In this document: one piece after another, positions 1-64,000 of the stretch
How the letters are laid out: each line of letters begins with the position of its first letter
Position numbering within the stretch: the first letter of the stretch is position 1
Source of the DNA: Gammaproteobacteria bacterium
GTDB taxonomy: Bacteria; Pseudomonadota; Gammaproteobacteria; UBA6429; Thiohalophilaceae
Length of the DNA stretch: 64,000 nucleotides
Assembly (NCBI GenBank): GCA_024275915.1
Contig: JAJRYG010000090.1
Span: forward strand, 1-64,000
Direction of reading: 5' to 3'
Made by a program: the position numbers and the translations under genes
Notes under the pieces: model-generated
Databases searched by the model: none
The model's input: the letters and a program-made list of their open reading frames with translations, nothing else
Told to the model about the DNA's origin: nothing

Positions 1-1
1 C

Positions 2-124
2 CTGGGCGCCGGTACCACCCTGACCACCGATGCCCCGGAAAATGAACTGACGCTGAGTCGCAGCAAGCAGAGAACCATCAAGGGCTGGCAGCGACCTGTC
101 GAGAAAGGGACGAGTGACAAGTGA
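2..124 (+). CDS. glmU: GlmU C-terminus (bifunctional UDP-N-acetylglucosamine pyrophosphorylase/acetyltransferase), partial at left edge
   Basis: Frame 2 reads [51 protein letters not shown] is typical of the GlmU C-terminus; glmS follows. Confidence 0.85.
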
Positions 125-135
125 CGAGTGACGAA
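109..135 (+). repeat. Heptameric tandem repeat, unit about GACGAGT
   Basis: GACGAGT GACAAGT GACGAGT GACGAAA; includes the glmU stop codon. Confidence 0.7.
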
Positions 136-304
136 ATTTGGATTTGTTCAAGTCGTCACGTGTCGTACCGACATTAGAGTTAGGTTTATTGGCATAGTTA
201 CAAATCACAGGTGCTCGTTTATGATTCTGTTAGTGTACGAAGATTAGCATCGCCACCAGAATTTACTTAAATTTAGGAAAATCCATGTTCGATCCTGCAA
301 GACC

Positions 305-333
305 TCATCACTCGTCACTCATCAGTCGTCACT
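305..333 (-). repeat. Heptameric tandem repeat, TGACGAG family in opposite orientation
   Basis: Reverse complement reads AGTGACG ACTGATG AGTGACG AGTGATG. Confidence 0.65.
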
Positions 334-343
334 ATTTTTAACA

Positions 344-2176
344 ATGTGCGGTATCGTCGGAGCCATTGCAAAAACGGATGTCCTGTCCACCTTGGTGGAC
401 GGGCTCAAACGGCTTGAATATCGTGGTTACGATTCGGCCGGAATCGCGGTTCTGGATGAACATGCCTGTCTGCAGCGGGTGCGCAGCCCGGGAAAAATAA
501 AGAAACTTGAAGCGGCGCTGGAAAAGAGTCCGGCAGCCGGTGTTATCGGCATTGCTCACACCCGTTGGGCCACCCATGGCGAACCCACTGAAGCCAATGC
601 CCACCCCCATGTCTGCCGCAAGAGTGTGGCAGTGGTGCACAACGGCATCATCGAAAACTTCGAAGCCCTGAAGTCCCGACAGAAGGCAGAAGGCTTTACC
701 TTCACCTCGGAGACCGACACCGAGGTCATTGTTCACCAGCTTTACAAGTACCTGGACCAGGGCAAGGCCTTTGTCGATGCCGTGGTGGCCACCATTGGTG
801 ATCTGCAAGGGGCCTATGCACTGGGTGTGATCAGTACCGATCACCCTGACCAGCTGATCACCGCACGCCGGGGCAGTCCGCTGGTCATCGGCCTGGGTGA
901 GAAAGCCAATTATATTGCCTCGGATGTGGCGGCGCTGATTGCCAGGACCCAGGAGTTTATCTTCCTCGAGGAAGGTGATGTGGCGGTATTGACGCCGGAT
1001 TCAATAGAGATTCGAGACGCCGGCGGGCAGAAGGTGGAGCGCAAGGTGCATCACAGCAAGTTGAGCGCCGATGCCGTGGAGCGCGGTGAATATGCCCATT
1101 ACATGCTCAAGGAAATCTACGAACAACCCCATGCCATCGCCGAAACCCTGGAAGGCCGGATCAGTGAAAACCGGTTGCTCGAAGATGCTTTTGGACCGAA
1201 GGCGGGTAAGATCTTCGACAGCATCGAACACATCCAGATCATCGCCTGTGGCACCAGTTATCATGCCGGCCTCGTTGCACGCTACGGGTTCGAGGATCTG
1301 GCCGGGGTGAGCTGCAATGTGGAAGTGGCCAGTGAATTTCGTTACCGCAAGAGCGTGGTATTGCCCAATACCCTGTTTGTCACCATCTCCCAGTCGGGTG
1401 AGACAGCCGATACCCTGGCCGCCCTGCGCGTGGCCAAGGAGATGGGCTTCAGTCATACACTGAGTATATGCAACGTGGCAGAAAGCTCACTGGTGCGCGA
1501 ATCGGAACTGGTGCTCATGACCCGTGCCGGGCCGGAAATCGGCGTGGCGTCCACCAAGGCCTTCACTACCCAGCTTGTCGGCCTGCTGTTGCTGATCATC
1601 GCCATCGGTCGGCGCCATGAGCTCAAGGCCGAGACCGAGCAGAAAATCATCGAACAGCTGCGCCAGCTGCCGGCGATGATTGAAAATGCCCTGCAACTGG
1701 ACAAGCAGATCCAGGCCCTGGCCAGCCGTTTCGGCAAGAAACACAATGCCCTGTTCCTGGGCCGTGGCGCCCAGTTTCCGGTGGCGCTGGAAGGGGCGCT
1801 GAAACTCAAGGAAATTTCCTACATCCATGCCGAAGGCTACCCGGCCGGTGAACTCAAGCACGGCCCGCTGGCCCTGGTTGATGCAGAAACCCCCATTGTT
1901 GCGGTTGCCCCCAACGATGAACTGCTCGACAAGCTGAAGGGAAACCTGCAGGAAGTACGGGCCCGTGGCGGTGAGCTGTATGTGTTCGCCGACATCGACT
2001 CCGGCTTTGAGGAAACCGAGGGCATGACCGTGCTTCACGTGGCCCCCACCGACAAGGCCATTTCACCGATCATATTCACCATTCCCCTGCAACTGCTGTC
2101 CTACCACGTGGCCCTGATCAAGGGTACCGATGTGGATCAGCCCCGCAACCTGGCTAAATCCGTCACCGTCGAGTAA
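344..2176 (+). CDS. glmS: Glutamine--fructose-6-phosphate aminotransferase (isomerizing)
   Basis: MCGIVGAIA N-terminal nucleophile Cys, SIS domains, C-terminal DQPRNLAKSVTVE; 610 aa. Confidence 0.98.
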   Translation: MCGIVGAIAKTDVLSTLVDGLKRLEYRGYDSAGIAVLDEHACLQRVRSPGKIKKLEAALEKSPAAGVIGIAHTRWATHGEPTEANAHPHVCRKSVAVVHNGIIENFEALKSRQKAEGFTFTSETDTEVIVHQLYKYLDQGKAFVDAVVATIGDLQGAYALGVISTDHPDQLITARRGSPLVIGLGEKANYIASDVAALIARTQEFIFLEEGDVAVLTPDSIEIRDAGGQKVERKVHHSKLSADAVERGEYAHYMLKEIYEQPHAIAETLEGRISENRLLEDAFGPKAGKIFDSIEHIQIIACGTSYHAGLVARYGFEDLAGVSCNVEVASEFRYRKSVVLPNTLFVTISQSGETADTLAALRVAKEMGFSHTLSICNVAESSLVRESELVLMTRAGPEIGVASTKAFTTQLVGLLLLIIAIGRRHELKAETEQKIIEQLRQLPAMIENALQLDKQIQALASRFGKKHNALFLGRGAQFPVALEGALKLKEISYIHAEGYPAGELKHGPLALVDAETPIVAVAPNDELLDKLKGNLQEVRARGGELYVFADIDSGFEETEGMTVLHVAPTDKAISPIIFTIPLQLLSYHVALIKGTDVDQPRNLAKSVTVE

Positions 2177-2256
2177 TCAACAGGCTGATCTGCAGAAACG
2201 GTCTGCCTGGCCGAAGGATGCCCTTTGCACGTGCAGGCCATCGAAGCCAGGCTGAT

Positions 2257-2670
2257 TTATTTGTAGGATTCCGGCTCTTTTACCGCAGAGAGGATCTTGC
2301 CGTTCATGAGTACGGCAAGATAATGGCGATGGGGTTTGTTTTTTGTGGTCTTCATCTGCACAAGATAGTACCAGCGATTCTGTTTTTCATGATGCTGGAT
2401 GGGCTTGAGTTCGATTTCATGCACAATGGCGCCGGCAAGTCTGGGGTCTCTGGTCTTGTACCTGTTGATATCTCTAATTAGTTTCTCGATGGTCAGGGGT
2501 GGAGCACCATCGGCAGGTGTCCAGGCCGGGGACTGTTCGATGTCCGTTTCGGATACATAGATGACGATTTTGGTTTCATCGAAGGGTTCGATGATGACCA
2601 GGGGAAAATGGGCGGCGAAAGCTTGCTGGCTGACAAGAAGCAGTACTCCAATAAATAATTTGTATGTCAT
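2257..2670 (-). CDS. Hypothetical secreted protein
   Basis: From internal ATG at 2670: MTYKLFIGVLLLVSQQAFAAHFPL, a signal peptide; no family recognised. Confidence 0.6.
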   Translation of the reverse strand: MTYKLFIGVLLLVSQQAFAAHFPLVIIEPFDETKIVIYVSETDIEQSPAWTPADGAPPLTIEKLIRDINRYKTRDPRLAGAIVHEIELKPIQHHEKQNRWYYLVQMKTTKNKPHRHYLAVLMNGKILSAVKEPESYK

Positions 2671-2885
2671 TATTTTCTCCGCTGTTGAGTTGCTGCGTGA
2701 TCGCACAGGTGCCTGCAGGATGCGGCCACGAATTTTTCAGCTGCTGATTCTACTGCCTGGCAGGCTTCGCTGTCCAATATGACGGCAAATTGACAGGGAT
2801 TAGTATATGCAAGTGTGTTCGGCTGCTAAAATTGCTGTTTGAGTTTGATACGCTGGATCTGCAAGGATCAGCCCAACCGAGGTGG

Positions 2886-4622
2886 ATGATGGCAAGCATG
2901 ACACTGACACAATTTTTCCCCTTCCTGCAATGGTTCAAGAAGATCACGCCGGCCACGGTCAAGGCCGATCTGATTGCCGGTTTTACCGGTGCGGTGATCG
3001 TGCTGCCGCAGGGCGTGGCGTTTGCCGCCATCGCCGGTCTGCCGCCGGAATATGGCCTGTATACGGCCATGGTCACACCCATCATCGCGGCGCTGTTCGG
3101 TTCGTCCTACCATCTCATCTCCGGACCGACCACCGCCATTTCCATCGTGGTGTTCTCCGCCATCAGCCACTATGCCGAGCCAGGCTCCCCCGAATTCATC
3201 AAGCTGGCACTGACCCTGACCTTCCTGGCCGGGGTGTATCAGCTGGGCTTTGGCCTGGCCCGGCTCGGTGCCCTGGTCAACTTCGTTTCGCACACGGTGG
3301 TTATCGGTTTTACCGCCGGTGCCTCGATTCTGATCGCCACCAGCCAGATGAAACATGTACTGGGCATATCGGTACCCAAAGGTGAATCCTTCCTGCATAC
3401 CTGGATGGATGTCTTCAATCAGGCCGGCAGTTTCAACATGTACATCGTTGCCGTGGCGGCAAGTACCCTGGTGTCGGCCCTGCTGTTCAAGAAACTGATT
3501 CCAAAAATTCCCTACCTGTTGGTCGGCCTGGTGGTGGGCAGTATCGTCTCTCTGATGCTCAATGGCGAGGCCCACGGGGTACGTCTGGTCGGTGAGATTC
3601 CTGCACACCTGCCACCACCTTCGACACCGGATTTCTCCTTAACCACCATTCAGATGCTCGCACCGGAAGCCTTTGCTGTCGCCCTGCTGGGGTTGATTGA
3701 AGCGGTATCCATCAGCCGGGCAGTGGCAACCAAGTCGAATCAACGCATCAATTCGAACCAGGAATTCGTGGGTCAGGGGCTGTCAAACATGGTGGGCAGT
3801 TTTTTCTCCAGTTATGCAGGCTCCGGTTCCTTTACCCGTTCCGGTATCAACTATGCGGCCGGGGCGAAAACGCCATTGTCGGCCATTTTTGCCGCAGTAT
3901 TCCTGATGCTGATCGTCTTGTTGATTGCACCGCTGACGGCCTACCTGCCTGTTGCGGCAATGGGAGGGGTGATCCTCATCGTGGCATACAACCTGATCGA
4001 TTTTCACCATATCAGCAGTGTGCTGAAAAACAGCAAGGCGGAATCCTCCGTGCTGATCGTCACCTTTCTTTCCACCCTGTTCCTGGAGCTGGAATTTGCC
4101 ATCTATCTCGGTGTACTGCTGTCGCTGGTACTGTTCCTGGCACGAACCTCCAGCCCTGAGATCCCGACCCTGGGCGTGGATGTAGAAGATGAAAAGCGCC
4201 GACTGATCAATATCAACAAGAAGCCCATCAAACAGTGTCCACAGCTGAAGATCATTCGCATCGACATGTCAGTGTATTTTGGCTCATTGAACCATATCCA
4301 GAACAGGATTCACAATATCGTCGAACACCAGCAGATCTATCATATTCTGATTGTCGGTACAGGCATCAACTTTATCGATCTCAGTGGTGCCGAGATGCTC
4401 ATATCAGAAAGCAAGCGTCTCAAACGGCTGGGAGGGGGGCTGTATTTTACCGGACTGAAATCCAAGGTCTACGAATTTGTCGCCAAGACCTATTTCGTAA
4501 GGGAAATAGGCAATGATCACTTCTTCGACAGCAAGAGTGAGGCGATTCATGCGATTTATAATAAACTGGATAAAAAAGTGTGTTCGTCGTGCAATGCACT
4601 TGTTTTCAAGGAATGTAACTAA
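2886..4622 (+). CDS. SulP family anion transporter with C-terminal STAS domain
   Basis: TVKADLIAGFTGAVIVLPQGVAFAAIAGLPPEYGLYTAMVTPIIAALFGSS is a SulP signature; STAS-like C-terminus. Start at 2886 preferred over ORF start 2790. Confidence 0.93.
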   Translation: MMASMTLTQFFPFLQWFKKITPATVKADLIAGFTGAVIVLPQGVAFAAIAGLPPEYGLYTAMVTPIIAALFGSSYHLISGPTTAISIVVFSAISHYAEPGSPEFIKLALTLTFLAGVYQLGFGLARLGALVNFVSHTVVIGFTAGASILIATSQMKHVLGISVPKGESFLHTWMDVFNQAGSFNMYIVAVAASTLVSALLFKKLIPKIPYLLVGLVVGSIVSLMLNGEAHGVRLVGEIPAHLPPPSTPDFSLTTIQMLAPEAFAVALLGLIEAVSISRAVATKSNQRINSNQEFVGQGLSNMVGSFFSSYAGSGSFTRSGINYAAGAKTPLSAIFAAVFLMLIVLLIAPLTAYLPVAAMGGVILIVAYNLIDFHHISSVLKNSKAESSVLIVTFLSTLFLELEFAIYLGVLLSLVLFLARTSSPEIPTLGVDVEDEKRRLININKKPIKQCPQLKIIRIDMSVYFGSLNHIQNRIHNIVEHQQIYHILIVGTGINFIDLSGAEMLISESKRLKRLGGGLYFTGLKSKVYEFVAKTYFVREIGNDHFFDSKSEAIHAIYNKLDKKVCSSCNALVFKECN

Positions 4623-4830
4623 ATATCAGTTCCAAATACTAAGTCAAGTCATGCGAAAAGTCCCAGTTGTGGAAGAACCTGGCATGACCATCAGCCGCAG
4701 GGAAGCGGCTGTCAAGCTTACAGGGATGTATTTACAGTGTGTCATGCCAGGTTCTTCCGCATCTGGGACGGTGTTTATGAAAAAATAACTTACCAGAGAA
4801 ACTGACCTGGTATTTGGAACAGCTATTTAG
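4619..4830. repeat. MITE-like palindromic element, copy 1 (212 bp)
   Basis: Terminal inverted repeats CTAAATATCAGTTCCAAATACTAAGTCA / revcomp CTAAATAGCTGTTCCAAATACCAGGTCA; internal hairpin GTCCCAGTTGTGGAAGAACCTGGCATGAC (4660-4688) / GTCATGCCAGGTTCTTCCGCATCTGGGAC (4741-4769). Second copy at 8789-9044. Confidence 0.85.
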
Positions 4831-5095
4831 GTACACGCTGTTTATTTCAGAGACTGCAGCGCCACAGGCATGTGCCGCAAAATCAGTCATGGATACAGAC
4901 TTTTTTTTGAAAACGGGTATTCAGACCACATGATTAGACAGTTAGCAAGGATACTATAAGTGGTGAATTCATCCCGAGATGCTATAGTTGTCATTAAAGC
5001 CTCGTTAGAAAAATTTGTGGGCTGAGATGGTTGTGTTTGTGTTTCAAGTTGTTGATATTGTGATAATTAAAATGGCGCAATGTGACCTGTTTTCT

Positions 5096-5213
5096 TAACA
5101 GGATGTTGAAAAAGCCCATCCCTGGCCTTTTTCAACCCGGGAACGGCAAACGCGGATTGCCGTTCCCTCACACACAGGCTATCGAATAACGGCGTTTTTC
5201 AACAGCCTGCTAA
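5096..5213. repeat. Palindromic dispersed repeat (TTAACAGGATGTTGAAAAA family), full-length copy
   Basis: Ends TTAACAGGATGTTGAAAAA and TTTTTCAACAGCCTGCTAA are near-perfect inverted repeats; inner palindrome GGGAACGGCAA(5139-5149)/TTGCCGTTCCC(5157-5167). Confidence 0.85.
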
Positions 5214-5280
5214 GGGCAACCTGGTTTGAGCGTTTGGAATGCAGAGGGGTGTGTTTCATGGACCAAAACATCACAAAGGT

Positions 5281-5312
5281 TTCCCTCTCCCGCCGGGAGA
5301 GGGGGTGAGGGA
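5281..5312. repeat. Short palindromic intergenic repeat CCCTCTCCCGCCGGGAGAGGGGGTGAGGG
   Basis: Palindrome CCCTCTCCCG/CGGGAGAGGG read directly. Confidence 0.6.
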
Positions 5313-5727
5313 ATCGAAACGACCGAGAACCTTGGTACGCGCACCACGTCGGCAAGCAGAACGTCTTCCCTGGAAACACATGCGTCGCCGTCAGCCAATG
5401 AGCTTCAGGTTTCGAGGCCAGGGGCGTCATTGAGTTCTGTATTGTTGATTTTTGTTTGCCTGGATGCCAGATTGATTATCGAAGCCGATGGCGGACAATA
5501 GGCTGAACAAATCGCCCAGGTTGCCAGACGAACAACCCGGCAGAAAGCAATGGGGTATCCGCTTATGCGTTTCTGGAAGCACGAAATACCAGGTGAACTT
5601 CACAGTGTGCTTGAACAAGGACAGTCTGCCCTGATTGCCCCCCCTCACCCCAGATCTCTCCAGGAGGGAGTGGGCGTTGGCACGGTGGCCACCCACAAAT
5701 TCTTCTGAAGAGTCTCATAAAAAACAG

Positions 5728-6243
5728 GTGACCAATGTGCTAAGACAGATCACCAGACTTATCAAGGCGCTGAATTCCGATGTGGCACCGGAACAAATCA
5801 GCCTCGCAGTCTCGTTTGCCATGATAGTGGGCCTCACACCCTTCTGGAGCCTGCACAATCTTGTGGTACTGTTTCTGGTCATGATCCTGCGTGTCAATAT
5901 TGCGGCGTTCTTTGCTGTTGTTGGTCTGTTTTCTCTGCTCGCCTATCTGCTTGATCCCGTGTTCCACCAGTTTGGATACTCCCTGCTCAGGCTGGATGCC
6001 TTGAACAGCGTCTGGACGTCAATGTATAACTCGACGATCTGGCGTATCGAGAACTTCAACAACACCATCGTGATGGGTAGCCTTGTGTTTTCACTGCTTA
6101 GTTTTGTCCCTGTCTATCTGATGAGTCTGTGGGCAATAAAACGTTACAGAGAACAGTTCATGGTCTGGGTCGAAAAGCTCAAATTGACACGGTTTCTGAA
6201 AATTCAGGGTCTGGCCTCAACGATCGGTCCACATATCAAATAA
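5728..6243 (+). CDS. TIGR03546-like membrane protein
   Basis: ITRLIKALNSDVAPEQISLAVSFAMIVGLTPFWSLHNLVVLFLVMILRVNIAAFF; adjacent to a TIGR03545-like gene. Start uncertain; GTG at 5728 or 5737 preferred over ORF start 5635. Confidence 0.8.
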   Translation: MTNVLRQITRLIKALNSDVAPEQISLAVSFAMIVGLTPFWSLHNLVVLFLVMILRVNIAAFFAVVGLFSLLAYLLDPVFHQFGYSLLRLDALNSVWTSMYNSTIWRIENFNNTIVMGSLVFSLLSFVPVYLMSLWAIKRYREQFMVWVEKLKLTRFLKIQGLASTIGPHIK

Positions 6244-6247
6244 GCCA

Positions 6248-8062
6248 ATGAAAAACTGGATTCGCTGGAAAGGACTGTTTGGATTTGCCATTACGGTGCT
6301 TTTGCTGGCTCTGTTTTTTGTGCTTTTTATCGATGGAATTATCAAAATCAATATTGAATCGGCAGCCAGCCGGATCGTTGGCGCCAAAGTAGAGCTGGAT
6401 AGCGCCGATTTTCATTTTTATCCACTGGCGATGGAGCTGGGCAGACTGCAGGTTACCGATCCGCAACGACCGATGCGCAATATTGTCGAGATCCAGAAAG
6501 TCAGCTTCAATCTCGATGGGCTGAATCTGCTCAGGCGCAAGATATTGATCAATGAAATGCAGGTGGATGGTGTCAGGTTCGATACACCGCGCAGGTCAAG
6601 TGGTGCGCTCAGTCAAGCAGGACATGCAGCGGGAACAAGGGCCTCGGAAAAAGCAAAAGAAAAATCTGGCAGACTGCCGGATATCCGTATCCCCGATGCG
6701 GATAAAATTCTGGCCCGCGAAGATCTGACAATCCTGAAACAGGCTGAAGATTTAAAGAAGAACATCGGTGAGAGCCAGAAGAAATGGGAAGCGATGAGGA
6801 AAAAACTGCCAACAAAAGGCCGCATTGACGAATATGGAAAACGACTGGAAAAGATAAGGAAAATAAATGTCAGGGACATCGGCCAACTTGCCAGTGCGGT
6901 AAAGGAACTCAATCAGCTAGAAAGGGACATTAAAGCCGATCTTGCCAACGTAGACAGATCCCGGAAGCAAATAAAGCAAGATTTGCAGAAGCTGGACATA
7001 CAGGTCAAGGCTCTGAAAGATTCACCCCAACAGGAATTAAGGCGCCTGCTTGACAAATATTCCCTGTCGGATGACCGCCTGGGCAATATCAGCGAGCTGC
7101 TGTTTGGAAACAGGGCCAAAAAATATGTCACCATCGCGCTTGCCTGGTATAAAAAGCTGGAACCCCTGTTAGCCTATGTGGATATAGCCAGTGAACAGCC
7201 ACAGCCCAGACAGCGAGGCAGGGGTGTGGACGTCCGCTTCAGGGAATTCAATCCCAGCCCCGATTTTCTGGCCAGGGAAATACGCGCCTCTATTGATACC
7301 AGGGCAGGCAGTTTCAGTGGCAAGATTCTGAATTTGACCAATGAACAGAATCTGATCCGAAAACCGCTGACACTGAACTTTGCCGGGCAAAATTTGCCAG
7401 GAATCGATTCGCTTCATGTTGCTGGCACATTCAACCGCATCGATCCAGCCGAGGCGAAAGATCGATTGAAATTATCGATGAAAAATTATCGGTTGACCGA
7501 GTATACACTTCTGGACAGTGTAGATTCAAGCCTGTCTCTAGACAGGGCAAAAGCAGATATCAGGCTGGATGCACAGCGTATCAACAAGAATATTATGGCG
7601 GATTTTAAAGTGTATATACATGCTATTGAATACAATACCAGGGACAGTGAAAATGAACTTGCCTCCATGTTTCTGTCATCGATAAGGAATAGCCGTGAAT
7701 TCAGGGTTGATGCAAGTCTGCAAGGCACCCTGGAAAGCTATACTGTACGTATCAGCTCGGATATGGATGAGCGCCTGAAAGCGAACATGAAAAAATACAT
7801 GGATACCCGTCTGGCAGGATTCAGGAAGGAGCTGAAAGAAAAAATAAACAGGCAGGTTGGCAAGTCTGTCAATGAAGTGAATCTTCAATATGCAAATCTG
7901 CAGTCAGAGGTTGAAAAGGAAATTTCTGCCCGCAGGAATGAACTGCAAAAGCAACTCAAATCCGTCGAGGCGGAAATCAGGAAGAAAGAGAAACAGGCAA
8001 CAGGTAAAGCCAGAGACAAGCTGGAAAAGAACATCAAGGGTCTGCTGGACAAATACAAATAA
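6248..8062 (+). CDS. TIGR03545-like protein (AsmA/DUF748-like, long coiled coil)
   Basis: Single N-terminal TM, lysine-rich coiled coils, partner of the TIGR03546-like gene. Confidence 0.75.
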   Translation: MKNWIRWKGLFGFAITVLLLALFFVLFIDGIIKINIESAASRIVGAKVELDSADFHFYPLAMELGRLQVTDPQRPMRNIVEIQKVSFNLDGLNLLRRKILINEMQVDGVRFDTPRRSSGALSQAGHAAGTRASEKAKEKSGRLPDIRIPDADKILAREDLTILKQAEDLKKNIGESQKKWEAMRKKLPTKGRIDEYGKRLEKIRKINVRDIGQLASAVKELNQLERDIKADLANVDRSRKQIKQDLQKLDIQVKALKDSPQQELRRLLDKYSLSDDRLGNISELLFGNRAKKYVTIALAWYKKLEPLLAYVDIASEQPQPRQRGRGVDVRFREFNPSPDFLAREIRASIDTRAGSFSGKILNLTNEQNLIRKPLTLNFAGQNLPGIDSLHVAGTFNRIDPAEAKDRLKLSMKNYRLTEYTLLDSVDSSLSLDRAKADIRLDAQRINKNIMADFKVYIHAIEYNTRDSENELASMFLSSIRNSREFRVDASLQGTLESYTVRISSDMDERLKANMKKYMDTRLAGFRKELKEKINRQVGKSVNEVNLQYANLQSEVEKEISARRNELQKQLKSVEAEIRKKEKQATGKARDKLEKNIKGLLDKYK

Positions 8063-8210
8063 ACAGTACTTCTGTATGGTCGGGCTCGGTTCCGGTTACC
8101 GCAGGATTGACACTGCCGTACCTGTTGCGCAGGACAGTCTGATTCGATGTTTTGACTCGTGAGCTGCGAGCCAGACAAATCTATTCAACCTTAAATAAAG
8201 GAAATGCATC

Positions 8211-8792
8211 ATGGCTAATGAACAAGAAGAATTATTCAATCAGATAATGGGTGACATGAAGAAGAAATGGGGCTGGATGCTGGCTCTGGGAATCCTGATG
8301 CTGGTGCTTGGCATTGCTGGCCTGGGAATGGAGTTTGCCCTGACCATAACCACCGTACTGTTTTTCGGTATCCTGTTTATCATTGGTGGCGTGGCTCAGC
8401 TCGTTGATGCCTTTCGTTACCAGGGCTGGAAATCGAAACTCGGCAACATCCTTATTGCAATTCTGTATATCCTTGCCGGGATAGTGATGATCTGGGATCC
8501 GGTCATGGCATCTGCAACCATCACCCTGGTGATTGCCTGGGCGCTGGTTGCCATTGGTGTGGTGCGCCTGTACATGGCGTTCCAGATGAAAGGCATCAAG
8601 GGCTGGGGCTTGACACTGCTCGGTGGTGTGGCAGCCATCGTGCTGGGGGTGCTGATCATGATCGACTGGCCGATCTCGGGCCTGTGGGTCATTGGCCTGT
8701 TCGTGGCCATCGAGCTGATCTTCAATGGCTGGTCGCTGATATTTATCGCCCTGGCCGCACGCAAGATGATCAAATCGGTCGATACACCCTAA
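8211..8792 (+). CDS. HdeD family acid-resistance membrane protein (DUF308)
   Basis: About 190 aa with repeated TM pairs; GWMLALGILMLVLGIAGLGMEFALTITTVLFFGILFIIGGVAQL. Confidence 0.85.
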   Translation: MANEQEELFNQIMGDMKKKWGWMLALGILMLVLGIAGLGMEFALTITTVLFFGILFIIGGVAQLVDAFRYQGWKSKLGNILIAILYILAGIVMIWDPVMASATITLVIAWALVAIGVVRLYMAFQMKGIKGWGLTLLGGVAAIVLGVLIMIDWPISGLWVIGLFVAIELIFNGWSLIFIALAARKMIKSVDTP

Positions 8793-9044
8793 ATAGTGGC
8801 TCAAAATACCAGATCAAGTCATGCGAAGAGTCCCAGCTGCGGAAGAAGCTGGCATGACCGTCAGCCACAGGGTCGATGTGCAGGACGCACAAGTATCGCG
8901 AGAGGGCAGGATGCCCGACTGCGGCTGTCGAGCTTACAGGGATGCATTTACGGCGTCTCAAGCCAGGATCTTCCGCATCTGGGACGGTGTTTATTAAAAA
9001 TAACTTACCAGCCAACCGAGCGGGTATTTGGAACAGCTGTTTAG
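8789..9044. repeat. MITE-like palindromic element, copy 2 (256 bp)
   Basis: Same termini (CTAAATA..CAAAATACCAG / revcomp CTAAACAGCTGTTCCAAATACC) and internal hairpin arms as copy 1, plus a central extra stretch around GATGTGCAGGACGCACAAGTATCGCGAGAGGGCAGGATGCCC. Confidence 0.85.
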
Positions 9045-9089
9045 TCCGACGTTCCGCATACCCTCCAGTGCAATTCAGCGGGGTCGTTA

Positions 9090-10544
9090 TCAGTTTCGCC
9101 AGAAGGCCGGTGTCAGCAGTACCAGCAGGGTAAAGATTTCCAGGCGGCCCATGAGCATGGAAAAACTCAGGATGGCCTTGGCCGAATCACTGAGTGACGT
9201 GTAGTTGCTGCCGACATCACCCAGACCTGGGCCAAGGTTGTTCATGCAGGCGGCGACTGCAGAGAAGGCCGTAACCTGATCCAGCCCGTCGAACATCAGC
9301 AACAGCATGGTAATACTGAAAATCCCCACATAGGCGGCAAAGAATCCCCAGACGGCGTCGAGGATCTTGTTGGGTACGGGCTTGCCACCCACCTTGATGG
9401 GGATCACCGCATTGGGGTGAATGACCCGCATCACCTCACGACGCCCCTGCTTGAGCAGCAACACAAAGCGGATCACCTTCATGCCGCCCCCTGTCGATCC
9501 GGCACAGCCACCGATAAAGCTGGTAAACAGCAACAATACAGGCAGAAAGCCCGGCCACAGATGATATTCATGAGTGGTGAAGCCCGTGGTCGTACCAATG
9601 GAAACGGTCTGAAACAGGCTGCTGATGATGGTCTGCTGGGTGGTTTCGAACTGGCCCTGAACATAAAGATAGCTGGTGGAGATGATAGCAACGACAACCA
9701 GAATCGTGACATAGGCCTTGAACTCGGTATCGACCAAGTAGCCGCGGATACTGCGCCGGCGCCAGGCGGTAAAATGCAGGGAGAAGTTGATGGCAGAAAG
9801 AAACATGAAAACGATGGCCACCACTTCCACCATGGGCATGTCGATGAAGTAGCCCATGCTGGCATCGTGGGTCGAGTAGCCGCCGATGGCAACAGTGGAA
9901 AAACTGTGTGATATGGCATCGAACAGGTTCATGCCTGCGGCCCAGTAGGCAAGGGCACAGGTTACCGTAAGGCTCAGATACAGATACCAGAGCGCCTTGG
10001 CGGTTTCGGTAATGCGCGGAGTGAGTTTGGTGTCTTTGACGGGGCCGGGGGTTTCCGCCCGATAAAGTTGCATGCCGCCGATGCCTAGCATGGGCATGAT
10101 AGCCACTGCCAGGACGATGATGCCCATGCCGCCAAGCCATTGCAGTTGCTGACGGTAGAACAGGATGGCTTTGGGCAGTTGATCGATGCCGGTGATGACG
10201 GTCGCGCCGGTGGTGGTCAGGCCGGAGATGGATTCGAAAAATGCATCCATGGCCGACATGTTCAGTTGCTCCGACAGGTAGAGTGGCAGGGCACCAAACA
10301 GACTCAGTACCGTCCAGAACAGCACAACGATAAGGAATCCATCCCGCAGCCGCAGTTCCTTGCGGTAGTTCTTTGCCGGCAACCACAGTACCATGCCGGT
10401 GATCAGCGTCACCGCAAAGGCATGAAAAAAGGGCACGAAGGCGCCATCAGCATACAATACGGACACCAGCATGGGTGGCAGCATGGCCGAGCTGAAGACC
10501 ATGAGCAGAATGCCGAGAATGCGCTGGATGACAAAAAGCTGCAT
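9090..10544 (-). CDS. trkH: Trk potassium uptake protein TrkH/TrkG
   Basis: SISGLTTTGATVITGIDQLPKAILFYRQQLQWLGGMGIIVLAVAIMPMLGIGGMQLYRAE; followed by trkA. Confidence 0.95.
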   Translation of the reverse strand: MQLFVIQRILGILLMVFSSAMLPPMLVSVLYADGAFVPFFHAFAVTLITGMVLWLPAKNYRKELRLRDGFLIVVLFWTVLSLFGALPLYLSEQLNMSAMDAFFESISGLTTTGATVITGIDQLPKAILFYRQQLQWLGGMGIIVLAVAIMPMLGIGGMQLYRAETPGPVKDTKLTPRITETAKALWYLYLSLTVTCALAYWAAGMNLFDAISHSFSTVAIGGYSTHDASMGYFIDMPMVEVVAIVFMFLSAINFSLHFTAWRRRSIRGYLVDTEFKAYVTILVVVAIISTSYLYVQGQFETTQQTIISSLFQTVSIGTTTGFTTHEYHLWPGFLPVLLLFTSFIGGCAGSTGGGMKVIRFVLLLKQGRREVMRVIHPNAVIPIKVGGKPVPNKILDAVWGFFAAYVGIFSITMLLLMFDGLDQVTAFSAVAACMNNLGPGLGDVGSNYTSLSDSAKAILSFSMLMGRLEIFTLLVLLTPAFWRN

Positions 10545-10552
10545 CAGAATCC

Positions 10553-10582
10553 AGTGACGAGGGATGCGTGACGAGTGACTAG
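10553..10582 (+). repeat. Heptameric repeat, TGACGAG family
   Basis: GTGACGA GGGATGC GTGACGA GTGACTA. Confidence 0.6.
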
Positions 10583-10693
10583 GCTGTTTGCTGGACAACC
10601 CTGCTCTGTGGCATGAAAAGATATTTTATTGTTTCTTGAAAGCATGTTCGTTTCTTTTGTTTATGACCTCGACCCCTGGCCCTCGTGTCTTTT

Positions 10694-12067
10694 TTAAAAG
10701 AAGGTCAGATCCACCTGGAACAGGCGTTCGACTTCAGGGATGCGTGACTTATCGACCAGAAACAGGATGACGTGATCGTCGGACTGAATGACCGTGTCGT
10801 GATGGGCAATGATCACCTTGTCACCACGGACGATGGCGCCGATGGTAGCGCCCTTGGGCAGCCTGATGTCCTCGATGGCCCGACCAACCACCTTGGAGGT
10901 CTTCTCGTCGCCATGGGCAATGGCTTCGATGGCTTCGGCGGCACCACGGCGCAGGGAATGGACCTTGACCACGTCACCACGGCGGATGTGGGTGAGCAGG
11001 CTGCCAATGGTGGCCTGCTGGGGTGAGATGGCAATGTCGATGTCACCACTCTGGATCAGATCCACGTAGGCAGCACGGTTGATCAGGGTCATGACCTTAC
11101 GGGCACCGAGCCGTTTGGCCAGCATGGAGGAGAGAATGTTGGCCTCGTCGTCATTGGTCAGGGCACAGAATACATCGGTCTTGTCGATGTTTTCTTCCAA
11201 CAGCAGATCTTCGTCGGCGGCATCACCCTGCAGGACGATGGTTTTTTCCAGTTCGTTGGACAGGCTGCGGGCGCGGGCCGGATTGTGATCGATGATCTTG
11301 ACCTGGTACTTGTTTTCCAGTGCCTTGGCCACCCGCTTGCCGATGTTGCCGCCACCGACGATGATGATGCGCTTGTAGGGACGGTCGAGGCGGCGCAATT
11401 CGGCCATGATGGGCAGGATGTCCTTGGTGGCGGCAATGAAGAACACCTCGTCGTCGGCATCGATGACCGTATGGCCTTCGGGCAGGATGGCGCGATCACG
11501 CTTGTAGATGGCGGCCACGCGGGTATCGACCTTGGGCATGTGCTGGCGCAGCGTACGCAGTTCGTGGCCCACCAGTGGACCTCCATAGTAGGCCTTGATG
11601 CCCACCAGCTGTACCCGGCCATCGGCAAAGTCGAGTACCTGCAGGGCGCCGGGACGCTCGATGAGGCGTTTGACGTAGTCGGTGATCAGCTGCTCGGGGC
11701 TGATGATGAAGTCGATGGGCAGGGCATTGTTGTTGAACAGTTTGTGCTGCTTGATGTAGGCCGGTTCACGCACCCGGGCAATCTTGGTGGGGGTATGGAA
11801 CAGCGTATAGGCCACCTGGCAGGCCACCATGTTGGTTTCGTCGCTGTCGGTAACCGCCACCAGCATGTCGGCGTCTTCGGCACCGGCTGCCAGCAGTACA
11901 TCGGGGTGCGAGCCTCGGCCCTGTACGGTGCGCAGATCGAGTCGATCCTGCAACTGGGCCAGGGTATCCTCGTTGGTATCCACCACGGTGATGTCATTGG
12001 CTTCGCTGGAAAGGTTTTCGGCTAGTGAACTGCCAACTTGCCCAGCGCCGAGTATGAGGATTTTCAT
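10694..12067 (-). CDS. trkA: Trk system potassium transporter TrkA
   Basis: [34 protein letters not shown]; two Rossmann RCK halves. Confidence 0.96.
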
Positions 12068-12123
12068 GGTGTTGTTTCGCTAATCTGGCCGATAAAAAAA
12101 GTGCAATGCCTGGTTTACGAGTA

Positions 12124-13557
12124 TCAAGTCTCTGCAGACAGATTTTTCGGGTCGATGCCCAGGGTGCGTAACTTGCGGTACAGGTGGGTGCGTTCCAGGC
12201 CAACCACTTGGGCCATTTTTCCCACACTGCCTCCGGCGCGGCGCAACTGATATTCCAGGTAGTCGCGCTCGAACTGTTCTCGTGCCTGACGCAGTGGCAG
12301 ATCATAGTACTCGTTGAGGCCCTGTGTGGAAGTGGCATGCTGCGTCACACCTGCGCCAAGTGCCGCCTCGACTTCCTCAAGGCTGATTTCGCTGCCGGAG
12401 CCGACGATAAGTAGCCGTTGCACCAGATTCATGAGCTCCCGCACGTTACCGGGCCACTGGTAATTGCGCAAGCGGTTTTGTGCCGCCATGCTGAATTTGC
12501 GGTAGGGCAGGCTGTCCTGCTCGACAAACAGGTTGGTAAAGTAGTTGAGCAGTTCCGGCACGTCTTCTCGGTGGGTGCGCAGGGGAGGCAGGTGGATGGG
12601 TACCACATTGAGCAAAAAGAACAGATCCTTGCGGAATTTGCCGCTGTCGACCCTTGCCTCGATATCCTGATGGGTGGCAGCAATGATGCGTACATACAGT
12701 TCGACAGGCTGATCCCCTCCCTGGCGATGGAAGCTGCCGGTATCCAGGGCGGAAAACAGTCGTGCCTGGGTGTCGCTGTCCATGTCGGCAATGTCATGCA
12801 GCAACAGGGTACCGCCATTGGCCTGCTCCAGCAGTCCATAGTGTACGTGCTCGTCTTCCTCGAAACCGAACAGCTCGCGGCTCGAGGTGGCAGGGTCGAG
12901 GGAGGCAACATTGACTTCGATAAAGGGCCGATCATGCTGGACGCTGTTGTTGTGCAGGTAATGGGCGACCACGCTGATGCCGCAACCGGGCTCGGCGTGC
13001 ATCATCACCCAGCTATCGTGTTCGGCAATCCGCTTGACCTGCTCACGCAGGCGCAGCATGGTGGCACTTTTTCCCAGTGGCTCGCTGAGCGTGTGGCTGT
13101 GGCGGCGCAGGCCCTGGTTTTCGCGCTGCAGCTTGTCGGCTTCCATGGCGTGTTCGACAGTGAGCAGCAGCTTGGCCAGGGAAATGGGTTTTTCGATGAA
13201 GTCATAGGCGCCCAGGCGGGTGGCCTCGACGGCCGTTTCCACCGTACCGTGACCGGACATCATGATCACCGGCATGGGCAGACCGCCGTCTTCACTCCAT
13301 TCCTTGAGCAGGGTGATGCCATCCACATCGGGCATCCAGATGTCCAGCAGCACCAGATCGGGCCGCCGCGCGCGGTGGGCAAGGCGGGCAGCCGCACCGT
13401 TTTCAGCCACATCGACCTGATAGCCCTCATCCTGCAGGATTTCCTGCAATAGCTGGCGGATGTCCGGTTCGTCGTCGACCACCAGGATGTAGGGTGAGCC
13501 AGCTGTCTCGTTGTGTTGTTGATCAGGCATTTCAGGCTGCAGCATTTTCGTCATCAT
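12124..13557 (-). CDS. ntrX: NtrX-like sigma54-type response regulator with degenerate AAA+ domain
   Basis: REC domain (VVDDEPDIRQ, LLDIWMPDVDG), AAA+-like centre, C-terminal Fis HTH (GGSVGKMAQVVGLERTHLYRKLRTLGI); next to an NtrY-like kinase. Confidence 0.85.
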   Translation of the reverse strand: MMTKMLQPEMPDQQHNETAGSPYILVVDDEPDIRQLLQEILQDEGYQVDVAENGAAARLAHRARRPDLVLLDIWMPDVDGITLLKEWSEDGGLPMPVIMMSGHGTVETAVEATRLGAYDFIEKPISLAKLLLTVEHAMEADKLQRENQGLRRHSHTLSEPLGKSATMLRLREQVKRIAEHDSWVMMHAEPGCGISVVAHYLHNNSVQHDRPFIEVNVASLDPATSSRELFGFEEDEHVHYGLLEQANGGTLLLHDIADMDSDTQARLFSALDTGSFHRQGGDQPVELYVRIIAATHQDIEARVDSGKFRKDLFFLLNVVPIHLPPLRTHREDVPELLNYFTNLFVEQDSLPYRKFSMAAQNRLRNYQWPGNVRELMNLVQRLLIVGSGSEISLEEVEAALGAGVTQHATSTQGLNEYYDLPLRQAREQFERDYLEYQLRRAGGSVGKMAQVVGLERTHLYRKLRTLGIDPKNLSAET

Positions 13558-15769
13558 TGTATGAGTTGTGCTTGTCCAGCTCGGGGGATTGCTGTTTCGT
13601 CCTTGTTACGGGTAAGCGTATCACGATCATCGCCCCGCCGCTTTCACTGTTTTGCGCCCACAGCATGCCACCGTGTTCCTCGATGATCTTCTTGACGATG
13701 GCCAGCCCCAGGCCGCTGCCCTTGGGCTTGCTGGTGATGTAGGGTTCGAAGATCTGGCCGGCCAGATCTTCGGGAAAACCGGGGCCGGTGTCGGTGATGC
13801 TGAGCTCGACGAAATGGCAGGCCTGTTCCTCGGTGCAGCGGGTATTGATGGTGACCTTGCCGGTTTCATCGGGCAGGGCCTCCATGGCGTTCTTGATCAG
13901 GTTGTGCATCACTTGGCGCAGGCGGCCGATATCGGCCTCGATGTGGGGGGTGGTCGGGTCCAGTTGCAGGGAAAATTCGATGCTGCTGCGGCTGCCTCGG
14001 TACAGGTCCATGATTTCACGGATCAGCTTGTTGATGTCCACCTCGGTCATCTGCAGGGTGGGCATGCGGGCATAGTCGGAGAAGGCCTTGACCATTTCCT
14101 TGAGGTTTTCCACCTGCTGGACGATGGTGTGGGTGGCGCGATCCAGCACCTGGGCATCTTCGGCAGGCATTTTTTTCAAATATTTGTGCCGTAGCCGTTC
14201 GGCAGAAAGCTGGATGGGCGTCAGCGGGTTCTTGATTTCATGGGCCAGGCGACGGGCCACTTCGCCCCAGGCGGCATTGCGCTGGGCCTGCAACTGGCTG
14301 GTAATGTCATCGAACACCAGCAGTCGGCCACCGGGGTTTTCACCACTTTCCGGCAGCCGACTGCCACGGCACATCAGCACCTGGCGGCCACCGGGGGTAA
14401 ACAGGGTGACTTCCTCCTGCCACTCGGCATGATCGTTTTCGATGTGCTGGTAGACCGTGTCGGCGAGACTTTGTAACGGGCTGTTGTCGTGTGCAATATC
14501 ATCCAGGGTTCTCCCGGCATAGCGCTCCAGCGACACATTGAGGATCTGCGAGGCGGCCGGATTGCTGGTGTACAGGCAGTAGCCGGCATCCAGGGTGATG
14601 ACCCCGGAGGTCAGGCCGGTCAGTACGGCCTCGAGATAGGCATGCTGGGCTTCGAGCTGTTTCTGGCTGGTCTTGGCCTGGTGCTGGGCCATGGCGATGC
14701 GGTGGGTCATCTCGTTGAAGGAGCGCACCAGAAAGCCCAGTTCATCGTGGCCAGGCAGGGGCAGGCGCTTGGCATAGTCACCGGCGGCCACGGCCCGGGT
14801 GCCGTCCACCAGATCGGTGATCGGCGAGACCATGCGCCGGGCGGCGAAAAAGGCCCCCCAGATGGCCAGCAGGATGGTGGACAGCAGCACCAGAGACAGG
14901 GTGAGAATGAAGCTGTATTTCAGCGGGATGCGCAGATAGGCAATTTCCCGGTAGCGGCCAAAGGCCGATTGCACGCTCTCGGCCAGGTTGCTGATGCGTT
15001 CGGGGATCGGATAAAAGGCCTGCAGAATGCGTCCGCTGCCGTCGGGCTGACGGTCGGGAACCCGCACGGCAACGTGAATGTGCAGGCCGGAATCCTTGCT
15101 CGGATACAGGCCGACATCCGATTCGGCAATGCGCAGCAGCAGCTGGGTACGATTTTCCAGCTGGTTGGGCAACAGGGTTTCGGTTTCGGCGCTGCTGGCG
15201 GCAATGATGCGGCCATTGAGACTGAACAGGGCCAGTTCGGACGCATCGGTCTGGTTGCGCAGGTCATTGAGGGCAAGGACTGCCATGCTGTTGTCGGTGG
15301 TTGCCAGGCTGTTGGCCATTTCGCGGGTTTCGTTGAGGACCTGGCTCATGCGCACGCCGAGGGAGGCCTTGCTCAGTTCCAGGGCATCGGTGAGGGCATT
15401 TTCCACCCGCACATCGAACCAGCTGTCGATGCCGCGCTTGATGAAATCCAGGGAAAAGTAATACACCACCGATACGGGTGTGACTGACAGCAGCACGAAC
15501 AGCAGTACCAGCTTGGTGGTCAGCCGCGAGCCGGTGACCTTGTTGCGGTACTGGAAAATGAGCCGCCAGACACTCTTGCCGATCAAAACGATGAACAGAA
15601 TGATGGTCAGGACGTTGATGCCCAGCAGCAACGAATAGGATTCGCCAAACAGGGTGGAGTTGTGGGTGGCATCACTCATCAGGTAGAGCGAGGTGAGCAG
15701 CAGCACGAACAGTGCAATAATGGGAGTGGCGCCAGTAAACAGCTTCTTGATCATTGGGTTAGCGGCCAC
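13532..15769 (-). CDS. ntrY: NtrY-like sensor histidine kinase
   Basis: TM segments, HAMP, PAS, HisKA (RRLAHEIKNPLTPIQLSAERLRHKY), HATPase (GSGLGLAIVKKIIEEHGG). Confidence 0.9.
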   Translation of the reverse strand: MAANPMIKKLFTGATPIIALFVLLLTSLYLMSDATHNSTLFGESYSLLLGINVLTIILFIVLIGKSVWRLIFQYRNKVTGSRLTTKLVLLFVLLSVTPVSVVYYFSLDFIKRGIDSWFDVRVENALTDALELSKASLGVRMSQVLNETREMANSLATTDNSMAVLALNDLRNQTDASELALFSLNGRIIAASSAETETLLPNQLENRTQLLLRIAESDVGLYPSKDSGLHIHVAVRVPDRQPDGSGRILQAFYPIPERISNLAESVQSAFGRYREIAYLRIPLKYSFILTLSLVLLSTILLAIWGAFFAARRMVSPITDLVDGTRAVAAGDYAKRLPLPGHDELGFLVRSFNEMTHRIAMAQHQAKTSQKQLEAQHAYLEAVLTGLTSGVITLDAGYCLYTSNPAASQILNVSLERYAGRTLDDIAHDNSPLQSLADTVYQHIENDHAEWQEEVTLFTPGGRQVLMCRGSRLPESGENPGGRLLVFDDITSQLQAQRNAAWGEVARRLAHEIKNPLTPIQLSAERLRHKYLKKMPAEDAQVLDRATHTIVQQVENLKEMVKAFSDYARMPTLQMTEVDINKLIREIMDLYRGSRSSIEFSLQLDPTTPHIEADIGRLRQVMHNLIKNAMEALPDETGKVTINTRCTEEQACHFVELSITDTGPGFPEDLAGQIFEPYITSKPKGSGLGLAIVKKIIEEHGGMLWAQNSESGGAMIVIRLPVTRTKQQSPELDKHNSYNDDENAAA

Positions 15770-16335
15770 TCCACCCAGTCACTGTCCAGCGACCAGTCGG
15801 ACGACAGGTAAGCCATGGGGCGCATGGGTGCCGGCAGGGATTCGATATCCAGAAAGGTGCGCAGTCGCACCAGATAACGGCCGCCCTTTTTCAGCAGCTT
15901 GGCATCGATGAGGGGCAGCTTGTGGACATGGCCCAGCGTGGCCAGGGCGGTATCGAGGCTGCTGTAGCTATCCTGCGTGCCGCTGTTGAGGTTGTAGATG
16001 ATGAACTGCTCGGAAAGCGCGTGGTACAGCAGCAGATAACCCTGCTCCAGTTCGGCCAGGGTTTTGTCCCACCACCAGCTGCGGCTGCGTACCACTTCGA
16101 AGTCCATGAGGATCAGCAGGGGTACGCCATTTTTCAGCGCCAGCAGGGCTTCGTTGGAAAACCTGTAATCGATGTGGGCACTGACCAGGTAGACCCCCTC
16201 CTTGAGTTCGGTCTCCACCGACTTGATGACAAAGGCGTGCTGGGCGGACTCGGCTCTGGCAGGCAACAGCACGCTCAACCCGATCAGCATCGCGATCAGG
16301 AACAGGCGTAGTTCAGTCTTTGTACAGGCGGGCAT
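15751..16335 (-). CDS. DUF4390 domain-containing protein
   Basis: Signal peptide; FVIKSVETELKEGVYLVSAHIDYRFSNEALLALKNGVPL; between ntrY and rsmB. Confidence 0.8.
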   Translation of the reverse strand: MPACTKTELRLFLIAMLIGLSVLLPARAESAQHAFVIKSVETELKEGVYLVSAHIDYRFSNEALLALKNGVPLLILMDFEVVRSRSWWWDKTLAELEQGYLLLYHALSEQFIIYNLNSGTQDSYSSLDTALATLGHVHKLPLIDAKLLKKGGRYLVRLRTFLDIESLPAPMRPMAYLSSDWSLDSDWVEWPLTQ

Positions 16336-17641
16336 AAAAAAATCCATCCATATTGTCATCCCCGGGCAGGATCTGACGTCCGGCAGGCATGGCCTGTCCC
16401 CAGTTTGCCTCGATGTCGAGCAGGCGGGCATCGTCATGCCGGGCGAGAAACTGCTCAATCTGTTGCGTGTTCTCCTGCTTAAGTATTGAGCAGGTGGCAT
16501 ATAAAAGGAAGCCCCCCGGTTTCAATGTCCGCCACAGGGCCTGCAAAATGGCCTGCTGGCGCTCGACCAGCACAGCAATGTCGTTCTGCCGGCGTAACAG
16601 GCGGATGTCCGGGTGGCGGCGGATCACCCCGGTGGCGGAACAGGGCGCATCGAGCAGAATGCGGTCGAAGGGCTGACCGTCCCACCAGCTGTCCGGAACC
16701 GCCGCATCGCCGACCAGACAGGTGGCATCGAGCTGCAGCCGTGCCAGGGTCTGTTCGACACGGGCCAGCCGGCCCGCTTCGATGTCCAGAGCCACCAGCG
16801 CCGCCAGCTCGGGCTGGTGCTCGCGCAAGTGGGCCGTCTTGCCACCGGGGGCGGCACAGGCATCGAGTACCCGCTCCCCGGGCCGGGGATCGAGCAGCGG
16901 GGCCGCCAGTTGGGCGGCACTGTCCTGTACCGACACCTGACCTTGGTCAAAGCCCGGTAGTTCACTGACATCAACAGGTTTATCGAGAGTAAGTGCTGAC
17001 TGCGCATGGGCGGCAGGTTGAGCGGAAAACCCCGCCGCTTGCAGCTGCTTCAGGTAGTCTGGGCGGGAAATCTGCTGCAGGTTGACCCGCAGGGTCATGG
17101 GCGGTGGCTGGTTGTTGGCCTCGCAAATGGCGGGCCAGTCATCGGGCCAGTCACGCCGAAACAGCGCCACCAGCCAGCCGGGGTGGCCGCTGGTGAATGC
17201 CGGCTTGTCCTGCATTTGCACCAGCAGGCTGTCCTGGTGGCGAAGATAATGGCGCAGCACCCCGTTGACCAGGCCCTTGGCCCAGGGTTTATTCAGTTTC
17301 TTCAGCAGCTTGACCGTTTCGGTCACCGCGGCGTGATCAGGAATGCGCATGGCCATGATCTGGTAAAGGCCGAGCATCAGTACCAGCTGCACATCGCTGT
17401 CCTTGGCACGCAGGGGCTTTGCCAGCAGCTCGGCGAGCAGGGCATCGAGCCGCCAGTAATCGCGCATCACGCCGTAGGCCAGTGCCTGGGCCAGTGCGCG
17501 GTCACGGCTGTCAGGGATCTTCGCCAGCTCCGGTTCCAGCGCATCGGGCAGATTGCGGCCATGCAGGACAACCTGCAACAGGGCGGCCAGGGCGGCGCGC
17601 CGTGGCGAGGGGCCAGGGTTGGCAGAGCGGGGCTTGTTCAT
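16313..17641 (-). CDS. rsmB: 16S rRNA (cytosine(967)-C(5))-methyltransferase RsmB
   Basis: NusB-like N-terminus; VLDACAAPGGKTAHL, LDAPCSATGVIRRHPDI, YATCSILKQEN. Confidence 0.96.
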   Translation of the reverse strand: MNKPRSANPGPSPRRAALAALLQVVLHGRNLPDALEPELAKIPDSRDRALAQALAYGVMRDYWRLDALLAELLAKPLRAKDSDVQLVLMLGLYQIMAMRIPDHAAVTETVKLLKKLNKPWAKGLVNGVLRHYLRHQDSLLVQMQDKPAFTSGHPGWLVALFRRDWPDDWPAICEANNQPPPMTLRVNLQQISRPDYLKQLQAAGFSAQPAAHAQSALTLDKPVDVSELPGFDQGQVSVQDSAAQLAAPLLDPRPGERVLDACAAPGGKTAHLREHQPELAALVALDIEAGRLARVEQTLARLQLDATCLVGDAAVPDSWWDGQPFDRILLDAPCSATGVIRRHPDIRLLRRQNDIAVLVERQQAILQALWRTLKPGGFLLYATCSILKQENTQQIEQFLARHDDARLLDIEANWGQAMPAGRQILPGDDNMDGFFYARLYKD

Positions 17642-18630
17642 GGTGTGTTCACAGCCTTGTCACTCTGCTGGCCTAGCCGGGTGCCCACTGGCAGCAGATC
17701 GGCGTAACCATTATAGAAGGCTGCCACGTCCATGGCCTTTTTGCCGGGGGGTTGCAGGTTGAGCAGGCGCAGGACGCCCTGGCCACAGGCCACGTCGATG
17801 CCCTGCTTGCTGGCCGCGATGACGGTTCCCGGCTGGGCAGTAACATCGGCCTGTTGCAGGCTGGCGTCGCGAATACGCAGGTTCTGCCCTGCCACTTCGG
17901 TGTAGGCCACTGGCACCGGGTTGAAGGCACGGATCTGGCGGTGCAGCTCGGCCGCATCCCGGCGCCAGTCGAGCCGGCCTTCTTCCTTGCTGAGTTTGCG
18001 GGCGTAGGTGGCCTGGCTGTCGTTCTGGGCCTCGGGTTCGAGTTCATCGAGCCGGTCGAGTGCCTCGACGATGGCCTGGGCACCGAGGCTGGCCAGTTGC
18101 TCATGCAGACTGGCGGCAGAGGTGGTGTCGGTGATGGGGCAGGTTCTTTTCAGTAGCATGGCGCCGGTGTCCAGGCCTTCGTCCATCTGCATGATGGTGA
18201 CGCCCGTTTCCCGGTCACCGGCGAGAATGGCTCGCTGGATGGGAGCGGCGCCGCGCCAGCGTGGCAGCAGGGAGGCATGGATGTTCAGGCAGCCGCGTGG
18301 CGGGGTTTCGAGCACCGTCGGTGGCAACAGCAGGCCATAGGCGGCCACCACCATCACATCGGCGTCCAGTGCGCCAAGATCGGCCAGCGCCTGGGGCGAT
18401 TTGAAATCTGCAGGCTGATAGACCGGCAGGTGGGATTCCAGCGCCAGCTGCTTGACCGGGCTGGCCTTCAGTTTGCGGCCCCGTCCCGATGGCCGGTCCG
18501 GCTGGGTGTAGACGGCAATGACCTCATGACGAGAGTCAATCAGCGCGGCCAGGGCACGGGCGGCGAACTCGGGGGTGCCGGCAAAGATGACACGCAGCGA
18601 AGGGGATCGGGAGACGGAGGACGAGGTCAT
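17638..18630 (-). CDS. fmt: Methionyl-tRNA formyltransferase
   Basis: LRVIFAGTPEFAARALAALIDS; CLNIHASLLPRWRGAAPIQRAI. Confidence 0.97.
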   Translation of the reverse strand: MTSSSVSRSPSLRVIFAGTPEFAARALAALIDSRHEVIAVYTQPDRPSGRGRKLKASPVKQLALESHLPVYQPADFKSPQALADLGALDADVMVVAAYGLLLPPTVLETPPRGCLNIHASLLPRWRGAAPIQRAILAGDRETGVTIMQMDEGLDTGAMLLKRTCPITDTTSAASLHEQLASLGAQAIVEALDRLDELEPEAQNDSQATYARKLSKEEGRLDWRRDAAELHRQIRAFNPVPVAYTEVAGQNLRIRDASLQQADVTAQPGTVIAASKQGIDVACGQGVLRLLNLQPPGKKAMDVAAFYNGYADLLPVGTRLGQQSDKAVNTP

Positions 18631-18741
18631 GGGCGGCTAATCGGGTTCAGGGTTTGTTTTAAGGGGGTGAGCTGGAATCGGTGGTCGGTCGCATGAATTC
18701 GGTGTTCATTTTCCCGGCACGCTCTGGCAGGCCGATTCGGA

Positions 18742-19245
18742 TCAGATGGCCATTTTCTGCTGCTTGAGCAGTTTCTTGCGGATCCGCTGGCGTTTCAGTG
18801 AGGAAAGGTAATCGACAAACAGCTTGCCCTTGAGGTGGTCCATTTCATGCTGGATGCACACGGCAAGCAGGCCGTGGGCCTCGAGCTGGAACTCCTCGCC
18901 CTCGCGGTTCAGCGCCCGCACCAGCACCTGCTCGGCCCGCTCCACCTGTTCGTGGATGCCGGGCACGGAAAGACAGCCCTCCTCGAAGGTCTGGATACCG
19001 TCTTTTTCGAGAATTTCCGGGTTGATGAAGATCAAAGGCTCGGACTTGTCCTCGGAAATGTCCATGACAATAATTCTTTTGTGGACATTGACCTGGGTGG
19101 CGGCCAGGCCGATGCAGGGGGCGGCGTACATGGTTTCGAACATGTCGTCGACCAGGGTAGCGATTTTTCCGTCGACATTGTCCACTTCTGTGGACTCTAT
19201 CCGGAGACGGTCATCGGGATAATTTAAAATATTGAGTAACGCCAT
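18742..19245 (-). CDS. def: Peptide deformylase
   Basis: [38 protein letters not shown]. Confidence 0.97.
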
Positions 19246-19392
19246 ACAATTTCACGCTATACTTCTAGTACAATTGTAAAAAAAGCTGCTAACATTATGA
19301 TACTACAGGATAACAACATTGCCCGGATTTGTTTCTGACGGGTTTTATGGCTACACTGCAAAGACTAATCCTGCATTCCTATAGGGACGCAT

Positions 19393-20577
19393 ATGCTAAA
19401 TAATAAACCGTCCGGCCAGACTTGGATACGTTTTATCGGCCTTTTTACCATCACTGCTGTGCTGGGTGCCTGCAGTTCTGCACCGAAGCAAGAAGAAACC
19501 ACGTCCGAGGCCGTACCCGCCCCCGTGGTGATTGCCGAGGCCAAACCGGCTCCCGAAATGGAAGCACCGCCACCACCGCCTCCGGCCGAACCGGTTTTCA
19601 GGCCCGATTATCCCGAGCGCTATGTGGTCAAAAAGGGGGACACCCTCTGGGACATCGCCCAGCGTTTCCTCAAGGATCCCTGGTTATGGCCAAAAGTCTG
19701 GCATATCAACCCCGAAATACGAAATCCTCACCTGATTTACCCCGGTGAAGTGATTGCCCTGCATTATGTCGAAGGCAAGCCCTACCTGACCCTCGAAGGG
19801 GTGGGCGGACAGCCGCCACCCAAAGGGATCACCACGGTCAAGCTGTCCCCCACCCTGCGGGTGAGGAAGCTCGACAGTGCCATCGACACCATTCCCCGCA
19901 GTGCCATCGAGCCGTTCCTGCAGCGCCCTCGCGTGGTCACCGAGGAAGAACTGGAACGGGCGCCCTACATCGTCTCCAGTTTCGAAGGTCACCTCATCAG
20001 TGGTGAGGGGGGTACCATCTATGCCCGGAATATCACCAATACCCACATTGCCGCCTACGATGTGGTACGCCCGGGTGATTTCTACCGGGATCCCGAGACC
20101 AACGAGAAGCTGGGACTGGAAGTCATCAGCCTGTCCGATGCCCATCTGATCCGCGGCGGTGATCCGGCCACCCTGGTGCTGTCGAGAACAAAGATGGAAG
20201 TCCTCAACGGGGATCGCCTGATGCCCAGCGAGGAACAGCGCATGGACTTCAACTTCCTGCCCTTCCCGCCGGCCAAGAGCATCGATGGCCAGATCATTTC
20301 GGTGTTCGATGCCCTCAGCCAGATCGGCCAGTACGACGTGGTGGTGCTCAATCGCGGCCAGCGCGACGGGGTGGAAACCGGCAACATCCTGGCCATCTAC
20401 CAGCAGGGTCGCGAGGTGTTCGACAGTTACAGAAAGGGGCCCGTGAGCCGGGTCCAGCTGCCCGAGGAACGGGCAGGTCTGCTGATGGTCTTCCGCACCT
20501 ACGAAAAGGTCAGTTATGCGCTGATCATGGAGGCCACCCGTGCCATCCATGTCAACGACCGGGTGACCAATCCCTGA
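19393..20577 (+). CDS. LysM peptidoglycan-binding domain lipoprotein
   Basis: Lipobox LGACSS; LysM YVVKKGDTLWDIAQRFLKDPWLWPKVWHINPEI. Confidence 0.92.
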   Translation: MLNNKPSGQTWIRFIGLFTITAVLGACSSAPKQEETTSEAVPAPVVIAEAKPAPEMEAPPPPPPAEPVFRPDYPERYVVKKGDTLWDIAQRFLKDPWLWPKVWHINPEIRNPHLIYPGEVIALHYVEGKPYLTLEGVGGQPPPKGITTVKLSPTLRVRKLDSAIDTIPRSAIEPFLQRPRVVTEEELERAPYIVSSFEGHLISGEGGTIYARNITNTHIAAYDVVRPGDFYRDPETNEKLGLEVISLSDAHLIRGGDPATLVLSRTKMEVLNGDRLMPSEEQRMDFNFLPFPPAKSIDGQIISVFDALSQIGQYDVVVLNRGQRDGVETGNILAIYQQGREVFDSYRKGPVSRVQLPEERAGLLMVFRTYEKVSYALIMEATRAIHVNDRVTNP

Positions 20578-20678
20578 TTTGAGGATTAAATTTTCCCCCG
20601 CCCCGGCGGGGATGTTATGATTCGATTCCGGGTGAAGGCATTCACCCCAGTCAGACGGAGCTGACCGGAATAAAATTC

Positions 20679-21827
20679 ATGGCCAATAAAGAAGACACAA
20701 TTCGCCACTGGCTGGCACTCCTTCGGGCTCCCCATATCGGGCCTGCCGGTTTCCGTACCCTCATCGAAAAATTCTCCCTGCCGGAAAATGTACTGTCCGC
20801 GAGCGAAGCACAGCTGGCACACCAGGGTTTGCGTCCGGAAACCATCCTCTATCTGCGAAAACCGGACTGGGCGAGGGTCGATGAGGACATGGCCTGGCTG
20901 CAACAGCCGAACGTTCACGTGTTGTTGCTGTCAGATGATGACTATCCGCGATTGTTGAAGGATATTGCCGACCCGCCACCGATGCTGTTTGTGCGCGGGG
21001 ACGTGGAACTGCTCGGTTTTCGCCAGCTGGCCATGGTGGGCAGCCGCAATCCCACCCCCGCGGGGCGGGAAACAGCCGCTGATTTTGCCCGTTACCTGGC
21101 TGCCAACGGCCTGGTGGTAACCAGTGGCCTGGCCCTGGGCATCGATGCGGTCAGTCACGATGGCGCGCTCAAGGCCGGTGGCGCCACCATTGCAGTGGCA
21201 GGCACCGGTCTGGATCGCATCTATCCGGCTCGCCACAAGGCGCTGGCCCACCGGATTGTCGAAAATGGCGCCATTGTTTCGGAGTTCCCGCCAGGTACCC
21301 CGCCGCTGACGCACCATTTTCCCCGGCGCAACCGCATCATCAGCGGGCTGTCCATGGGCGTGCTGGTGGTGGAAGCCGCCCTGCGCTCGGGCTCCCTGAT
21401 CACGGCACGGCAGGCTATCGAGCAGGGCCGTGAAGTGTTTGCCGTACCGGGGTCCATCCACAACCCGCAGGCCCGCGGCTGTAATGCGCTGATCCGCCAG
21501 GGCGCCAAACTGGTGGAAACTGCCCAGCACATCTTCGAGGAGCTGGGCGGCTATGGCGAAGGAACGCCGGGCTATACAAATAGTCCAAATGTGGATATAA
21601 AGGAAACCGAGACAGAAAATCTCGACCCGGAGTATAAAACTGTGATGGACAGTGTGGGTTTTGAACCCACCGCCGTCGACAAAATAGTCGAAAGAAGTGG
21701 ATTGACGGCCGATGCAGTTTGCTCCATGCTTTTGGTATTGGAATTGCAAGGTTTGATAGCCACAACTTCCAGCGGGCACTACTGCCGCAGTACAGAGGAA
21801 GGAAATAATGAAAGAAAACGTGCTTGA
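20679..21827 (+). CDS. dprA: DNA-processing protein DprA
   Basis: AMVGSRNPTPAGRETAADFA; TSGLALGIDAVSHDGAL; FPRRNRIISGLS. Confidence 0.96.
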   Translation: MANKEDTIRHWLALLRAPHIGPAGFRTLIEKFSLPENVLSASEAQLAHQGLRPETILYLRKPDWARVDEDMAWLQQPNVHVLLLSDDDYPRLLKDIADPPPMLFVRGDVELLGFRQLAMVGSRNPTPAGRETAADFARYLAANGLVVTSGLALGIDAVSHDGALKAGGATIAVAGTGLDRIYPARHKALAHRIVENGAIVSEFPPGTPPLTHHFPRRNRIISGLSMGVLVVEAALRSGSLITARQAIEQGREVFAVPGSIHNPQARGCNALIRQGAKLVETAQHIFEELGGYGEGTPGYTNSPNVDIKETETENLDPEYKTVMDSVGFEPTAVDKIVERSGLTADAVCSMLLVLELQGLIATTSSGHYCRSTEEGNNERKRA

Positions 21828-22287
21828 TGTGCTGATGTATCTCTTCGAGAACTACATTAACGACGATATCGAGTTCGATACAGACGAAGAGACCTTACGC
21901 GTCGAACTTCAGGAAGCCGGATTTCAGCAAATCGAGATCAGCAAGGCATTTGCATGGCTGGAAGGATTGTCGAGGTTACAGGATTCCCCCGAAGGGGTGC
22001 CGCTGGTCAACCCCGGCTCACTGCGGGTCTTCACTCTCATGGAACAGGAACGACTGGACATCGAAAGCCGTGGTTTTCTGCTGTTTCTGGAACAGACCGG
22101 CGTGCTGGACAATCACACCCGCGAAATGGTCATCGACCGGGTCATGGCGCTGGAAGAAGACGAGATTGACATGGAGCAACTCGGGTGGGTGGTACTCATG
22201 GTATTGTTCAATCAGCCCGGTCAGGAAGGAGCCTATGCCTGGATGGAAGACCTCGTATTCGAAGAGGCACCGGTCATTGTTCACTAG
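21808..22287 (+). CDS. smg: Smg family protein (DUF494)
   Basis: MKENVLDVLMYLFENYINDD; between dprA and topA. Confidence 0.92.
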   Translation: MKENVLDVLMYLFENYINDDIEFDTDEETLRVELQEAGFQQIEISKAFAWLEGLSRLQDSPEGVPLVNPGSLRVFTLMEQERLDIESRGFLLFLEQTGVLDNHTREMVIDRVMALEEDEIDMEQLGWVVLMVLFNQPGQEGAYAWMEDLVFEEAPVIVH

Positions 22288-22313
22288 TTGACACACGACA
22301 GAAAATGAACCGT

Positions 22314-22340
22314 GCCCGCATATTGCGGGCATTTCTCTTT
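22314..22340 (+). terminator. Intrinsic terminator after smg
   Basis: GCCCGCA tat TGCGGGC followed by a T-rich tract. Confidence 0.65.
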
Positions 22341-22462
22341 ATGTGAGATACAAGATAAGACTAACGAGTAGCAAAATTGCGTGACAGTGGAAAGCATCTC
22401 ATTCGGCAAGGCCATGACATCGGTGGCGGCTTGCTGATGCGTGAACAAACGGTGAAAAACTT

Positions 22463-24760
22463 ATGAGTAAAAGTCTGGTAATCGTCGAATCACCGGCCAA
22501 GGCCAAGACGATCAAGAAATACCTTGGCAAGGGATTCGATGTCCTGGCCTCGTACGGCCATGTGCGCGATTTGTTGCCCAAGGAAGGCGCGGTGGATCCG
22601 TCTCATGATTTTGCCATGAAGTACCAGCTCATCGAAAAGAATGAGCGGCACGTGGATGCCATCATCAAGGCGCTGAAAAAAGCCGACCACCTGTATCTCG
22701 CTACTGACCCGGATCGCGAAGGCGAGGCCATTTCCTGGCACCTGTACGAATTGCTGAAAGAACGCGGCCTGCTGAAAGACAAGGAAGTGTCGCGTGTGGC
22801 CTTCAACGAAATTACCAAGCGTGCTGTCAACGATGCAGTGGCCCATCCACGGGAACTGTCCGGCGACATGATCCATGCCCAGCTGGCCCGCCGTGCGCTG
22901 GACTTTCTGGTGGGTTTCAACCTCTCGCCGCTGCTGTGGAAAAAGATCCGCCGCGGCCTCTCCGCAGGAAGGGTACAGAGTCCGGCATTGCGCCTCATCG
23001 TCGAGCGCGAACTGGACATCGAAAAATTCGAAGCCCGTGAATACTGGACCGTGGAAGTCGAAGTCGAAGCCGACAAGCGGCCTTTTACCGGCAAGCTCAC
23101 CCACCTGCAAGGGGAAAAGATCAGCCAGTTCACCATCAACAACGAAAAGCTGGCAAAGGATGCCGAAAAGACCATCAGCAAGCAGGCCAGGGGTGAGCTG
23201 ACCATCATCAAGGTGGAAAAGAAAAAGCGCAGGCGCAATCCGGCCGCGCCGTTTACCACCTCGACCCTGCAACAGGAAGCCTCACGCAAGCTGGGCTTTA
23301 CCGCCAAGAAAACCATGAGTGTCGCCCAGCAACTGTATGAAGGCATCGATCTGGGTGGTGAAACCGTGGGGTTGATCACCTACATGCGTACCGACTCGGT
23401 CAACCTGGCCAATGAAGCACTGGATGAAATCCGGGGCTTCATCAAGGAAAAGTTTGGCAACGATGCCCTGCCCAAGGAAGCCCGGGTCTACAAGACCAAG
23501 GCCAAGAATGCCCAGGAAGCCCATGAAGCCATCCGTCCGACCTCGGTGCGTCACGAACCCGACACCATCAAGAAGCACCTGAGCAAGGATCAGTACCGCC
23601 TCTACGAACTGATCTGGAAACGCACCATTGCCAGCCAGATGATGCATGCGGTGATGGATACGGTGGCGGTGGACATGCAGGCCGGCAAAGACACCATATT
23701 CCGCGCCAACGGTTCCACCCTGGTGTCCCCCGGCTTCATGGCGGTCTACCAGGAAAGCACCGACGATGCCAAGGTCAAGGACGACAAGGATCGCCTGTTG
23801 CCGCCACTGAAGGAAGGTGACAAGGTCAAGCTGCTCAAGGTCATTCCCGAACAGCACTTCACCGAGCCACCCCCGCGTTACACGGAAGCCAGCCTGGTCA
23901 AGGCGCTGGAAGAATTTGGTATCGGCCGGCCGTCCACCTATGCCTCGATCATCTCCACCCTGCAGTCACGGGAATACGTGACCATGGACAAGAAACGCTT
24001 CGTACCCACCGATGTGGGACGCATCGTCAACAAGTTCCTCACCGAACACTTCAGCAAGTACGTGGACTACGATTTTACCGCTACCCTGGAAGACGAGCTG
24101 GATGCCATCTCCCGCGGCGAGAAGGACTGGATAGGTACGCTGCGGGAATTCTGGTCACCCTTCAAGGCACTGGTGGACGACAAGGACAAGTCGGTCGATC
24201 GCAAGGATGTCACCCACGAAGCCATCGATGAAAAGTGTCCCAAGTGCGAAGGCCCCCTTTCCATTCGACTCGGCCGGCGCGGCCGCTTCATCGGCTGCGA
24301 CAACTACCCCGAATGTGACTACACCCGCAACCTGGGTGAAGAAGCCAACGCCGAGCCCGAGGTCATCGAGGACCGCAAGTGCCCCGACTGTGGCTCGGAT
24401 CTGATCATCCGTCATGGCCGCTATGGCAAGTTCATCGGTTGCAGCAGTTACCCGAACTGCAAGCACATCGAGCCGCTGGAAAAACCCGAAGACACCGGCG
24501 TGCAGTGTCCCGAATGCAAACAGGCCAACATGCTCAAGCGTAAGTCGCGCAATGGCAAGATTTTCTTTTCCTGTCAGCGTTATCCCGACTGCAAGTATGC
24601 GGTATGGAACCAGCCGCTCAATGAAGCCTGCCCCGAATGCGGCTTCCCCATGCTGACCCTGAAGACCACCAAGCGCCGGGGTACCGAAAAAGTCTGTCCG
24701 CAAAAGGACTGCAGCTACAGCGAAAAGGTGGAAACCGAAGAAGTCGAAGAAGCCGAATGA
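22463..24760 (+). CDS. topA: DNA topoisomerase I
   Basis: MSKSLVIVESPAKAKTIKKYLG; C-terminal Cys4 zinc ribbons; 765 aa. Confidence 0.98.
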   Translation: MSKSLVIVESPAKAKTIKKYLGKGFDVLASYGHVRDLLPKEGAVDPSHDFAMKYQLIEKNERHVDAIIKALKKADHLYLATDPDREGEAISWHLYELLKERGLLKDKEVSRVAFNEITKRAVNDAVAHPRELSGDMIHAQLARRALDFLVGFNLSPLLWKKIRRGLSAGRVQSPALRLIVERELDIEKFEAREYWTVEVEVEADKRPFTGKLTHLQGEKISQFTINNEKLAKDAEKTISKQARGELTIIKVEKKKRRRNPAAPFTTSTLQQEASRKLGFTAKKTMSVAQQLYEGIDLGGETVGLITYMRTDSVNLANEALDEIRGFIKEKFGNDALPKEARVYKTKAKNAQEAHEAIRPTSVRHEPDTIKKHLSKDQYRLYELIWKRTIASQMMHAVMDTVAVDMQAGKDTIFRANGSTLVSPGFMAVYQESTDDAKVKDDKDRLLPPLKEGDKVKLLKVIPEQHFTEPPPRYTEASLVKALEEFGIGRPSTYASIISTLQSREYVTMDKKRFVPTDVGRIVNKFLTEHFSKYVDYDFTATLEDELDAISRGEKDWIGTLREFWSPFKALVDDKDKSVDRKDVTHEAIDEKCPKCEGPLSIRLGRRGRFIGCDNYPECDYTRNLGEEANAEPEVIEDRKCPDCGSDLIIRHGRYGKFIGCSSYPNCKHIEPLEKPEDTGVQCPECKQANMLKRKSRNGKIFFSCQRYPDCKYAVWNQPLNEACPECGFPMLTLKTTKRRGTEKVCPQKDCSYSEKVETEEVEEAE

Positions 24761-24772
24761 TGTTCAAAACAG

Positions 24773-24810
24773 CAGGCCAGAATGCCGGCCAGGCATTCTG
24801 GCCTGTTTTT
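24773..24810 (+). terminator. Strong intrinsic terminator after topA
   Basis: CAGGCCAGAATGCC / GGCATTCTGGCCTG 14-bp stem followed by TTTTT. Confidence 0.9.
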
Positions 24811-24812
24811 GT

Positions 24813-24891
24813 AAACAGGCTGTTGAAAAGACACCGTTTTTACCCAGTCTGTGTTCGGTGCAGGGATGCACTTTGTCAACATCCTGTTAAA
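24813..24891. repeat. TTAACAGGATGTTGAAAAA-family repeat
   Basis: TAAACAGGCTGTTGAAAAG ... TTTGTCAACATCCTGTTAA. Confidence 0.75.
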
Positions 24892-25059
24892 GTGACGAGG
24901 AGAAACGATGTGCCATAAACGGATCTTTGCCTCGCTCCTGTCTCGTCGCGGATTTCGCCATGGCATGGCCAGGCGGCAGTCTGGATTAAACGAAGATGCA
25001 ACTTTATTGCCTACAGATATCTAACCACATTCAACCTTAACAACAAACGAGATTCAATC

Positions 25060-25566
25060 ATGTCTGACCAAACCCCTTTTGTTGCGATTTTAATGGGCTC
25101 CGACAGTGACCTGCCGGTCATGCAGGCCACCATCGATGTGCTGAAAAAGCTGGACGTCCCTTGCGAAGTCAAGATTACCTCCGCCCATCGCACGCCCCAC
25201 GACACCCAGCGCTACATCACCGATGCCGAAGCGCGGGGCTGCAAGGTGTTCATCGCGGCCGCCGGCCTGGCCGCTCACCTGGCCGGTACCGTGGCGGCCC
25301 ATACCCTCAAGCCGGTCATCGGCGTGCCCATGGACGGTGGACCCTTGCAGGGCATGGATGCGCTGTTGTCCACGGTGCAGATGCCGGGGGGCATTCCTGT
25401 CGGCACCGTGGCCATCGGCAAGGCCGGCGCCAAGAATGCCGGCTACCTGGCGGCGCAGATCATCGCCATTACGGATGAGCAGCTGGCCAAACGGCTGCTG
25501 GCCGAACGCGAAGCCAATGCCCAGGCGGTGCGCGACAAGGATGCCGAGCTGCAAAAGCAGCTCTGA
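25060..25566 (+). CDS. purE: 5-(carboxyamino)imidazole ribonucleotide mutase
   Basis: [39 protein letters not shown]. Confidence 0.97.
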
Positions 25567-25575
25567 GTCGAGCCG

Positions 25576-26130
25576 ATGAGCCAGGCACTCGATGATGCCG
25601 TCGCCTGCCTGCGCAGCGGCGGCGTCATCGCCTATCCCACCGAGTCCGTCTACGGGCTCGGCTGTGATCCGGCCAATGAGCAGGCCATCGAAAAGCTGCT
25701 GGACCTGAAACAGCGATCTGCCGACAAGGGCCTGATCCTCATCGCCGCAAGCCTGGCCCAGCTTGAGCCCTGGCTGGGCGAACTGCCGGCGGAAAAAAAA
25801 CACGCCATCCTGGCCAGCTGGCCGGGACCGGTGAGCTGGCTGTGGCCAGCCCGGGAGGAGATATCCACCTTGTTGCGAGGTCGGCATGACACCCTGGCCG
25901 TGCGAGTCACCGCCCACCCCCAGGCCGCTGCCCTGTGCCAGGCCTTTGGCGGCGCGATTGTTTCCACCAGTGCCAACCTTGCGGGCGAGCCGGCGGCAAG
26001 AACACCGGCGCAGGTCACAAGGCAGTTTGGCCCACGCCTGGATTACATTCTCGAAGGCGAGCTGGGTGGCCGGCAAAACCCCAGCGAGATCCGTGATGCC
26101 CTCAGTGGCAAGGTGATCCGTGAATCCTGA
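25576..26130 (+). CDS. tsaC: L-threonylcarbamoyladenylate synthase (Sua5/YciO/YrdC family)
   Basis: GGVIAYPTESVYGLGCDPANEQAIEKLLDLKQRSADKGLILIA. Confidence 0.93.
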   Translation: MSQALDDAVACLRSGGVIAYPTESVYGLGCDPANEQAIEKLLDLKQRSADKGLILIAASLAQLEPWLGELPAEKKHAILASWPGPVSWLWPAREEISTLLRGRHDTLAVRVTAHPQAAALCQAFGGAIVSTSANLAGEPAARTPAQVTRQFGPRLDYILEGELGGRQNPSEIRDALSGKVIRES

Positions 26131-27056
<926 letters not shown>

Positions 27057-27057
<1 letters not shown>

Positions 27058-27184
27058 CCGGTTGTTTATTGCACCCAGCATCGGCACGACTCTGCCAGGG
27101 TAGGGCGCAATAACCGCAGGGCATTGCGCCATTCGAACCGCCCGGCATTGTTCCCGGCCGGAGCAATGCACGTTGTTTATTGTG
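27057..27184 (-). repeat. Dispersed GCAATAA palindromic repeat, copy near hemF
   Basis: GTTGTTTATTGCACCC...GGTAGGGCGCAATAACCGCAGGGCATTGCGCCATTCGAA matches the reverse complement of 36450-36560. Confidence 0.75.
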
Positions 27185-27790
27185 GATTATCAGGATCGGG
27201 GCTTTTATGGATTCTGGTTTACTGGTGCAGTGGCAGATTTATCGCTTGAGGTGTCTTTAGTGATCCCGGCAGAACCGATTTCAGCAATTTCCTTTTTTCA
27301 CCCCCGGGCATTTGAACAGGCTGTGGGGGATTTCATAACCCAGCAATATGCCAAGATGATTACGTTTGGGCGATCAGACTGGATTGCACCAGTAAACTGG
27401 AGACCTGTGACAGGTCTGCCTTGTGTGGTAGTAACATTTGATGTATTTCCTGACCATGTGGCTAGTAATGCAGGTTATGTGCGCAGGTAACTGTTTTTCC
27501 CCGTAGACGACAAATATCTGCTGGTTTTTTCATTCTGGTTTGAGCAGCATGTAAATGCATTGCTGGATGAACGTGACCTGCTCGTCGGTCGTGCCTCCAT
27601 GGAACAACTGGCAGATGACATTATCAATAGTGTCAGGCTCAAGCTGTCTGCCGAAGCCGAGATGCAGAAAGAAAAAGCCTTGCGGGGTCTCGATGATCCT
27701 TCCCTGATCAAGGAATTTGCACCGATGAAGTGGACGACACCAGAGCTGGATATCGAGTGGCAAACGCATGTAAACCCAATTGTTGCATGA
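27173..27790 (+). pseudogene. Hypothetical protein ORF interrupted by one in-frame TAA
   Basis: ORFs 27173-27490 and 27560-27790 are in the same frame; reading through TAA (27488-27490) gives ...YVRR*LFFPVDDKYLLVFSFWFEQHVNALLDERDLL... with no further stop until 27788. Confidence 0.6.
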
Positions 27791-27963
27791 ATTTTTGGAT
27801 GCAGGGGCGTTTATGACAGTATTTTCAGGGTCGAGCACAGGTTTTTCAAACCGCAGCATAGCCCGGCCTATGTGAGGATGGGAAAAAACGAGTACGGCAC
27901 TGAAAATGCTGTCATGGAAGGAGCTACGCTATCCTGCGCCAAAATTCATGCAACGATTGGGTA
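27774..27963. repeat. Long inverted-repeat element (~190 bp)
   Basis: Left arm ACCCAATTGTTGCATGAATTTTTGGATGCAGG..TATGACAGTATTTTCAG pairs with right arm CTGAAAATGCTGTCATGG..CCTGCGCCAAAATTCATGCAACGATTGGGT. Confidence 0.8.
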
Positions 27964-28189
27964 AAGTTCTATGATGAATTGAGTAAGTCAGGTTAGTTCA
28001 CCGCTTGTTCAATCTGGACGTATCCATCAGGCATATTGGTTTGCCTGCGTTGCCCATGTTATTTGAACACGAAAAACATGAGGCAGCTGCTCTACAGATT
28101 TCGCTACCCCGGGAAGACGGTGATCCCCGTGGCCGTTCCTTGCCCTTGGCCGGACCATGGTCACGGAGATCGACGGCACCCGCCTGAAC

Positions 28190-28243
28190 TTAACAGGATG
28201 TTGAAAAAGTCCAGGGTGGGATTTTTTTCAATATCCTGTTGAA
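28190..28243. repeat. TTAACAGGATGTTGAAAAA-family repeat, minimal copy
   Basis: TTAACAGGATGTTGAAAAAGTCC...TTTTTTTCAATATCCTGTTGAA. Confidence 0.75.
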
Positions 28244-28351
28244 GGGTTGCCAGTTGCTGTGAAGGCAGATCATTGAAAGTATAGAAACGATGAGTAGTGT
28301 ACCCGTGTTTGAAAAGGCCAGAGTGCTCGTTTTTGGACACGGACCTAAGGA

Positions 28352-28390
28352 TAAAAACAGGGTTGGCATTGTATAGTGCCAACCCTGTTG
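28352..28390 (-). terminator. Intrinsic terminator of the Spy-like gene
   Basis: Minus strand: AACAGGGTTGGCA-loop-TGCCAACCCTGTT (13-bp perfect stem) followed by TTTTA. Confidence 0.85.
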
Positions 28391-28398
28391 GTCAGGAA

Positions 28399-28965
28399 TT
28401 ACTGCATCTGGCTCATGTTCATGCCTTTGCCTTTCATCTTCTTGGGCATGTCATTGAGTTTTTTCTTCTGGTCAGAACTCAGGGAGTTGTAGAATTTCTT
28501 GCCGGCCCTGGCGGTGGCAAGCATTTTTTCGCCGTGGTCCTGCATCATCTTCAGACGTTGTTCAAAGCTCATGCTGGACATCATCTGCATCATGCCGCCC
28601 ATCATCATGCCACCCTGGCCCTGCATGTTGCCCATCTGGCCGCCTTGCATGCCCTGATGGCCCTGCATGTTGCCCATCTGGCTACCTTTCATGTTTTTCA
28701 TCATGGCCTGCCTGTTCTTCATCATTTCCTGCATCATGGCCTGTTTCTGTCTGGCAAAGGCATCAAAGGCTTTTTCCTGTTCGGCATTGAGTTTGAGTTC
28801 GGATTTCATCATTTTCATGCGATCTTCCATCATCTTCTGCATCTGAGCGGGGTCACCCATCATTCCCTGGCTGGCCTGGTTACCATGGTGGTGCTGGCTG
28901 GCAAAGGCCAGGCTGCTGGCAAGAAAGCTTGCTGCAATAATTCCGGTTTTGATCGATGTTTTCAT
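28399..28965 (-). CDS. Spy/CpxP-like periplasmic protein with Met/Gly/Gln-rich insert
   Basis: Signal peptide MKTSIKTGIIAASFLASSLAFA; KLNAEQEKAFDAFARQKQ and SFEQRLKMMQDHGEKML LTxxQ-like helices; repeated QMGNMQGHQGMQGGQMGNMQGQGGMMMGG. Confidence 0.75.
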   Translation of the reverse strand: MKTSIKTGIIAASFLASSLAFASQHHHGNQASQGMMGDPAQMQKMMEDRMKMMKSELKLNAEQEKAFDAFARQKQAMMQEMMKNRQAMMKNMKGSQMGNMQGHQGMQGGQMGNMQGQGGMMMGGMMQMMSSMSFEQRLKMMQDHGEKMLATARAGKKFYNSLSSDQKKKLNDMPKKMKGKGMNMSQMQ

Positions 28966-29217
28966 AGTTTGGATCCTTGTTTGTTGATTATTAGACACGT
29001 TACAGATATAAGTCCAGGCTGGACTCGTCATCATGACCGATGGACAAGTTATAGCGTATTTGGTTTTCCATTACTCTTGTGTTGTCGTCGATTTAACGAA
29101 ACAGGCGTAAATTTCAGACTTTAGAATTGGCATGGACTGTAGTGCTTTTAATGATCAGGAACGGCAAGGGATATTTGGGCAAAGGTACAGGATGAAGGCG
29201 GTGCTTCCCTGCACCGC

Positions 29218-29260
29218 ACACAGGCTGTCGAATAACGGCGTTTTTCAACAGCCTGTTAAC
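29218..29260. repeat. TTAACAGGATGTTGAAAAA-family repeat, right-end copy
   Basis: ACAGGCTGTCGAATAACGGCGTTTTTCAACAGCCTGTTAA; same right end as 5176-5213. Confidence 0.7.
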
Positions 29261-29277
29261 CGTGGTTTTGCTGTGAT

Positions 29278-30666
29278 TCAGTTGCCATAGAGCAGTTTTG
29301 GCAGCCAGGTGGCCAGTACCGGCCACATTGCCAGCATGCCGAGCATGGAAACCTGGATGAGAATGTAGGGCATGACACCCTTGTAGATGGCGCGGGTGGT
29401 GACCTCGGGCGGTGCCACGCCACGCAGGTAGAACAGGGCAAAGCCGAACGGCGGGGTGAGGAAGGAGGTTTGCAGATTGATGGCGATCATCACCCCCAGC
29501 CACACGGGATCCAGCCCCATGGTCAGCAGGATGGGCGCGACGATGGGCACGACGACGAAGGTGATTTCGATGAAGTCGAGGATGAAGCCAAGCAGGAACA
29601 TGACCAGCATCACCAGCAGCATGGCACCGAAGACGCCACCGGGCAGATCGGTGAGCAGTTCGCGTACCAGGTCGTCGCCTCCGAAACCACGAAACACCAG
29701 CGAGAACAGCGAGGCACCGATGAATATCATGAACACCATGCTGCTCACTTCGGTGGTGTTGCGCACCACATGGCGCAGGATGCCCAGGTTGAACTGGCGC
29801 TGACTGATGGCCAGCAGGATGGCGCCCACCGCACCTACAGAGGCCGCCTCGGTGGGCGTGGCGGCACCGGCGATGATGGAGCCAAGCACGGCGAAGATCA
29901 GCAGCATGGGGGGCAGCAGGGCCTTGAGTACCCGCAGCCAGAGTGTCTTGCGATCGATCTGGCGTTCCTCGGCGGGAATGGCGGGCACCTTGGCGGGATG
30001 GAAGATGGTGATGGCCAACAGATAGAGCAGGTACAGTCCAACCAGCATCAGGCCGGGGATCAGGGCGCCGGCGAACAGGTCGCCCACGGAGACGGTTTCC
30101 GGCGAGAACAGACCCATGTCAAGCTGCGCCTGCTGGAAGGCAGAGGACAGCACGTCGCCGAGCAGGACCAGGACGATGGAGGGCGGAATGATCTGGCCCA
30201 GGGTGCCCGAGGCGCAGATGGTGCCGCTGGCAATGGCCGGGTCATAGCCACGGCGCAGCATGGTGGGCAGGGACAGCAGGCCCATGGTGACCACGGTGGC
30301 ACCCACGATGCCGGTGCTGGCGGCCAGCAGCATGCCAACAATGGTCACCGAGATCCCGAGGCCACCGCGCAGCGGGCCGAACATCAGGGCCATGGTGTCC
30401 AGCAGCCGGTCGGCCACTTTGGAGCGTTCCAGCATCACACCCATGAAGACGAACAACGGCACGGCAATGAGGGTGACATTGGTCATGATGCCGTACAGGC
30501 GGTTGGGCAGGGCCAGCAGGAAAGCCTCGTCGAAGCTGCCGGTGAGCACACCGAACAGGGCAAAGACCAGGGCCGTGCCGCCAAGCACGAAGGCTACCGG
30601 GTAACCGCTGAGCAGCACGATGCCGGCAAAGGCGAACATGATGAGCGGGATCCATTCGGCCATCAT
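29278..30666 (-). CDS. TRAP transporter large permease (DctM-like)
   Basis: FALFGVLTGSFDEAFLLALPNRLYGIMTNVTLIAVPLFVFMGVMLERS; 12+ TM segments. Confidence 0.93.
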   Translation of the reverse strand: MMAEWIPLIMFAFAGIVLLSGYPVAFVLGGTALVFALFGVLTGSFDEAFLLALPNRLYGIMTNVTLIAVPLFVFMGVMLERSKVADRLLDTMALMFGPLRGGLGISVTIVGMLLAASTGIVGATVVTMGLLSLPTMLRRGYDPAIASGTICASGTLGQIIPPSIVLVLLGDVLSSAFQQAQLDMGLFSPETVSVGDLFAGALIPGLMLVGLYLLYLLAITIFHPAKVPAIPAEERQIDRKTLWLRVLKALLPPMLLIFAVLGSIIAGAATPTEAASVGAVGAILLAISQRQFNLGILRHVVRNTTEVSSMVFMIFIGASLFSLVFRGFGGDDLVRELLTDLPGGVFGAMLLVMLVMFLLGFILDFIEITFVVVPIVAPILLTMGLDPVWLGVMIAINLQTSFLTPPFGFALFYLRGVAPPEVTTRAIYKGVMPYILIQVSMLGMLAMWPVLATWLPKLLYGN

Positions 30667-31181
30667 TTCACCTCCCGCTTCGGTGCCAGCAGGGTGGTCA
30701 GGCTGCCCAGCATCCAGGCACTGCCCTGGATCAGCAGCAGGGTGGGCATCACCAGCAGCAGGGACTTGAGCAGGTAGACAGCTTCCAGTCCACCGGCTTC
30801 GCCGGAGCCTTCGTGTACTGCCCAGGCGGCACTGACATAGTCCCAGCTAACCCAGAATATGAAAATGGCGACGGGAAACAGCAACAGCAGGGTGCCAAAC
30901 AGATCCACCCAAGCCCGGGATCGGATCGAGAACTTCTGGTAGAAGATGTCCACCCGCACATGCTTGTCACGCTGCAGGGTGAAGGCGGCGCCAATCATGA
31001 AGTTCATGGCATGCAGGTAGATGACAGATTCCTGCAGGGCGATCCAGCCCGTGTCCAGGGTGTAGCGCAGAACCACCACCAGGAAGGTGATCAGCACCAT
31101 GGCCAAGCTAAGCCAGGCGATCAGCTGGCCGGTGAAGCGGCTGATGGATTCCAGTTTTTCCTGCAGTGTGGGCATGCTCAT
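30663..31181 (-). CDS. TRAP transporter small permease (DctQ-like)
   Basis: About 170 aa, 4 TM; overlaps the large-permease gene. Confidence 0.9.
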   Translation of the reverse strand: MSMPTLQEKLESISRFTGQLIAWLSLAMVLITFLVVVLRYTLDTGWIALQESVIYLHAMNFMIGAAFTLQRDKHVRVDIFYQKFSIRSRAWVDLFGTLLLLFPVAIFIFWVSWDYVSAAWAVHEGSGEAGGLEAVYLLKSLLLVMPTLLLIQGSAWMLGSLTTLLAPKREVK

Positions 31182-31443
31182 GGGCGATGAAATGATAGTA
31201 AGTAACTGCTAACCATTAAAGGCTGATCATCAGCTTTTGCTAAAGTTATGCACAGTCCTGAAAAATCAAGGATTTACGTAATAATTTTGTCAAAAATCTG
31301 TCATTGCTCTGTAAAAACAATGTAAGTTGTTGATTAAAAAGGTTGTTAGTGTTTGCTTCTGGTGTTGTGAAGTGCATCACATTCAACCTGTTCTGCCTGA
31401 TCTGCCAGCCGGACCCGGCTTTTCCACAAAGTTATCTACAGTG

Positions 31444-32397
31444 TTATGCACTTGCCGGGTTGGATATCAGCGGTGCGCAGGCGATGCGTTGCTCAAGGAT
31501 ATGCTGGAATACGGTCGGATCCTTGATGTGGGTAAGTTCGCCCTCGCGGGGGAAGTGCTTGTCCTTGAGGCGTGACAACCAGAAACGCAGGGCCGCGGCA
31601 CGCAGCATGATCGGCCAGGCGGCCCGCTCGCTCTCATCCAGTGGGCGCTCCTGCTGGTAGGCGTCCATGAATGCCGTCAGGCGTGCCTCGTCCAGGCGGC
31701 CGTCGTCATGGCAGCACCAGTCATTGACGGTGACGGCCACGTCGTAGAGCAGGACATCGTTGCAGGCATAGTAGAAGTCGATGATGCCGGTCAGGTGGTC
31801 ATTTACGAACAGGGCATTGTCACGGAACAGATCGGCATGAATAACCCCACGGGGCAGGGTGTCGTGGCTATGCTGTTTCTGGAAGGCCAGCTCGGCGTCA
31901 AGCAAGCGACGTTCCCTGGCGCTGAGCCGGTCGTGTACCTCCCGGGCCGTGACCTGCCACCAGTGGGGACCGCGCTGGTTGCTGCGCTGGCCGGAAAAGT
32001 CTTGGCCAACCACGTGCATGTGTGCCAGGGCGGCGGCCAGTTCGGCGCACTGGCAGGGATTGGGCTGCTCCACGTTGCGCCCGTCCAGCTTTTGCACCAG
32101 GGCCGCCGGCTTGCCCTTGAGCTGGCGCAGGAAGTGGCTATTGTCATCGGCCATTGGGTGGGCGCTGGGCACGTTGTGTTCGGCCAGGTAGGCCATCAGA
32201 TCGAGAAAATAGGGCAGCTCGTCGCGGGACAGAGCCTCGAACAGGGTCAGCACATATTCGCCCTGGTCGGTGGTGACGAAATAATTGGTATTTTCGATGC
32301 CCGCGGAGATCCCTTGGAAATCAACGAGTTCGCCAAGCTGGTAATGGCGTAAAAATTCCTCGAGCTCGTGGCGCTCGACACAGGTATAGACGGACAT
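31444..32397 (-). CDS. thrB: Homoserine kinase (ThrB type II, ChoK-like fold)
   Basis: MSVYTCVERHELEEFLRHYQLGELVDFQGISAGIENTNYFV; GVIHADLFRDNALF. Confidence 0.95.
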   Translation of the reverse strand: MSVYTCVERHELEEFLRHYQLGELVDFQGISAGIENTNYFVTTDQGEYVLTLFEALSRDELPYFLDLMAYLAEHNVPSAHPMADDNSHFLRQLKGKPAALVQKLDGRNVEQPNPCQCAELAAALAHMHVVGQDFSGQRSNQRGPHWWQVTAREVHDRLSARERRLLDAELAFQKQHSHDTLPRGVIHADLFRDNALFVNDHLTGIIDFYYACNDVLLYDVAVTVNDWCCHDDGRLDEARLTAFMDAYQQERPLDESERAAWPIMLRAAALRFWLSRLKDKHFPREGELTHIKDPTVFQHILEQRIACAPLISNPASA

Positions 32398-32435
32398 AGG
32401 TTATGTGATCAGCTTGGGTTCAGAGGGAGGGTGAT

Positions 32436-32819
32436 TTACCATCGAAAGAGAATCCATTGGGCAATGGGGGGATTCTCCAGATTATCGAACTGCTGATCAA
32501 GTACTCCATCACCGTCGGTGTCGACTATATAATAAGGAACACCGTGGCGTGGCGTGACCTTGATATAACGCAGCTGGCCATTGACCGAATATTCTTCAAT
32601 GGTCTTGTCATCACGCTGGATGATGTTGACTTCCGGCTCGGGCATGGCCTGCTGCTCGTCATCACCGTTGGGCAGGGGGGGGGGCGGGGTGACGGCTTTT
32701 TGACTGGTATCGGTGGAGGATTTGCCGCTGATGAGATCGGGGGGGGCATCAGCACCGGCAGCCAGGACAGACAGGGGCAGAGCCAGCAGGGACATAAGAA
32801 GGGGCAAGTGGCGTAACAT
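32436..32819 (-). CDS. DUF2782 domain-containing protein
   Basis: Signal peptide; EYSVNGQLRYIKVTPRHGVPYYIVDTDGDGVLD; between thrB and polA as in Pseudomonas. Confidence 0.85.
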   Translation of the reverse strand: MLRHLPLLMSLLALPLSVLAAGADAPPDLISGKSSTDTSQKAVTPPPPLPNGDDEQQAMPEPEVNIIQRDDKTIEEYSVNGQLRYIKVTPRHGVPYYIVDTDGDGVLDQQFDNLENPPIAQWILFRW

Positions 32820-32835
32820 GGTCTGACTCCAGAGT

Positions 32836-33555
32836 TTACAAATCCAGTAGAATTTCGGCTTCTTCCGCCGACGGTTCAAAGCCGCGTTTTTCATAGTGGG
32901 CAAAGATGGCGTCTAGTATATCATCGGGTTTGTCCAGAATCTGGATCAGATCCAGATCTTCGGGTGAGATGACCTTTTCCTCCACCAGGCTGGTTTTGAA
33001 CCAGTCGATGAGGCCTTTCCAGAAGGGTTCATGCACCAGGATGATGGGGATCTTGCGGGTCTTGCCGGTCTGTACCAAGGTGAGGATTTCCGCCAGTTCG
33101 TCCAGCGTGCCGAAGCCGCCGGGCATCACCACATAGGCGGCGGCATATTTGACGAACATCACCTTGCGGGAAAAGAAATGCCGGAAAGACAGGGAGATGT
33201 CCTGATAGGGATTGCCCACCTGTTCGTGGGGCAGCTGGATGTTCAGGCCGATGCTGGGTGACTTGCCCTCGAAGGCCCCCTTGTTGGCCGCTTCCATGAT
33301 GCCGGGTCCGCCACCGCTGACCACCGAGAAACCGGCATCGGACAGACAGCGAGTGATGTCGACGGTGAGCTGGTAATAGGGGTGATCCTCCGGAGTGCGG
33401 GCCGAGCCGAAGATGCTCACCGAGGGCCGTACCCGCGCCATGCGCTCGAAACCTTCGACGAACTCGGCCATGATCTGGAAGATTTTCCAGGATTCACGGG
33501 TCAGGCGGGTGTCATTGATGGGGTGGAGACCGGGGTGCTGGGACTTGTTGGGCAT
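32836..33555 (-). CDS. LOG/TIGR00730 family Rossmann-fold protein
   Basis: SVVSGGGPGIMEAANKGAF; VMPGGFGTLDELAEILTLVQTGK. Confidence 0.92.
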   Translation of the reverse strand: MPNKSQHPGLHPINDTRLTRESWKIFQIMAEFVEGFERMARVRPSVSIFGSARTPEDHPYYQLTVDITRCLSDAGFSVVSGGGPGIMEAANKGAFEGKSPSIGLNIQLPHEQVGNPYQDISLSFRHFFSRKVMFVKYAAAYVVMPGGFGTLDELAEILTLVQTGKTRKIPIILVHEPFWKGLIDWFKTSLVEEKVISPEDLDLIQILDKPDDILDAIFAHYEKRGFEPSAEEAEILLDL

Positions 33556-33626
33556 GTTTTTCCAATTTTGTATTGAATGGCTTGGGGAATCGGTTTGTAT
33601 CTGGTGGTCTGTGGAAAAATGCCATG

Positions 33627-33653
33627 CAGGGACTTTTTTCAACATCCTGTTAG
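33627..33653. repeat. TTAACAGGATGTTGAAAAA-family half copy
   Basis: AGGGACTTTTTTCAACATCCTGTTA. Confidence 0.6.
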
Positions 33654-33738
33654 AATACTAATCCAAATTCACCCGCTGCGCCTGTGCCAGGGTCATGTTT
33701 TTTTGCCGCACGACGCGCCACACCGAAACCAAGCCAAG

Positions 33739-36444
33739 ATGCCAGAAAAATCGACCAGCCCCCTCGTTCTCGTGGACGGATCCTCCTACCTGTTCCGTGC
33801 CTTCCATGCCATGCCCAGCCTCACCAATTCAAAGGGGGAGCCCACCGGCACCATCTATGGCGTGATCAACATGATCCGCAAGCTGCTCAAGGACTACCAG
33901 CCCGAACACATCGCCGTGGTGTTCGACGCCAAGGGCAAGACCTTCCGCAACGACATGTACGAGGACTACAAGGCCAATCGTCCGCCCATGCCCGAGGAAC
34001 TGGCCGCCCAGATCGAGCCGGTGCACAGAATTGTCCAGGCCATGGGGCTGCCCCTGCTGGTAGTGGACGGGGTGGAGGCGGATGACGTCATCGGTACCCT
34101 GGCCCGTCAGGCCACGGAACAGGGCATCGAAACGGTGATCTCCACCGGCGACAAGGACATGGCCCAGCTGGTCAACGAACATGTCCGGCTCATCGACACC
34201 ATGACCGACCGGGTCAGTGACGTCAAAGGGGTGGAAGAAAAGTTCGGCGTACCGCCCGAACTCATCATCGACTACCTGACCCTCATCGGTGACAAGGTGG
34301 ACAACATCCCTGGCGTCAACAAGTGCGGGCCCAAGACCGCAGTCAAGTGGCTCAAGCAGTACGGCTCGCTGGACGGGGTCATGGCGCATGCCGACGAGAT
34401 CAAGGGCAAGGTGGGCGAATACCTGCGCGAGGCACTGGAGTGGCTGCCGCTGTCCAAACAGCTCATCACCATCAAGACCGACGTGCCGCTGGCATTCACG
34501 CCCGAAACCCTCAGGCGCAGCGAGCCAGACAAGGAAGCCCTGCGCGATCTGTACCGCCAGTACGAATTCAAGAGCTGGCTGTCGGACATCCTCGACCAGC
34601 AGGAAAAGCAGGACGCCGGCATGGGTGACTGCAACGACGACAGAAATTACCAGACCCTGTTCACCCAGGCGGAGCTGGCTGCCTGGATAGAGCGGCTCAG
34701 ACAGGCCGAGCTGTTTGCCTTCGACCTGGAAACCACCAGCCTCGACTACATGCAGGCCGAGATCGTCGGCTGCTCCTTTGCGGTGCAGGCGGGTGAGGCC
34801 GCCTATGTGCCATTGGCCCACGACTACGTGGGCGCACCCGAGCAGTTAAAGCTACAAGCCGTGCTCGAACAGCTCAAGCCCCTGCTGGAAGATCCCGGGC
34901 AGGCCAAGCTGGGCCAGAACCTCAAGTACGATGCCAATGTGCTGAGCCTGTACGGCATCCAGATGCGGGGCATCGCCTTCGATACCATGCTCGAATCCTA
35001 TGTGCTGGACACCAACGGCCGCCATGACATGGACACCCTGGCTCTCAAGTACCTGGGCCTCAATACCATTCATTTCGAAGACATCGCCGGCAAGGGTGCC
35101 AGGCAGATCAGCTTCAACCAGATCGACATCGACAGCGCAGGCCCCTACGCCGCCGAGGATGCCGACATCACCCTGCAACTGCACCAGACCCTGTGGCCGA
35201 AGCTGCAGGAACTGCCGGGCCTGAAGAAGGTCTTTGTCGACATCGAGATGCCCCTGCTGCCGGTGATCGCCCGCATGGAACGCCGCGGCGTGCGGCTGGA
35301 TCGTGACATGCTGGAAAAGCAGAGCGGCGAACTGGCCAGGCGCCTGGACGAACTGCAACAACAGGCCTGGGACGAAGCGGGCGAGGAATTCAACCTCGGT
35401 TCGCCCAAGCAGTTGCAGCTGATCCTGTTCGAAAAGCTGCAACTGCCGGTGATCAGCAAGACCCCCAAGGGCCAGCCCTCCACCGCCGAGTCGGTACTGC
35501 AGGAGCTGGCCCACGACTACCCGTTGCCGCGGATCATTCTCGAACACCGTTCCCTGAGCAAGCTCAAGTCCACCTACACCGACAAGCTGCCACAGATGAT
35601 CGATCCGGACACGGGCCGGGTACACACCTCCTACCACCAGGCGGTCACCGCCACCGGCCGCCTGTCCTCCTCCGATCCCAACCTGCAGAACATCCCGGTG
35701 CGCAGCGGTGAGGGACGGCGCATCCGCCAGGCCTTCGTGCCCGAACCCGGCTACCGCATGCTGGCCGCTGACTACTCGCAGATCGAACTGCGCATCATGG
35801 CCCACCTGTCCGGCGACGAAGGCCTGCTGGCCGCCTTCGCCGAAGGCCGCGACATTCACCGCGCCACCGCCGCCGAGGTCTTCGGCGTCGAGCTGGACAA
35901 GGTCACAAAAGATCAGCGCCGCTCGGCCAAGGCCATCAACTTCGGACTCATCTACGGCATGTCCGCCTTCGGCCTGGCACGGCAACTGGACATCGGCCGC
36001 GCCGAAGCCCAGCAATACGTGGATCTGTATTTTGCCCGTTATCCCGGCGTCAAGGCCTTCATGGAACAGACCAAGGAAAAGGCCCGCGAACAGGGCTATG
36101 TGGAAACCGTGTTCGGCCGCCGCCTGTATCTTCCCGAAATCAACTCGCGCAACGGCATGCGCCGCCAGTATGCCGAACGCACCGCCATCAACGCACCCAT
36201 GCAGGGCACCGCCGCCGACATCATCAAGCGCGCCATGATCAGCTTGGATCGGGCCATCGAAGAACAGCAGCTGGACATCCGCATGATCATGCAGGTCCAC
36301 GACGAACTGGTGTTCGAAGTGGCCAGGGACAAGACCGACGCCGCCAGTGCAATCATCGTCGACAACATGGTCAACGCCGCCGAACTGAAAGTCCCCCTAG
36401 TGGTGGACGTGGGCATCGGCGACAACTGGGACGAGGCACATTGA
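33739..36444 (+). CDS. polA: DNA polymerase I
   Basis: [34 protein letters not shown]; palm motif [25 protein letters not shown]. Start 3' of ORF start. Confidence 0.98.
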
Positions 36445-36600
36445 CGGGAAATTCGAATGGTGCAATGCCCTGCGGTTATTGCGCCCTACCGACGGGGCAT
36501 GGTTCGCTGGTACAGGGAGAAGATGTAGGGTGCAATAAACAACGTACATTGCACCGGCTGGCTTGTTGCACATACAGGGCGCAATTACCGTTATAATGTG
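36445..36600 (+). repeat. Dispersed GCAATAA palindromic repeat, copy between polA and jetA
   Basis: TTCGAATGGTGCAATGCCCTGCGGTTATTGCGCCCTACC...GTAGGGTGCAATAAACAACGTACATTGCACCGG; reverse-complement relative of 27057-27184. Confidence 0.75.
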
Positions 36601-36625
36601 GCACACATTCCAGCAGATCGGTTCC

Positions 36626-38080
36626 ATGTTCTTCTCTGACCAGCGCAAGCACTTTTTCCGCCCCTTCTTCGGCAAGTACCGGGAGCAGGTGGTGGAATGT
36701 CTGCGTATCCTGTACGCCCGTCTGTACGGCTCGCTGGCCGACTACAACCGGGCCTTCACCCGCGACCAGGTGCTGGAGGCGTTCAGCGAGGCCATCACCC
36801 GCACCCCGGTGCTGAACGAGGACGAGGAGGACTTCAGCGCGCCGGTACGCACCGAGCGCGAGCAGGCCAACTGGATCCTCAACCTGTTGCTGGAGCATGG
36901 CTGGGTCGAGCGGCACGCCGACGAGGCCACCTTGCAAAGCAGTTATGCTTTCAGCCGGGTGGGGCGCCTGTTTACCCAACCCATGGTGGAGACCGCCGGT
37001 GGCGGCTTTCGCACCCGCCACCGCAATACGCGCAATACCCGCAATGCCCTGCAGTCCTTTCTGGAACGGGGCGAGGTCTATGATCTGCTCGACGCCTACG
37101 AATACTCGGAGCGCATCATCAGCGACTTCAGTGACGTGATCGCCGAGCTGGATGAACGCAAGCGCATGCTGGTGCGTGAAGTGGAAGCCCAGCAGGTGAT
37201 CCAGCAGGCCAGTGACGAGTTTTTCGATTTCATGGAAAAGCGCTTCATGCCCGATCTGTCGGTGCGCCTGTCGGCCGACAGCGTGGAGAAGTACCGTGAC
37301 GAGATCCAGGCCCTGATCAGCAAGGCACGGCGCAAGCAGAAGAAGTTCAAGGCCAGCGCCGAGATCGAACTGCGCAAGCTGGCGCCGGAATTATTACAGG
37401 ATAAAAACGTCTCGCTGTATTTCCGGGTACTCGACAACATCGAATCACGCATCCACAGCGCCAGTGCCATCATGCTGCCGGCACTGCGCAATGCCCTGCA
37501 CAGCTTCACCCGCCGCGCCGACATCATCATCCGCCAGCTCAGCTACACCCTCGGTGGCGAGCAGGGGGATCTGCTCAGTCTGTGCCAGCAGCTGGGCCAG
37601 TTGCCCGAAGAACGCCAGCAACGGGCATTGGCATCGGTAGCCGAGCCCATGGCCACGCTGAACGTCGCCGTGGCGGATCCGACCTCGCTGCGGCTGTTTG
37701 TCGGGCGCCAGCGGCGAGTGGTAAACACGGCCACCGAGGAACATGCCCCCATGGACAAGGCCTCGCGGCGTGAGCTGTTCATCGAGCAGGCCCTGCAGAA
37801 GGCCTTTGTGGTCAACAATCGTGAGGTGGGTCAGTTCATCCTCGGCGCCCTCAAGAGTGGCCACCGCATTCACAGCAAGCAGTTGCCCGTACAAAGTGCC
37901 CGTGACCTGCTCATGGCGGCGCATGCCATCGAGGCCGGTGCCGCGGGACGCACTTCCAGTGAATTCCGTTTTTGCGTCGAGCCTACCGGCGACCGGGTGC
38001 GGACCGATTACTATGCCATGACCGACGACTTCGTCATCGAGCTGGTGGAACGGGATAGCGAGGAGCGCCATGCTGACTGA
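36626..38080 (+). CDS. jetA: Wadjet JetA / MksF-like kleisin subunit
   Basis: MFFSDQRKHFFRPFFGKYREQVVECLRILYARLYGSLADYNRAFTRDQVLEAFSEAITRTPVL; first gene of a jetABCD operon. Confidence 0.9.
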   Translation: MFFSDQRKHFFRPFFGKYREQVVECLRILYARLYGSLADYNRAFTRDQVLEAFSEAITRTPVLNEDEEDFSAPVRTEREQANWILNLLLEHGWVERHADEATLQSSYAFSRVGRLFTQPMVETAGGGFRTRHRNTRNTRNALQSFLERGEVYDLLDAYEYSERIISDFSDVIAELDERKRMLVREVEAQQVIQQASDEFFDFMEKRFMPDLSVRLSADSVEKYRDEIQALISKARRKQKKFKASAEIELRKLAPELLQDKNVSLYFRVLDNIESRIHSASAIMLPALRNALHSFTRRADIIIRQLSYTLGGEQGDLLSLCQQLGQLPEERQQRALASVAEPMATLNVAVADPTSLRLFVGRQRRVVNTATEEHAPMDKASRRELFIEQALQKAFVVNNREVGQFILGALKSGHRIHSKQLPVQSARDLLMAAHAIEAGAAGRTSSEFRFCVEPTGDRVRTDYYAMTDDFVIELVERDSEERHAD

Positions 38081-38771
38081 AGTCCTTGCCCGGGAACTGG
38101 AAAAGCAAAACCTCGGACTCGACGAGTTTCGCGAGCTGGTCATTCGCCTGCTCAACTACGGCGTGCTGTGCCGTGACGAGAGCCAGACCGAGCAGCAGCT
38201 CTACGACCGTTACCTGCGCATCGCCGATTTGGTGCAGGACTACCTGGCCGTCATGGACATTCGCGTGTTTCACGATTCCCGCTTCGAATACCTGCGCCTG
38301 TATCCGCCAGGCAGCCAGGTGCCGGGCATGGACGAGGCAGAAACCTCGGCCTTTGCCGGCAGCCTGCGCCAACGCCTCAGCCAGCAGGAAGTGGCCATGG
38401 TGCTGGTGCTGCGCCTGCAGTACGACAAGGCTCTGCGTGAGGGCCAGGTGGATGACAAGGGCTATGTAACCGAGTCCATCGAGGCCCTGGGCATTGCCAT
38501 GAAGAATATCCTTGCCCGCAGCCTGCCGGAAAAGCTCACCGAGCGAAAGCAGCTGTTTACCCGCCTGCGCCGTCTGCGGCTCATCGAGTTTCGCAGCGAG
38601 GAAGATCTGATCAGCGGCGAAGCCTGGTTGAAGATCCACCCCATGATCGTCAACTTCGTCAACGACGAAGCCGTGGCGGCACTGGCGACTGCCATCACAG
38701 GCGGGTCCGAAGGCGATGACAAAGAAGCGCCGGTCGAAGATATCCTGCTCGATACGCCACTGGACGGTTAA
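38070..38771 (+). CDS. jetB: Wadjet JetB / MksE-like (DUF4194-like) KITE subunit
   Basis: 233 aa; ELVIRLLNYGVLCRDESQTEQQLYDRYLRIADLVQDYLAVM; overlaps jetA by 11 nt. Confidence 0.88.
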   Translation: MLTEVLARELEKQNLGLDEFRELVIRLLNYGVLCRDESQTEQQLYDRYLRIADLVQDYLAVMDIRVFHDSRFEYLRLYPPGSQVPGMDEAETSAFAGSLRQRLSQQEVAMVLVLRLQYDKALREGQVDDKGYVTESIEALGIAMKNILARSLPEKLTERKQLFTRLRRLRLIEFRSEEDLISGEAWLKIHPMIVNFVNDEAVAALATAITGGSEGDDKEAPVEDILLDTPLDG

Positions 38772-38774
38772 ACC

Positions 38775-41700
38775 ATGTTTCTGAAAAAATTCATCTTCGT
38801 CAACTGGGGCAATATTCCCAATCTGGAATTCGAGCTGGGTCCCATCAACCTGCTGTCTGGCGGCAACGGCTCGGGCAAGACCACCGCCGCCGATGCCATC
38901 CAGACCATCATGACAGCAGCCCACGAAAACCTGTTCCAGTACAACCCCGGTCAGGACGAGACCACCCAGCGCGGCCGGGGTGGCAAGCGGGTGCGTACCC
39001 TGGCCTCCTATGTGCTCGGTTGTGACGACGGCAGTTATGCGCGGCTGGATCCCACCGATGGGTACCTGGCCGCGGTGTTCAGCCCCACCCGTGGTGAGTC
39101 GGCGGAAGTGTTTACCGCCGTGATCGGCATCCGTGCTTTTCTGGACAATACCGGCGGGCAGAGCGTGGCCCGTCAGGACGAGCTGTTGTTTCTGATCCTG
39201 CCCGGTGAGGAGCTGGGCCTCGGCCACTTCGTGCGCGAAGACAAGGCGGGCAAGTACGTTACGCCCCTGGACAAGATCCAGCACCTGCTGATCCGCGAGT
39301 TCGGCAAGCGCCATGAGAAGTACGACACCAAGAAGGCCTATCTGCGCCGCCTGTACGGCGCCCTGCGCGGCCTGCCCGACAGTGTTGCCGAGCAGGAGGC
39401 CACGGCTGCGGCACGGGCCTTCTCACGCTTCATGGCCTACAAGCCGGTACGCAGCATCAACGACTTCGTGGCCCACGAGATCCTCGAACGCAGGGATCTG
39501 GGTGAGGCCATCCGCTCCATCTCCGGCCAGCTCAAGACCATCCATGCCATGGAGCGCGATGCGGCACGACTGGTGGAATCCATCGAAATCCTGGAGACCG
39601 CCGAGCAGTACGCCAGCCGCTACATCGGGCAGTGGATAGAACTCAACACGCTGGATTTCACCTTGGCCCAGCACGATTACCTGCAACGCCAGCGCGAGTA
39701 TGTCAAGGCCAAGAAGCAGCAGGGCGACTACCGTCGTTCCCTCAAGGAAAACGAGGCCGAGACCGAGCTGGCCGAACAACGCCTGCAGCAACTGCATGAA
39801 CAGCGGGTGCAACTGGAAGCTCAGCGCATGGGAATCAGCGCCCTGCAGCAAAAGGATGAACTGGAACAGCAGCGTGAACAGCAACAGAAGACCCTCATCG
39901 GCATGGCCCGCGTATTACTGGAGCAGGACAATGCGCTGGAAAAAAACCTGCAGGCAACCCGCACCATCGAAGCGGACCTGCAGGATGCCAGCCTGAGCGA
40001 AGATCTGCCCACGGTGGTGGATCTGCAGATCCGCCAGCTGGCCCACAGACTGGTGCAGGAAGGTGGACGCGGTGATCTGGACATCCATGCCCTGCTGCAA
40101 AAGGACATGATGAACGACCTGTCGCCACTGGAGCAGCATCTGGATCAGGCCCAGGCTGCCCAGCGTCTGCACAATCAGTGGCTCGAGCAATGGCAACAGC
40201 AGGCTGAACAGATCGGGGGTCCGTCCCTGCTCGACCAGCTTGCCGAGCTGGCGCACAAGCGCAAGAGCCGTTACGAGCAGTTGAAGAGCCAGGTGCGGCA
40301 GAAGGAACAGGACATCGAGCGCCTGCAGGCGAAGAAGGTCAGCTACCCGGCCTTCGTCGAGCGGGCCCTGGCCGCCATCGTTCGCGACTGTCCCCAGGCC
40401 GATCCGCGCGTGCTGTGTGATCATGTGGAAGTCAGCGATCCCCGCTGGCAGATGGCCATCGAGGGCTATCTTGGCATGGCGCGGTTTTCCATCCTCGTCG
40501 ATGCCGATTACGAGGCCGAAGCCATTCGCATCGTCCGCGCCCTGCCGGGGCGGGACAACCGCGCCCGTATCATCCAGGGCAGCAAGGCCCAGCGCGATGC
40601 CGAGCGGATGAAACTGCCGGCTGATTCCATCATCCACCTGCTGGACTTCAGCCACGCCACCGCCCGCCACTACCTGGTTGCCAGCTATGGCAACGTGGTG
40701 CAGGTGCCTTCTGCCGAGGAACTTCGCCACACCCGCCGCGGGCTTACCGCCGACGGCATGGGTGCCGGCGGCTACAGCATGTTCCGCTGCGACCTGCCCG
40801 ATGGTGAGCTGGTGTTCGGGGTCGCAGCCCGCGAACGGGCGCTCAAGGCCAAGCAGGACGAACTGGCCAGTCTGCAGGAACAGTGGCAGCAGGCCAATGA
40901 CCGCATGCAAGTGGTGGCGCGCCTGCTGGACAACGTGAAAAGACTGCAACCGCTGGACTATGCCGACACCATCACCCGGATGCTGACGGTGCACCGTGAA
41001 CTGCAGACGCTGGAGAACCTGCTGGCTCAGCTGGATCTTTCCGAGCACAAGGATCTGGAAGACAAACTGCAAAACCTGCGTGAACAGACAAGAACCCTGC
41101 AGCAGCAACTGGACAGCCTGAAGGTGGCAAAGGGCGAGTTGCAGGAAAAGATGCGCAAGACCACCGAGCGTTGCAAGAAGCTGGCCGATGAGCAGGATGC
41201 CACCCAGCAGGTGGTGGAAAGCTGCGAACAGAATCTGCGTGCCATCGTCACCCAGTGGCCCGAATTCGATGCCGACGCCCGTCTCGCCGAGGCCGAACAG
41301 GAAGCCGAAAATCTCAATGCCGAGATCGCCCGCAACGCCCATGAGGAGATCGAGCACGATCTGCGCACTCTGGAACGGCGCATGGACGAGGCCATACAGC
41401 AGCACAACCAGCACTGTCAGCCCGGAGATGCCATCGTCTACCACAGCTTCAATGGCGACTACGATGTAACCCTGTTCGGTGCCATCTGCGGTCTGCAGCA
41501 GGATCTGGACCGGGTCTACAACCGACTCAAGAACAACATCCTGGTGGAAAAATACAATCAGCTGCGTGAGCTCAAGAACAGCTTCAACAACGCCTTTGTC
41601 ACCCATTTCTGCCATACCATCCATCAGGCCATCAATGATGGCAAGCGCCAGATCGATCTGCTCAACAAGGAGCTGCAGCACCACAGATTCGGTGATGACC

Positions 41701-42419
41701 GCGAGAGCTTCCGCTTTGGCAGTGACTGGATACCCGAGTTCAAGGACTATGCAAATTTCTTCAAGGATGTGATCAAGCAGCCGGGAGTGGGCGATGAGGT
41801 GGATCTGTTCGAGATGGAACTGTCCGCCAGGTCACAGAAGGTCAGAGAAGAACTGATGCAGATGCTGCTCGATGAAGACGAGAACAAGGCCCTGCGCGAA
41901 CTGGATCGTATCGGCGACTACCGCAACTATCGCAAGTACGAAATCTACAAGGAAGTACAAGGCAAGGAACCCATCGCCCTGAGTGAATACGGTACCGGCA
42001 GCGGTGGGCAGCTGGAAACCCCGGCCTATATCATCCGCTCCGCCGCCATCACCTCCGCCTTCCGTTTTGCCGAAGGCAGCAGCCACCTGCGCATGGTGCT
42101 GGTGGATGAAGCCTTTTCCAAGATGGATGAAACCCGCTCCCGGGAAGTCATCGACTACCTGACCGGGACCCTGGGCCTGCAACTGATCTTCATCATGCCC
42201 ACCAGCAAGTGCGGCCCCTTCATGGATCTGATCAGCAACGAATTCGTCTTTGCCAAGTGCCCAAGCGAACAGCCACGCGGCCAGCTCCACACCCGCGTAC
42301 TGGTGGACCGCAAGCAATGCAACACCGAAAAGATCCAGCAGCTCTGGGCCAACCACAAACGCACTGTCTACCAGCAGGCGGAGCTGGATTTCATGGACGA
42401 GGTGTTGGAAGCAGAGTAA
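38775..42419 (+). CDS. jetC: Wadjet JetC / MksB-like SMC ATPase
   Basis: Walker A GGNGSGKTTAADAIQTIM; long coiled coils; signature SEYGTGSGGQLETPAYI; Walker B LRMVLVDEAFSKMDE; 1214 aa. Confidence 0.95.
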   Translation: MFLKKFIFVNWGNIPNLEFELGPINLLSGGNGSGKTTAADAIQTIMTAAHENLFQYNPGQDETTQRGRGGKRVRTLASYVLGCDDGSYARLDPTDGYLAAVFSPTRGESAEVFTAVIGIRAFLDNTGGQSVARQDELLFLILPGEELGLGHFVREDKAGKYVTPLDKIQHLLIREFGKRHEKYDTKKAYLRRLYGALRGLPDSVAEQEATAAARAFSRFMAYKPVRSINDFVAHEILERRDLGEAIRSISGQLKTIHAMERDAARLVESIEILETAEQYASRYIGQWIELNTLDFTLAQHDYLQRQREYVKAKKQQGDYRRSLKENEAETELAEQRLQQLHEQRVQLEAQRMGISALQQKDELEQQREQQQKTLIGMARVLLEQDNALEKNLQATRTIEADLQDASLSEDLPTVVDLQIRQLAHRLVQEGGRGDLDIHALLQKDMMNDLSPLEQHLDQAQAAQRLHNQWLEQWQQQAEQIGGPSLLDQLAELAHKRKSRYEQLKSQVRQKEQDIERLQAKKVSYPAFVERALAAIVRDCPQADPRVLCDHVEVSDPRWQMAIEGYLGMARFSILVDADYEAEAIRIVRALPGRDNRARIIQGSKAQRDAERMKLPADSIIHLLDFSHATARHYLVASYGNVVQVPSAEELRHTRRGLTADGMGAGGYSMFRCDLPDGELVFGVAARERALKAKQDELASLQEQWQQANDRMQVVARLLDNVKRLQPLDYADTITRMLTVHRELQTLENLLAQLDLSEHKDLEDKLQNLREQTRTLQQQLDSLKVAKGELQEKMRKTTERCKKLADEQDATQQVVESCEQNLRAIVTQWPEFDADARLAEAEQEAENLNAEIARNAHEEIEHDLRTLERRMDEAIQQHNQHCQPGDAIVYHSFNGDYDVTLFGAICGLQQDLDRVYNRLKNNILVEKYNQLRELKNSFNNAFVTHFCHTIHQAINDGKRQIDLLNKELQHHRFGDDRESFRFGSDWIPEFKDYANFFKDVIKQPGVGDEVDLFEMELSARSQKVREELMQMLLDEDENKALRELDRIGDYRNYRKYEIYKEVQGKEPIALSEYGTGSGGQLETPAYIIRSAAITSAFRFAEGSSHLRMVLVDEAFSKMDETRSREVIDYLTGTLGLQLIFIMPTSKCGPFMDLISNEFVFAKCPSEQPRGQLHTRVLVDRKQCNTEKIQQLWANHKRTVYQQAELDFMDEVLEAE

Positions 42420-42440
42420 ATGTGATAACCACCGATTCAA

Positions 42441-42462
42441 GGTACAAGATGAAAGATACAAG
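42441..42462 (+). repeat. AAGATAC-type heptad repeat in jetC-jetD gap
   Basis: GGTACAAGATGAAAGATACAAG; resembles 22345-22368 and 62106-62146. Confidence 0.45.
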
Positions 42463-42536
42463 GGGAGTTACCACCGCTGGCATCAGGGCCATGCCTGAAT
42501 CCGGTTGCATTTACCTTGTGCCGGAGCACTGAACCC

Positions 42537-43682
42537 ATGTCTGCGCCCCCTGCCTGGCTGGACGATGCCCCCGAACTTCGCAAGCTGCTGGGAACCTTTC
42601 TTGACCGGCTGGATCGGCAGCCAGCCAGCGCGCGTAAAAATGCCTTGGCCCTGACCTTGAACGACAAGACCCTGCCCGAGCTGTTCGGGCCGGGCGAGCA
42701 GGCCGACAGGTTGTGGGACTGGCTGCGCAGTCTGGCCGAGGATCACGGTGTCCTTGCGATCCGGCCTGACGACAAGCGCAACCCGCTGGACCCAGAATAT
42801 CTGGGTGCGCGCTTGCGCCTGCGCAAAGGGGGGGAGGCGATCCTGCGCGCCTGGCTGGGACGCCCGGCGGGCCGCTCGCCCCTGCAGCAGTGGAGGAAGA
42901 GCGTGACGGCGGCGGGGCAGTTTGCCGGCAGCGTTGCGAAGCTGGCGGCTCATCGCATCGTTCTGCCGGGCTGGAGCGACGCCCAGGTGGTGGCAGGCTT
43001 CGTCTGCCTGGGCCGCCAGCCCGGTGGCCTGAGCCTGCGCCAGTTGAGCAGCCGCTGCTTTGCCGGCGATTCCAAGTTTCTCGACAACCGCGAGGATCTG
43101 ATCCGTGAACTGTACCCGGAACGGGTCATCGCACCACGGCCGGTGATGGTCAGTGTGTTTCTGCCAGCCAGGATCGAGGGCGTGCTGTTCATCGAAAACC
43201 AGGACAGTTACCTGCAGGCCGTGAGCGACGAATTGGGCACACGGCACAAGTTCGCTCTGGTGTACGCGGCGGGTTTCCGTGGCAGCGCAGGGCGGATACG
43301 CCAGCGTGAAGGTGTGAGCCTGCACTACCACGGTGCCAGCGCCATGAACGGGCAGGCGCAACTGGAGGCCTGGTGGTTCGGGCCGGACACCGCCGGCTGG
43401 CCCTGCTGGTTCTGGGGTGACCTGGACTATGCCGGCATGGGGATCCTCAAGGCCTTCAGACAGCGCTTCGGCAACATGCAGGCCTGGCAGCCGGGCTACC
43501 GGCCCATGCTCGACCGGCTGCAAAAGGGCCAGGGCCACGCCCCGGCCATGACCGACAAACAGGCCCAGACCGATCCCGGCAGCACCGGCTGCGACTATGC
43601 CGATACCGTACTGCTACCGCTCATGCGCCAGCATGGCATGTTCGTGGATCAGGAAGGCACGCAAGGGGTGAGTGACGGGTGA
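42537..43682 (+). CDS. jetD: Wadjet JetD / MksG-like TOPRIM nuclease (DUF3322/DUF2220-like)
   Basis: TOPRIM acidic motifs GVLFIENQDSY and WFWGDLDYAGMGIL; follows jetC on the same strand. Confidence 0.92.
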   Translation: MSAPPAWLDDAPELRKLLGTFLDRLDRQPASARKNALALTLNDKTLPELFGPGEQADRLWDWLRSLAEDHGVLAIRPDDKRNPLDPEYLGARLRLRKGGEAILRAWLGRPAGRSPLQQWRKSVTAAGQFAGSVAKLAAHRIVLPGWSDAQVVAGFVCLGRQPGGLSLRQLSSRCFAGDSKFLDNREDLIRELYPERVIAPRPVMVSVFLPARIEGVLFIENQDSYLQAVSDELGTRHKFALVYAAGFRGSAGRIRQREGVSLHYHGASAMNGQAQLEAWWFGPDTAGWPCWFWGDLDYAGMGILKAFRQRFGNMQAWQPGYRPMLDRLQKGQGHAPAMTDKQAQTDPGSTGCDYADTVLLPLMRQHGMFVDQEGTQGVSDG

Positions 43683-43690
43683 CGAGGATC
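43668..43690 (+). repeat. Heptameric repeat, TGACGAG family
   Basis: GTGAGTGACGGGTGACGAGG overlapping the jetD stop codon. Confidence 0.55.
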
Positions 43691-43702
43691 AGGGATATTC
43701 CG

Positions 43703-43845
43703 TCATGCCAGCGCAGGCTGGCATCTAGGAAGGGGTGGGATTGAGAAAAAGGGCAAATTCGTTGCCACGAACCCCCTTGTTGCCATCGACAAGCCACCAT
43801 GCCCGCCGAAGCCTCCCTGGATTCCGGCCTTCGCCGGAATGACGA
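43703..43845. repeat. Two short palindromic intergenic repeats
   Basis: GTCATGCCAGCGCAGGCTGGCATC and CTGGATTCCGGCCTTCGCCGGAATGAC. Confidence 0.7.
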
Positions 43846-43975
43846 TGGAACATGGTACCGTCAGGGTTCCCGCGACCGATGCGCCTCCATGCGTCGGCAC
43901 ATCCTGCAAGAATATAATCCGGCGGTAGGATGCCGCTGAGCAAGTCGAAGCGCATCGAACGTCCGCCAGGGGGGG

Positions 43976-45268
43976 TCAGAACGCTGCGTCGAAGCCTACC
44001 AGGGCGTAGTTCTCCGAGGTCAGGTGGCCGGTCCAGTACTGGCCGGTTTTATCCTGTACGTCGAGGAAGTCGCCATTGACTTCGATAATGCCCTTGACGT
44101 TGCGCATGAAGTAATAGGATGCCGTGAAGGTCAGCGCGTTGATGTCAATGCCTTCATAGACCGTGTCGGTATTTTTCAGATCGCCGGCATCGGCATAGTT
44201 GTAGAGGAAGGAAAAGACCCAGCGCTGGCTATGTACGTAATCCACCCCGGCAAAGCTACCAAACCAGTCATAGCTCTTGCCTACATCTATGAAGTCATCC
44301 CACTGATTCCAGATGGCCTGCACGAACCAGTAGACCTTGGCGTTGACGTTACCCGAAAGATCCACGCCATAGGCGATCTTCGGCGTATCCCGCGTTCCGC
44401 TGCTGGAGATCCCCGCATAGTTCTTCTGGGTACCGGCATAGCCGAACAGGCCGATACTGACCGGGCCGGCATCACCACCGAGGCGGCAGTAGAAAGCCTT
44501 GCCGTTGTCGTTGTCGAACAGATGGTCGGGACGTTTGTAGCCGGGACTGTTGATGGCGTAGTTCTGGTCGATGCCATTGCCATTGACCCAGCCCAGTGCC
44601 AGGTCGACCACATTGAAGTCGTAGTTGAAGGTGACGCCACGATCATAGGTCAGGCCGGCCATGCGGTAGACCATGAAATCCTGGAAGGTGAGGCGGGTTT
44701 CGCGGGGGAACATCAGATCGGACACCTGGTACTGGCCCAGCATCATGCCAATCTTGCTGCCAAACAGATCGTCATGGCTGAACCAGGCATCCTCGACGAT
44801 CACCTCACCATTGCCGCCCTTTTCGGCAAAGATGGCATAGAAGTAGTAGCTGATATGGTCCGACAGGGGTGCGCTGGAGAGCAGCTTGATGAGGTAGGGG
44901 CCCTGGAAGTCGGTGTTGGCGCTGACTTCCTCGCCGGTTTCGATGTTGATGTTCCTGGCTTCGCGCTGCTGCACATAGGCCTGGGCGCGGATGGCCAGGG
45001 GCACGCTGTCGGGCAGGGCCAGCATGTCGTCCCCGGTGGGGGTGGTGCTGTCTTTCCAGTTGGGCAAGCGGTAGTTGGACTTGACGAAATTTTCTCCAAA
45101 TTCATTCAGGCGCGGGAAGGCGGCGTGACAGGCGGTACAGGTCAGGCTGTATTTTCGGGCAAAGGCAGGAATGGCCTCGCTGCTGGTGGGGAGCATGCTC
45201 AACAGCAGTGCAATGAGCAGGCTGCCGAGAATCCAGTGACGTGAATGGATATTGTTCAGATATGGCAT
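43976..45268 (-). CDS. Outer-membrane porin with N-terminal monoheme c-type cytochrome motif (Cyc2-like architecture)
   Basis: Signal peptide, IPAFARKYSLTCTACHAAFPRLNEFGENF (CXXCH), then about 350 aa of beta-barrel-like sequence ending ALVGFDAAF. Confidence 0.7.
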   Translation of the reverse strand: MPYLNNIHSRHWILGSLLIALLLSMLPTSSEAIPAFARKYSLTCTACHAAFPRLNEFGENFVKSNYRLPNWKDSTTPTGDDMLALPDSVPLAIRAQAYVQQREARNINIETGEEVSANTDFQGPYLIKLLSSAPLSDHISYYFYAIFAEKGGNGEVIVEDAWFSHDDLFGSKIGMMLGQYQVSDLMFPRETRLTFQDFMVYRMAGLTYDRGVTFNYDFNVVDLALGWVNGNGIDQNYAINSPGYKRPDHLFDNDNGKAFYCRLGGDAGPVSIGLFGYAGTQKNYAGISSSGTRDTPKIAYGVDLSGNVNAKVYWFVQAIWNQWDDFIDVGKSYDWFGSFAGVDYVHSQRWVFSFLYNYADAGDLKNTDTVYEGIDINALTFTASYYFMRNVKGIIEVNGDFLDVQDKTGQYWTGHLTSENYALVGFDAAF

Positions 45269-45636
45269 GATGAATACTCTCTCCGGGTATTGGGTTATGG
45301 GCAGGGCAAGCGCTTACTCACCTTGCGCCGGCCACGAACCGTCTATGAGGCAGTATGATCTTGCCCTGGGGAATGGGCAGATCATGGCAGTGCCTTGTCG
45401 AACTACGCCATAAGCATAGCCATAATTGCTGAATTTAACCTTAAATCGGTTTTTGCCGGGTAAAAATACTTTTTGTCGCTTCAATAGTAAGGGTAATTTG
45501 TATAGGCTGAGGGCTCTGAATGCATCGCGGGAGGTATGTGTCAGGCCGGTTTCTGTGCCGTTCGATAACGAAAGGTTGCAATTACAAATCTGTAAATACA
45601 TTCGCAGTGTCTTAAATGGTATATTGATGACGCTTT

Positions 45637-45690
45637 ATCAGGCTGTTGAAAAAGTCCCGCCGTGGGCATTTCCAGCCGTATCCTGGAGGT
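45637..45690. repeat. TTAACAGGATGTTGAAAAA-family repeat
   Basis: ATCAGGCTGTTGAAAAAGTCCCGCCGTGGGCATTTCCAGCCGTATCCTGG. Confidence 0.5.
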
Positions 45691-45730
45691 AGGAATGTCA
45701 AGCCAGGTTTTACAAGTGAGGGGAGTGATC

Positions 45731-46555
45731 ATGACAACAAGAATACGCAAACAACTGGCAATGGCGTGCCTGTTTACCGCCGTGACAGGTCTGGCAATGG
45801 CCGAGGTGGTACCCGACAGGCTCAAGGTGATGCTGGGCGGTTACAAGGTGCAACGTTATGACACCCAGGTTGCCTGGAACAGCCCGGGTATCATCGGTGT
45901 GACCATCGACCTCGGCAAGGATCTGGGGGTTTCTGCCGAAAGTGTGGTTCTCAGATTTGATGGCTACTACCGTTTTACCCCCGAGCACCGCATCGAATTT
46001 GGCTGGCTTTCGATTAATTCCAGTGGTTCACGAAACGTGACAGGTGAGATTCCCTGGCCACCGGACGACCCGATCCCTGTGGGAACGCGGGTAGATTCAT
46101 ATCTGGATACGGATACCTACCGGGTTGGCTATGCCTGGTCCTTTTACCACAACGAAAAGGTCGAGCTGTCCCTTGCTGCCGGTTTGCACATTACCCAGGT
46201 AAGTGTCGGGATCAGGGCTGAAGTCACCGGTGGCGGTACTGTCGGCAGTGGCGCAGAAGCCCTGGAGGTGACGGCGCCCCTGCCCGTAGTGGGTTACCGT
46301 GTCAGCTATAACGTCAATCCCCGTCTCAAGGTCATGTTGCTCTCTGACGTGTTCTCCATGAATTACAGTGACACCAGTGGTACCTACCAGGACATGAGCA
46401 TCCTGGCCGAGTACCGGGTTATCCACAACATGAGCATCGGCGGTGGTTTCAACTACAATGTCCTGAATGTGACATCGAATGCTGATGATGGTACCTCCCT
46501 GTCATTCAAGAACACCGTATCGGGTTTCATGTTGTACCTGGCGGCAGGTTTCTGA
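45731..46555 (+). CDS. Predicted outer-membrane beta-barrel protein
   Basis: Signal peptide MTTRIRKQLAMACLFTAVTGLAMA; alternating beta-strand pattern; ends MLYLAAGF. Confidence 0.65.
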   Translation: MTTRIRKQLAMACLFTAVTGLAMAEVVPDRLKVMLGGYKVQRYDTQVAWNSPGIIGVTIDLGKDLGVSAESVVLRFDGYYRFTPEHRIEFGWLSINSSGSRNVTGEIPWPPDDPIPVGTRVDSYLDTDTYRVGYAWSFYHNEKVELSLAAGLHITQVSVGIRAEVTGGGTVGSGAEALEVTAPLPVVGYRVSYNVNPRLKVMLLSDVFSMNYSDTSGTYQDMSILAEYRVIHNMSIGGGFNYNVLNVTSNADDGTSLSFKNTVSGFMLYLAAGF

Positions 46556-46653
46556 ATGCCCGGACAGTGGTAACCGACCGGCACAGGCAGGGCTGCGGAT
46601 ACCCGCATTGCCGCCTGCTGAAGTGAGATAGCCAACCTGTCTGTTGAGTCATC

Positions 46654-47847
46654 ATGCGTATTCTGCTTTTTTCCAGCCTCTATCCCAGCTCCATCAAGCC
46701 ACGCCATGGCGTGTTTGTTGAACATCGGCTGAGAAAGCTGCTGTCATCGAATCAGGTGGAGGCGCGGGTGATGGCTCCGGTGCCGTGGTTTCCTTCCAGC
46801 AACGAACGGTTTGGCAGTTATGCCGAGTTTGCCAGAGTGCCGGCCAAGGAAGTGCGCCACGGCATCGATGTGTACCATCCACGCTACCTGCTGTTGCCAA
46901 GGATCGGCATGACCAGCGCTCCTTTTTTTCTAGCCTCCAGTGCCATTGCCAGCATCAGGAAGCTGAACCGTCAGGGTCATGATTTCGATCTCATCGATGC
47001 CCACTATTATTACCCGGATGGTGTGGCTGCGGCGATGGTGGCCCGTTACTTCAACAAGCCGCTGGTCGTGACGGCACGGGGGACCGACATCAACCTTATC
47101 CCACGATACCGCTTGCCCCGGCGCATGATCCGCTGGGCAGCCGGGACGGCCGATGCCAGTATCACGGTCTGTCAGGCGCTCAAGGACGAAATGGTCTCCA
47201 TGGGTATCGATTCGCAGAGCATTACGGTGTTGCGAAACGGTGTGGATCTGCAACTGTTCCGGCCCGTCGAGGACCGGAGTGCACTTCGGGCCAAACTGGG
47301 TATCAAGGGACGGACCCTGCTGTCGGTGGGGCATCATATAGAACGCAAGGGCCACCATCTGATCATCGAAGCCATGCAAAAGCTGCCGGACATGAACCTG
47401 CTGATCGCGGGTGACGGAGAAGAGGAAGCAAGGCTAAAGGCCCTGACCGGCAAGCTGGGTCTTGAGCAACGGGTACGCTTTCTGGGTGCCGTTTCACAGG
47501 AACAGTTGCGGAACTACTATGGGGCTGCGGATGCCTTGGTGCTGGCTTCCAGTCGAGAAGGCTGGGCCAATGTACTGCTGGAATCCATGGCCTGTGGTAC
47601 ACCGGTTGTGGCCACTCGTGTCTGGGGCACTCCGGAAGTGGTGGCGGTCCCGGAAGCCGGGGTGCTGATCGCGCAAAGAACAGCCGATGCCATTGCCGCA
47701 GGCACTCAGGCACTGTTCGCCAGCTATCCTGATCGCAAGGCCACCCGGCGGTATGCCGAGCAGTTCAGCTGGGACTTTACGACCCAGGGGCAACTGGATC
47801 TGTTTCGCAGGATCATCGCGCAACATGAGTCAAAAGCCATCCCTTAG
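46654..47847 (+). CDS. Glycosyltransferase family 4 protein (TuaC-like)
   Basis: ILLFSSLYPSSIKPRHGVFVEHRLRKL; GVDLQLFRPVEDRS; ASSREGWANVLLESMACGTPVVAT. Confidence 0.92.
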   Translation: MRILLFSSLYPSSIKPRHGVFVEHRLRKLLSSNQVEARVMAPVPWFPSSNERFGSYAEFARVPAKEVRHGIDVYHPRYLLLPRIGMTSAPFFLASSAIASIRKLNRQGHDFDLIDAHYYYPDGVAAAMVARYFNKPLVVTARGTDINLIPRYRLPRRMIRWAAGTADASITVCQALKDEMVSMGIDSQSITVLRNGVDLQLFRPVEDRSALRAKLGIKGRTLLSVGHHIERKGHHLIIEAMQKLPDMNLLIAGDGEEEARLKALTGKLGLEQRVRFLGAVSQEQLRNYYGAADALVLASSREGWANVLLESMACGTPVVATRVWGTPEVVAVPEAGVLIAQRTADAIAAGTQALFASYPDRKATRRYAEQFSWDFTTQGQLDLFRRIIAQHESKAIP

Positions 47848-47957
47848 CAGGATGTTGAAAAAGCCCATCCCTGGCCTTTTTCAACCCGGGAACGGCAAAC
47901 GCAGTTTGCCGTTCCCTCACAGGCTGTCGAAAAAGTCCTTCCGTGGACTTTTCAATA
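47844..47957. repeat. TTAACAGGATGTTGAAAAA-family repeat, long copy
   Basis: TTAGCAGGATGTTGAAAAAGCCCATCCCTGGCCTTTTTCAACCCGGGAACGGCAAACGC..TTGCCGTTCCCTCA, nearly identical to 5096-5170. Confidence 0.85.
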
Positions 47958-48227
47958 CCGGAAACAAAAGATGCGATGAATCGTTTCCTTATGTTTTCAA
48001 TGACTTGCGATCATTGTAAACGCACAGGATCCCTTGTCGCCAACAGGGGGCCAGATCGTGCCTCCTTCGCTGTTTTGACATGCTCATCCCGGCTTTTGCG
48101 TTTTTTTGCCAAATATTCCACTAATTACCGGCTTTGAACTGCATTATGGAAAATATGATCTAGATTTATAACATGGGCAGTTCAAATGCCGTTGACGAGT
48201 TGCAGTTAAGAGGGATCATTGCCGATT

Positions 48228-51071
48228 ATGGATCAGAAAGTATTCGACGAAAGCCTTGAGTCGCGCTGGCGAAGCTCGCCACTGGCCGGCAGCAATGCAG
48301 CCTATGTGGCACAGATGTACGAGGCTTATCAGCGTGATGCCGAGGCTCTCGACAAGGCCTGGCGCGAGTATTTCGATGGCCTGCCGGCGCAGCATGAAGA
48401 GGGAAGTGAAACCGCCCATGAAGCCGTGCGCGAGCAGTTTCGCCAACTGGCCATGCAGCCTGCCCGTGGTGGTGTTTGCCGGGTACCCGAAGACGAATTG
48501 CACGATGCCAAGCAGGTTCGCGTCCTGCAGCTGATCAATGCCTACCGGTTTCGTGGTCACCAGTGGGCAAGCACCAACCCGCTCTACCCGAAAAGTGAAA
48601 CGCCCATCGCCGAGCTGACCCTGGAGCATTACCAGCTTGAAGAACACGATCTGGATACCGTGTTCAATACAGGTTCACTTATGGGGCCGCCCAGGGCAAC
48701 ACTGGGTGAGATCCTCGACATCATACAGGCGACCTATTGCGGCTCCATCGGTGCCGAGTACATGCACATTACCGACACTGTGGAAAAACGCTGGATCCAG
48801 CAATACCTGGAAAGCGGTCAGGGCAAACGGCATTTTTCGGCCCAGACCCGGCAACGCCTGCTCAGACAGTTGATGGTTGCCGAGCAGTTCGAAAAGTACC
48901 TGCACAACCGCTATGTAGGACAGAAACGGTTTTCCCTCGAAGGTGGGGAAAGCCTGATCACCATCCTCAGGGAGCTCATTTGGCGCGGTGGTGAAAAGCA
49001 CGAGGTCAAGGAAGTGGCCATCGGCATGGCACACCGTGGCCGGCTCAATGTGCTGGTCAATATCATGGGCAAGACACCGGCGGAACTGTTCCAGGAATTC
49101 GAGGGGACGGCGGAAAACCATGTGGGCACCGGCGACGTGAAATACCACTCGGGTTTCTCCTCCAATCTTTCCACGGGCAACGGTCAGGTGCATGTGATCA
49201 TTGCCTTCAACCCCTCCCACCTGGAGATCGTCAGCCCGGTGGTGGAAGGTTCGGTGCGGGCCCGCCAGGATCGCCGGGATGATCGCTACGGTTGCCAGGT
49301 GGTGCCGGTGGTGGTGCATGGTGATGCGGCCTTTGCCGGGCAGGGAGTGGTGATGGAAACCTTCAACATGTCCCAGTCACGGGGTTACTCCACCAAGGGT
49401 ACCGTGCATGTGGTGATCAACAACCAGATCGGCTTTACCACCAGCAACCAGGAAGATGCGCGCTCCACCCTCTACTGTACCGATGTGGCAAAAATGGTCA
49501 ATGCCCCCATCTTCCATGTCAATGGTGATGATCCCGAAGCGGTGCTACTGGTAGCAAGGATGGCGCTGGATTACCGCATGCGTTTTTCCAAGGACGTGGT
49601 CATCGACCTGGTCTGTTATCGCCGTCATGGGCACAGTGAGGCGGATGAGCCCATGGCCACCCAGCCGATGATGTACCAGCGCATCCGTCAGATGCCCACG
49701 ACTTTCGAACTGTTCTGTAAAAAATGCCTGGCACAGCAGGTCGTCACGCAAGCCGAGGTTGATGAACAGATCCGTGGTTACCATGAAAAACTGGACAGCG
49801 GTGAAATCGTTGCCGACAACTTCATCAACAGTCACAAGGCAGCCTATGCCTTCGAGCCGGCTTGGCACGAGTTTGCCAACCAGTCATGTACCACCTGTAT
49901 CGAGACCGGCGTGGAATATCAGCGCCTGCTGGATTTGTCCATGCAGTTGCAGAGCCTGCCCGATGGCTTCATCCTGCATCCTGCGGTGGAAAAGATCCGT
50001 ATAGCCCGGGTCAAGATGGCGCGGCGGGAAATACCCATGGACTGGGGGGCGGCCGAAACCCTGGCCTATGCAACCCTGATGGAAGAGGGCTATTCGGTAC
50101 GGCTGTCGGGCCAGGACAGTGCACGGGGCACCTTTTTCCACCGCCATGCCGCCCTGCACAACCAGAAAGATGGCGAGATTTATATTCCATTGCGAAACCT
50201 GAAAAATATAGATGCCCGTTTTCTGGTGATCAATTCCCTGCTGTCCGAAGAAGCGGTGCTGGCCTTTGAATACGGTTATGCCACCACAGATCCCAGTACC
50301 CTGACCATCTGGGAAGCCCAGTTCGGTGACTTCGCCAACAATGCCCAGGGAGTGATCGATCAGTTCATCAGCGCCGGAGAGCAGAAATGGGATCGCCTCT
50401 GCGGTCTGGTGCTGTTGTTGCCACATGGTCTCGAAGGCCAGGGGCCGGAGCATTCCTCGGCACGGCTGGAACGTTATCTGCAGCTGTGTGCCCAGCAGAA
50501 CATGATGGTCTGTATTCCCACCACTGCGGCACAGATCTTTCATCTGTTACGTCGGCAGATGCTCATGACCTGCCGCCGGCCCCTGATCGTCATGTCACCG
50601 AAGAGCCTGTTGCGCCACCATGTGGCACAAAGTCCCATCGATGAGCTGACCGAAGGCAGTTTCCGCGAGGTGATCGGCGAAGTGGATCCCCTGCCTGAAG
50701 ACAGGGTGGAACGGCTCATCATGTGCAGTGGCAAGGTGTATTATGATCTGCTGGCGCAGCGGCGCAAGGACAAGCGTGACGATGTGGCGATCATTCGTAT
50801 CGAGCAGCTTTATCCATTCCCTGTCGAGCAGGCGCAACAGGAGATCCGCCGTTATCACAATGCCCACAGCTTCGTCTGGTGCCAGGAAGAACCCCAGAAC
50901 CAGGGCGCCTGGTATTCCAGCCAGCATCACATGCGCTCGGTGATCAGCAATCCCGCCAATCTCGAATATGCCGGTCGGCCCTTCCTTGCGGCACCGGCAG
51001 TGGGCTATCCCAGCCTGCACGTCAAACAGCAGCGTGATCTGGTGATGGCTGCACTGGGTGAACGCAAATAA
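48228..51071 (+). CDS. sucA: 2-oxoglutarate dehydrogenase E1
   Basis: MDQKVFDESLESRWRSSPLAGSNAAYVAQMYEAYQ; GMAHRGRLNVLVNIMGK; about 947 aa. Confidence 0.97.
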   Translation: MDQKVFDESLESRWRSSPLAGSNAAYVAQMYEAYQRDAEALDKAWREYFDGLPAQHEEGSETAHEAVREQFRQLAMQPARGGVCRVPEDELHDAKQVRVLQLINAYRFRGHQWASTNPLYPKSETPIAELTLEHYQLEEHDLDTVFNTGSLMGPPRATLGEILDIIQATYCGSIGAEYMHITDTVEKRWIQQYLESGQGKRHFSAQTRQRLLRQLMVAEQFEKYLHNRYVGQKRFSLEGGESLITILRELIWRGGEKHEVKEVAIGMAHRGRLNVLVNIMGKTPAELFQEFEGTAENHVGTGDVKYHSGFSSNLSTGNGQVHVIIAFNPSHLEIVSPVVEGSVRARQDRRDDRYGCQVVPVVVHGDAAFAGQGVVMETFNMSQSRGYSTKGTVHVVINNQIGFTTSNQEDARSTLYCTDVAKMVNAPIFHVNGDDPEAVLLVARMALDYRMRFSKDVVIDLVCYRRHGHSEADEPMATQPMMYQRIRQMPTTFELFCKKCLAQQVVTQAEVDEQIRGYHEKLDSGEIVADNFINSHKAAYAFEPAWHEFANQSCTTCIETGVEYQRLLDLSMQLQSLPDGFILHPAVEKIRIARVKMARREIPMDWGAAETLAYATLMEEGYSVRLSGQDSARGTFFHRHAALHNQKDGEIYIPLRNLKNIDARFLVINSLLSEEAVLAFEYGYATTDPSTLTIWEAQFGDFANNAQGVIDQFISAGEQKWDRLCGLVLLLPHGLEGQGPEHSSARLERYLQLCAQQNMMVCIPTTAAQIFHLLRRQMLMTCRRPLIVMSPKSLLRHHVAQSPIDELTEGSFREVIGEVDPLPEDRVERLIMCSGKVYYDLLAQRRKDKRDDVAIIRIEQLYPFPVEQAQQEIRRYHNAHSFVWCQEEPQNQGAWYSSQHHMRSVISNPANLEYAGRPFLAAPAVGYPSLHVKQQRDLVMAALGERK

Positions 51072-51098
51072 CAAGATCATGTAATCAAGGAATCAGGC

Positions 51099-52307
51099 AT
51101 GAAAGAAATCAAGGTCCCGGTTTTCCCAGAATCCGTGCAAGACGGCATATTGACGCGTTGGCACAAGCTGCCTGGCGATGAAGTTCATAGCGGTGACATC
51201 ATCGCCGATGTCGAAACCGACAAGGTGGTCTTCGAGGTGCCGGCCCAGGCCGATGGCCGGATCACCGAGCGGCTGGTCGAGGAAAAGACCACGGTGATGG
51301 CCGAGCAGGTGATTGCCCGCATGGAAGAAGGCGAGGTCACGGCCACAACAAAGACCGATGCCGAAAAAAAGCAAGTCGAACAAGGTGCAGCAAAACAACC
51401 ACGGCCGGAAAAAACAGCGACGGAGCCAGTGGCCGAAACGGTTGCCGTGATGCCGGCGGCAAAAAGGATCATCGAGGAAAACCTGCTCGATGCAACACAG
51501 ATAAGTGGTAGCGGCAAGGGAGGCCGCATCCTCAAGCAGGATGTGCAAAAGTTCCTGCAGGACAGTTCCGCAAGTGAGGAAAAAGCGCCAGACTACATCG
51601 GGGGTGAACGGCCGGAAAGACGCCTGCCGATGACCCGCCTGCGCCAGCGCATTGCCGAGCGCCTGCTCGAGGCCCAGCAGTCGGCGGCCATCCTGACCAC
51701 ATTCAACGAGATCGACATGCAGCCGGTGATGGACCTGCGCCAGCGCTACCGGGACGAGTTCGAAAAACAGCACCAGGTCAGGCTGGGCTTCATGTCCTTT
51801 TTCGTTGCCGCAGCCGTTGAAGCACTCAAGCGTTTCCCCGAGGTCAATGCCTCCATCGAGGGTGATGACATCGTCTACCACGGTTTCTTCGACATTGGCG
51901 TCGCCGTGGGTACACCGCGAGGCCTGGTGGTGCCGATTCTGCGTAATGCGGATCAGATGAGCATGGCCCAGGTGGAAAAGAAGATTGCCGACCTGGCAAG
52001 CCGGGCCCAGGATGGCAAGCTGGGGCTGGAGGAGATCACCGGTGGCACCTTCAGCATCACCAACGGAGGGGTATTCGGTTCCCTGCTGTCCACGCCGATC
52101 ATCAACCCGCCACAGAGCGCCATCCTCGGCATGCACAAGATTGAAAAAAGGCCGATGGTGGTGCAGGATGAAATCGTCATCCGGCCGATGATGTATGTTG
52201 CCCTGTCCTATGACCACCGGCTCATCGACGGGCGCGAGGCGGTGCAGTTCCTGGTCACCATCAAGGACTTTCTTGAAGAACCAGCACGCATGTTACTGGA
52301 GATATGA
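51099..52307 (+). CDS. sucB: 2-oxoglutarate dehydrogenase E2 (dihydrolipoyl succinyltransferase)
   Basis: Lipoyl site [10 protein letters not shown]; catalytic [12 protein letters not shown]. Confidence 0.97.
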
Positions 52308-52313
52308 AGATTC

Positions 52314-53738
52314 ATGGACACTTATGATGTGGTGGTGATCGGTGCCGGCCCGGCCGGCTATGTGGCAGCCATACGCTGCGCCCAGCTGGGTCTGAAGACG
52401 GCCTGCGTGGATGACTGGCTCAACGAGCAGGGTGAACCGTCTCCCGGCGGTACCTGTCTGAACGTGGGCTGTATCCCTTCCAAGGTGCTGCTCGAATCCA
52501 CCCGGCTCTACCAGCATGCCCAGACCGGCCTGGCCGAGCATGGCATCGTCAGCCAGGGTGTGAGCATGCAACTGGATACCCTGCTTGCACGCAAGCAGCG
52601 CGTCGTCGGTGAACTGACTGGTGGTGTGCGGCTGCTGCTCCAGGCCAATGGGGTTACACTGATCAGCGGGCGGGGAAAACTGCTCGCCGCCGACCGGGTC
52701 GAGGTCAGCCACAATGGCAACACTCAAACCCTGTCGGCCAGGCACGTCATTCTGGCGCCGGGCTCGCGGCCCCGCGAGCACAAGCTGCTGCCGGTGGACC
52801 AGGAGCGTATCGTTGATTCAACCGGTGCCCTGGCCTTCGAGGCGGTACCCGAATCCCTAGCGGTGATCGGCGCCGGTGTGATCGGTCTGGAGCTGGGCAG
52901 TGTCTGGCAGCGGCTGGGCAGCAAGGTTCATCTGTTCAAGACCAGCGGCGGGTTTCTTTCTGCGGCGGACCGTGACCTTGCCGAACAGTTGCGAACGGAT
53001 TTTGCCGGCCACGGTTTTGCCTTTCATTTTGAGAGCTACATCACGGGCTGCAAGGTCGACGACCAGGGTGTCACGCTGGAGTACAAGACCAAGGAGCAGA
53101 CTTTCCGCGAAACATTCGACCGGGTTCTGGTTGCCATTGGCCGGGTGCCCAATACCGAGGACCTGTTTGCCAGTCAGACAGGCCTGCAATGTGATCCGCG
53201 AGGCTTCATCAAGGTGGATGAACAGTGCCGAACTTCACTGGCCAACGTGTATGCCATCGGCGACGCGGTACCCGGGCCGATGCTGGCCCACAAGGGTTCG
53301 GAAGAAGGCCTGATGGTCGCCAGTCTGATTGCCGGCCAGTTTGCCGAAGTGAATCACGACACCATTCCCTTCGTGATTTATACCCACCCGGAAGTGGCCT
53401 GGGTGGGGGCCACGGAGCAGGCTCTTCAGGACAGTGGCCGAGCCTACCGGGTGGGCAACTTTTCCTTCGCCGCCAATGGCCGGGCCCGGGCCATTGGCGA
53501 AACGACAGGCCTGATCAAGGTACTGGCCGATGCGCAAAGCGACCAGATCCTCGGTGTGCACATCATCGGTCCGCAGGCGGCCGAGCTGATCAGCCAGGCG
53601 GTGCAGGCCATGAACTTTGGCGCCAGCAGTGAAGACATCGCCCTGACCCTGTTTGCCCACCCCTCCCTGTCGGAAGTGCTGCACGAAGCCGCCATGGACG
53701 TGAACCTCATGGCCATCCACAAGGCCCGGCCACGCTGA
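52314..53738 (+). CDS. lpdA: Dihydrolipoyl dehydrogenase
   Basis: DVVVIGAGPAGYVAAIRCAQLG; GGTCLNVGCIPSKVLL. Confidence 0.97.
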   Translation: MDTYDVVVIGAGPAGYVAAIRCAQLGLKTACVDDWLNEQGEPSPGGTCLNVGCIPSKVLLESTRLYQHAQTGLAEHGIVSQGVSMQLDTLLARKQRVVGELTGGVRLLLQANGVTLISGRGKLLAADRVEVSHNGNTQTLSARHVILAPGSRPREHKLLPVDQERIVDSTGALAFEAVPESLAVIGAGVIGLELGSVWQRLGSKVHLFKTSGGFLSAADRDLAEQLRTDFAGHGFAFHFESYITGCKVDDQGVTLEYKTKEQTFRETFDRVLVAIGRVPNTEDLFASQTGLQCDPRGFIKVDEQCRTSLANVYAIGDAVPGPMLAHKGSEEGLMVASLIAGQFAEVNHDTIPFVIYTHPEVAWVGATEQALQDSGRAYRVGNFSFAANGRARAIGETTGLIKVLADAQSDQILGVHIIGPQAAELISQAVQAMNFGASSEDIALTLFAHPSLSEVLHEAAMDVNLMAIHKARPR

Positions 53739-53799
53739 AACGGGCCTTCGTCACAATTTCAGTGGGTGAAAAAAAGGGAAAATAATTTTTCGTTTGCGC

Positions 53800-53827
53800 T
53801 GAACTTTCCCCAACCCCCCCGGTCAGA
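53800..53827 (+). promoter_or_regulatory. Candidate sigmaE/AlgU-type promoter
   Basis: TGAACTT (53800-53806), 16-nt spacer, TCAGA (53823-53827). Confidence 0.5.
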
Positions 53828-53832
53828 CTCTA

Positions 53833-53953
53833 CAGTGTTCATATGCACTATTCCCGCAACCCTCCCAGTGGGAATTCAAGCCCGGTTTCCCCAAAGCCGG
53901 GTGTATATTCACCCCGGAACCCTTCTATCCCCAAATGTTCCGGGGTTTTTTTT
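53833..53953 (+). ncRNA. Candidate Hfq-type trans-acting sRNA
   Basis: ATTCCC/GGGAAT hairpin with C-rich loop, CCCGGTTT/AAAGCCGGG hairpin, then an intrinsic terminator with T8; sits beside engB. Confidence 0.5.
53911..53953 (+). terminator. Intrinsic terminator downstream of lpdA / candidate sRNA
   Basis: ACCCCGGAAC ... GTTCCGGGGT followed by TTTTTTT. Confidence 0.85.
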
Positions 53954-54093
53954 GTCTGGAATTTACAAAGGTTCACAGATCCCGGCTGCGCCCTGGAGAC
54001 AAGCCGCCTATGCTTTGAGGGCACATGAATGCTCTGGCGTCTGCCCGCTGGGCAGACGCCTTCGACCCCGGAATCGATTACCCCTCATCCCTG

Positions 54094-54115
54094 CCCCGTT
54101 CCGGGGTTATTTTTT
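54094..54115 (+). terminator. Second intrinsic terminator, T-tract overlapping the engB 3' end
   Basis: CCCCG TTC CGGGG then TTATTTTTT. Confidence 0.6.
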
Positions 54116-54844
54116 GTCACTGGCAAAATCCAGCCAGTCGTCAAGCACCTGCTGAGCCTCGTCGATGCCCATTTTTTTCAGGGCCGAAAACTGCTGCACA
54201 CTGACCTGGGGCTGGTTCTCGACAGCTTTCTTGACCTTGAGGTAGGCACTGGCGGCGGCACCGCGCTTGAGCTTGTCGGCCTTGGTGAGCAGGATGTGCA
54301 CCGGCAGTTCACGCCATTGGCACCATTCGAGCATCTGCTGGTCGAAGTCGGTGAGTGGATGGCGAATGTCCATCAGCAGGATCAGGCCACGCAGGGACTG
54401 GCGCTCGACCAAGTAACGGGACATGGCCTGGCCCCACTGGGCACGGATCCGGTCGGGCACCCTGGCGTAGCCGTAGCCGGGCAGATCCACCAGACGGCGC
54501 TGTTCGTCCAGTGCAAAGAACACCAGATGCTGGGTGCGGCCGGGGGTCTTGCTGGTGCGGGCCAGGGCCTTGCGCTGAGTCAGGGTGTTGAGGGCGCTGG
54601 ACTTGCCGGCGTTGGAGCGGCCGGCAAAGGCCACTTCCTGACCTAGATCAGGTGGTGCCTGTTCCGGTTTTGGTACGCTGACAAGGAATTGTGCCTTATT
54701 ATATCGAGCCGGGTTGTTCCGGGGTTTCTGTGGGGGGTTCTGTGTTGAATTCACTGGGGAAAACTCCGGAAAAATTGGCTCTGATATCAAAAAGGATTTA
54801 GCCTCTGGGCTTGAGTGGATTGCCGGTGCTGTTATAATGCCCAC
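54107..54844 (-). CDS. engB: Ribosome biogenesis GTP-binding protein YihA/YsxC (EngB)
   Basis: [40 protein letters not shown]. Exact start uncertain. Confidence 0.95.
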
Positions 54845-54976
54845 CGACTTGACCGTATCAGGCCCGGATTAAGAAGGATGTGCATTTTTTGCCCTGGTGC
54901 CCGGAGTCGAGTTTAACATGACGAAAAATTTCCGTGGTACCAAATAATCACCTAATATATTTTGGAGCAAGTAAAT

Positions 54977-55297
54977 ATGAACAAGATCGTTACTATCGCC
55001 GCTGCTGTTACCCTGATGGGTGCTTTTTCTACTGCCGCCATGGCCGATGCCGGTGAAAAAACCTACAAGGCGGCCTGCTTTGCCTGTCACGGTACGGGTG
55101 CAGCCGGTGCCCCCAAGTTCGGTGACAAGGCAGCATGGGGCCCCCGTATTGCCAAGGGTCTGGATACGCTGCATACCCATGCCATCAAGGGCTTCAAGGG
55201 CAAGAAAGGCTTCATGCCTGCCAAGGGTGGTCGTGCCGATCTGAGCGATGCCGATGTCAAGGCAGCTGTCGACTACATGGTTGCTCACAGCAAGTAA
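54977..55297 (+). CDS. Cytochrome c5-like class I cytochrome
   Basis: Signal peptide; CFACHGTGAAGAPKFGD; ADVKAAVDYMVAHSK. Confidence 0.92.
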   Translation: MNKIVTIAAAVTLMGAFSTAAMADAGEKTYKAACFACHGTGAAGAPKFGDKAAWGPRIAKGLDTLHTHAIKGFKGKKGFMPAKGGRADLSDADVKAAVDYMVAHSK

Positions 55298-55369
55298 GTC
55301 GTACTTACCCAAACCCGGTTACCGGGACTTTGAAATTTTCCCACAACATTTAGCGATGGTTGATACCCC

Positions 55370-55978
55370 ATGAAGTATACAGCACTTATTTCCATGTTCA
55401 CCCTGTTTGCTCTGGCCACAGGAGCCCAAGCGGCAGGCAATGCAGCGGCAGGGCAGACCAAGGCCCAGAACTGCGTTGGTTGTCACGGCGTGAACGGTAA
55501 CAGTACTAATCCTGCCTGGCCAAAACTGGCAGGGCAGCATGAGGGATATCTTGTTAAACAGTTGGGCGATTTCAAAGCAGGCAAGACCCGCCAGGACCCT
55601 CTGATGAGTGCCCAGGCGGCAGGCCTGTCTGACCAAGACATGGCAGATCTCGGTGCCTATTTTTCCAGCCAGAAAATGAGCCCTGGCGTTGCGGATGAAG
55701 CCAAGCTGGAACTGGGCCAGAAAATCTACCGCGCAGGCAACAAGGCCAGTGGCGTTTCTGCCTGCATGGCCTGTCACAGCCCCACCGGTGCCGGCAACCC
55801 GCCCGCCAAATTCCCGCGCCTGAGTGGTCAGCACGCGGCCTATGTGGCCAAGGCGCTGAAAGACTTCCGCAGTGGTGCCCGCAGCAATGATGCCGGCAAG
55901 ATGATGCGTAATGTAGCTGCGCACATGACTGACGAAGAAATCGAAGCGGTTGCCTCGTATGTACAGGGCCTGAAATAA
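55370..55978 (+). CDS. Diheme cytochrome c4
   Basis: Two CXXCH motifs (CVGCHGVNG, CMACHSPTG); 202 aa. Confidence 0.93.
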   Translation: MKYTALISMFTLFALATGAQAAGNAAAGQTKAQNCVGCHGVNGNSTNPAWPKLAGQHEGYLVKQLGDFKAGKTRQDPLMSAQAAGLSDQDMADLGAYFSSQKMSPGVADEAKLELGQKIYRAGNKASGVSACMACHSPTGAGNPPAKFPRLSGQHAAYVAKALKDFRSGARSNDAGKMMRNVAAHMTDEEIEAVASYVQGLK

Positions 55979-56021
55979 GCACAATCACATGAATTTTACC
56001 ACCTTCGGGTGGTATCCAGGC

Positions 56022-56050
56022 AGGGGCGGTCAAACCGCCCCTTCTTTTTG
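56022..56050 (+). terminator. Intrinsic terminator after cytochrome c4
   Basis: AGGGGCGGT caa ACCGCCCCT then TCTTTTT. Confidence 0.85.
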
Positions 56051-56143
56051 GCCGGCAAAAGGCCGTTGTTTCCCGAAAGCAACAGCCTGTCAGGTGAAAT
56101 GCTGGCCTGGCCATGAGGAATATGCCGGCGAGATGTGCTGAAA

Positions 56144-58237
56144 ATGGATAATCGTGATCCGCGCCGCCTGATCCGGCATAATCGACATTCCTCCAGCCAT
56201 GACAGACCGACCGTGACCCAGTCCCCGCATAAAAAACACCCCCAACACCTGAGCCTGCTGGAATTCCTCGGTTCCATGAACCTGGCGATCACCATTCTTG
56301 TGGTGCTGGCCATTGCTTCCATCATTGGTACCGTGTTGCAGCAGAATCAGCCCTACACGGACTACATCATCAAGTTCGGACCCTTCTGGCATGAGGTGTT
56401 CAAGGCCCTGGATTTGTACGATGTCTATGGTTCACTGTGGTTCCTGGGCCTGCTGGGCTTTTTGCTGCTCAGCACCAGTGTCTGCATCTATCGCAATGCC
56501 CCGGTGATGTGGCGTGACATGCGTGTTTTCCGCATGAAGGTCACACCCAAATCCCTGCGCCTGATGCACAACGTGCACGAACTGGAAACCGATCAGCCCT
56601 CAGAAACGGTCCGTCAGAAGGCCGAGCAGTTTTTGACCCGGCAGGGGTTTCGTTTCAAAAGCAGGCAGGATGGGGAACTGACCATTCTTTCGGCCATGAA
56701 AGGTGGCTGGAACCGCATGGGCTATATCTTTACCCATACGGGCATCGTGGTGATCTGCATCGGTGGTCTGATGGACGGTAACCTGATCTTCACCATCAAG
56801 GAATGGCGTGACCAGATCCGTCTGGAAACCCGCAACATTCCGGTTTCGGAAGTCCCGGCCATCAGTCGCCTGAAACCTGACGAGAGTTTTTCCTTCCGGG
56901 GCTCCGTGTCGATCCCCGAAGGTGAGCGGGCCAATGTGGTCTTTCTCAACGTGCGTGACGGCTACCTGGTGCAGGAGCTGCCCTTTGCCATCGAACTCAA
57001 GGATTTTCGTATCGAGCATTATCCATCGGGTCAGCCCAAGTCCTTCGAAAGTGACCTGGTGATCCACGATGATCAGCTGGACAAGCCGCTGGAAAAGACC
57101 ATCGCCGTCAATCATCCGCTGATCTATCGGGGCTATGCCATCTACCAGGCCAGCTTTGCCGATGGGGGCTCGAAACTCGAATTTCGCCTCTGGCCCTTCT
57201 ATGAACGACAAGACGAGACCACCGATCTGGAGATGACCGTCAACAGCAGTGTCGAACTCGATACCCCTGCCGGCCCCATGACCCTGGAGCTGGACAGTTT
57301 CAAGGAATTCAACGTCTTTCCTGCCAGCGAGCCGGAGCAGAAGGGCAAGCAGTTCGTCAACTACGGTCCCAGCGTGGTGTTCCGACTGCGTGATGCCAGC
57401 GGTCAGGCCCGTGAATACCAGAACTACATGTCGCCGATCCTGCAGGATGGACGCTATGTGTTCGTCACCGGGGTACGCGAATCTTCGGCTGAGCCGTTTC
57501 GTTTTCTCTCCATTCCCGCCGACAGGGACATGAGCCTGAAGCGCTTCATGGCGTTCCACCGTCTGATCCAGGATACTGATCGAGTCCGGCAGATCGCCGT
57601 CATGAGTACCCGTGCCGCCATGAGCACGGCCAACCTGCAGGACGAGAAGCTGCAGGCCAATGTGGTCAACTCGATGATGCGTCTGCTCAAGCTGTTCAAT
57701 GAGGGGGGCTATGTGGCGCTGGATGACTTCATCCGTCAGAGCGTGCCGGAAGAAAAACAGATGAATGTCGGCCAGGCCTACATGAAGATCCTGCAGAACC
57801 TGCTGCGGGATCTGTACATGCAGCTGCTCATCGATGAAGGCGTGGATCTGAGTCAGGGGGTGAGTGATCAGGATGCGGCATTCTACGATGATGCGGTCAA
57901 CAACCTGGCCGGTATCGGGGCCTATGGGGCGCCTTTCTACCTGCAACTCACCGATTACGAACTGCGCGAGGCCACCGGCCTGCAGATCACCCGTTCACCG
58001 GGCAAGGATCTGGTCTATCTGGGCAGTTTTCTGTTGATCGTGGGTATTTTCATGATGTTCTACATTGCCCACCAGCGCCTGTGGATCCTCATCTGGCCGG
58101 GCAACGAGGGCAAAACGGCGGTACTGTTCAGTGGAGCCGGTGATCGCAACCGGCGGGATTTCACGGAACGATTCGTCTTGCTGGCAGACAAACTTGCCGG
58201 ATTGTTGCAAAAAAATCGTTCCGGGACGGGGGACTGA
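56144..58237 (+). CDS. resB: Cytochrome c biogenesis protein ResB (Ccs1)
   Basis: EFLGSMNLAITILVVLAIASIIGTVLQQNQPYTDYIIKFGPFW; followed by ccsA/ccsB. Confidence 0.93.
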   Translation: MDNRDPRRLIRHNRHSSSHDRPTVTQSPHKKHPQHLSLLEFLGSMNLAITILVVLAIASIIGTVLQQNQPYTDYIIKFGPFWHEVFKALDLYDVYGSLWFLGLLGFLLLSTSVCIYRNAPVMWRDMRVFRMKVTPKSLRLMHNVHELETDQPSETVRQKAEQFLTRQGFRFKSRQDGELTILSAMKGGWNRMGYIFTHTGIVVICIGGLMDGNLIFTIKEWRDQIRLETRNIPVSEVPAISRLKPDESFSFRGSVSIPEGERANVVFLNVRDGYLVQELPFAIELKDFRIEHYPSGQPKSFESDLVIHDDQLDKPLEKTIAVNHPLIYRGYAIYQASFADGGSKLEFRLWPFYERQDETTDLEMTVNSSVELDTPAGPMTLELDSFKEFNVFPASEPEQKGKQFVNYGPSVVFRLRDASGQAREYQNYMSPILQDGRYVFVTGVRESSAEPFRFLSIPADRDMSLKRFMAFHRLIQDTDRVRQIAVMSTRAAMSTANLQDEKLQANVVNSMMRLLKLFNEGGYVALDDFIRQSVPEEKQMNVGQAYMKILQNLLRDLYMQLLIDEGVDLSQGVSDQDAAFYDDAVNNLAGIGAYGAPFYLQLTDYELREATGLQITRSPGKDLVYLGSFLLIVGIFMMFYIAHQRLWILIWPGNEGKTAVLFSGAGDRNRRDFTERFVLLADKLAGLLQKNRSGTGD

Positions 58238-58359
58238 TTCAGTCCAGGTTCAGCAAAGCTTGCTAGAATCACAACCAGGCCGACAACAGCGGCAGAAAAA
58301 TAACCCCTGACAAGACAGGGACTTACCGCAACAGGCGGACAATACAACGAGGCATTCCA

Positions 58360-59538
58360 ATGTCAGTACCCGAAAGTGTCATGAATGAAAACAGCGAGCA
58401 GGGCGGTTTTCTCGCCCGCCACAGCGTCTACGACTGGATTTTTGCCGTGCTGCTGCTGGCCGGCTCTGTGGTGGCCTGGCGCAAATACACCTACCTGATG
58501 GATGGTTACGAGGTGGGGATCCTGTTTGGGACCGCCGTGTCACTGGTGGGTCTGGGCTGGTTCTGGAAGCCGGTGCGCACCCTGATGCTGGCGGTGGCGG
58601 CCCTGAGCCTGTTTGCGGTGTGGCTGTATGGCAATGATCTGGCCCTGGCCGAGAGCAATTTCTTCCTCAAGTTTCTCATCTCCAGCCAGTCGGCCATCAT
58701 GTGGATGAGTGCCCTGTTCTTCATGGCCACGGCAGCGTATTTCATCCACCTGTTCAGCCGCAACGAATTCGTCGGCAAGGTGGCCACGGCCATGGTCTGG
58801 TCGGCCACCACCCTGTGCTTCGTCGGTCTAATGGTGCGCTGGCGTGAGTCCTACCTCATCCATATCGATGTGGGCCACATACCGGTCAGCAACCTGTATG
58901 AAGTGTTCATCCTGTTCGCCATCATTACCGCCCTCATCTATCTGTATTACGAAGCCCGCTATCGAACCAGGACCATGGGTGCCTTTGCCCTGCTGGTGAT
59001 CTCCGCTGCGGTGGGCTTTCTGCTCTGGTACCATTTTGCCAAGGATGCCAGTGGCATCCAGCCGTTGGTACCGGCACTGCAGAGTTACTGGATGAAAATC
59101 CATGTACCGGCCAACTTCGTTGGCTATGGCGCTTTTGGCCTGGCGGCCATGCTGGGGCTGGCCTACCTGATCAAGGACAGCGCCGTGCGGCGCAACCCGG
59201 AAGGCCTGCTGGCCAGGCGTCTGCCGGAGCTGGACATGCTTGATGACGTGATGCACAAGGCCATTGCCCTTGGGTTCGCCTTCTTTACCATTGCCACGGT
59301 GCTGGGTGCCATGTGGGCCGCCGAAGCCTGGGGGGGGTACTGGTCCTGGGATCCCAAGGAAACCTGGGCGCTGATCGTCTGGCTCAACTATGCTGCCTGG
59401 CTGCACATGCGCCTGACCAAGGGCTGGCGTGGCCGGCCACTGGCCTGGTGGGCGGTGATCGGTCTGTTTGTCACCACCTTTGCCTTTCTGGGGGTCAACA
59501 TGTTCCTCTCGGGTCTGCATTCCTACGGCGAGCTGTAG
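58360..59538 (+). CDS. ccsB: System II cytochrome c biogenesis protein CcsA/CcsB
   Basis: WWD-type motif WAAEAWGGYWSWDPKETWALIVWLNYAAWLHMR. Confidence 0.94.
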   Translation: MSVPESVMNENSEQGGFLARHSVYDWIFAVLLLAGSVVAWRKYTYLMDGYEVGILFGTAVSLVGLGWFWKPVRTLMLAVAALSLFAVWLYGNDLALAESNFFLKFLISSQSAIMWMSALFFMATAAYFIHLFSRNEFVGKVATAMVWSATTLCFVGLMVRWRESYLIHIDVGHIPVSNLYEVFILFAIITALIYLYYEARYRTRTMGAFALLVISAAVGFLLWYHFAKDASGIQPLVPALQSYWMKIHVPANFVGYGAFGLAAMLGLAYLIKDSAVRRNPEGLLARRLPELDMLDDVMHKAIALGFAFFTIATVLGAMWAAEAWGGYWSWDPKETWALIVWLNYAAWLHMRLTKGWRGRPLAWWAVIGLFVTTFAFLGVNMFLSGLHSYGEL

Positions 59539-59772
59539 GTTAAGCGTCGTTGCCGGAACAAGATATGTGGAACGTTTTTCCGCTGGCATGGCCTGATTGA
59601 ACAGGCGGAAGACAGGCACAGCGCCAGCGTTCACACCTCGAGTCGGGAGCGAGACAAAGCCGGCGGGCGTGGTGTTCATGCCGATGCCGGCTGGATGACG
59701 GCCTCGCCAGTCCATTTGCGGCGAAGCGTGATGTGCCAACAAGTCATGAAAATCAATCTGGAGAACAGAAAA

Positions 59773-60399
59773 ATGAAGCAAGTCCGTTTTTTTACCCTTT
59801 TCCTGCTGATGCTGGTGCCCTTTACCATGGCGCAGGCCGAATTCGATGAAGGTATCGAATACAAGCGTCTGAGCAACCCGGTACCCACCGAGGACCCGGG
59901 GCGGATCGAGGTGGTGGAGCTGTTCTGGTATGGTTGTCCGCACTGTTACCGTGCCGAACCTTATGTGAAGCGCTGGCTGAAAACGAAGTCGAAAAATGTC
60001 TATTTTAAGCGCATCCCCGCCGTCTTCAACAGCAAGTGGGCGTTTCATGCCAAGGCCTTCTACACCGCCGAAGCCCTGGGCGTGATGGACAAGTTCCACC
60101 CCGCCATGTTCGATGCCATCCAGGTTCAGCACCGCAAGATGGCCACTCCCGAGGAATTGCGCAAGCTGTTCGCCAGCCTGGGGGTCTCGGAAGCCGATTT
60201 CAACAAGGCCTTCAACTCCTTCATGGTCGACAGCCGGGTACGCCGTGCCACGGATCTGACCCGCCGTTACGGGATCAGCGGTGTACCCTCGCTGGTGGTC
60301 GATGGCAAGTACGTCACCGATGGCCCCATGGCCAACGGCCATGCAGGCATGTTCAAGGTGGTGGATTACCTGATCGGCCTGGAATCGGGTAAAAAATAG
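59773..60399 (+). CDS. dsbA: Thiol:disulfide interchange protein DsbA
   Basis: VVELFWYGCPHCYRAEPYVKRWLK (CPHC); cis-Pro GVPSLVVDGKYV. Confidence 0.95.
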   Translation: MKQVRFFTLFLLMLVPFTMAQAEFDEGIEYKRLSNPVPTEDPGRIEVVELFWYGCPHCYRAEPYVKRWLKTKSKNVYFKRIPAVFNSKWAFHAKAFYTAEALGVMDKFHPAMFDAIQVQHRKMATPEELRKLFASLGVSEADFNKAFNSFMVDSRVRRATDLTRRYGISGVPSLVVDGKYVTDGPMANGHAGMFKVVDYLIGLESGKK

Positions 60400-60480
60400 T
60401 CACTATCAAGCCCCGGACCCCGGGGCCGATAAAAACCGGTATCAGGTTCTGCCGCCACTGGCGGCTTACAAGGAGAAGCC

Positions 60481-62112
60481 ATGAAAGCAGCCAAGCTGTT
60501 TGTCAAATGTCTGGAAAACGAGGGCGTGGAATACATTTTCGGGATTCCAGGCGAAGAGAACCTCGACCTGATGGATGCCCTGCTGGAATCGAACATCACC
60601 TTCATCACCACCCGCCATGAGCAGGGGGCCGCCTTCATGGCCGACGTCTACGGCCGGCTGACCGGCCGGGCCGGAGTCTGCCTGGCCACCCTGGGGCCGG
60701 GGGCCACCAACCTGATTACCGGCGTGGCCGATGCCAACATGGACCATGCCCCGGTGATAGCCATTGCCGGGCAGGCCAGTACCCACCGGCTGCACAAGGA
60801 GTCCCACCAGGTGCTGGATCTGGAACTGCTGTTTCAGCCCATTACCAAATATTCCTCGCGCCTGCTGACCCCCGACGTGATCAACGAGGTGGTACGCAAG
60901 GCCTTCAAGGTGGCACAGACGGAAAAGACCGGCGCCTGCTTCATCGAATTTCCGGAAAACATTGCCGAAATGGAAGTGGACGATGTGCCCCTGCCGGTCA
61001 AGTATTCCCATGCCCCGGAGCCGCCCCAGGAGCGGGTCGAGGCCGCGGCTGAAATCATCTCGGAAGCCAAGAACCCGATGATCCTCGCCGGCAACGGTGT
61101 GATCCGGGGCCGGGCCTGGCAGCAACTGGCCGATTTTGCCGAAAAGATGCGCATCCCGGTGGCCAATACCTTCATGGCCAAGGGCGTGATCCCCTTCAAG
61201 CACCCCATGGCGCTGGGCAGCGCCGGCCTGCAGGCCAACGACTACATCAGTTGCGGTTTCAACAAGGCCGACGTGATTATCTGCGTGGGCTACGACCTGG
61301 TGGAATACCATCCCTATCTGTGGCACCCCACCCGGGACCGCAAGATCATCCACATCGACCGCTCACCCGCCGAGGTGGATGCCAATTATTCGGTTACCGT
61401 GGGAGTCAGTGGTGACATCAAGCACAGCCTGTTGCGGCTCATGGAGCTGGCCAGCCCACATACCGGTAATTCCATGCGTGCCCTGCGCCGGGCACTGATC
61501 GAGGACATGAACCAGCACAAGGACAACAACGCCGTGCCCATGAAACCACAGAAAATCATCTGGGATCTGCGTACGGCCATGGAGCTGGAAGACATCGCCA
61601 TCTCCGACGTGGGCGCCCACAAGATGTGGATGTCACGCATGTTTCGCTGTGAATACCCCAACACCTGTCTGATCTCCAACGGTTTCGCCAGCATGGGCAT
61701 CGCCGTACCCGGCGCCATTGGTGCCAAGCTGGCCGAGCCGGACCGCCGAGTGGTGGCGGTGACCGGCGATGCCGGTTTTTTGATGAATTCACAGGAAATC
61801 GAAACCGCGTTGCGCTACAAAATCCCCATGGTCATCCTCATCTGGAGTGACAGCGCCTATGGTCTCATCGAATGGAAGCAGATGAACCATTTTGGCCGAA
61901 CCTCGAATATCAGTTTCAACAACCCGGATTTCGTCAAATATGCTGAGTCGTTCGGAGCAAAGGGCTACCGCATCGAAAAAGGGGAAGATCTGTTGCCGAT
62001 CTTGAAAAAGGCGCTGGCCGACGACACCGTAAGTATTATCGACTGTCCGGTGGATTACAGCGAGAATCTCAAGCTGACCAGCAAGCTGGGGGAAATGGTC
62101 TGTCCGATATAA
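60481..62112 (+). CDS. Acetolactate synthase large-subunit-like ThDP enzyme
   Basis: FGIPGEENLDLMDALLESNITFITTRHEQGAAFMADVYGRLTGRAGVCLATLGPGATNL; ThDP motif GDAGFLMNSQEIETALRYKIPMVILI. Confidence 0.92.
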   Translation: MKAAKLFVKCLENEGVEYIFGIPGEENLDLMDALLESNITFITTRHEQGAAFMADVYGRLTGRAGVCLATLGPGATNLITGVADANMDHAPVIAIAGQASTHRLHKESHQVLDLELLFQPITKYSSRLLTPDVINEVVRKAFKVAQTEKTGACFIEFPENIAEMEVDDVPLPVKYSHAPEPPQERVEAAAEIISEAKNPMILAGNGVIRGRAWQQLADFAEKMRIPVANTFMAKGVIPFKHPMALGSAGLQANDYISCGFNKADVIICVGYDLVEYHPYLWHPTRDRKIIHIDRSPAEVDANYSVTVGVSGDIKHSLLRLMELASPHTGNSMRALRRALIEDMNQHKDNNAVPMKPQKIIWDLRTAMELEDIAISDVGAHKMWMSRMFRCEYPNTCLISNGFASMGIAVPGAIGAKLAEPDRRVVAVTGDAGFLMNSQEIETALRYKIPMVILIWSDSAYGLIEWKQMNHFGRTSNISFNNPDFVKYAESFGAKGYRIEKGEDLLPILKKALADDTVSIIDCPVDYSENLKLTSKLGEMVCPI

Positions 62113-62146
62113 GATATAAAGAAACAAGATTAAAGATTAAAACGAG
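62106..62146 (+). repeat. A/T-rich heptad repeat (GATATAA/GATTAAA type)
   Basis: GATATAA GATATAA AGAAACAA GATTAAA GATTAAA; overlaps the stop codon at 62110-62112. Confidence 0.55.
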
Positions 62147-62216
62147 AGCAGGAAGACACAACGTGAAACCGATTTCAGACCCCGGCCATGGCCGGCAACA
62201 GTAGCGTGGTATCGAC

Positions 62217-63062
62217 ATGTCTGAAAACCTGATAGATTTGCCGCGAGAGCGGAAACTGCGGGTCATGAGTTACAACGTGCAGGTGGGGATTCACACCCGC
62301 AAGGCACGTGACTACCTGCTGGGCAGCTGGAAACACGTGCTGCCCCATTCACAGCGTCTGCCCAACCTGGATCGGGTGGCACAGCTGATCCATGACTATG
62401 ACATCATTGGCCTGCAGGAAGTCGATGCCGGCAGTATCCGCAGCAATTTCATCAATCTGACCGAATACCTGGCCGAGCGTGGTGACTTTCCCTACTGGTA
62501 CCACCAGGTCAACCGCAACCTCGGGCAGTTTGCCCAGCACAGCAACGGCTTTCTGAGTCACTACAAACCCGACTGCGTGGAGGATTTGCGCCTGCCGGGT
62601 TTCATTCCTGGCAGACAGGCCCTGCTGGCCTATTATGAGGCCGGCAAGGACTCGCTGGCAGTCATCGTCCTGCACCTGGCCCTGAGCCGCCGAGCCCGAC
62701 TGGCACAGCTGGACTATGTGGCCGATATCGTCAACCAGGTTCCTCATGCCATCGTCATGGGAGATCTCAACTGCCGCATCCACAGCCGTGAGTTGCAACG
62801 CCTGTTCGGGAAAACCAGCCTGCGTGAGCCTGCTGGCAACCTGTGTACCTTTCCCAGCTGGCGTCCGGTGCACAACATCGATCACATTCTGGTCAGTGCC
62901 GAACTCGAAGTACTCAATGCCTGTGTACTGGATTATCAGGTCTCCGATCACCTGCCCATCATGACGGAAATCAAGTTGCCCGAGGGCTTGCATCTGCAAC
63001 GCCTCGAACGGGGACAGGGCCTGACACTGGAAAATTACGTGCAGAATCTGGCCGGCAAGTAG
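62217..63062 (+). CDS. Endonuclease/exonuclease/phosphatase family protein
   Basis: LRVMSYNVQVGIHTRKARDY; IIGLQEVDAGS; VMGDLNCR; SDHLPIMTEIKLP. Confidence 0.92.
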   Translation: MSENLIDLPRERKLRVMSYNVQVGIHTRKARDYLLGSWKHVLPHSQRLPNLDRVAQLIHDYDIIGLQEVDAGSIRSNFINLTEYLAERGDFPYWYHQVNRNLGQFAQHSNGFLSHYKPDCVEDLRLPGFIPGRQALLAYYEAGKDSLAVIVLHLALSRRARLAQLDYVADIVNQVPHAIVMGDLNCRIHSRELQRLFGKTSLREPAGNLCTFPSWRPVHNIDHILVSAELEVLNACVLDYQVSDHLPIMTEIKLPEGLHLQRLERGQGLTLENYVQNLAGK

Positions 63063-63076
63063 GCAGGTGATGAGCC

Positions 63077-64000
63077 ATGGCCGCTGAGCGTACAGACAGG
63101 AAGGATAGCGAGCACTGGCGGCGCAAATATTATGACAGCCTGGATGAGCTGGAGGAAAAGGAAAAGGAATGGACGGCACTGGAAAGCCAGCTGAGAAAAC
63201 TTGCAACCCGCCTGTCGCTGGCTGCCGACCAGTACGATAAGAGCTTCAGCCACAAGCTCGATCAGTTGCGCGATACACTGCGCAATGAAAAAAATCCCTT
63301 GCGTCTCGGCAAGATCATCGATGATGTGGCGCAGACCATCTCCCGGCTTGACATGGAGCGGCAGGACCACAATGAAGCCGCTCCCGCCAAGCATGACTAT
63401 GCCCTGCTGCTCGACAGCCTGAATATACCCGAATCCCTGCAACGTCAGGAACGCTACGTGCGCAAGAACCTGGCACGCTACAGTGACGCGAACATCGATG
63501 AAGCCGTCAAGGACATGGTCGAACTGCTTTCCCTGATCATCGATGTGATTGCCAGCAAGAGGGCAGAAAAGCTGGCAACAGCCGAGCCGGCAGAACGGCA
63601 ATCGCCACAGGATGCAAAGAGCGGAGAAACGGGACTGCTGGCTGGGCTGTTTCGGCGCAGGGAAAGAAAGCCAGAGGAAAAGCCGGCCAGTGACAAGGAG
63701 CCAGACAAAACATCGCAGACGCCAGCTCCCGGCCCGGATTCGACAGGTGAAGAATCCAGTCTGGACAACGAGTTGAACTATGCCTCTGAAACACTCATTC
63801 ATCTGCTGGAAAAACTTCGCCTGCCCGATGATCTGTATGTACAGGCTGACCTGATCAAGGCCCGGCTGCAGCCCTGTGCCGATCCGGAACGGTTGCTGGA
63901 AGGCCTGGAAAGCACGGCCGATGTGATCCTGGAGATGAGTCAGCGGGTACAGCAGGAAAAGAAGGAGCTGGAAGCCTTTTTACTGCAGCTGACCGAGCGC
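63077..64000 (+). CDS. DgcH-like diguanylate cyclase, N-terminal part (truncated by window edge)
   Basis: ORF open to the edge, absent from the supplied track: MAAERTDRKDSEHWRRKYYDSLDELEEKEKEWTALESQLRKLATRLSLAADQ; follows the EEP-family gene as in Pseudomonas. GGDEF domain lies outside the window. Confidence 0.7.
   Translation, partial: MAAERTDRKDSEHWRRKYYDSLDELEEKEKEWTALESQLRKLATRLSLAADQYDKSFSHKLDQLRDTLRNEKNPLRLGKIIDDVAQTISRLDMERQDHNEAAPAKHDYALLLDSLNIPESLQRQERYVRKNLARYSDANIDEAVKDMVELLSLIIDVIASKRAEKLATAEPAERQSPQDAKSGETGLLAGLFRRRERKPEEKPASDKEPDKTSQTPAPGPDSTGEESSLDNELNYASETLIHLLEKLRLPDDLYVQADLIKARLQPCADPERLLEGLESTADVILEMSQRVQQEKKELEAFLLQLTER

Follow-up and report, generated by a model that had tools for sequence, protein, structure and literature searches.

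A sigma-E-type small RNA gene beside engB, with a tandem partner, in a proposed polA–engB family of gammaproteobacterial RNAs

The window, as the whole 64,000-nucleotide stretch of DNA analysed is called here, almost certainly carries at 53801-53953 a real small RNA (sRNA) gene of sigma-E type that belongs to a polA–engB family. Judged from its sequence, this gene, sRNA1, is a small regulatory RNA gene absent from earlier listings. Elements of this kind are known; what is new is an unlisted member, a tandem partner with a different promoter (sRNA2), and evidence joining three named RNAs and many unlisted ones into one polA–engB family. Taken as a whole, the locus is quite probably best explained as a sigma-E-driven autonomous sRNA gene of this family that acts by loop masking and has a tandem sibling.

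Searches were carried out with two covariance models: R1, trained on the GTDB family of the window only, and R2, a class-wide model whose training set includes the window copy and one anti-hemB-like sequence (L098). E-values from these models are rough because their calibration was shortened. The features of the locus are as follows.

52314..53738, forward strand: lpdA (ORF), upstream neighbour in the window; many relatives have polA there
53801..53827, forward strand: sigma-E/AlgU-type promoter, with -35 GAACTT at 53801-53806, a 16-nt spacer and -10 TCAGA at 53823-53827
near 53833-53834, forward strand: predicted start of sRNA1, placed from the promoter
53834..53953, forward strand: sRNA1, about 120 nt, from R1 (95.1 bits), R2 (92.3 bits, rough E 4.7e-20), fold and covariation
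53834..53849, forward strand: sRNA1 hairpin 1 (AGUGU...GCACU); class-wide, 91% of cells paired and compensatory changes in 4 of 4 pairs
53850..53875, forward strand: sRNA1 hairpin 2, whose loop contains AACCCUCCC and looks anti-Shine-Dalgarno-like; class-wide covariation in 8 of 8 pairs
53880..53902, forward strand: sRNA1 hairpin 3, loop UCCCCAA; 5 of 5 pairs covary class-wide
53911..53953, forward strand: sRNA1 hairpin 4, the intrinsic terminator, which has AUCCCCAAAU in its loop and ends in T8 at 53946-53953; 8 of 9 pairs covary
53962..53977, forward strand: conserved box TTTACAAAGGTTCACA upstream of sRNA2, in which TTnACA is directly repeated at a 10-bp step
54009-54014, forward strand: -10-like TATGCT, about 30 bp after the box at 53962-53977
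54020..54116 (about), forward strand: sRNA2, same family, tandem to sRNA1 (R2 32.3 bits, rough E 5.1e-6, at 54007-54115)
54036-54060, forward strand: sRNA2 hairpin
about 54064-54108, forward strand: sRNA2 terminator with CCCC/CCC loop and T6 at 54110-54115, overlapping the engB 3' end
54107..54844, reverse strand: engB/yihA (ORF), convergent neighbour and synteny anchor; EngB is present in 40 of 40 GTDB-family genomes

A first-pass annotation made from the letters alone had reported TGAACTT at 53800-53806, a 16-nt spacer and TCAGA at 53823-53827, followed by two hairpins, ATTCCC...CCCTCCC...GGGAAT and CCCGGTTT/AAAGCCGGG, and by a terminator with T8 at its end, and all of these are present. Its named hairpins stand, but the one that it took to be the first is preceded by the small hairpin at 53834-53849, which brings the number to four. 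It was also correct that the RNA has kept engB as a neighbour and lost polA, with engB adjacent and convergent and lpdA, not polA, as the upstream gene.

The RNA at 53834-53955 has a folding energy of -45.0 kcal/mol compared with -27.0 kcal/mol for shuffles (z = -5.45), and none of 200 shuffles was equally stable. A row of hairpins with C-run loops is common to the individual folds of all 32 copies collected, and in sRNA1 itself three of the four hairpins have such loops. The CCUCCC of the hairpin 2 loop, whose conservation the first-pass annotation had named as a check, shows almost no variation among the copies in the GTDB family. Plain MAFFT alignments put hairpin 3 in the wrong place, and individual folds and a model-fitted alignment were used instead. 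Across 94 sequences aligned class-wide by fitting to the model, compensatory changes are found in 25 of 26 base pairs, and 92.1% of cells are paired, against 70.4% when shuffled and at most 53% after the partner strand was slid; such fitting favours the pairs of the model, but both controls, slide and shuffle, fall short by wide margins.

The promoter of sRNA1 is the only match to GAACTT-N15..17-TCnnA on both strands of the window, which contains two weaker GAACCA matches besides. Among the 32 aligned copies, 31 have GAAC(T/C)(T/A)-N16-TC with a spacer of random sequence, a count that is partly circular for the N16 spacing, as these copies were chosen with a promoter pattern allowing 14–20 nt. 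Two further sets provide non-circular tests because their copies were found via the RNA body or via a model whose first position is the transcript start. The 14 copies that blastn detected through strong similarity to the RNA body each have the promoter upstream, most of those alignments beginning downstream of it. Class-wide, 54 of 73 one-per-family representatives have a loose sigma-E promoter and 33 of 73 a strict one, where random windows of the same 73 loci give expectations of 0.7 and 0.2; R1, with which these members were found, starts at the transcript start and contains neither the promoter nor polA/engB synteny. The genome of the window encodes an RpoE ortholog (325 bits against a cut-off of 236), which is followed by RseA/RseB-like (anti-sigma-like) ORFs.

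Within the GTDB family of the window, R2 matches were found in 39 of 40 genomes, including all 22 that are near-complete. Of 58 genomes searched by blastn with 171 bases, 15 contained the RNA, counting that of the window. The engB neighbourhoods show a recurring order of polA (or another gene), sRNA1, sRNA2 and convergent engB, with polA replaced upstream by other genes in the window (lpdA) and its closest relatives. A scan of the genome collection for the loop-hairpin pattern returned 10 contigs, corresponding to the lineage of the window, a number that falls short of the true family size, given the variation in the loop motif; the named records with the loop hairpin include Thiohalophilus thiocyanatoxydans and metagenome-assembled genomes labelled Chromatiales or Gammaproteobacteria, which makes the family of the window the one to which Thiohalophilus belongs. 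Both models were selective: over 208 kb of loci R1 returned sRNA1 and sRNA2 only, plus a single 15-bit match, and R2 returned only the two RNAs within the window, plus a single 6-bit match.

Some loci in this set have unusual arrangements. In one genome EngB and both sRNAs are duplicated, on contigs of 40.7 kb and 2.5 Mb (G019:C1 and G019:C3). Four engB-adjacent loci of one genus, g13 (L044, L046, L047, L053), show long imperfect repeats downstream of the sRNAs, around the words CGTCCTGAGGAC and AATTTCGGCGTTATAAATTCACGAAAATCGG. At L061 (G015) the lone sRNA beside engB is of the sRNA2 type, and another match lies about 100 kb off on the same contig (G015:C10:122129-122252).

Beyond the family, R1 gave matches in 178 of 369 gammaproteobacterial genomes (E up to 1e-3, a rough value); with a model of a single family, such an RNA is picked up in roughly half of the genomes sampled, mostly with a sigma-E promoter. 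One representative was taken from each of 73 families with about 1.5 kb fetched, and the EngB G1 motif was found in 51, a PolA motif in 46 and at least one of the two in 63; the neighbours are in a different orientation in a few representatives (L093, L154, L158, L174). The class-wide members came from R1, with its single-family training, though the window copy sits in the training set of R2. The window RNA shows the marks of the polA–engB C-loop sRNA family, namely a full-length R2 match, adjacency to engB and a sigma-E-type promoter. The same RNA is flanked by polA and engB in many relatives, and the proposal of the first-pass annotation that the ErsA/Spot 42 locus holds an sRNA gene preceded by a sigma-E-type promoter is borne out.

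None of the Rfam models matched the window at gathering thresholds. The RNA falls below those of ErsA (RF01719), sX13 (RF02232) and anti-hemB (RF02837), and because it passes none of the three it was filed in the broader family and under none of these names. Rfam keeps the three apart with no clan listed for them, and in the literature searched no paper names any two of anti-hemB, ErsA, sX13 and Pseudomon-1 together. Other sub-threshold Rfam matches in the window (weev_FSE, Scr3202, suhB, NsiR1 and similar) were set aside as chance hairpin matches.

Each of the named RNAs shares part of its organisation with sRNA1. The sX13 RNA of Xanthomonadaceae is about 115 nt long, adjoins polA, and has three stems with apical C-rich loops (PMC3771888), whereas the window RNA, with similar stems and loops, adjoins engB instead. 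R2 found sX13 in three genomes with 38–40 bits at the same coordinates as RF02232. In the other direction, RF02232 gave nothing on the window at gathering or at E up to 10 and nothing in its own genome, and no clear GAACTT-N16 promoter was seen in the Xanthomonadaceae-like sX13 copies read. In its three C-rich loops the window RNA is closer to sX13 than to ErsA or Spot 42. The anti-hemB RNA (Burkholderia RNA 7), which is expressed in B. cenocepacia as ncS04 (PMC5688073), is like the family in having a CCCGC-CCUCCCU-GCGGG hairpin, a terminator and a position beside engB, and several of its copies carry GAACTTTT-type promoters; its model is shorter, at 81 positions. It is the best Rfam match by E-value on the sRNA1 stretch, at 25.4 bits and below its cut-off of 49.5. 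R2 matched anti-hemB in some ten genomes, with many of the matches next to engB, a result not fully independent since L098 is in its training set; R1 alone found L098 at 71 bits, and L098 passes the anti-hemB cut-off (51.7 against 49.5).

Spot 42 (spf) of E. coli has the same orientation as the window RNA, with polA upstream and yihA/engB convergent, and, unlike it, has no C-rich loops. It is transcribed from a sigma-70 promoter under CRP control. The spf gene is the top R2 match in its 6-kb stretch of E. coli, yet a weak one (18.1 bits, mainly in the terminator), and the search of the window RNA with the Spot 42 model, suggested by the earlier naming of the locus, gave no match among results at E up to 10.

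The covariance models point to ErsA, sX13 and anti-hemB as lineage-specific members of one ancient polA–engB sRNA family, Gammaproteobacteria being taken in the GTDB sense that includes the Burkholderiales. A wider scenario is favoured by a small margin only: one polA–engB sRNA gene, ancestrally sigma-E-controlled and acting through C-loops, would have existed since the early Gammaproteobacteria (Burkholderiales included), with ErsA, sX13, anti-hemB and possibly Spot 42 as descendants rewired in promoter and pairing mode, and tandem duplication in the lineage of the window and some others would have produced copies that differ in promoter, letting two stress signals work through a single set of anti-Shine-Dalgarno loops.

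That the window RNA is a plain ErsA ortholog, acting as ErsA does through a U-rich single-stranded linker with Hfq, appears unlikely. ErsA (Pseudomon-1) of Pseudomonas lies in the polA–engB interval, of which the window retains engB without polA and many relatives retain both, and it shares with the window RNA a sigma-22/sigma-E promoter and similar terminal hairpins with C-run loops; the ErsA promoter in L176, TGAACTT-N16-GTCATAG, matches that of the window in motif and spacing at the sequence level. R2 scores 31.3 bits on ErsA in a Pseudomonas-like genome (where RF01719 scores 121 bits), and Hfq is found in 37 of 40 GTDB-family genomes and in 22 of 22 near-complete ones, with none found in the 77%-complete assembly of the window itself and one present in a congener. 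However, in the search with the ErsA model that the first-pass annotation had called for, the RNA scored 23.4 bits with RF01719, short of the cut-off of 50, which none of the 40 GTDB-family genomes reached either, and this goes against naming it ErsA. The window RNA also has C-run loops in three hairpins, a CCUCCC hairpin that ErsA as modelled does not have, and no linker comparable to the U-rich one of ErsA. A simpler reading, in which the hairpins are only the lpdA terminator or a fragment of the lpdA 3'-UTR, has in its favour that the same strand carries lpdA, whose end is 96 nt upstream. It is scarcely credible and was rejected because the RNA and its promoter persist when the upstream gene is polA or any of several other, unrelated ones; the conserved promoter and upstream hairpins are, moreover, not needed by a terminator.

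It is also improbable that C-loop sRNAs evolved repeatedly in polA–engB intervals, with the model seeing only shared hairpins and C-runs. The loops are of low complexity, and C-rich-loop sRNAs are known from unrelated bacteria, including the alpha-r7 and alpha-r14 sRNAs of Alphaproteobacteria, of which alpha-r7 lies near polA (PMC3771888). R2 gave weak matches in some Alphaproteobacteria, of which four examined had neither polA nor engB alongside; these were excluded from the members, and the ar14 model reaches 21.6 bits on the window RNA against a cut-off of 58.8. Against repeated origins, matches are full-length with the same hairpin order, promoter and locus in dozens of families, and bridging sequences come close to the cut-offs of sX13 and anti-hemB or exceed them. 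One such bridge is found among four tandem sRNA copies between polA and engB at L144/L185 (G209:C33:13148-13900), where one copy, at 48.3 bits under the sX13 model with its cut-off of 50, links sX13 to the rest of the family; R1 had picked up G209 without the help of R2. That sRNA1 is a protein-binding sponge or a small-peptide gene, like the SpfP gene of Spot 42, and does not pair with mRNA seems very improbable: ORFs of 61 and 129 amino acids, taken to be chance ones, overlap it and E. coli spf carries spfP, but indels between relatives are not multiples of three, the stems covary, and the loops are C-rich with no GGA loops of Csr type.

The preferred reading, an autonomous sRNA gene of the polA–engB family, comes with a mechanism in which transcription, mRNA pairing, target class and the signal for sRNA2 may be pictured as follows. 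RNA polymerase with sigma-E (RpoE/AlgU) would transcribe 53801-53953 during envelope stress, and the rigid row of hairpins would present short single-stranded C-runs (CCCUCCC, UCCCC, AUCCCC) in loops. Each loop would be able to base-pair with G-rich sequence (GGGAGGG, GGGG) in or close to a ribosome-binding site, so that translation is blocked. Given sigma-E control, the targets would probably be mRNAs of abundant envelope proteins. Loop masking under sigma-E was proposed because the window RNA combines sX13-like loops with an ErsA-like promoter, and by analogy with sX13, whose C-rich loops act independently of Hfq to repress mRNAs that carry G-rich motifs close to the start codon (PMC3771888), it can be considered reasonably probable. 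ErsA pairs via its U-rich linker and needs Hfq (PMC8575079), repressing algC and oprD (PMC8395346), with anr and amrZ as further genes of its Hfq-dependent action, and since it does not use C-rich loops for this, the mode of action within the family may differ. The Hfq-type label given by the first-pass annotation is a putative one: sX13, nearest to the window RNA in architecture, does not need Hfq, and ErsA does. The one candidate target examined, hfq, which sX13 suggested, found no support: in 20 relatives its starts have ordinary CGGAGA-type sites with no G-rich motif or GGGG, and no consistent pairing above shuffles was found.

The first-pass annotation had found the first RNA of the locus and missed the second, sRNA2, which accompanies sRNA1 in most relatives. 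A box of the sRNA2 type (a TTTAAC/TTTACA direct repeat) lies upstream of 17 of 23 sRNA2 copies compared with 2.8% of random windows, and a sigma-E promoter was seen upstream of none of the 23. Its 10-bp direct-repeat motif suggests a resemblance to an OmpR/CpxR-type response-regulator site. With similar loops and a different promoter box, sRNA2 would allow a second signal to reach an overlapping target set.

Rfam coverage of these RNAs consists of scattered branches only, under three unconnected names. If the kinship proposed here is true, target data for ErsA and sX13 could be read as one system, and the change of promoter and pairing mode by an sRNA at a fixed locus would become testable.

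Tandem copies are also seen at L014 (G057:C49, about 43660-44046), in another family, where two sRNA copies each have their own GAACTT promoter. In a genome of another class of the same phylum (G570), an element at L196 1501-1635 has three hairpins with a CUCCUCCC loop in each, lies away from polA/engB, and resembles the alphaproteobacterial C-rich sRNAs.
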